Made by a program: the position numbers and the translations under genes. A stretch of 23,708 bases of DNA from a virus. The number at the start of each line of letters is the position of its first letter. The first letter of the stretch is position 1. Where the stretch lies: IMG/VR virus record IMGVR_UViG_3300026130_000023, positions 1 through 23,708 of that record; one strand, 5' to 3'. Under the pieces are notes generated by a model, which worked only from the letters and a program-made list of their open reading frames with translations, had not been told where the DNA came from and made no database searches. This document shows positions 1 to 23,708 of this stretch, piece after piece.

Positions 1-2000
1 GTAGCGACAACGTATGAAGTGGCGGAAGACTTGTTTCCTGTATAATCAACAGACTTTAACCAGAAAAATCTTGTATTACCTGCTGTCAATCCACTTAGAA
101 CATAGCTCTCGCCATTAACTTTAGCTGTCGGAGTCTCGGGGATAGAGTCGTTTTCAGCAACGTATATTTCAACGTGTTTAAAATCAATGTCAGAAGGATT
201 AGTCCAAGTTAAGGTTATGTTTTTAACGCCACCTGTAGCAACCAAATCTGTCGGCACTGACGGGTTTGTTGTGTCAACACTTGGTTGAATGTCTGCTGAT
301 TGCGTATAAGCAGAGCGCGAACCAATAGCACTAACAGCGCGCACGCTTATTCTGTATGCATCAATGCCTGGTCGCTTAACCTTATAAAGAACACCGCTTG
401 TATGTGATGTTATGTTCGTTTCTGTTGAGTATGTGCCGCTGTTCTTCTGCTCAATTAGAATCTCGTATCTTTCGGCGTACTCTGGGTCTGTGTGAACCCA
501 TGTAATTTCTATATAGCTCTCTGTATCACCAGCTTCTGTTAAAACGACTGACGCAGTGCCAGAGACGCTATCAGGGGCGCTTATAGCATATGGATCAGGT
601 AGCTCCGTGTCAGCCATTGGGATAATTTCGTTTCCTACATCCCAAGGGTAGATTGAAGCGTCATATTCGACAGCCTGAATACCTACTGTGGCATCATCAT
701 TAAGGCTTATTTGAGTAATACGGTAGAACTGGCGTGCATCGATCTCTTCATTAGTCCATCCAAAGGCATCGTGTTCAATCCTGACTACATCACCCACATT
801 GCAGTTCAAAGCCTCGCTATTCGCATCAAAGGCAATCTGGTTAGATGCGACACGAGACATCTTTAGAATAAGTCTTGCGAAATCTCTTGCATAATACTGA
901 TCGGTAACTGTCGATAGAGTAACCATCTTCTCTAATACGACATTGTTATCTTCTGCTAAATATTCGGCCTCTTCTGCACTGCCTGCCAAAGGATAAATAA
1001 CCTCGTCATTTTCATAACGGATTTCCTTATTGGCAAATTTGACCCTAACCCTATTATATTTCTGATTCTTTGAGGCAGTCTTTAATTGGATTTTTGACAG
1101 GATATTATCTTCGTCAAAATCAAAGAACGTATATCCATCTGGAACGTCAACATCCAATACAAGGCCGTATTTTCCATTGACGAAAGGCATATAGCCTCGC
1201 TGCGCTGCAAGCAAGATTTTGACGTTATCAAACAGCTTATTGCCAGTATTAATAATGGCATGACATTCAAATATATTGCTTCGCAAAATTCCTAGACCGC
1301 CAAATCCTGCATATTTATCGTAAGTGACGGTCTGATCTTCAATCCAGTTATAGGCTGATTCAAAGGACGCTGAATCGATAGCGGCAATAGGCAAGCCTTT
1401 GCCATAACGAGAATTGGTCAAATAATCTCTAAGGCATAAGACAGGGTTAGTCGAATATTCGGTGGCGGGGATGATCTTGAATGGGTTGTAGACTTTCTTG
1501 CCCTTAACAACACAAGTAATGGTTGGCAAGCTGCTCAATTCATCCTTATTGAATTCCAATCTAACAGCAATATAAGCGACGCCCTTTAATTGGGCTGTAC
1601 TCGCCCATTTTGAAGAGGTGTTCCCATCATAAGACCCTGTCAAAAGGGTGGATGCGCTTTGCGTGTCAGTGCCAAGGAATTTCTGAACAACAACCAAGCC
1701 GCCATATTCGGTGGATAACTTATCGTTTAGATAGATGTTGCCGATCTCTTGAATCTCGCCTTCACATAAAGTAATACAGAGGTATAGATATTTATTACCA
1801 TTTCTTGTTTCGGCAAAAACGATATTCCCTGCAATCTTGCGCTCCCCATAAATAACAGGAATGTGTGCATCGGTCGCTCGGATATTGACTTTAGTGCTAG
1901 GACCTTCAGGCTCTTCAATGCCCAAAACCCATTGCAAAGCATCTTGAAGCGCACCAAGGGGATTTTTAACAAGTTTCTTTATCTCTGAGCCAAGTCCCAT
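1..2000 (-). CDS. Tail tip attachment protein, lambda J-like (3' end outside window)
   Basis: The frame is open from ATG at 2000 to the window edge (about 666 codons) with no stop, so the C-terminus is missing. The start MGLGSEIKKLV follows a GGGGT-type ribosome site, and its ATG shares one base with the upstream stop (TAATG). The first ~460 residues match the pattern of siphovirus tail-tip proteins, for example HIPVIYGERKIAGNIVF near residue 45 and a region that would wrap the hub of the tail. From about residue 467 there are two fibronectin type III-like segments (roughly 468-570 and 571-664) with the usual W and Y/R.SV.A positions. In lambda-like phages this protein sits at the tail tip and contacts the host receptor. 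It is the last gene of the tail-tip series after tape measure, fitting that role. The receptor-binding C-terminus is not in view, so specificity cannot be judged. Confidence 0.88.
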   Translation of the reverse strand, partial: MGLGSEIKKLVKNPLGALQDALQWVLGIEEPEGPSTKVNIRATDAHIPVIYGERKIAGNIVFAETRNGNKYLYLCITLCEGEIQEIGNIYLNDKLSTEYGGLVVVQKFLGTDTQSASTLLTGSYDGNTSSKWASTAQLKGVAYIAVRLEFNKDELSSLPTITCVVKGKKVYNPFKIIPATEYSTNPVLCLRDYLTNSRYGKGLPIAAIDSASFESAYNWIEDQTVTYDKYAGFGGLGILRSNIFECHAIINTGNKLFDNVKILLAAQRGYMPFVNGKYGLVLDVDVPDGYTFFDFDEDNILSKIQLKTASKNQKYNRVRVKFANKEIRYENDEVIYPLAGSAEEAEYLAEDNNVVLEKMVTLSTVTDQYYARDFARLILKMSRVASNQIAFDANSEALNCNVGDVVRIEHDAFGWTNEEIDARQFYRITQISLNDDATVGIQAVEYDASIYPWDVGNEIIPMADTELPDPYAISAPDSVSGTASVVLTEAGDTESYIEITWVHTDPEYAERYEILIEQKNSGTYSTETNITSHTSGVLYKVKRPGIDAYRISVRAVSAIGSRSAYTQSADIQPSVDTTNPSVPTDLVATGGVKNITLTWTNPSDIDFKHVEIYVAENDSIPETPTAKVNGESYVLSGLTAGNTRFFWLKSVDYTGNKSSATSYVVA

Positions 2001-2557
2001 TATTTACCCCATTTCAAATCTTTGATCGAATCGGCAGAATACTTAAAACCAGTATCATTCGGGAAATAAAATTGCTGCGAATTCTGATTGGTTCTTCTTC
2101 CTGTGACTCGCTCAAAATCAGCCCAATGGCTTTGCGCGGTTATCTTTACTATCGCCTTGTCTTTGTTTTCTGAGATGTCAAAATTGCTCAACAAGCCTTC
2201 GAATACAGTATAGACCCCATCAATACCATTGTTAGCATCAAGAAATGCTCGCTTAATAATTAGCTTTCTGTTCATCCAATTCTTAGTTAAAAGAATGGCA
2301 ACATATTCCTGAGATACGGCAGATAGCTCAATCGTATAGCTCGATACCTTTAGCTGATTCGTCTCATTAACGCTTTCTGTCTTTAATAAATGGCTTTGCG
2401 CTTCATAAGTATCTCCGTTATATAACAGATCATGCGCGAAATCAGTAATGTACTCATGGGCGGGAGTGCCATCATCATCGAACTGAATCTCGATCAAATA
2501 GGCAAGTTTAAGCGTGCTATCCGATAAACTTGTTTGAAATAAATTAACCCTTGCCAT
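2000..2557 (-). CDS. Minor tail / tail hub protein (DUF2163-like)
   Basis: 185 residues. I chose ATG at 2557 rather than the in-frame TTG at 2560: the ATG has a GAGGTG ribosome site four bases upstream and overlaps the previous gene's TGA. The N-terminus has LAYLIEIQFDDDG, typical of phage tail proteins that begin with a beta-rich hub domain (EIQF.DG..YITD). The C-terminus ends GRRTNQNSQQFYFPNDTGF followed by a DLKWGK tail, a pattern I recognise in small tail proteins placed directly before the J-like gene. By position it corresponds to lambda L or the baseplate-hub-like proteins of other siphoviruses, linking distal tail to tip protein. Family membership is from memory of motif patterns and position; the exact Pfam name is uncertain. 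Confidence 0.72.
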   Translation of the reverse strand: MARVNLFQTSLSDSTLKLAYLIEIQFDDDGTPAHEYITDFAHDLLYNGDTYEAQSHLLKTESVNETNQLKVSSYTIELSAVSQEYVAILLTKNWMNRKLIIKRAFLDANNGIDGVYTVFEGLLSNFDISENKDKAIVKITAQSHWADFERVTGRRTNQNSQQFYFPNDTGFKYSADSIKDLKWGK

Positions 2558-3129
2558 CAAAGCACCTCGATGAAATCAATTTCAAACTGGTATTTGTCAT
2601 ATCCGCTTGCGCTGAATTCCTGAACGTCATTCTTTAACCTTACAGTAAAAGGCACTCCATTATAAATAACGGCAGTATTATTGGGGACGCTAGTTACCAA
2701 TGGGGGTGTGATCGTTGTGAATTGGAAGGCGGTCGTATCCGTTGTGATCATGTACACCTTTGGATGATTCGCAAACTTGATGAAGTCGCCTGCGCTTAAC
2801 GTGCCAGTAAATCCGTCAATCTGAATGCTTGTCGCCCCTGCTGACCTCGCCTCATTCAAGGCCGCACTTCCTGTTACTGTATTTTTCGGATAGCCTAAGA
2901 CATTAGGAACAACAGTGAATTCTCCTGCCATCCCATCCTGAGACATGATAAACGCCATTACAGGAGTGAATTGCTCACGGCTAATATCCTTATAGCTTGC
3001 AGTAAATTCCCAACGCTGCGCCCCAATAGTCCTAACTTGTACTTTGCCGCTTCGAGTTTCTGATTTAACTGTTTTAGAAACGCCCTTTAGCTTTATAGCC
3101 GAATAATCTGGTGATGTTGGATAACTCAT
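2557..3129 (-). CDS. Minor tail protein, distal-tail type, with an inserted AGD beta domain
   Basis: 190 residues starting at ATG 3129, whose ATGA overlaps the tape measure stop. Residues 25-75 (R.GKVQVRTIGAQRWEFTASY, QFTPVMAF, GEFTVVPN) and 158-190 (PFTVRLKNDVQEFSASGYDKY, FEIDFIEVL) look like two halves of one beta-sandwich domain as found in distal tail proteins. Between them, residues ~83-158 form an insertion with GTLSAGDFIKFANHPKVYMI and PPLVTSVPNNTAVIY. A similar segment occurs in this phage's coat protein (see findings). The place right after tape measure suggests assembly at the distal end of the tail tube. Precise family not certain. Confidence 0.68.
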   Translation of the reverse strand: MSYPTSPDYSAIKLKGVSKTVKSETRSGKVQVRTIGAQRWEFTASYKDISREQFTPVMAFIMSQDGMAGEFTVVPNVLGYPKNTVTGSAALNEARSAGATSIQIDGFTGTLSAGDFIKFANHPKVYMITTDTTAFQFTTITPPLVTSVPNNTAVIYNGVPFTVRLKNDVQEFSASGYDKYQFEIDFIEVL

Positions 3130-5069
3130 ACTAAGCCTACCTTGCCGCCTTCATTTAGAGCCTGATTGATCATGCTCACAATGGAACCCCTGCGAGATTC
3201 CAATAAATCATCGAACCCATCAGTATCATTGGCAACAATGCTGAATGACACATTGGTATTATTAGTCACTGCTTGCTGAGATGATCCTTTTATCTGCTCG
3301 TTAGGGATAATCTTTCCATTACCGCCCATAGTCAAAATCTCTGGACCTCTTTCCCCCACAACATAGGATTCGCCTGCACGCACCTGACCACCTAACGCTC
3401 GGCCTGCCATTGCTTGACCCGCTGCCTGAACACCCATAGCGATAGTCGCTGCGAACGCTGCTGCGCCTAATGCGGGTCCCACAACTGGAATAGCTGCAAG
3501 CGATTGGTATGCCTTCATCGCTGCTGAATAGCTGTCGACAATAATTTCTTTGGCCTTCGCACGCTTTTCCGCATCCGCAAGACTCATAGCCAATCGGAAC
3601 GATGCCTTTTTGCGCGCATCGACATTCTTCATAAAAGTGTCTTCAATGGCATTAATGGCGTTGGCTTTTTCTGCGGTGGCTTGCGCCTCTTGCGCTTCCT
3701 TGTCTTTCTTTACTGCTAACTCTGCTTCGGCCTCTTCAGCCCAACGAGCCATGTCCGCCTCAAATTTAGCACGATCCATTTCTTCCAATATCTGCAAGCG
3801 TTCGCGCTGTTTAGCCAAGATAAGCTCTGTCTTAGCGTTTTCAAACTCTTCCTGAGAAATCAGTCCTAACTCTAGGTTGTTCTTTTGCTGAGCCAATAAG
3901 TCATCGTATTTCTGCGCTGACGCCTCTAACTCAGTCTGATTAATACGCAAGGCGGCTTGCAGTTCATCCTCTGCGCGCTGACGATTCTTGTCATAGAATT
4001 CTTTTTTATCTGCGGCTAACTTGTTGTTCTTCTCGTTCTCCGCTGCCAATTCACGCGCTGCCTGATCCTCTGCGTTATTATCGGCAATGACCTTTTCTTC
4101 TTCCTTGTTCTTCTCTTTTAACGCTGCAAGCTGTGCATCGATTTGAGCAAGCTGCTTGTCATAATGCGCCTCTAACTCTGCATTGCCTGCGTTAGCTGCA
4201 AAAAACGCCTCGTCCGCAACGCTTTTCCTTTTCTCTACTAAGTCATTGATCTGCTCTTCAGTAGTCAATTGACCTTGAGCTGCCCTAATAGTCCTCTCCA
4301 TTGCGTTGATCAATAGAGTCGCACCTTCAGCAGTCTCCTTAAACAGCTCTCCAAGGCCGCTGTTGCTAATTGTTAGCCATAAGCCATCCCAACTATCGCC
4401 TAGGTTAGAAAGTTTGCCATCAAGCGTCTCTGCGCGCTCTGCCATCGCTCCACCGAATTCAACATTGCCGATGTTTCTAAGGTATTGCTCGATCTCGCCT
4501 GCGCTTGTTCCAATGGTAGTAGTGACACCCTTAAATGTTAGGCTTGCTTTATCGCCCTCCTTGCTTGCCTTGATACCAAATTCTTTTAGTCGCTCAAATT
4601 CTCCAGTGGTCGCATCTGCTACCGCCTCGATCATCTGGTCCAATGATTTGCCCATAGCCGATGCTGTGTTGCCGTATGAACGCAACGCATCCATTGAGGG
4701 GTCTAATCCCCTTGCTTTCAATTTAGTAAAGCTTGTGGCGACCTGAGCGAGGTCGTAAGGAGTTTCTGCTGCGAACTTCTGAATCTCTGCGAACGCCATC
4801 TTTGCGCGCTCTGTCGAGCCTGTCATAGTCTTTAGAGATGCGTTGATAACATCAAATTCAGTAGCGACACTGACGATCTTGCTAATAGCGCCAATAGCCG
4901 CTGCAAGTGCGGCTGCACCTACCGCTGCGCCTTTGAAGCCCATGCCGACATTCTTAGCGCTCGCTTCTGTTCTGCTGCCTTGATTTTCAACCGCCCTTAG
5001 TCTTCGCTCTGCCTGACGCAAAGCGGACGTATCAGCTCTAAATATTAGGGTTGCGGTTTCTGTTGCCAT
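3126..5069 (-). CDS. Tail tape measure protein
   Basis: 647 residues, the longest tail gene. N-terminal ~70 residues include LIFRADTSALRQAERRLRAVE then an Ala/Gly-rich stretch (GAAVGAAALAAAIGAISKIV). Residues ~70-260 match the conserved tape-measure domain (FDVINASLKTMTGS, AETPYDLAQVATSF, GEFERLKEFGIKAS, DGLWLTISNSG). Residues ~270-480 are long charged coiled coil (KKEFYDKNRQRAEDEL, AEEAEAELAVKKDKEAQEAQ). The C-terminus has a hydrophobic segment (IPVVGPALGAAAFAATIAMGV) and the GERGPEILTMGGNGKIIPNE signature. The protein sets tail length and may enter the envelope at DNA ejection. Using the usual ~0.15 nm per residue, tail length would be roughly 95-100 nm (inference). It starts inside the end of the chaperone frameshift product (25-nt overlap) and is in one operon with it. 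Confidence 0.95.
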   Translation of the reverse strand: MATETATLIFRADTSALRQAERRLRAVENQGSRTEASAKNVGMGFKGAAVGAAALAAAIGAISKIVSVATEFDVINASLKTMTGSTERAKMAFAEIQKFAAETPYDLAQVATSFTKLKARGLDPSMDALRSYGNTASAMGKSLDQMIEAVADATTGEFERLKEFGIKASKEGDKASLTFKGVTTTIGTSAGEIEQYLRNIGNVEFGGAMAERAETLDGKLSNLGDSWDGLWLTISNSGLGELFKETAEGATLLINAMERTIRAAQGQLTTEEQINDLVEKRKSVADEAFFAANAGNAELEAHYDKQLAQIDAQLAALKEKNKEEEKVIADNNAEDQAARELAAENEKNNKLAADKKEFYDKNRQRAEDELQAALRINQTELEASAQKYDDLLAQQKNNLELGLISQEEFENAKTELILAKQRERLQILEEMDRAKFEADMARWAEEAEAELAVKKDKEAQEAQATAEKANAINAIEDTFMKNVDARKKASFRLAMSLADAEKRAKAKEIIVDSYSAAMKAYQSLAAIPVVGPALGAAAFAATIAMGVQAAGQAMAGRALGGQVRAGESYVVGERGPEILTMGGNGKIIPNEQIKGSSQQAVTNNTNVSFSIVANDTDGFDDLLESRRGSIVSMINQALNEGGKVGLV

Positions 5070-5751
5070 GTCGCACCTCGGTATTTGCTCAATTCCATAA
5101 TCGCTTCAACTTCCCACCATTCAAGATGATTGCCTGTCAGTTCAATATAGGCTTTTATCTCTGAATAGCTTGTCTCTGGCAATTGATTAAACGCATCAAA
5201 AGTAGAGTTAAGCAAAGGACGCAAGGTAGGTTTGTTTTGCATTTCAACAGGGGTGCGTCCTGTGGCCTTCTCTACCTGCTTGTACGTATCATATCGGCTG
5301 ACTGACGATCCCTCTGGGAAGCTATGTAACCACATAAGCCATTTGCCATAATAGACAAATTCGTTAATCAGCCCTTTATAAAATTTTCCCTGTTACCACA
5401 ATGCTCTAGAACCCTATCAACGATAGCAGGTGCTTTTGATAGCAGTTCCTTGCAATTCTCTCTAGTAAAGGGGTACGGCTCGCCATCCTGTGTGATCTCT
5501 CCCCAATCCGAAATCAGAGTTCCTACAAACTCCGCATCAATTGGGAAGAAATCAAAATCATCAATGTCATGACCCTGCTCAACAACCTGCAAGACCTTCT
5601 GGCGTTGCTTGCGCTTCGCCTTCCGATAAGCCGCTGAGTCAGGACCTTTGACAATGACGTAGGCATCAACCTCTCTCCCTCTCTTATCAACAAGGAAGAG
5701 TTTTATCCCTTCCTCATGGTCATCAAGAGTTTGAAGATCGCTTAATTCCAT
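5045..5751 (-). CDS. Frameshifted tail assembly chaperone (lambda GT-like fusion)
   Basis: This product is inferred from a -1 ribosomal frameshift. Frame 0 is read from ATG 5751 to the TTT at 5382-5380 (124 codons), then the ribosome slips back one base and continues from 5380 to the stop at 5045 (111 codons), giving about 235 residues. The -1 frame is open across the whole junction (F-YKGLINEFVYYGKWLMWLHS). The downstream ORF has an ATG at 5335 but no Shine-Dalgarno before it, which argues for frameshifting rather than separate initiation. In lambda and many siphoviruses the G and GT proteins chaperone the tape measure during tail assembly and are absent from virions, and this gene sits exactly between tail tube and tape measure. 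The T-like part (TSYSEIKAYIELTGNHLEWW) overlaps tape measure by 25 nt. Confidence 0.82.
5368..5751 (-). CDS. Tail assembly chaperone, unshifted product (lambda G-like)
   Basis: 127 residues if no frameshift occurs. The start MELSDLQTLDDHEEGIKLFL is followed by a short beta domain (VDKRGREVDAYVIVKG), a basic helix (AYRKAKRKQRQKVL) and an acidic C-terminal half with LISDWGEITQDGEPYPFTREN, the general plan of phage tail assembly chaperones of the G type. Its ATG overlaps the tail tube stop by one base (TAATG). It is expected to coat the tape measure protein together with the less abundant fusion product. The assignment rests on position, size and the downstream slippery site; sequence identity among members of this group is normally low. 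Confidence 0.82.
   Translation of the reverse strand: MELSDLQTLDDHEEGIKLFLVDKRGREVDAYVIVKGPDSAAYRKAKRKQRQKVLQVVEQGHDIDDFDFFPIDAEFVGTLISDWGEITQDGEPYPFTRENCKELLSKAPAIVDRVLEHCGNRENFIKG
5380..5386 (-). other. -1 ribosomal slippery heptamer AAATTTT
   Basis: On the coding strand the frame-0 codons are GAA AAT TTT ATA AAG GGC TGA. The bases A AAT TTT fit the X XXY YYZ rule (X = A, Y = T, Z = T), so both tRNAs can re-pair after a one-base slip to AAA TTT. The stop in frame 0 is four codons downstream, and the -1 frame stays open into the T-like ORF. I see no strong hairpin or clear pseudoknot just downstream, so efficiency may be low or rely on another stimulator. Confidence 0.8.
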
Positions 5752-6668
5752 TATGCAGGCGTCCTAGTGATAACGATCTGAGATTCGTCAGTGCCATCGT
5801 ATAAAGCCACAAAATCCATAGCCACTGTTACTGCGCCTTCGCCTGATACATCTGGCTGACCTGAATTGTATTTGATATTGCTCATATCGATAATGTAGTC
5901 ATTGCCTGAGCTATCGGTTAGCGTCAACGTGATGCTAGATGATGTCTCATTCAAGAACTTCTCGTATAAGGATTTGCTCTCGAAATAAGTAGTCAATGAT
6001 CCAGTGACGCGAGATTTGCCGATTGAAGGACGGTTAGTAACTTGAGAGCCGATAGAGAATAAGGGTTCTAGGCCGTTCTCAAGATTCAACTCAATAGCGG
6101 TTACTGTTGCGATTGAAGAACCACCTTCAAGGATTGATCCAGTAAATGAATCAAAGGGGACGCTGCCTGAATCTGCCGCATAAGTTGCGCCCGATACGAT
6201 GGCTGTGTCTAAGGTTAGATTCTGGCCTACAACACCGAATGTCGCAGATACCATTGCATTAGGCGAAACGCTCAAAGCAAGCGTGTTAAATTCGCATCCA
6301 GTATAGCGGTGGTATTCTGGGGTCGCTAAATCTCCAAACTTGCGCTCAAGAGTGAATGATCTGCGGGTTGTTCCCGATTTCAATACGTTAGTAGTCCATG
6401 ATCCGCATAATACAGCTTCGATGATGTCATCGAATGATCCGTATTCTAGCTCTGCACTGACATCACCACCGACTGTCTTATTTCCATGACGGAAATCTTC
6501 AATTTGGCGGTCGCCACGCAATTTCTCTGATTCGATAGCATCTTTGCTAACATTCAAAGTAGTGCCAGTGTGGGGAAGATTTGTAAACGTAGGGGTAGCA
6601 GGCGTTGTGCCGTAAGTTACCTCTGCGATATAGGCAAGTGAATGCTGCGCTCCATTTGCAATAGTCAT
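5751..6668 (-). CDS. Major tail tube protein
   Basis: 305 residues. The N-terminus (SLAYIAEVTYGTTPATPTF, then ESEKLRGDRQIEDFRHGNK and GGDVSAELEYGSFDDIIEAV) is the recognisable pattern of the phage tail tube family found in many siphoviruses (Phage_tube_2 type). The rest is beta-rich with Ser/Thr/Gly-rich loops (TSSSITLTLTDSSGND), as expected of a tube subunit that stacks as hexameric rings. Starts at ATG 6668, sharing ATGA with the stop of the tail terminator gene. It precedes the chaperone and tape measure genes as in most siphophages. The C-terminal third (residues ~200-300) could form a second beta domain on the outer surface. Confidence 0.9.
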   Translation of the reverse strand: MTIANGAQHSLAYIAEVTYGTTPATPTFTNLPHTGTTLNVSKDAIESEKLRGDRQIEDFRHGNKTVGGDVSAELEYGSFDDIIEAVLCGSWTTNVLKSGTTRRSFTLERKFGDLATPEYHRYTGCEFNTLALSVSPNAMVSATFGVVGQNLTLDTAIVSGATYAADSGSVPFDSFTGSILEGGSSIATVTAIELNLENGLEPLFSIGSQVTNRPSIGKSRVTGSLTTYFESKSLYEKFLNETSSSITLTLTDSSGNDYIIDMSNIKYNSGQPDVSGEGAVTVAMDFVALYDGTDESQIVITRTPA

Positions 6669-7075
6669 ATTCTCGCTCCTGTATAAGCATATATTGTCAC
6701 GCTAACTGGTATTGCATACCAAGCGCCATCATTAAAAGGTGGATCGATAGATACCGTTCGCACCACAACTTTAACTCCATTATAGATAAAAACAGAACCA
6801 CGCTTAAAATGATCTGCTATAACATCTATTTTATTTGAGCGCCCCGCACCCGATGGTTGCACAATATCAATCTGATAAATACCAATAGTATAGTCTTTGC
6901 CTTCGCTTCCGAGGCTTGATTGATTTGTGCTAACTGGCACATATCGTGGGCGATAATAAGTTGTACCTACCACAGGCAGATATTCCAAATTAGGCCACGC
7001 TATAGGAGTGCCATCTCCTAATGAATTCATAGCTGTATCGAGCGCGGTTACAATGTCGTTAAAATAAGTGCTCAT
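6665..7075 (-). CDS. Tail terminator protein (DUF4128-like)
   Basis: 136 residues. The N-terminal helix (STYFNDIVTALDTAMNSLG), the phrase IAWPNLEYLPVVGTTYYRP and the GIYQIDIVQPSGAGRSNKID segment match the pattern of the DUF4128 tail terminator family, functionally like lambda gpU. A terminator caps the head-proximal end of the tail tube and joins it to the neck. The gene directly precedes the tail tube gene, as expected, and overlaps both neighbours by ATGA. All strands and helices of the small alpha/beta fold appear present and I see no truncation. Confidence 0.8.
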   Translation of the reverse strand: MSTYFNDIVTALDTAMNSLGDGTPIAWPNLEYLPVVGTTYYRPRYVPVSTNQSSLGSEGKDYTIGIYQIDIVQPSGAGRSNKIDVIADHFKRGSVFIYNGVKVVVRTVSIDPPFNDGAWYAIPVSVTIYAYTGARI

Positions 7076-7449
7076 TCTCTACTCGCTGCCTTCTTTAAAC
7101 TAGCCGCAAAATTAGCTACATTCTTTCTGACCATGCCTTGTGGCGCTTGCTGAGAACCGCCCATTTCGATATTCATTGCATAGTCTAAATTATTGGATAA
7201 AAAGAAATCATCACCAATATCCAACCTATTAGCCGTGGTAACTGCGCTCTGAATCGCCATGCTTTGACTAGCTGATTCCGACACATCGGTACTGACGTAA
7301 TTTAGCTTAGCAATCCAATTGCCCCTTAAACGCCCTGTATCTACAGGCGTGTCCATAATGATTCTGGTGCTAAGGTCAATAAGAGTGCCCTTGACCACTC
7401 TCTCTTGGAATTTCCTTAATTGATCGCACGCAAAATCAATGGTCGCCAT
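7072..7449 (-). CDS. Neck / tail completion protein (HK97 gp10-like)
   Basis: 125 residues. The core has DTPVDTGRLRGNW near residue 33, then SNNLDYAMNIEMGGSQQAPQG near residue 83 and a C-terminal helix (VRKNVANFAASLKKAAS). This is the hallmark pattern of the HK97 gp10 family (P.DTG.LR..W..., N.a.YA..vE.G...QAP.GmvR). These proteins act at the head-tail or tail-completion interface, equivalent to lambda Z. Context agrees: it sits between head-closure and terminator genes. Begins at ATG 7449, one base from the stop of the preceding gene. Confidence 0.85.
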   Translation of the reverse strand: MATIDFACDQLRKFQERVVKGTLIDLSTRIIMDTPVDTGRLRGNWIAKLNYVSTDVSESASQSMAIQSAVTTANRLDIGDDFFLSNNLDYAMNIEMGGSQQAPQGMVRKNVANFAASLKKAASRE

Positions 7450-7450
7450 A

Positions 7451-7801
7451 TTAACGCCTCAATTGTAGCTCGAAATAAAGCGGGTTTTCGGCAGGCTGCA
7501 ATGGATTAACACTGACAATGCGATATATCTGATTGCCTATTTCTACAGTGTCATTAATGTTATAGCCATTGGCTTCTGCATAAGCCTTAATATCACCTGC
7601 CAATATAGTGTCATTGTTGATCTCTCTAGTAGTGTACATCAGAGTCACAATAAAGGCTGTGTATTCGCTTGTCTCGCTTCCCATCGTCCCGCTAATGGGG
7701 TTATAGGCGCTCTGAGTATAGCTTGTAAAGCTTGCCTCGAATCCATACCGCTGAATAAGCTCAGATGCAGTTTGCTGCAACGGAGTGTAATTAAAGCTCA
7801 T
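7451..7801 (-). CDS. Head closure / head-tail joining protein (putative)
   Basis: 116 residues with the plan of small head-closure proteins: N-terminal helix (TPLQQTASELIQRYGFEASF), a threonine-rich strand region (TSYTQSAYNPISGTMGSETS), then strands ending IGNQIYRIVSVNPLQPAENPLY and FELQLRR. The run 'G..YRIv.v.pl.Pa...l.Y.lqlR' is common in phage head-closure (stopper) proteins. It lies in the usual slot between the connector and the gp10-like protein, with a 4-nt ATGA overlap upstream. The family is inferred from shape and position; no unique motif proves it. Confidence 0.68.
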   Translation of the reverse strand: MSFNYTPLQQTASELIQRYGFEASFTSYTQSAYNPISGTMGSETSEYTAFIVTLMYTTREINNDTILAGDIKAYAEANGYNINDTVEIGNQIYRIVSVNPLQPAENPLYFELQLRR

Positions 7802-8271
7802 GACCTCGACACCGTGCTTGCGCTATAAACTAGCTTCTGCAATGCGAGCCTAACAGCGGGTAATGATCTGCGCTGAGGCTGACTCTTTGCATAGGTCACT
7901 GAGATGCCGCCAATCGTCTCTTGAATGGTCTGGCGCTCTACTGGAGCCAAAAGATCGTCGTTATCATGGTGCGCCTGCGCCAACTCAAATACGGCTATCT
8001 TTAGCTCGTTCGGGATTTGATTAGAGTCTATGGGGTAGCCATCAATCCACACTCTATGTCTAGGCCACTGAAGCGGCTGATTCTCATTAGCCTTCGTGCC
8101 AAGGAACGGCTGCTTTTCGATGTAATCCATAGCGCGCAATATATGATACTCTTCCTCATTGTCGCCTTGAGGATGCATACCTCTAGCGTGTGCCCAATCA
8201 AGGTATTCCTCTAAGGTAACGTAGGTGTTTGCGCCTGCTACAACAGAGCCATCTTCAACTATTAGCGCCAT
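7798..8271 (-). CDS. Head-tail connector / adaptor (DnaT-like domain family)
   Basis: 157 residues. The N-terminus (ANTYVTLEEYLDWAHARGMH), the ILRAMDYIEKQPFLGTKA stretch, LQWPRHRVWIDGYPIDSNQI and PNELKIAVFELAQAHHD are the pattern of the phage protein family annotated as 'DnaT-like ssDNA-binding', which in virion context is a head-tail adaptor docking under the portal. The name DnaT is misleading here: nothing nearby suggests primosome function and the gene sits in the neck gene cluster. The C-terminal part (GGISVTYAKSQ) is probably a flexible extension contacting the next neck ring. ATG at 8271. Confidence 0.83.
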   Translation of the reverse strand: MALIVEDGSVVAGANTYVTLEEYLDWAHARGMHPQGDNEEEYHILRAMDYIEKQPFLGTKANENQPLQWPRHRVWIDGYPIDSNQIPNELKIAVFELAQAHHDNDDLLAPVERQTIQETIGGISVTYAKSQPQRRSLPAVRLALQKLVYSASTVSRS

Positions 8272-8280
8272 GTCTTACTC

Positions 8281-8454
8281 CTAAGCCTTTAGCCAACCGT
8301 GGCTTTTAAAATTATCGACTTCACTAGGGTGGACGTCTGCTGATCGACCATCTCTAGTCATCTTAACTAAAGCGGGTTTCTTAGCTGCTTTTGGCTTTTT
8401 TTCCACAACTTTATCAACAGGCATTTCGATCTGTTCTTCTTTTTTCTTTGGCAT
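8281..8454 (-). CDS. Small conserved head-region protein (57 aa)
   Basis: 57 residues, MPKKKEEQIEMPVDKVVE... to SHGWLKA. The ribosome site GGAGAT lies six bases before the ATG at 8454, the spacing to the connector gene is only 9 nt, and the codons read through without interruption. The first ~27 residues are lysine-rich and probably disordered. The C-terminal half (KMTRDGRSADVHPSEVDNFKS HGW) resembles a small motif (dG..a.Vhp.ev..y...GW) that I have seen in short phage proteins next to capsid genes. Function unknown; a minor capsid-associated or connector accessory role is possible from its place right after the coat protein. Confidence 0.78.
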   Translation of the reverse strand: MPKKKEEQIEMPVDKVVEKKPKAAKKPALVKMTRDGRSADVHPSEVDNFKSHGWLKA

Positions 8455-8506
8455 TTTAAATCTCCAAAACTAAAAAAGGGTGGCAAGCGCCACCCCTGAG
8501 TTTGCA

Positions 8507-9649
8507 TTAACCCATCAATACCGCAATGGCATCTGGTTTCCATGCTTTGTAGCCCCATGCAGCAGCCACTTCGATCATGGTCTTACGATAGCCGCGATAT
8601 ACGCGAATCTCGAATACCAAGCCGCTGTGAGGGTCTTGAACCAACATAGCATCGTCTGCTGAATCACCGCCTGCGGGAACTGCTGGTGCGCGCATTGCCA
8701 ATTCCATAGCTGAACGATGGAAAGCAACGTTTGCAGTGTAGCTATTTCCTACAGTAATTGCTGCATCATTAGCTGCTGCTGCCAATAGACCAGGAGTGCC
8801 TAGAGTGAAGCTGCCACCTGCAAGTGCTGAATTAACAACATACTTGTTGGTGTCGCCATTGATAGTGATAACATCGCCTGCCAAGATTGTGCCTGAGCCA
8901 GTGTCGGCTGCGATAACGCTATCACCAATTGCGCTTGAAGCATCGTTCACTAAGTAGCCTGAGCCAGTGCCTTTGGTGTGGGCTTTGACTTGAGCCGATT
9001 CACGAATGCCTAAGCCTTGAAGATCAAGCAATACGCCTTGACGCAACAAGTCAACGCCGCCTGCTTCATTTGCTTTCTGCAATTGAGCCAATTGACGTAG
9101 GTTAGTGCCTGCCAAGGTGTTCAATACCAATGATGTTTGACCATCATTTGTAGGCATGCCGTTATCAGCCAAGATTTGACGTACTTCAGCAACTTCATTG
9201 AAGTTAGAGCCGAAAGGGGTTGTGCCTGCTGTGCCGAAAGCGCGTGATGCGTTTTGATAAGCAGTTGTAGCCAAATCAGATTCGATCTCGTTGCACAATG
9301 TACGCATAGCTTGCTTGATTTGATCACCATAAATGGTTTCAAAGCCAATGCCGTTGTTTACATGGCGCTGATCTTCACCAGTCCAAGGAATCTGCACTGC
9401 GCGAGCCTTGCTGATTGTCATGGTTTTGGTGTCGATAGTCTGATCTGTCCCTTCTGGGATAGTCATGCTTTCCGAAATATCGCCTGCTGTTGCTGTGCGA
9501 GTGAATGAAGCACGTACTGTGTCGCCTTTTGCTACACGTTCCGAGCCAGAGTTAATAGTGGTAGCAGGAATAAAGCCTACTAGCTCACGACCTACAATAT
9601 CTGCCGCCTTATAAATATCGGCAGCAAGATCAGTCAACACGTTAGCCAT
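8507..9649 (-). CDS. Major capsid protein, P22 coat-like
   Basis: 380 residues, start ATG 9649 behind a clear AGGAG site. The N-terminus (LTDLAADIYKAADIVGRELVGF, then ERVAKGDTVRASF) and the QIPWTGEDQRHVNN and TIYGDQIKQAMRTLCNEIESDL helix match the P22 gene 5-type coat family with HK97 fold. Residues ~226-300 form a Gly/Ala/Ser-rich insertion containing GTILAGDVITINGDTNKYVV, at about the place where P22 coat carries its I-domain. The C-terminus (LVFEIRVYRGYRKTMIEVAAA, GYKAWKPDAIAVLMG) is the closing P-domain strand pattern. Upstream is a scaffold gene and there is no maturation protease in view, which is consistent with a P22-like scaffold-driven pathway. The protein builds the icosahedral shell. 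Confidence 0.93.
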   Translation of the reverse strand: MANVLTDLAADIYKAADIVGRELVGFIPATTINSGSERVAKGDTVRASFTRTATAGDISESMTIPEGTDQTIDTKTMTISKARAVQIPWTGEDQRHVNNGIGFETIYGDQIKQAMRTLCNEIESDLATTAYQNASRAFGTAGTTPFGSNFNEVAEVRQILADNGMPTNDGQTSLVLNTLAGTNLRQLAQLQKANEAGGVDLLRQGVLLDLQGLGIRESAQVKAHTKGTGSGYLVNDASSAIGDSVIAADTGSGTILAGDVITINGDTNKYVVNSALAGGSFTLGTPGLLAAAANDAAITVGNSYTANVAFHRSAMELAMRAPAVPAGGDSADDAMLVQDPHSGLVFEIRVYRGYRKTMIEVAAAWGYKAWKPDAIAVLMG

Positions 9650-9672
9650 AATGGTCTCCTAAATGTGTCTAA

Positions 9673-10332
9673 TTAATCGTTTACAACTTTGCCGCCTGAC
9701 TTAAAGAATGATGCGCGCTCTATCTGGGACAGACCGTCAAATTCATTGCGGCTTATTTCTCTAGGACGCTCGCCACTGGCTTGCGATTTGGTGGCACCGC
9801 CACCTGTAGCTTGGCTTCCATCAACTAAGAAAGGATAGCTTTCTTTAATCCTGACTGCCAATTCGTCGAGGGATGATACTGTCAATTGACCGCTATCATC
9901 AGTAACCCTTAATTCTTCATCAACAATAGTCAATCTCTGACTAATCTGTTGTTCTAACAACTTAGCACGAGATGTGTCTTTTGTCATACTTGCTGCTAGT
10001 TTAGCTGCTTCTCCGCTAATACGCGACTTTTTAGCCATCGAGTTCATTTCATCGATCTGCTGTCTTAGCTGTTCGGCCTCTGATTTTTGGGATTCAAACA
10101 ACTGCTTGTAGTCATTTTCTGCTTTAGCTTTTTCTTCTGCCTCTTGTTTAGCTAACTGCTCTGCTTCGCGACGAATCTTTTGCTCTTTCTTCTTCTCGTT
10201 CAATAATTCATCGACTTTATTCTTTAATCCTGAAGTTGATTCATTAATCGTGCTTTCAACATATTGGCTGATTCTTTCAGTCAATTGGCTTTTAACTTCG
10301 TCGTCTAATTCTATGTCGTTCAAAATATCCAT
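9673..10332 (-). CDS. Capsid scaffolding protein
   Basis: 219 residues, strongly charged. Residues ~30-110 form a long coiled coil (KKKEQKIRREAEQLAKQEAEE, KAKAENDYKQLFESQKSEAEQ). The middle (AAKLAASMTKDTSRAKLLEQQ followed by RLTIVDEELRVTDDSGQLTVS) and a Gly-rich linker (GSQATGGGATKSQASGERPR) lead to a short C-terminal helix (EFDGLSQIERASFFKSGGK). Coiled coil, Gly-rich linker and basic C-terminal helix, placed immediately before the coat gene, are the usual scaffold plan, with the C-terminal helix binding coat subunits. A GAGGTG ribosome site precedes ATG 10332. No serine protease motif is visible, so it is unlikely to be a protease-scaffold fusion. Confidence 0.85.
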   Translation of the reverse strand: MDILNDIELDDEVKSQLTERISQYVESTINESTSGLKNKVDELLNEKKKEQKIRREAEQLAKQEAEEKAKAENDYKQLFESQKSEAEQLRQQIDEMNSMAKKSRISGEAAKLAASMTKDTSRAKLLEQQISQRLTIVDEELRVTDDSGQLTVSSLDELAVRIKESYPFLVDGSQATGGGATKSQASGERPREISRNEFDGLSQIERASFFKSGGKVVND

Positions 10333-10374
10333 GCTTTCACCTCAAGATTGAGCATATAAGACCACTGGCCTTGT

Positions 10375-10557
10375 TTATATTAAAGTGCCTTCTTCAACAC
10401 TTATATCTTTAAATGGTACTCTGTTATTGATTGCTTTTTCAAGTTCATCAATTAATCTGTCATGATCAAAAAAACTGCCTCCTGTGAATATAGGCTTTTC
10501 TCCGAAGACTTCATAATAGTCATCTAGTATTTCCTTTAGCGCCTCATAGTTTTCCAT
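10375..10557 (-). CDS. Small conserved protein of the head gene cluster (60 aa)
   Basis: 60 residues, mostly two helices: ENYEALKEILDDYYEVFGEKP and DRLIDELEKAINNRVPFKD, ending SVEEGTLI. The ATG at 10557 lies 14 nt inside the MuF gene's 3' end, with AGGAAC upstream, a coupling typical of this operon. The pattern 'yy..FGe.P......d..l...l..AI.nr.P' recurs in short phage proteins encoded between portal or MuF and scaffold genes. Function unknown. It could be a minor head or regulatory factor for assembly. Confidence 0.7.
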   Translation of the reverse strand: MENYEALKEILDDYYEVFGEKPIFTGGSFFDHDRLIDELEKAINNRVPFKDISVEEGTLI

Positions 10558-12286
10558 CTAGATGTTCCTGTAAGATTCGATCAAACTCTCTGAATAAGTT
10601 GGGAAGATATTTCCTTGCCCTAATTCCTGTTTCATCACTCTTGCCATGAAGAGCGAATAAGTTGGCAAAAGTCTCTTTAAGCTGTCTATCTTTTGTTCTG
10701 TAGTATTTTGCACCATGGCCGTACATCAAATATTCATCCTGAATTCTGCCTTTCGACATAGCATCAAATATGTCTGATAATGATGTCTCAAAATCATGGT
10801 CCTTGCTTTTCGGCCTGATCCTGTAGTACTTGGCAGTTGGCTTGCGCTTATATCGCTCAAACCCTTCGTCAAAATATTTCTCAACAAACTGGCTTATATC
10901 ATCCTTATCAAGACCCAATAAGCCTCTGTCATCATCAAATGCCTTAATAAATGCGTCATCGATTTGCGACTTATAATTAACGCCATCACCAAGCATGTCA
11001 TCGATAAAATGGCCGTATTCGTGCGTAGAAACTTGCAAGCTGCTTATAATATCATCATCAAAAACAGTAACAGTTGCCTTTGCTTGCTCATACATACCAT
11101 CTACAGTCTTGCTTGCCACTAGATTCGGCTTGATTGTCTTATTAACGACTAGGCGAGTTTTAGGCGATAGATTAGGTGCTATTGCGTCCGAGAATTTCTT
11201 GGCCTTTTTCTTGTTGGTTGTGCTGATGCTGAAATCAATCGGCTCGTCTAAATCAACCAATGGCTGAGTCGGGATAGGATTATCAAACTGGCTGTCCAAT
11301 TTCTTTAGGCTATCTAGGCTTAACGTCTTGCCTCGATCATCCACAAACTTATCTAATGATAGTTTTCCCTGCCGAAATATGTCTGCTCGATCCTTGCCTA
11401 AAATATCGTCCTGAAACGCCTCTGGCTGCCTTTTAAGCCAATCCTCATAAGTTAGCTTGCCATCTACTGGTCCATCCTTGCTCGCCCTAGTCTCTGCAAT
11501 ATCTCGACCTAATGTGTATTCTTCCTTAACCATTGGGACGATAGTAGATCGGCAATTGTAATGGGCGGGTGGCATAGGCGCGTCTTGATCGCTGAATGTA
11601 AACTCTTTTCCATCAAGACCGCCGCATAAAATTGATGTTCGGCTATCAAGAGTCGCAACCCATTTATAGCCATCGAGAACATCCTTGTTTTCTTCCATCG
11701 ATATTTTTCTTGCTGTAGCTGCCGTATGATTTGTCATAGTGCGAGCAAGAGTCATGGTGTTATGGCGCTGCTGATCGATAACGCTTGCTAAGTCCTCGGC
11801 TATTTCTGGGGTAGATTTCCCTTCAACATACCCACTACTTACTGAGTCAGCGAGCCTTTTGGCTGTGCTTGCCCCGAACTGATTAAAAATCTCATTAATA
11901 CTAAAATAGCGCCCATCTGCGACTTTCATCTTAGATAGATATAAGGCTGAAGTTATCTGCTCTTCTGTCGGCTTTGACACATTAAAATTAACATGGCGCT
12001 GCAAGGCTTCGGTGTTGAAATCGACCTCATATTTCGATAGCTCAACGAGATTCAGCTTAATACTCGAAACAATATCATCCATAGTGTTGCCATGATCTTT
12101 GAGTATTAATTGCAATGCTGTCTTTAAACTATTTTCCGACAATTGATCTGCGGGGATTTTGCTTAAAGCTACTTGCGAGCGTTGTAGGAACTGCTTCAGC
12201 TTTTTAGATATTTCTTGCTGTTGCTGATTCCCATAACGCTGCAAATAAATCTGGTGTCTAACCAGTGAATCATAAAGCGTCTGCAT
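10544..12286 (-). CDS. MuF-type minor head protein with C-terminal HExxH metallopeptidase-like domain
   Basis: 580 residues. Residues ~130-252 form the MuF domain: ADSVSSGYVEGKSTPEIAED, RTMTNHTAATARK, and the conserved end YKWVATLDSRTSILCGGLDG to AHYNCRSTIVPM (D..T...C...G and Cys-Arg positions near 214-246). Residues ~350-580 are an additional domain with HEYGH at 422-426 (coding bases 11009-11023), SLSDIFDAMSKGRI near 502, YGHGAKYYR near 522 and a glutamate at 538 in KETFANLFALHGK. HExxH plus a distant Glu is the classic zinc metallopeptidase arrangement. MuF proteins are in the head near the portal, so the domain would be packaged and perhaps delivered or used to process other proteins. 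The start overlaps the portal gene by 17 nt, with only a weak AAGAAG site. Confidence 0.88.
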   Translation of the reverse strand: MQTLYDSLVRHQIYLQRYGNQQQQEISKKLKQFLQRSQVALSKIPADQLSENSLKTALQLILKDHGNTMDDIVSSIKLNLVELSKYEVDFNTEALQRHVNFNVSKPTEEQITSALYLSKMKVADGRYFSINEIFNQFGASTAKRLADSVSSGYVEGKSTPEIAEDLASVIDQQRHNTMTLARTMTNHTAATARKISMEENKDVLDGYKWVATLDSRTSILCGGLDGKEFTFSDQDAPMPPAHYNCRSTIVPMVKEEYTLGRDIAETRASKDGPVDGKLTYEDWLKRQPEAFQDDILGKDRADIFRQGKLSLDKFVDDRGKTLSLDSLKKLDSQFDNPIPTQPLVDLDEPIDFSISTTNKKKAKKFSDAIAPNLSPKTRLVVNKTIKPNLVASKTVDGMYEQAKATVTVFDDDIISSLQVSTHEYGHFIDDMLGDGVNYKSQIDDAFIKAFDDDRGLLGLDKDDISQFVEKYFDEGFERYKRKPTAKYYRIRPKSKDHDFETSLSDIFDAMSKGRIQDEYLMYGHGAKYYRTKDRQLKETFANLFALHGKSDETGIRARKYLPNLFREFDRILQEHLDGKL

Positions 12287-13727
12287 CTTCTTGCTTAGTC
12301 ATCATAGCTACTTGACGCATTGCTTCATCTAGTGCGGGATTCTTGTCCTCTGATTCCTCTATGACGTCATCAAACAATCGCTCTTCATCGATCAAGCCTG
12401 CCTCTTTGACTCGCTCAAATACGTCTCGCTCTGTAATGATTTGTCGATCAACAAGCATGGACAATGCGGAAATCATAGTTGGGTCTAATGACTTATCATA
12501 GAATTCTGAATTGATCTCGAATTCTGGTTCGCCTGCAATACCCATAAATTCAGCACACCAATATAGGCATAGTACAATGGCTTCAGATAAGTTGCCTACA
12601 ACATCGCCTAATACAGAGTTCTCTGAGCTAAATCTGATACGAGCCGCTTCAGCGGTTTCATTCTGGCCTCGATCTGTGATGATACGAGCGCCAATAGCAA
12701 TCATGTCCAAGGCTTTCTGTTTCATTGCTTCGGCTGCTGCATTGTTCGAACTAGCCTGTAGCAAATTAGCCGATCCGCTTTCGCCTAATACAAACCCTTG
12801 TCTTGATCCTAACTTGATGCCTCTTGGGTTGTATTCAAGCCATTGGTCCTGAGATAACGAATGGGTTAAGAAGAGTGTCGGCTGACCAGTGATAAATACG
12901 CCTTCCTCATAATCAGCGCTGTTCCGATAATGCCCGATATTAACACTAGCAATATCAGCGAGGGGAGCGTCATCAACAGTAGAATCGTTATTTTTAGAGC
13001 CGACCACAACCAAAGGTATGAATTGCCAATTCTGACCAGATGCATTTTTGGGGTACACCTCTTCTGAGACTGGCTTTTCATCTCGATATAACTGCTGCGT
13101 ATATCCATCTCCTCGCAATCTAAGGACTCGATATTGCGCTCTTGTCTCATGCCCGAATTCATCTTCGTCATCGATATACTCCTCTTTTAGAACAGCTAAC
13201 GACAACAGTTGCTTGCCATCAATGTTGGTAGTCTTCCAGTTGATAAACTGCTCTGCGCGATAAGGAATAATGTGCGCCTGCAATTTTCTAACAGCCATGT
13301 CCTCAAGAGAAACGCCATCATCAACGGATGGGTAATCAACGAGCAAAACAGATCGGCCTGCCTCTAATAAATCCGATAACTGATCTTTGGCAAATTGAGT
13401 CAAGCTAGTGCCATCGCCTGTCGCATCATCTTCTAGATACTCCAAGCCTGACGGTAGGTCTTTGATAGGGTCTCTTCTAAATGCTGCACCAACCAATGCA
13501 TTCTTAGTACGGCCTACAAAATTGGTATAGATGGCTCGTTGCAGATATTTTCTATAACGAATGGAATCAGTGCCATGATTGAAATTATCCCCTTCCTCTG
13601 AGTCGGGAACTGGAAGATATTTAGCCTTGCCTGCCTTGATAGCAACAGAGCCACAAACAGCGTCTCTTGTTTGCTGCCAAATATCGATATACTTAGCGTA
13701 TTCTGGGTGTTGCTCTGATACTGACAT
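12270..13727 (-). CDS. Portal protein (DUF4055-like)
   Basis: 485 residues. The N-terminal signature (EQHPEYAKYIDIWQQTRDAVC GS.A.K....KYLP) and the helical middle (YRKYLQRAIYTNFVGRTKNAL, LEYLEDDATGDGTSLTQFAK) match the DUF4055 phage protein family, which takes the portal place next to terminase. Other landmarks are IPLVVVGSKNN and IGHYRNSADYEEGVFITGQPT near the wing/stem region and TDRGQNETAEAARIRFSSEN before the helical crown (MISALSMLVDRQIITERDVFE). It forms the dodecameric vertex ring through which DNA is packaged and ejected. The start at 13727 has GAGGAT upstream. Neighbours (TerL before, MuF after) are exactly those expected for a portal gene. Confidence 0.9.
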   Translation of the reverse strand: MSVSEQHPEYAKYIDIWQQTRDAVCGSVAIKAGKAKYLPVPDSEEGDNFNHGTDSIRYRKYLQRAIYTNFVGRTKNALVGAAFRRDPIKDLPSGLEYLEDDATGDGTSLTQFAKDQLSDLLEAGRSVLLVDYPSVDDGVSLEDMAVRKLQAHIIPYRAEQFINWKTTNIDGKQLLSLAVLKEEYIDDEDEFGHETRAQYRVLRLRGDGYTQQLYRDEKPVSEEVYPKNASGQNWQFIPLVVVGSKNNDSTVDDAPLADIASVNIGHYRNSADYEEGVFITGQPTLFLTHSLSQDQWLEYNPRGIKLGSRQGFVLGESGSANLLQASSNNAAAEAMKQKALDMIAIGARIITDRGQNETAEAARIRFSSENSVLGDVVGNLSEAIVLCLYWCAEFMGIAGEPEFEINSEFYDKSLDPTMISALSMLVDRQIITERDVFERVKEAGLIDEERLFDDVIEESEDKNPALDEAMRQVAMMTKQEDADAL

Positions 13728-13765
13728 GATCTAATCCTCTGTTTATTCTTTGACCATTATAGGTT

Positions 13766-15001
13766 TTAGGTAGCAAAACTGAAAGGAACATGAGCAACTG
13801 GCTTCCTAATAGGCATTTCATAGGCTATCACATAGCTTGTCGCATCATTCTGGTGGTCAAATCCAGTACTCTTATCTGGCTCTCCGCTTTTGCCGTAGGC
13901 TTGTTGCTCTAGGCATTCTGCTACTCTCTTGCAAGTCTTGTGGTTAATTCTTAGCAACCCCTTCTCTAATGCTGAGTTAGTGGCCAAGATTCGATCCTTA
14001 ACTGCGGGGTTCGATCTATTCACTCTAACAGAAAAGCGCGCCTGCTCTAATAGTGCAATATCTGAGACTGATGCGTTTACAGTCTTCCTCGCTGCACCGC
14101 TTGCATCTGGATAAATATAAATCTTGTGACCCTTGCTTTGGTATCGATCCTGAATGACAGAGATCATATCCCTAGTGTCAAATAGATCAACAAGCTCTGC
14201 TACAACATGGAATACGTCATCTCGCTTAACCATGATGGTAGCCGCTTGGTGCATGACGTTGAAATCGCATCCGATATATAACGGCTCTTTGGGTTCTATC
14301 CCTTCATCTGACCAACAAATGTCTCGATTATACGAGCAATAGACTGTCCCTGAATTTAAGTTTACAAACTCGCCCATTAAATAAGCGCGCAATAAATTAG
14401 CGGGATAGGTTTCCTGCAATGATTCTATATAACCATCTGGCAGATGTTTGTTGCTCATAGTGGGCGCTTGAATCAACTCATACATAGGGGATTCGTTCTT
14501 CTTCCATTGCTCATAAACGAATCTGAATCCTTCAGGGGTTGTCCCTACACAGCAAGAGTTAATGCCTGTTGGCTTTGGCTGACGATTCCTTGCAATGATC
14601 TGCTCCCACGCTCGCTTTGCTTTAGGCGTTGGCAGAGTGTCTAATTCGTCCACAAACGAATCGCCTACTTCATAACCAATGATTCGATCTGGATTATCTA
14701 GTGTACGGAAGATGATCCGCTTGCCATTAGCGATAATGACGTTTTGACCCTTGTTAATATGATATTGAACGCCTGTGCCCTTTAGCATTTCATCAAAGCG
14801 TGGATAACAAATATCAGCAATCAACCCATAGGTGGGCATGTAGAATGCCATATCCCTAGCATCACCAAATAGTTTGCTCAATGCTCTTAGGATTAACGCA
14901 TGGGTTTTCCCTGATCCAAACCCGCCTACAAACGCGGGGAATCTTGCAGTCGAATTGACAAACTTTGCTTGTGGTATCGATGCATCCGCTTCAAGTATCA
15001 T
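13766..15001 (-). CDS. terL: Terminase large subunit
   Basis: 411 residues. ATPase: Walker A GGFGSGKT at 26-33, Walker B SFVDELD at 115-121 with catalytic Glu119, and coupling motif VGTTPEG at 152-158. Nuclease: RNase H-like fold beginning YIGCDFNVM with Asp246, further acidic residues near 269 and 299 (YPDASG), and the final Asp386 in DHQNDATSY. The enzyme cleaves concatemeric phage DNA and pumps it into the prohead through the portal. ATG 15001 shares ATGA with the small subunit's stop. All key catalytic residues are present, so it should be functional. Length is in the normal 400-500 residue range. Confidence 0.97.
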   Translation of the reverse strand: MILEADASIPQAKFVNSTARFPAFVGGFGSGKTHALILRALSKLFGDARDMAFYMPTYGLIADICYPRFDEMLKGTGVQYHINKGQNVIIANGKRIIFRTLDNPDRIIGYEVGDSFVDELDTLPTPKAKRAWEQIIARNRQPKPTGINSCCVGTTPEGFRFVYEQWKKNESPMYELIQAPTMSNKHLPDGYIESLQETYPANLLRAYLMGEFVNLNSGTVYCSYNRDICWSDEGIEPKEPLYIGCDFNVMHQAATIMVKRDDVFHVVAELVDLFDTRDMISVIQDRYQSKGHKIYIYPDASGAARKTVNASVSDIALLEQARFSVRVNRSNPAVKDRILATNSALEKGLLRINHKTCKRVAECLEQQAYGKSGEPDKSTGFDHQNDATSYVIAYEMPIRKPVAHVPFSFAT

Positions 15002-15372
15002 TCGTCATCTTCCGATACGACTCTAAATGCAGTGATATTCATGCCGCCCTGAATCGTTGCCTGATCTGATTGTCCAAGCCAGTTCTTGCCTAACCATATC
15101 TGCATTGATACGTTTCCGGCCTGAGCAGTAGCATACTGCATTCGTCTTAGGCTAATTTTGCCTGCTGAACTCTTTTGCTTGATATAATCCGCAAAACCGC
15201 AGTCGTGATCCTCATGACATCGCCTATTTAGAGTGTCATAACTGATCTCCATAAAACTAGCGATCTCTTCTCCAGTGCAATGCAGGCCGCATAATTTTTC
15301 GACTTCTTTCCAATCGACAACTATCTTCGGTCGTCCACCTTTAGGACCCGATGGGATTGTTTCTGCCATCAT
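14998..15372 (-). CDS. terS: Terminase small subunit
   Basis: 124 residues. The N-terminus is GPKGGRPKIVVDWKEVEKLC, then a helix-turn-helix (TGEEIASFMEISYDTLNRRCH) of the kind that binds the packaging site, a linker and an oligomerisation helix (GKISLRRMQYATAQAGNVSMQ, IWLGKNWLGQSDQ). The phrase 'GN...m.iwlGK..LGQ.d' is characteristic of TerS proteins. GGAG lies four bases upstream of ATG 15372 (a second ATG follows at once). It recognises phage DNA and loads TerL. The start lies inside the 3' end of the IbrB-like gene by 32 nt, an unusually long overlap that ties the two genes together. Confidence 0.92.
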   Translation of the reverse strand: MMAETIPSGPKGGRPKIVVDWKEVEKLCGLHCTGEEIASFMEISYDTLNRRCHEDHDCGFADYIKQKSSAGKISLRRMQYATAQAGNVSMQIWLGKNWLGQSDQATIQGGMNITAFRVVSEDDE

Positions 15373-16006
15373 TGTACTCCTTCTTAATCTTAACCATGCT
15401 GCGAGTAACCCAAGATCGTTTATATTCTGTATCAGCGAATAGCTTGCTGAATCCAGTAATATGCTTCAATCGTAATAGCTCTTCGGGTTCCATACCTAGA
15501 TGGTTGCAGATGTCTTGATCTGCCCATCCGTTATGCAATAGCTCAAATACCATATTCGACATGCCATCAACTGAGTGGCTTCCTCTCGCCCTATTGTGAC
15601 GAACGGTTGCTGCCATTCTCTCGTTAATATCCTTATTGATAACAACAACTGGCAATCTGCCATGGTTGCGCTCTCGAATATCCTCATTGGACTTACAGGT
15701 GAAATACCTATGGAATCCATCAACGATAATGTATTTGTCTATTTCCTCGTCATAGATAGTCACGACAGGCTGTGTGTAGCCATCATGCTTGATTGAGGTG
15801 TATAGGAGTTTCATTTCTTTAGATGCTACAGAATTCGGGTTGTAATCATTCGCCTGAACTTTATTCACATCTACCCATCTAACGTAATCGACAGGCTGAG
15901 TCCCTATGGGAGACAGCTTGTGCATTGCGTCTTTGATCTCCTCGATCTTTACTATCCTTTCTTCCTCACCGAGGTTGGCAAGATAGTCGATGATGTTATC
16001 CAACAT
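15341..16006 (-). CDS. ibrB: IbrB-like ParB/sulfiredoxin-domain protein
   Basis: 221 residues. Residues ~40-125 carry the ParB/Srx-type fold: VDVNKVQANDYNPNSVASKEM, the nucleotide-handling motif DGFHRY (GxxR-like) and PVVVINKD. Residues ~130-200 have RMAATVRHNRARGSHSVDGMS, NGWADQDICNHLGMEPEELL and RLKHITG, a helix-turn-helix region that I recognise from IbrB-type proteins. IbrB was described together with IbrA in E. coli, where the pair influenced expression of immunoglobulin-binding proteins; the biochemical activity is unknown. Here it directly follows the IbrA-like gene with an 11-nt overlap, supporting the pairing. ParB-like folds can be nucleases or nucleotide hydrolases, so it could also serve DNA modification. 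A ribosome site AGAGGA precedes ATG 16006. Confidence 0.82.
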   Translation of the reverse strand: MLDNIIDYLANLGEEERIVKIEEIKDAMHKLSPIGTQPVDYVRWVDVNKVQANDYNPNSVASKEMKLLYTSIKHDGYTQPVVTIYDEEIDKYIIVDGFHRYFTCKSNEDIRERNHGRLPVVVINKDINERMAATVRHNRARGSHSVDGMSNMVFELLHNGWADQDICNHLGMEPEELLRLKHITGFSKLFADTEYKRSWVTRSMVKIKKEYNDGRNNPIGS

Positions 16007-17168
16007 TTATATATTCCTCTGGAATCCAGTCTAAGCAATTAGACCGCTTGATAAACTCAATATCTTTAGGCTCACCCCGCCTCCAACGTCTAAAAGTAAT
16101 TGCATAAGGCTGCTGTTCAAAATTGTCGCACTTGGTGAAATCCACATCATTAGCAAGAATGGTTGCAACGTGGACTCGATGCATCTTATCGATATTTCTA
16201 ATAAGGCCATACACATCGTCCATTCGCTCAAATCTTGCACGCATCTTCTCCTGATACTCAGTATCGGTGATTAGATTTACTAACAAGTGATCTCTATATT
16301 CCTTCCATGAATCAAACATGAAGGGGAGGTCTTTTGCTTGAAACATATCCTGCTTAGATAAGTGCCTTGCCTGATTAATCCCTCCCAACCTATCGGTTAA
16401 TTTATTCCACGTTTCTCGTTCGATCTCTTGAAGATAAAACAACTGATGGATTGCTGTCTCATGGTGCAAATTAGATATACGCATTTTGCTTGCGGGAACG
16501 CCATACTGATAAAAATAATCGTAGGCTTTGGCATATGACCAATCGTTATCATGGATCGCCTTCCAAATATCGGTATAACTCCAATCGTATAATGGATAGA
16601 AATTATACTGATCCTTGTTCATCTTCTTGCCCCAGGTCACCCACTTATAAGTTGCGCCTGTAGTTAAGCCACTCATTCGTGCGGGGGATTCTTCTCCCCT
16701 TACGCCTGCTAAGACAGCTAATGGACCATCCCAATGATGTTTATAGATAGCGGGGAATAATGCGTGAAAACGATCCGTCCCATAGATATTCTCTGTAATG
16801 GCATAAGGCACTTTGTCTCGCATCCATTGACCGCCTTCCTGCCAACAGTTTAAATAATGCTCTATATTGCTTGTGGCATTAGTTAATCGAATGGGCATCT
16901 GAAACCACATGGGTGTGACACGATCATCCTCCATGACAGTCTCTACATAATCGATGACGTTTTGCCATTCGGCCTCTTGGTCAAGGAATAACACCGGAAG
17001 AGGTAGTCGGCCTTTCTCTTCTGCGACTATCAATGCCATATTGAGTGTGGCTGTTGAATCCTTGCCGCCTGAAAATGACACGGCCACATTCTCGAATTCG
17101 TCAAATATGAATCTGATACGATCTAGTGCCGCATCAAACACATTCTGCTTCAGATACATCTTGCTCAT
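15996..17168 (-). CDS. ibrA: IbrA-like PP-loop ATPase (PAPS reductase family, DUF3440-like tail)
   Basis: 390 residues. The PP-loop SFSGGKDST is at 31-39, followed by LPVLFLDQEAEW and the second motif LAGVRGEESPARM at 153-165, standard for PAPS reductase/adenine nucleotide alpha hydrolase folds. The distinct motif Y.LYDWSYTDIWKAI near 192-205 fits. Residues ~205-390 (YGVPASKMRISNLHHE, AITFRRWRRGEPKDIEF) form a DUF3440-like C-terminal region as in IbrA. No ECGLH-type catalytic cysteine motif is seen, so it is not a normal assimilatory PAPS reductase. Relatives such as DndC activate sulfur chemistry on DNA, which makes thiol or phosphorothioate-like modification conceivable (inference). Overlaps the methyltransferase-like gene before it (ATGA) and the IbrB-like gene after it. 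Confidence 0.88.
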   Translation of the reverse strand: MSKMYLKQNVFDAALDRIRFIFDEFENVAVSFSGGKDSTATLNMALIVAEEKGRLPLPVLFLDQEAEWQNVIDYVETVMEDDRVTPMWFQMPIRLTNATSNIEHYLNCWQEGGQWMRDKVPYAITENIYGTDRFHALFPAIYKHHWDGPLAVLAGVRGEESPARMSGLTTGATYKWVTWGKKMNKDQYNFYPLYDWSYTDIWKAIHDNDWSYAKAYDYFYQYGVPASKMRISNLHHETAIHQLFYLQEIERETWNKLTDRLGGINQARHLSKQDMFQAKDLPFMFDSWKEYRDHLLVNLITDTEYQEKMRARFERMDDVYGLIRNIDKMHRVHVATILANDVDFTKCDNFEQQPYAITFRRWRRGEPKDIEFIKRSNCLDWIPEEYINVG

Positions 17169-17791
17169 AATAGCGGTCTTATATTATCAATGTTCTTGTG
17201 TAGATATTTCAGAATAGTGATGCAATTGCCATCGTAATCAGCACCAACATAGGTGTTCCCTTCCTTCGCATTAATGAATGACAACAGCTTAGTGCCATTG
17301 CCACAACAAGGGTCGCCCATGACTGAATATCTTTCCCCCAACCATTTGACCACTTCATTAGTGGTTGAACCTTCTGGCTCGCACCCCCAAGATAGCATTA
17401 ACTCCCTGTTTTTATTGAGAATTACCTGCTTGGTGTAATCTGGGTTATGCAATCGCTTTGCTAGGACTTTAGGCGCAATAACTACTCGTGGAATATTTAA
17501 GTCGTTCCATGCTGCTGCAAAAGACTCTAGGAACTCTTCATAGGTGCAATCTGACCCTGCCTTTTCGTTGAACACTTTAATGCCTAATGGGAATGGCGGT
17601 TCTGAATAAAACACATCGCACATATCAAAATGGATCGACAGCCCATGTCTTATATCTGCCTGCATCCCAACACACTTATCATGCACAAATGATTCGGTTG
17701 GCCTTAGCGCCCTGATCTTTGCCTTATTGGACTTCAATGCAGAGTTGTATAGGTCGGAAATGTTTTCGATCTTCCCATCGACTATGATCAT
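17165..17791 (-). CDS. Permuted DNA methyltransferase-like protein (motif IV SEPPF)
   Basis: 208 residues from the ATG at 17791, chosen because it overlaps the previous TGA and has GGAG upstream; the track start at 17809 lies deeper in the neighbour. Motif IV-like DVFYSEPPFPLG is at 59-70, followed by TYEEFLESFAAAWNDL, and a SAM-binding-like GDPCCGNGTKLLSFI at 159-173 with YVGADYD after it. Order IV then I is that of beta-class (permuted) N6-adenine or N4-cytosine methyltransferases. The replacement of the usual D/N-PP-Y/W by S-E-P-P-F and the Cys-Cys in motif I are odd and could mean altered chemistry or a non-methyl donor. Lies between the glycosyltransferase and the PP-loop gene with 4-nt overlaps. 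Target base unknown. Confidence 0.7.
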   Translation of the reverse strand: MIIVDGKIENISDLYNSALKSNKAKIRALRPTESFVHDKCVGMQADIRHGLSIHFDMCDVFYSEPPFPLGIKVFNEKAGSDCTYEEFLESFAAAWNDLNIPRVVIAPKVLAKRLHNPDYTKQVILNKNRELMLSWGCEPEGSTTNEVVKWLGERYSVMGDPCCGNGTKLLSFINAKEGNTYVGADYDGNCITILKYLHKNIDNIRPLL

Positions 17792-18465
17792 TTTGCAAAC
17801 TCCATCCAATCCTGTTTGTGAGTATGCTTTTTGAGTTTCAATTCTGAATAGTCATCTGATTTAGTCATAAGGGTTCTAGTGTCCCTGACTAAATTTCCGA
17901 TCTTAGCGGGAGTGCCTAGTGTCGATTTAATATGCAAGTTATGGGACGCAATGCTTTTGGATAGGATGGCTATTGACCAGTTCTTGCGTTGGGCTGCGAA
18001 TCTCACCCTTACTTCATCGTGGTATTTAGCCTTTGATTCATCAATGTGTTTTGACTCTTCAATGATGTCTTTAGCGAATAAAGGATTAATCATGTAACAA
18101 ACAGCCCACATGAAATAATCGCCAACTGTTCCGTTATACTCGCCATCCTGATTGATTTTGTCATACAGGGCTTGTGGCGGGGTAAACATGCTGATCATGC
18201 CAAACTTACTGAGATGCGATTCTATGACTTTTATGTGATGATCCCACATCTCTTTATCGATAAGTGCATCGTCTTGCAGAACGATTCCTGCTTCCCCTGA
18301 CTCCGCTATTTGCCTAATTGCTCTCTCGGTATTCCACCATGGTCCATTGTGTTCAAAATCGATAAGCACTTTGACGTTGTTTATGCATTCGCAGTACGAG
18401 AGCTTGTCACGCAAACATTTTGTGTGATTCATTCGCTCTGGAACGGTGATAATAAATACGTTCAT
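17788..18465 (-). CDS. Putative GT25-like glycosyltransferase
   Basis: 225 residues. The N-terminus MNVFIITVPERMNHTKCLRDK resembles the opening of GT25-type glycosyltransferases (a strand, then R and a helix). The central IVLQDDALID at 61-70 supplies a DD pair in the place of the usual EDD metal/sugar-nucleotide motif. The later HDEVRVRFAAQRKNWSIAILS at 149-169 followed by HNLHIKSTLG is consistent with the acceptor-side half. No transmembrane segment is evident, so it is cytoplasmic. A sugar transferase placed between two DNA methyltransferase-like genes suggests it glycosylates modified DNA rather than lipopolysaccharide (inference). Start ATG 18465 overlaps the methyltransferase stop by 4 nt (ATGA). 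Confidence 0.62.
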   Translation of the reverse strand: MNVFIITVPERMNHTKCLRDKLSYCECINNVKVLIDFEHNGPWWNTERAIRQIAESGEAGIVLQDDALIDKEMWDHHIKVIESHLSKFGMISMFTPPQALYDKINQDGEYNGTVGDYFMWAVCYMINPLFAKDIIEESKHIDESKAKYHDEVRVRFAAQRKNWSIAILSKSIASHNLHIKSTLGTPAKIGNLVRDTRTLMTKSDDYSELKLKKHTHKQDWMEFAK

Positions 18466-19016
18466 GCTTCATCCAAGCCAAACTTGGCCATTAGTTTCGC
18501 TGCTCTGCCTTTGTTTAGCTCGGCTGCTACTACTTCGCATCCTTTAGAGTGCATGATGAATGCGTGGACGCCATGCCCTGCAAACGGCTCAAATATCCGC
18601 TTAGGACGATGGTGTTCAATAGCGTGGTGCAAAATATCGAATCCCTTGCTATCTAATACCAGTGGCATATCAGAATTGAACTGGATAATGCAATAAGGCT
18701 TGCCATTAGTTTGAGTGCTTCGGATAGTCCGATTAAATACATGGCCGTTTCTTTCTGCGTGGTGGATAACACGCTCGTGCCCTTGAATGCTGTATTCGAT
18801 AAACATGGGGACTTTTGGGGACATCTTAAATAGCTTGTTTAATATTCCGTCAATGCCTGACGATTGTGATAGGCCGCCAACTTTCTTTGAGGCAGTGTCA
18901 AAGAATTTAACCATCCTATCTTCCCATGGTGGATCGGTGAAGACCATGTCGCAACCATCTGCATAGTTATCTGGCAGACTCATAATGTCCGCCACTTTAA
19001 ATTTAACTATTGGCAT
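18462..19016 (-). CDS. DNA methyltransferase, permuted (motif IV DPPW)
   Basis: 184 residues from ATG 19016, which has GGAAG upstream; the longer ORF start at 19133 lies deep in the neighbouring gene and is unlikely. Motif IV is DMVFTDPPWEDRM at 23-35, the DPPW form typical of N6-adenine methyltransferases of the MT-A70-like group. Motif I appears late as RIFEPFAGHGVHAFIMHSKG at 140-159 with VVAAELN after it, giving order IV to I (beta/permuted class). Between them, PMFIEYSIQGHERVIHHAER and YCIIQFNSD fit the connecting region. It would methylate DNA using SAM. It forms a module with the upstream 102-residue protein and ParB-like protein; ParB domains are often linked to methylases in phages. 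Confidence 0.8.
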   Translation of the reverse strand: MPIVKFKVADIMSLPDNYADGCDMVFTDPPWEDRMVKFFDTASKKVGGLSQSSGIDGILNKLFKMSPKVPMFIEYSIQGHERVIHHAERNGHVFNRTIRSTQTNGKPYCIIQFNSDMPLVLDSKGFDILHHAIEHHRPKRIFEPFAGHGVHAFIMHSKGCEVVAAELNKGRAAKLMAKFGLDEA

Positions 19017-19311
19017 AATCTTCCATCCTGATTCGCTCTGCGTGAATGACGTATTTCCTGTTGATAAGGATCGTTTCATCAACGGGCGAACCCATAGTCC
19101 AATATTTCCACTCCCCCGCATAAAAGGTGACATAGCTAGTGTTATAAAATAACTCGTCTATGCCGTGCTTTCTTAGCGCGATAACTGCTGCGTCAAACTC
19201 TGCATCGTCCCAATGCTTTCTTAGGGTGTAATAGTGGGGGTTGTGGGCGAGAGTCTTGGCAAAACGATAGTCGTGCGCCTCTAACGCTTCCTGCAATTCT
19301 TTAATGGTCAT
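19003..19311 (-). CDS. Conserved hypothetical protein (102 aa) between ParB and methyltransferase
   Basis: 102 residues from ATG 19311, chosen since it overlaps the ParB-like stop as ATGA; the longer start at 19347 lies within that gene. The N-terminal part (MTIKELQEALEAHDYRFAKTL) is helical, followed by NPHYYTLRKHWDDAEFDAAVI, HGIDELFYNTSYVTFYAGE, then KYWTMGSPVDETILINRKYV near 78-97. The 'yWTMG.Pv..T.liNr' block resembles a short phage protein often seen beside DNA-modification genes, but I cannot name a family. The tight overlaps make it part of the modification cassette. It overlaps the methyltransferase start by 14 nt. Function unknown; a partner subunit or small nucleotide-handling protein is possible. 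Confidence 0.72.
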   Translation of the reverse strand: MTIKELQEALEAHDYRFAKTLAHNPHYYTLRKHWDDAEFDAAVIALRKHGIDELFYNTSYVTFYAGEWKYWTMGSPVDETILINRKYVIHAERIRMEDYANS

Positions 19312-19856
19312 GATTGAATCGCAAACTCTTCGCCACAATGTGGGCACATCACTTCGCTGACTTTCTGGACAGATACGGAGTTGTTTAATTTATCCGCTGC
19401 CTTTTCCAAGTCCTGCTCTGTAACATCTCTGTTATCGACTCTTGGCTCGTATTCTGGATCGAAATTAGTGTTGCCGATATCTAGGTCAAGATTAAAGCCA
19501 GTGAAATTAATATCGAAATCCAACTTCATGATCTCGTCAAATTCCAACTCTAGCTTTTCCCAATCCCATGTCGACTCTTCCCCGATCTTGTTGTCGGCTA
19601 TTCGATACGCTTTCTTTTGCGCTTCTGTCAGACCGCCTAATACGATGGTGGGGACTTCAGTTAATCCAAGGTGGGTGGCTGCTGCGAAACGCCCGTGGCC
19701 TGCAATGATGATGTTGCTGTCGTCAATTAGGATAGGGTTTGTAAAGCCGAACTCTTGAATGGATTTTGCAAGCATCTCGACTTGCTGTTCATTGTGGTTG
19801 CGAGTGTTATTTTCATAGGCTGAAAGCTCGCCTACTTGCTTAGGTATGATTTGCAT
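19308..19856 (-). CDS. ParB-like nuclease domain protein with C-terminal CxxC
   Basis: 182 residues. The N-terminal domain has the standard ParB/Srx pattern: LSAYENNTRNHNEQQVEMLAK, SIQEFGFTNPILIDD, the motif IIIAGHGRFAAATHLGL near 50-66 and EVPTIVLGGLTEAQKKAYRIA. This form (often called prophage ParB, fused or adjacent to DNA methylases) could bind or nick DNA. The C-terminal tail ends VMCPHCGEEF, a single CxxC pair that could bind zinc with a partner or after dimerisation. A GGAGAC ribosome site precedes ATG 19856. It begins the overlapping cassette that runs to the terminase genes. Partner methylase is likely the DPPW enzyme two genes on (inference from order). Confidence 0.85.
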   Translation of the reverse strand: MQIIPKQVGELSAYENNTRNHNEQQVEMLAKSIQEFGFTNPILIDDSNIIIAGHGRFAAATHLGLTEVPTIVLGGLTEAQKKAYRIADNKIGEESTWDWEKLELEFDEIMKLDFDINFTGFNLDLDIGNTNFDPEYEPRVDNRDVTEQDLEKAADKLNNSVSVQKVSEVMCPHCGEEFAIQS

Positions 19857-19893
19857 AACGTCTCCGACGCAGTTTACATTTGTTAGTCGAATT

Positions 19894-19906
19894 GCTACTC
19901 AGTAGC
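19894..19906. promoter_or_regulatory. Candidate operator palindrome GCTACTCAGTAGC
   Basis: An interrupted inverted repeat with 5-bp arms (GCTAC / GTAGC) and a 3-nt centre lies between the helix-turn-helix gene and the ParB-like gene, 14 to 26 nt downstream of the candidate -10 element. Its place matches a possible roadblock-type operator for the ParB-to-tail operon. The palindrome is short and may be chance. Confidence 0.35.
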
Positions 19907-19919
19907 TAATCGCCATGAC

Positions 19920-19928
19920 AGTATAACA
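19920..19928 (-). promoter_or_regulatory. Candidate extended -10 promoter for the modification/late operon
   Basis: On the minus strand the bases read TGTTATACT, i.e. TGn followed by a 5/6 match to TATAAT. A perfect TATAAT lies 10 bases upstream (19930-19935), overlapping the stop of the helix-turn-helix gene. No good -35 is seen at 16-18 nt, as can be true for extended -10 promoters. This is the only gap of any size before a long run of overlapping genes, so a promoter is expected around here. Not proven. Confidence 0.4.
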
Positions 19929-19930
19929 GA

Positions 19931-20098
19931 TTATAGCTCACATCTACGTATCATTCTAAAATAACGTGATAGTGTCATTGGGTGCAAGCCTAAATAATCG
20001 GCCAATGATTTAATGGTCGCCCCTGACAAATAATAATTGTAGGCGTCAAGAAATTGCTGACGGGTTATTCCCGTCTTTCCTAGGGTGGGTTCTTTCAT
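19931..20098 (-). CDS. Small helix-turn-helix DNA-binding protein (55 aa)
   Basis: 55 residues from ATG 20098 to TAA at 19931, too short for usual gene-calling cut-offs. The sequence is ITRQQFLDAYNYYLSG, then a clear helix-turn-helix ATIKSLADYLGLHPMTLSRY and a basic end FRMIRRCEL. The pattern 'i..la.ylg.....tlsryfr' is a homeodomain-like HTH, as in short resolvase- or Myb-like DNA-binding modules. No good Shine-Dalgarno is seen before the ATG, so the start or expression is unsure, but no upstream ATG, GTG or TTG in this frame fits better. Its location just before the ParB-like gene and the candidate operator suggests a local transcription regulator. Confidence 0.62.
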   Translation of the reverse strand: MKEPTLGKTGITRQQFLDAYNYYLSGATIKSLADYLGLHPMTLSRYFRMIRRCEL

Positions 20099-20160
20099 TT
20101 GAAGAGTGTAGGGAATGATGGCTCGTTTCGCCAGTCGGTGAGCCAGTCCGATTGAGAGAC

Positions 20161-20370
20161 TCAGCGCAGATGGTCTAGATCGTTTGCTGAGGTGGCGTGG
20201 GATAAGTCTAAATCATAATCGCCACGATTTGCTAGTATTTCTTCAAATTCGTAAGCGTCCCCATATCCTTGTAGGTAATCTTCGTTATCAGTTAGCTCTG
20301 CTCTCTCACCTGCAAAGCAATCGTGCACACCTTTTAAATAAGACATCTTATCGGTTATATCAGAAAACAT
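20161..20370 (-). CDS. Small acidic hypothetical protein (69 aa)
   Basis: 69 residues from ATG 20370, preferred over TTG 20385 because GGAT lies at suitable spacing; an ATG at 20346 is also possible. The sequence has KMSYLKGVHDCFAGERAEL and NEDYLQGYGDAYEFEEI, followed by an acidic end. The repeated 'YL.G' helices (YLKGVHDC, YLQGYGDAYE) resemble a small phage protein family of two short helices of unknown function. It is not clearly coupled to its neighbours: about 60 nt separate it from the helix-turn-helix start. Confidence 0.6.
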   Translation of the reverse strand: MFSDITDKMSYLKGVHDCFAGERAELTDNEDYLQGYGDAYEFEEILANRGDYDLDLSHATSANDLDHLR

Positions 20371-20464
20371 GCGATATCCAATCAACTATCTGTGTCGAGA
20401 AAAGAAAACATCCTGATGCCAATAATACGTATAGAATCTGATCTGGGTCTATTATCATAGCTAA

Positions 20465-20480
20465 GTGGGCTTTCGCCCAC
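20465..20480 (-). terminator. GNRA-capped hairpin downstream of the 105-residue gene
   Basis: The minus-strand RNA would form a perfect 6-bp stem GUGGGC/GCCCAC closed by a GAAA (GNRA) tetraloop, 7 nt after the stop of the gene at 20487. The downstream sequence (TTAGCTATG) has no U-tract, so it is a poor intrinsic terminator. It may act as an mRNA 3' end stabiliser or an attenuating hairpin. Confidence 0.45.
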
Positions 20481-20486
20481 CCTCCG

Positions 20487-20804
20487 TTATGCGGCCTCTT
20501 CATCTTCTACCATCTTATAGTCTTTTAATCCAATTTCTGCAATTCGCTTACGGATCTCATATTCGGTATCGATAAGCCCGTATTTGAAAGCGAATAAATC
20601 AATGGTCTTTAGATCGCCCATTCTTATCGTATGCTTTGAGTCCCCTTCTTTGAAGGTCATCTCTACATCGCTCCAGTCTGCGCTCGCTTCGCATCGTGAT
20701 ATCAAATCCCTGATCTTCTCAACGGAGTTAAGCTTATCCAATAGGTAATCAAGCTCTCTAAGGTTGTCTCTCATTTCTTGTACGGTTAGATTTTGTAATG
20801 ACAT
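20487..20804 (-). CDS. Hypothetical helical protein (105 aa)
   Basis: 105 residues from ATG 20804, which has the repeated AGGAGAGAGACT leader; the longer frame from 20843 lies within the neighbour and lacks such a leader. It begins SLQNLTVQEMRDNLRELDYLL with a helical N-terminal half (DKLNSVEKIRDLISRCEAS), a middle strand pair (DVEMTFKEGDSKHTIRMGDL) and a helical end (YEIRKRIAEIGLKDYKMVEDE). I do not recognise a family. The preceding gene's TAG stop is fused to the ribosome site (TAGGAG), implying translational coupling to the antirestriction gene. Followed by the GNRA hairpin, so it may end a short unit. Confidence 0.7.
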   Translation of the reverse strand: MSLQNLTVQEMRDNLRELDYLLDKLNSVEKIRDLISRCEASADWSDVEMTFKEGDSKHTIRMGDLKTIDLFAFKYGLIDTEYEIRKRIAEIGLKDYKMVEDEEAA

Positions 20805-20814
20805 AGTCTCTCTC

Positions 20815-21243
20815 CTAGTCGTTGAATCGTGCAATAAGCGCACATTGTGGTGATTGGTTTCTTAATTCGGTAATTGCATAGTAATGGTTGCTCCAAAATT
20901 CTACCCCTTCCTTGTCATTCAGCCCATAGGCGCGAAAAGATAGGTGGCTTGCTATCCATTGCTCAAGTGCTATGCCGATAGAGTCATGGGTTAGCTCTGA
21001 AGTTGAAAATCCGCTGTCGGAGTGAATCTCGAAATTCTTATCGTGCGTAGGTCGCATATAGAAACCATCGTCATTGACGCATAGCTCCCAAACGCCTCCC
21101 CGATACTTGCCGCTAGTCCATCTTTCATAGACGTGATAGTGCAAAATCTCCCAATCGATCATGTAGCGCAAGGGGATGTTCTTCCCAATGAAGTCGGAAA
21201 ATTTTTCGTCTGTTAATACTGTGGGTTTTGATTCATTAGTCAT
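20815..21243 (-). CDS. Antirestriction protein, ArdB/KlcA-like
   Basis: 142 residues from ATG 21243 (leader GAGGAGAGACTAACC); the frame extends to 21282 but that start has no leader. Features seen: YMIDWEILHYHVYERWTSG, then YRGGVWELCVNDDGFYMRP, a middle with FEIHSDSGFSTSELTHDSIG, IALEQWIASHLSF, and an end YYAITELRNQSPQCALIARFN. The order (Y.GG.We, gfyM.P, lt.ds.GI.l, l.......hp....i) is the KlcA/ArdB antirestriction domain. Such proteins inhibit type I restriction enzymes without being DNA mimics. It is driven by its own promoter (21273-21301) and is the clearest host-takeover gene in this block. Family call is from motif pattern only. Confidence 0.72.
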   Translation of the reverse strand: MTNESKPTVLTDEKFSDFIGKNIPLRYMIDWEILHYHVYERWTSGKYRGGVWELCVNDDGFYMRPTHDKNFEIHSDSGFSTSELTHDSIGIALEQWIASHLSFRAYGLNDKEGVEFWSNHYYAITELRNQSPQCALIARFND

Positions 21244-21272
21244 GGTTAGTCTCTCCTCTAGTCCATGCATTA

Positions 21273-21301
21273 ATCGTCTCAAAATGGCGTATAAAAGTCA
21301 A
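21273..21301 (-). promoter_or_regulatory. Promoter copy 3 (TTGACT, N14, TGAGACGAT)
   Basis: The minus strand reads TTGACT (-35, 21296-21301), 14 nt, then TGA GACGAT (extended -10, hexamer 21273-21278), a 17-nt spacer. The same arrangement occurs twice more (22016-22044, 23452-23480) with different spacer bases. It lies 30 nt before the start of the antirestriction gene with only a short untranslated leader. Confidence 0.7.
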
Positions 21302-21337
21302 CAAATATTTATACACCGTTTTAATATTTCTTAACGC

Positions 21338-21568
21338 CTAATGGCTGTAATCACCTCTGAATTCCAAGATCGCGTCAAAGATTTCTTGCCAGTTCACTTT
21401 CTCCATGTCGAGACCTCTTGTCTCATTCATCGCTAAGTAGCTTGCTCGAATCTCTAACTCTGTCGCATCTTCAGAGTGATAAACTCTTCTTAAATAGTAA
21501 GGCTCGTTAAAAAGAATAAGGTGTACATTCCAAGTTTCTCTATTGGTCCATCCATTAAATGATTTCAT
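21338..21568 (-). CDS. Small hypothetical protein with NGWTNRETWNV motif (76 aa)
   Basis: 76 residues from ATG 21568 with AGGAG upstream (in the sequence CTAGGAGAGTAGAC). It begins MKSFNGWTNRETWNVHLILFN; this NGWTNRETWNV stretch is a motif I recognise from short phage and plasmid proteins of unknown function. The rest (YYLRRVYHSEDATELEIRAS, then an acidic helical end EKVNWQEIFDAILEF) is predicted helical. Its 11-nt overlap with the upstream gene and shared leader indicate co-expression. Likely an early accessory gene. No function can be stated from sequence. Confidence 0.72.
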   Translation of the reverse strand: MKSFNGWTNRETWNVHLILFNEPYYLRRVYHSEDATELEIRASYLAMNETRGLDMEKVNWQEIFDAILEFRGDYSH

Positions 21569-21578
21569 GTCTACTCTC

Positions 21579-21803
21579 CTAGTCATGGTCAAAATATTCA
21601 AGGTGTGTTGCTTCGATCAATTTAGTTACTTCGTAGTTGATTCGCTCTTCATCTCTGGCTGTCATCTTGCGTTCAAGCCAATCTGCCCGATAACCCCGTC
21701 GATCTAGTGCTATCCATCTGAGGTCGTGGACATCTGGATTAGTAATATGAATTCCGCATGGAATACCAGATATGTTTGTGGAGTGATTGATTGCATATTT
21801 CAT
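21579..21803 (-). CDS. Small hypothetical protein (74 aa)
   Basis: 74 residues from ATG 21803, leader CTAGGAGCGCGAC, 9 nt after the stop of the preceding gene. It begins with a strand-rich part (MKYAINHSTNISGIPCGIHIT, NPDVHDLRWIALDRRGYRAD) and ends with helix (ARDEERINYEVTKLIEATHLE). The TAG stop is fused to the next gene's Shine-Dalgarno. I do not recognise a family. Confidence 0.62.
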   Translation of the reverse strand: MKYAINHSTNISGIPCGIHITNPDVHDLRWIALDRRGYRADWLERKMTARDEERINYEVTKLIEATHLEYFDHD

Positions 21804-21812
21804 GTCGCGCTC

Positions 21813-21986
21813 CTAGTGCCATTCGTAGTTGTAATGGCCTGTTAGCTCCCAAGCGCCTGCGCGTCCCCAAATATCGAAAGTGTCATTGGCTTGGTGAAAT
21901 GCCTGAGTCAGGCAATCGATCATGTCTATACCATCAATCTCAAGTTCGATAGTTTGCATTCCGTAAGTGAAAATAAATGTAGTCAT
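21813..21986 (-). CDS. Small hypothetical protein (57 aa), first gene after promoter 1
   Basis: 57 residues from ATG 21986, leader AGAGAGGAGAGACTGCT, too short for usual gene callers. The sequence (MTTFIFTYGMQTIELEIDG, then DMIDCLTQAFHQANDTF, ending ELTGHYNYEWH) reads as a beta-beta-alpha mix with a C-terminal strand. It is 30 nt downstream of the -10 of promoter 1, so it is the first gene of that unit. Its stop TAG is fused with the next Shine-Dalgarno (TAGGAG). Family unknown. Confidence 0.72.
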   Translation of the reverse strand: MTTFIFTYGMQTIELEIDGIDMIDCLTQAFHQANDTFDIWGRAGAWELTGHYNYEWH

Positions 21987-22015
21987 AGCAGTCTCTCCTC
22001 TCTGTCTATGATTCT

Positions 22016-22044
22016 ATAGTCTCAAATTAAACCTATCTTGTCAA
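22016..22044 (-). promoter_or_regulatory. Promoter copy 1 (TTGACA, N14, TGAGACTAT)
   Basis: Minus strand: TTGACA (22039-22044), 14 nt, TGA GACTAT (hexamer 22016-22021), 17-nt spacing with extended -10. Upstream AT-rich bases (GTAATAAAAAGTG) are identical in promoter 2. It lies immediately downstream of an intrinsic terminator, showing a new transcription unit begins here. TATAGA overlaps the -10 and could be an alternative with 20-nt spacing. Confidence 0.8.
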
Positions 22045-22066
22045 CACTTTTTATTACTATATAGTG

Positions 22067-22091
22067 AAAAAAAGAGGGGTGTTACCCCCTC
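22067..22091 (-). terminator. Intrinsic (rho-independent) terminator
   Basis: Minus-strand RNA forms a 6-bp stem GAGGGG/CCCCUC with a 6-nt loop (22074-22091), directly followed by seven U residues (22067-22073). It lies 8 nt after the stop of the gene at 22099 and just before promoter 1, separating two units. Confidence 0.9.
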
Positions 22092-22098
22092 AATACCC

Positions 22099-22344
22099 TC
22101 AGACCTCGTGGCGCAAAATCCTTCTACGCCTCCAAAACCTTCCCACTTTCTGATTTGCGTATATGGACTTTTGATTCCTTCCGTCCATCGCCTCTTGAAG
22201 ATAAAACCTATCCCCTGCGTCCTTTAGGTCAAAAACCCTCCCTGACAATTCGTACTCTGGGTTTAGGTCTTTGGCCTGCATTGGGTAGGTGCATTCTACC
22301 ATTATCTCTTCGTCTGCTCCGATCTTCTTCATTAAGACATGCAT
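22099..22344 (-). CDS. Small basic hypothetical protein (81 aa)
   Basis: 81 residues from ATG 22344, leader ATAGGAGAGAACC. The first half (MHVLMKKIGADEEIMVECTYP, MQAKDLNPEYELSGRVFDLKD) has short strands and the C-terminus is strongly basic (KVGRFWRRRRILRHEV), which could bind nucleic acid. It is the last gene before the intrinsic terminator. I do not recognise a family. Confidence 0.65.
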   Translation of the reverse strand: MHVLMKKIGADEEIMVECTYPMQAKDLNPEYELSGRVFDLKDAGDRFYLQEAMDGRNQKSIYANQKVGRFWRRRRILRHEV

Positions 22345-22356
22345 GGTTCTCTCCTA

Positions 22357-22815
22357 TCATGCGTGGATTAAATGGGGGTGGCCATTTTCAAAGGCTTCCA
22401 ACCCAAGATCGCGGGTGATCCTAGTCGGCCTATCAAACGGCTGTGTGATCCAATGGCTTTGTGGACCCTCGGCATAGTGGTAGAAATCATCCTCCCACTT
22501 CACGTAATGGATAAAGGTGGCGGGAATCTGAGTCACATCTTTGGTGTATACATGGTCGCAATCTTGCGCTTCCCAAACAATGTGTATTACGCCATCGCAA
22601 TTGTGTCGCTTGATGATCTCATTAATCCGTTCACGCTTTCTAAGCAAGTCATCGATCTGGCACTCCTTCAGGACTCTCCGGTACTCCCCTATCAGTTTTC
22701 TGTATCGCCTTGCTCGTGGACTATTAAAATCTCTAGGTTTCTCGATGGCCTTTAACAAGTCCTGCAATAATTCGACACTTGCTCTTAAATATTCGTTTAC
22801 TGGTCTATGTTTCAT
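22357..22815 (-). CDS. Hypothetical protein (152 aa) with helical N-terminus
   Basis: 152 residues from ATG 22815, leader TGGGAGAGAGACC. The N-terminal ~80 residues are helical and charged (VELLQDLLKAIEKPRDFNS, RKLIGEYRRVLKECQIDDLL, RKRERINEIIKRHNCDG), likely coiled coil. The remainder has strands and aromatic residues (VKWEDDFYHYAEGPQSHWITQ, then RPTRITRDLGLEAFENGHPH). It overlaps the preceding gene's stop by ATGA and is followed at 12 nt by the next gene. No family recognised; no catalytic motif seen. Confidence 0.68.
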   Translation of the reverse strand: MKHRPVNEYLRASVELLQDLLKAIEKPRDFNSPRARRYRKLIGEYRRVLKECQIDDLLRKRERINEIIKRHNCDGVIHIVWEAQDCDHVYTKDVTQIPATFIHYVKWEDDFYHYAEGPQSHWITQPFDRPTRITRDLGLEAFENGHPHLIHA

Positions 22816-22982
22816 GGTCTCTCTCCCATTATCAGTGCTTGGTCTAGTTCTTCGAATAATGCGTCAATCGACTCTCTGAAATTCAGCCAGTCTTCATAAG
22901 GCATCGTCCGAACGCCATTTTTTCGTGCTATATCCATCTCAAAAACCCATTCGAGCATTGAGTGTTTGTATTCAGTGGTCAT
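22812..22982 (-). CDS. Small hypothetical protein (56 aa)
   Basis: 56 residues from ATG 22982 behind a strong AGGAGG site; TGA overlaps the next ATG (ATGA). Sequence is helical: MTTEYKHSMLEWVFEMDIAR, MPYEDWLNFRESIDALFEEL and an end MGERP. It is below usual length cut-offs but has the best ribosome site of the block and correct coupling on both sides. Function unknown. Confidence 0.7.
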   Translation of the reverse strand: MTTEYKHSMLEWVFEMDIARKNGVRTMPYEDWLNFRESIDALFEELDQALIMGERP

Positions 22983-23038
22983 ACGGCCTCCTGAGAAGCC
23001 GCGTGAGCGATTTTAAACTCTTTGCCTAATGTTGGCAT
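22979..23038 (-). CDS. Candidate 19-residue coupled peptide
   Basis: MPTLGKEFKIAHAASQEAV, ATG 23038 to TGA 22979. It has the same leader type (AGAGGTAGACCC) as genes around it, and its TGA overlaps the next gene's ATG as ATGA, with the next gene's AGGAGG lying inside its own codons. It may be a real microprotein or a translated leader that boosts the 56-residue gene. Confidence 0.45.
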   Translation of the reverse strand: MPTLGKEFKIAHAASQEAV

Positions 23039-23048
23039 GGGTCTACCT

Positions 23049-23189
23049 CTAAAATTCAATAGAGTGCTTTTTCATGTAGAATAAAAGCTCAGCCGCTAAC
23101 TCTTCGGCTGTTTCGAAATCTTTGTCCTCAAGCGCCTTTTCAATTGCGGCATTAAGGTCGTATGTGTAGGCAAATTCTAATGCAGTCAT
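23049..23189 (-). CDS. Small helical protein (46 aa)
   Basis: 46 residues from ATG 23189, leader TAGGAGAGAGACC, the consensus form. The sequence (MTALEFAYTYDLNAAIEKAL, then EDKDFETAEELAAELLFYMK) is a helix-turn-helix pair similar to one TPR-like hairpin. The upstream gene's stop TAG is fused to its Shine-Dalgarno. No enzymatic motif; function unknown. Confidence 0.65.
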   Translation of the reverse strand: MTALEFAYTYDLNAAIEKALEDKDFETAEELAAELLFYMKKHSIEF

Positions 23190-23199
23190 GGTCTCTCTC

Positions 23200-23424
23200 C
23201 TATGCTCTGAATTGGTCTTGGTTAATGAATTCCCAGTGGAATACTGCTTCCTGCTTGGCGTCTCGCAAGGTGTCGTAGTTTCCTACAGTCTTGCCGCATT
23301 GGTCTATTACCTTCCAAATGCTGCCGCCAAACCTGCGGATTTTGTAGTCGATCTCATTGACTTGGTAGTTATCGCGGTCAATCTTGGTGAAGGTCATTGG
23401 CTTGAATGTGAAGTAAATTGTCAT
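23200..23424 (-). CDS. Small hypothetical protein (74 aa), first gene after promoter 2
   Basis: 74 residues from ATG 23424 (leader AGAGGAGAGACTACC); the longer frame from 23445 would start before the leader. Beta-rich: MTIYFTFKPMTFTKIDRDNY, QVNEIDYKIRRFGGSIWKVI, ending in helix (TLRDAKQEAVFHWEFINQDQ). It lies 28 nt downstream of the -10 of promoter 2. I do not recognise a family. The stop TAG is fused to the next gene's TAGGAG. Confidence 0.7.
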   Translation of the reverse strand: MTIYFTFKPMTFTKIDRDNYQVNEIDYKIRRFGGSIWKVIDQCGKTVGNYDTLRDAKQEAVFHWEFINQDQFRA

Positions 23425-23451
23425 GGTAGTCTCTCCTCTGTCCATGATTTT

Positions 23452-23480
23452 ATAGTCTCACAAATCCCCACTCTTGTCAA
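23452..23480 (-). promoter_or_regulatory. Promoter copy 2 (TTGACA, N14, TGAGACTAT)
   Basis: Minus strand: TTGACA at 23475-23480, 14 nt, TGA GACTAT with hexamer at 23452-23457. The sequence upstream (GTAATAAAAAGTG) and from the -10 to the ATG is nearly identical to promoter 1 while the 14-nt spacer differs, so the conserved parts are likely under selection. Confidence 0.78.
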
Positions 23481-23502
23481 CACTTTTTATTACAGAATGG
23501 GG
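23466..23502. repeat. Imperfect inverted repeat flanking the -35 of promoter 2
   Basis: Arms CCCCACTCT (23466-23474) and AGAATGGGG (23494-23502) match at 8 of 9 positions and surround the -35 hexamer. Absent from promoters 1 and 3. It could be an operator or a weak hairpin ending the upstream gene. Confidence 0.35.
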
Positions 23503-23503
23503 T

Positions 23504-23587
23504 TTATTTTATACCTCTCCAAGATTCGATCTTGTAGTCGGGATACTCTAGCTTTGCTATTGCTAAGTTAATCTCTGCGTCTGTCAT
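23504..23587 (-). CDS. Candidate 27-residue protein
   Basis: MTDAEINLAIAKLEYPDYKI and a short end to TAA at 23504. ATG 23587 has GGAG at good spacing and overlaps the upstream stop as TGATG. The MTDAEIN...A.. opening is common in small phage proteins, which are normally longer, so this may be a truncated relative or a short real gene. Confidence 0.5.
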   Translation of the reverse strand: MTDAEINLAIAKLEYPDYKIESWRGIK

Positions 23588-23708
23588 CACTCTTGCTCCT
23601 TACACGTACACTCTGGACACTCAAAAGCTGACAGGCGTTCCATGTCGCAATCTGATGAATGCTCTCGCGCGTCTGTCTCTGCTCTAATCATATCTTGATA
23701 AAACTCTA
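23587..23708 (-). CDS. Partial small protein with CPECTC motif (5' end may be outside window)
   Basis: The frame is open to the window edge. An internal ATG at 23691 would give 34 residues (MIRAETDAREHSSDCDMERL, then a C-terminal CPECTC), but that ATG has no strong ribosome site and the upstream codons (EFYQD) stay open, so the true start may lie beyond 23708. The clustered cysteines could bind a metal. Function unknown. Confidence 0.5.
   Translation of the reverse strand, partial: EFYQDMIRAETDAREHSSDCDMERLSAFECPECTCKEQE

Follow-up and report, generated by a model that had tools for sequence, protein, structure and literature searches.

In the known hypermodification of thymidine and cytosine in phages, an enzyme of the TS family hydroxymethylates the base, which is then further processed by a kinase, a glycosyltransferase (GT) or other tailoring enzymes. 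The proteins IbrA and IbrB of Escherichia coli are named "co-activators of prophage gene expression". Pathways based on C5-methylcytosine have been described as well, with phage TET proteins and GTs or with CmoX/CmoY and ParBc genes (PMC12783734). Furthermore, viral "cysH", the gene for PAPS reductase, has been counted among the globally conserved genes of sulfur cycling (PMC9301287; see also PMC10434257). Here we describe a cassette that contains IbrA and IbrB homologs together with putative tailoring enzymes, located in a 23.7-kb phage fragment (23,708 nt, hereafter the window). What is new here is the architecture of the locus, with a fixed core and a block that is swapped as a unit. It is rather probable that the cassette is a modular phage system for nucleic-acid hypermodification, which most likely targets the DNA of the phage itself once this has been replicated and before it is packaged.

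The cassette and its recurrence beside the terminase genes

The seven cassette genes lie on the minus strand between 15341 and 19856, overlap each other and lead directly into terS and terL (Table 1). All seven ORFs are present as claimed in the first-pass annotation of this DNA, and the overlaps of 4 to 32 nt given there are right with the starts chosen here: from ParB1 to TerL the junctions overlap by 4, 14, 4, 4, 4, 11, 32 and 4 nt, the 32 nt being those shared by IbrB and TerS. The DPPW gene was set at 184 aa with its start at 19016, because its homologs start at MPIVKFK and because the sequence ggatggaag in front of this start resembles a ribosome-binding site, whereas nothing of this kind precedes 19133, the start of the longest ORF (223 aa). 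Overlapping junctions are a typical habit of the whole family, as 835 of 1029 adjacent cassette junctions overlap in related loci, counted without dereplication of the loci.

Table 1. Genes of the cassette, in the order of transcription, and the adjacent terminase genes.
Feature	Coordinates	Strand	Description
ParB1	19308..19856	-	182 aa; first cassette gene in transcription order; fixed part
102-aa protein ("unk102")	19003..19311	-	conserved small domain; in swappable block
DPPW methyltransferase	18462..19016	-	permuted (motif IV before motif I); predicted amino-methyltransferase of beta-class type
Glycosyltransferase (GT)	17788..18465	-	predicted GT-A fold, GT25-like
SEPPF protein	17165..17791	-	methyltransferase relative; D-to-E in motif IV (EPP[FWY])
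IbrA	15996..17168	-	putative PP-loop ATPase, PAPS reductase/CysD superfamily with DUF3440; fixed core
IbrB	15341..16006	-	ParB/sulfiredoxin-type; conserved DGFHR motif; fixed core
TerS (terminase small subunit)	14998..15372	-	phrog_309 (E 2.9e-6), phrog_606 (2e-4); neighbor, outside the enzyme set
TerL (terminase large subunit)	13766..15001	-	Terminase_6N/6C; neighbor

Neighborhood searches seeded with IbrA, SEPPF, DPPW and GT agree on one recurrent system beside the terminase, as the annotation had proposed, and found frequent co-occurrence of the genes, where rare co-occurrence would have counted against a cassette. An IbrA profile search of viral contigs gave more than 517 relatives, and both IbrA and IbrB are common in phages, with 215 and 218 records, respectively. 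In the 55 non-redundant loci obtained with IbrA as seed, IbrB was found 54 times, ParB1 53 times, the 102-aa protein 42 times and TerL 40 times; at least one gene of the tailoring toolkit occurs in 47 of them, and 8 are without tailoring genes. IbrA itself was found in 32 of 34 SEPPF-seeded, 71 of 79 DPPW-seeded and 76 of 80 GT-seeded loci. Relatives of the cassette were reached via profiles built from environmental homologs; cultured phages gave no matches when searched directly by tblastn with GT, SEPPF, DPPW or the 102-aa protein, a viral-contig scan using the window GT alone gave zero, and the 102-aa alignment is too variable for such a scan. A cultured phage with a related locus is Microbacterium phage Hendrix, the genome of which is complete (97.8 kb). 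It infects M. foliorum and has two GTs, a methyltransferase of the 102aa type, a GNAT, IbrA, IbrB and two ParB1. Mycobacterium phage Phlyer, with M. smegmatis as host, has the core only. The combination had been presented before as not being a described system. The set is not rare, its parts being widespread and combinatorial; no description of the cassette was found in the literature on IbrA/PAPS reductase and DNA modification, the coverage of which was incomplete, so that an earlier mention is possible.

The fixed core of ParB1, IbrA and IbrB

According to its sequence, the window IbrA can be assigned to the IbrA/DUF3440 family of PP-loop proteins. It reaches 59.3 bits with the Pfam profile PAPS_reduct (cut-off 22.5; E 6.5e-16) and 28.1 bits with DUF3440 (cut-off 25), matches phrog_2302 (2e-77) and has CysD (1zun) as best PDB match, and the PP-loop motif SGGKDS is kept in 86 relatives. 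Membership in the PAPS reductase superfamily and the weak match to the DndC profile would fit a sulfur-based, phosphorothioate-like modification or a viral CysH that performs true assimilatory sulfate reduction. This is very unlikely and, judged from the sequences, largely refuted, as none of the cysteines is invariant across 86 IbrA sequences, of which 12 have fewer than two and 3 have none at all, and as the window IbrA, with cysteines at positions 108, 347 and 378 only, has no ECG motif. The DndC profile yields 17.3 bits against a cut-off of 290.4, the CysH profile 17.1 bits against 165.1, and in 18 of 19 related records the DndC profile stays under its cut-off. IbrA was thus rejected as a DndC for phosphorothioation, since the score is far short and the Fe-S/persulfide cysteines are not conserved, and likewise as an assimilatory PAPS reductase, which would carry the catalytic ECG cysteine. 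From the previously suggested modification with methyl, sugar and possibly sulfur, the first two parts are kept, as enzymes for methylation and glycosylation are present, whereas the sulfur step has to be dropped. The inference of sulfur cycling from viral "cysH" is thereby questioned as well, because a large phage family of IbrA proteins lacks the catalytic cysteine of CysH and is found within a modification cassette.

IbrB matches phrog_2159 (E 8e-74), lies slightly below the Pfam cut-off for ParB_N (24.2 vs. 26.3) and weakly matches the ADP-dependent serine kinase SerK (4e-4), and its motifs DGFHR and RHNRARG are almost invariant across 75 relatives. With the ParB_N similarity and the adjacency to IbrA it can be assigned to the IbrB/ParB-like family. 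ParB1 combines a ParB/sulfiredoxin-type domain with a C-terminal CPxC half zinc ribbon, whose residues C171, P172 and C174 are present in 99% of 73 relatives. Besides phrog_620 (E 9e-56), ParB1 matches the N-terminal part of phrog_498, annotated as DNA methyltransferase (E 6e-45), which further along is also matched by a DPPW relative.

The exchangeable block and its enzymes

While ParB1 and IbrA-IbrB are constant, the block in between is exchangeable and comprises the 102-aa protein, which belongs with this block and not with the core, as well as one to three tailoring enzymes, namely the GT, two methyltransferases, a GNAT and an oxygenase-like protein. In five phage pairs, IbrA is at least 98.7% identical and only the block between ParB1 and IbrA is replaced; DNA homology starts again at, or no more than about 15 nt from, the first base of IbrA. 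Chimeric assembly is excluded as a source of these swaps, because the same block alleles were seen again on separate contigs (L022/L218, 100% identical; L038/L116, 99.8%; L040/L039, 99.7%). The window has a DPPW + GT + SEPPF block, and its sister phages contain GT + oxygenase-like, GT + GNAT or GNAT + DPPW sets. The oxygenase-like protein, SEPPF and GNAT are mutually exclusive, with no co-occurrence in 117 loci and none in the 55 IbrA-seeded loci (p 0.05, 0.026 and 0.005). In the latter the oxygenase-like gene is always accompanied by a GT (16 of 16), and the negative association of GT and DPPW is weaker there, its strong figure being partly a sampling effect.

A different role of the core is conceivable, since IbrA-IbrB occur without tailoring genes and are named co-activators in E. 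coli. The pair could be a regulator or a host-takeover factor, and the tailoring enzymes could be hitch-hikers without any relation to it, gathered at a hot spot of recombination beside the terminase. Indeed, IbrA-IbrB without tailoring genes are found in several phages, such as Streptococcus phages, where they lie beside a SNF2-type helicase, and Flavobacterium phages, and recombination clearly takes place in this region. However, hitch-hikers would be random, whereas only few families occupy the slot; these are nearly exclusive to this locus (see the seeded searches above), obey an exclusion rule, overlap translationally and form fusions with one another and with ParB1 (GT-DPPW, GT-ParB1, 102aa-GNAT and 102aa-GT), which makes a chance assemblage improbable.

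Regarding the single enzymes, the DPPW motif is present in 88 of 88 distinct relatives and the family profile (alignment A8) matches DpnA, CcrM and MboIIA in the PDB. This profile kinship and the motif order predict a DNA amino-methyltransferase of beta-class type. SEPPF is related to the DPPW family (hhalign probability 96.8, E 2.8e-10), but despite this kinship does not have the catalytic motif IV (D/N/S)PP(Y/F/W); instead EPP[FWY] is found in 25 of 28 distinct relatives, and its substrate probably differs from that of the beta-class-type enzymes. The GT matches phrog_854 (E 1.3e-6). The window protein has no match in Pfam, including the Glyco_transf_25 profile, and its relative in Hendrix matches PF01755 only below the cut-off. 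The predicted GT model (pLDDT 76, last 40 residues unreliable) gave a best Foldseek value of 1.6e-7 and VIA Z values of 15.1 with Mimivirus R655 and 14.9 with COLGALT1, a beta-1,4-galactosyltransferase also lying within Z 14-15. With D66 conserved in 96%, the model points to a GT-A fold with a DxD-like motif. The former label "GT25-like" is therefore justified by the predicted fold and the likeness to COLGALT1, not by the sequence profile. The other domain names hold as well, with the qualification that SEPPF and DPPW singly have no useful family match.

The 102-aa protein has the invariant residues P25, H26, Y70 and N84 (alignment A6) and a confident AlphaFold model (pLDDT 92). PDB profile searches gave nothing credible for it, SEPPF, GT or the oxygenase-like protein, and a fold search found no convincing solved relative of the 102-aa protein (best Z 3.9). 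One viral protein was matched as well (E 2.9e-7), and this outcome is no proof of a new fold. In relatives the domain is fused to a class I methyltransferase, a GNAT or a GT.

SEPPF and GT are too divergent to predict a substrate, and neither a GT-A fold nor a GNAT implies DNA. The set could thus act on proteins, glycans or small molecules, for instance in virion glycosylation, host-surface change or superinfection exclusion, comparable to exchangeable gtr genes and O-antigen. GT25-type relatives glycosylate proteins and glycans, the PBCV-1 capsid GT and COLGALT1 are fold neighbors, and serotype-conversion clusters also show a fixed/variable architecture. We nevertheless regard such a function as improbable, as no flippase or membrane-anchor family was identified among the recurrent neighbors, DNA-type amino-methyltransferases and ParB domains are ill-suited for it, and the GT is dispensable (DPPW + SEPPF and GNAT + DPPW blocks do without it).

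Proposed DNA hypermodification and comparison with known systems

We infer that DNA is the substrate from the resemblance of DPPW to DNA adenine methyltransferases, from the match of phrog_498 to both ParB1 and a DPPW relative, from the fusions and from the adjacency to the terminase. A modification of RNA, either tRNA or mRNA during infection, would be the obvious alternative. PP-loop ATPases and methyltransferases are common in tRNA modification, and the PP-loop enzymes TilS, TtcA and ThiI act on tRNA. Moreover, phrog_4752 ("tRNA methyltransferase") is a weak match of the class I methyltransferase that is joined to the 102-aa domain, and Hendrix has tRNA genes beside the locus as well as a tRNA ligase at another place in its genome. 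However, among methyltransferases DPPW is closest to enzymes that act on DNA, ParB domains are joined to DNA methyltransferases, the terminase is adjacent, and the fast exchange of blocks suits an arms race more than tRNA maintenance, so that RNA is an unlikely target.

For DNA hypermodification, IbrA-IbrB and ParB1 would make a common activated or derivatized position, with ATP-dependent activation by IbrA as a PP-loop enzyme and IbrB as its nucleotide-dependent, ParB/SerK-like partner. The exchangeable block would then decorate this position, in the window by the DPPW amino-methyltransferase, the GT-A glycosyltransferase and SEPPF as altered methyltransferase relative, for which the 102-aa protein may serve as adaptor. 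Wholesale replacement of the block would lead to nearly identical phages whose DNA differs in its chemistry, which is what selection by restriction enzymes and modification-dependent enzymes of the host should bring about, and block swapping would most likely disguise the phage DNA from bacterial defenses. If this is true, phages alter their DNA chemistry by swapping a block of two or three enzymes at a constant position, and the pairs would serve as natural isogenic material to test how DNA modifications are selected by restriction and modification-dependent nucleases. The EPP[FWY] altered methyltransferase, the oxygenase-like protein, GT, GNAT and the 102-aa domain would be additions to the toolkit.

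Compared with E. coli IbrA/IbrB, the same two protein families are found in the same adjacency, but in the cassette they are accompanied by ParB1, the 102-aa protein and tailoring enzymes. DNA phosphorothioation by DndCDE (with DndB) shares a PP-loop ATPase and a ParB-like protein with the cassette, whereas IbrA lacks the required cysteines and the DndC score. Mom of phage Mu is a GNAT-fold DNA modifier, a likeness at the level of the fold name to the GNAT among the exchangeable enzymes, which is not an obligatory member of the block and does not occur in the window. The C5-methylcytosine pathways (PMC12783734) have a methyltransferase, further decoration and ParBc-domain neighbors in common with the cassette. 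Among the 19 related records, of which Hendrix is complete and the others are possibly fragments, like the window itself, neither a C5 cytosine methyltransferase nor a TS-family hydroxymethylase nor a DpdA-type transglycosylase of the TGT family was found (a very divergent DpdA could escape), and a Tet/JBP search gave one sub-threshold match. The hypermodification of thymidine and cytosine is likewise multi-enzymatic and modular with GT-type steps, but here PP-loop and ParB proteins are at the core. We tentatively suggest, as a possibility short of an even chance, that the gateway is the activation of a canonical base by the PP-loop ATPase IbrA and its ParB/SerK-like partner instead of hydroxymethylation, C5-methylation or base transglycosylation. 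With the whole block exchanged between phages that are almost identical, populations of one phage would differ in their DNA chemistry, much of viral "cysH" would belong to this system, and the cassette would represent an undescribed class of DNA hypermodification.

The seven-gene cassette and its recurrence

All seven genes proposed in the first-pass annotation were found where it had placed them on the minus strand, and with the best-supported starts of DPPW (19016) and SEPPF (17791) the junctions through to TerS and TerL overlap by 4, 14, 4, 4, 4, 11, 32, and 4 nt in succession. Profile matches give the identities of IbrA, IbrB, ParB1, TerS, and TerL, and no useful recognition of the glycosyltransferase GT, the amino-methyltransferase DPPW, or the methyltransferase relative SEPPF came from Pfam or NCBIfam profiles. 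The window, a virus record of 23,708 bases, also encodes a tailed-phage head and tail module with portal, head morphogenesis protein, scaffold, P22-type coat protein, tape measure, and J-like tail tip. Upstream of the cassette, a 155-aa ORF weakly matches the anti-restriction protein phrog_10132 (E 5e-4), which would fit a defence-evasion region.

Scanning with an IbrA alignment confirmed at least 517 IbrA relatives in viral contigs. The neighbours recurring in 88 loci are ParB1, the 102-aa protein, one to three other enzymes, IbrA, IbrB, often TerS, and then TerL, with ParB1 placed after IbrB in some phages. In the non-redundant set of 55 IbrA-seeded loci that extend far enough upstream, IbrB is present in 54, ParB1 in 53, a toolkit gene (a tailoring enzyme family of the block between ParB1 and IbrA) in 47, the 102-aa domain in 42, and TerL in 40. 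As a guard against circularity, reciprocal scans were begun from SEPPF, DPPW, and GT profiles; in 32/34, 71/79, and 76/80 of these loci, respectively, IbrA is encoded at most 3.5 kb away and in the same orientation, and therefore the three families are nearly restricted to the IbrA system within the reach of the scans. Rare co-occurrence, which had been named as evidence against the proposed modification set, was not seen in these neighbourhood searches, and we are all but certain that the cassette is real and general. The triple DPPW, GT, and SEPPF occurs in 2 loci of the 117-locus set, the window included.

Among cultured phages, Microbacterium phage Hendrix has two GTs (8e-36, 9e-7), a GNAT (1e-4), IbrA (5e-103), IbrB (3e-80), two ParB1 (2e-37, 3e-43), a terminase, and a 331-aa product, annotated as methyltransferase, with a weak match to the 102-aa domain (2e-4), and its cassette-type genes are distributed over both genome ends. 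Mycobacterium phage Phlyer contains ParB, two small genes, IbrA, IbrB, and terminase, and Arthrobacter phage LiSara ParB, IbrA, IbrB, an annotated methyltransferase, terS, and terL.

Bacterial and archaeal species genomes contain 240 IbrA relatives (loci L277-L356), many in Clostridia; some of these loci carry toolkit parts (e.g., L278, L281, L292) and are presumably proviruses. In two phages tailoring enzymes are absent and IbrA-IbrB come after a helicase gene, which places this core in another setting, and one locus harbors two IbrA-type genes, perhaps a duplicated or split core. ORF calling misses IbrA in L049 and L050; the record behind L050 has one in-frame TAG inside the IbrA match, so that either the gene is broken or this phage decodes TAG as a sense codon.

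Coordinates of the cassette and of features in related loci (L numbers; viral contigs, phages, or species genomes)
Feature	Locus	Coordinates
Seven-gene cassette	window	15341-19856 (-)
155-aa ORF	window	20815-21282 (-)
Segment exchanged relative to L022	L021	4414-5997
GT-DPPW fusion	L122	3643-4980
102aa-GNAT fusion	L194	175-861
102aa-GT fusion	L139	4165-5004
GT-ParB1 fusion	L283	2123-3232
SNF2-type helicase, IbrA-IbrB (Streptococcus phage CHPC1148)	L094	2454-4974
Annotated helicase, IbrA-IbrB (Mycobacterium phage Gaia)	L093	3053-5314
Two IbrA-type genes	L010	4402-7113

Fixed core and exchanged block

The block families are few: GT, SEPPF, DPPW, a GNAT, a second GT-like type, and a protein of ~170 aa with a conserved HxD...H pattern, which from this motif only looks like a 2-oxoglutarate/cupin-type oxygenase; profile searches gave no support for the oxygenase identity. 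In five phage pairs the IbrA proteins share 98.7% identity or more and yet the block contents differ, GT and oxygenase-like in one partner being replaced by GT and SEPPF (L022/L021), DPPW and SEPPF (L058/L054, L040/L038), or GNAT and DPPW (L223/L048, L056/L187) in the other. The DNA homology of the pairs (85-98%) ends at the ParB1 end or within the 102-aa gene and returns at, or at most ~15 nt from, the first base of IbrA; independent assemblies exist for several block alleles. Mapped onto the 117-locus IbrA tree, block content requires a minimum of 65 changes, compared with a mean of 81 and a lowest value of 75 in 100 label shufflings on the same tree, and therefore the block is inherited to some extent, yet very frequently exchanged. 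IbrA and IbrB of the window are 71-75% identical to those of L012, L018, and L021, whereas ParB1 reaches ~40% and TerL just 23-29%; thus, the IbrAB core also transfers between unrelated phages.

The oxygenase-like protein, SEPPF, and GNAT are mutually exclusive, with 0 co-occurrences (IbrA-seeded set: SEPPF/GNAT p 0.05, SEPPF/oxygenase-like p 0.026, GNAT/oxygenase-like p 0.005), and GT accompanies the oxygenase-like gene in 16/16 cases of that set. Alternative last steps in one pathway would be expected to look like this.

Predicted activities of core and block proteins

IbrA retains the PP-loop for ATP binding. The sulfur step considered in the first-pass annotation is disfavoured, since the IbrA relatives have no invariant cysteine and DndC- or CysH-type sulfur chemistry is therefore unlikely. 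The best solved relative of IbrA by sequence is CysD, a sulfate adenylyltransferase subunit, and given this kinship a predicted adenylating role is the simplest alternative. IbrB weakly matches the ADP-dependent serine kinase SerK.

By its motif order (IV before I), DPPW is classed as a beta-class-type amino-methyltransferase with the relatives DpnA, CcrM, and MboIIA. SEPPF is akin to DPPW (hhalign 96.8%, E 2.8e-10), and Glu replaces Asp in the catalytic motif of 25/28 distinct relatives, from which we infer that an ordinary exocyclic amine is an improbable acceptor. The GT model, with pLDDT 76 and an unreliable stretch of 40 residues at its C-terminal end, adopts a GT-A fold; the best Z scores are to Mimivirus R655 (15.1) and collagen galactosyltransferase COLGALT1 (14.9), so that, judged by fold, the earlier label “GT25-like” is fair. 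The 102-aa protein gave a confident model (pLDDT 92) and no good match among solved structures; in some relatives a class I methyltransferase lies C-terminal to this domain.

Phage DNA as candidate substrate

Of the explanations considered, modification of phage DNA fits best and is rather probable. The links to DNA are of an indirect kind: DNA-type methyltransferases, phrog_498 matches, natural fusions, and the position before terminase. The N-terminal part of phrog_498, annotated as DNA methyltransferase, matches ParB1 (6e-45), and the adjoining part matches a DPPW relative (2e-5). Of the gateway genes for hypermodified bases, neither a thymidylate synthase-family gene nor a C5 cytosine methyltransferase nor TGT/DpdA was found in 19 related records, the complete Hendrix genome among them, and Tet/JBP gave one sub-threshold match. 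Should the substrate be DNA, another and post-replicative kind of gateway is therefore likely. No description of the IbrA-IbrB core with its block-swapping locus was found in the searchable literature, whose coverage has gaps; phage DNA hypermodification as a kind is already known.
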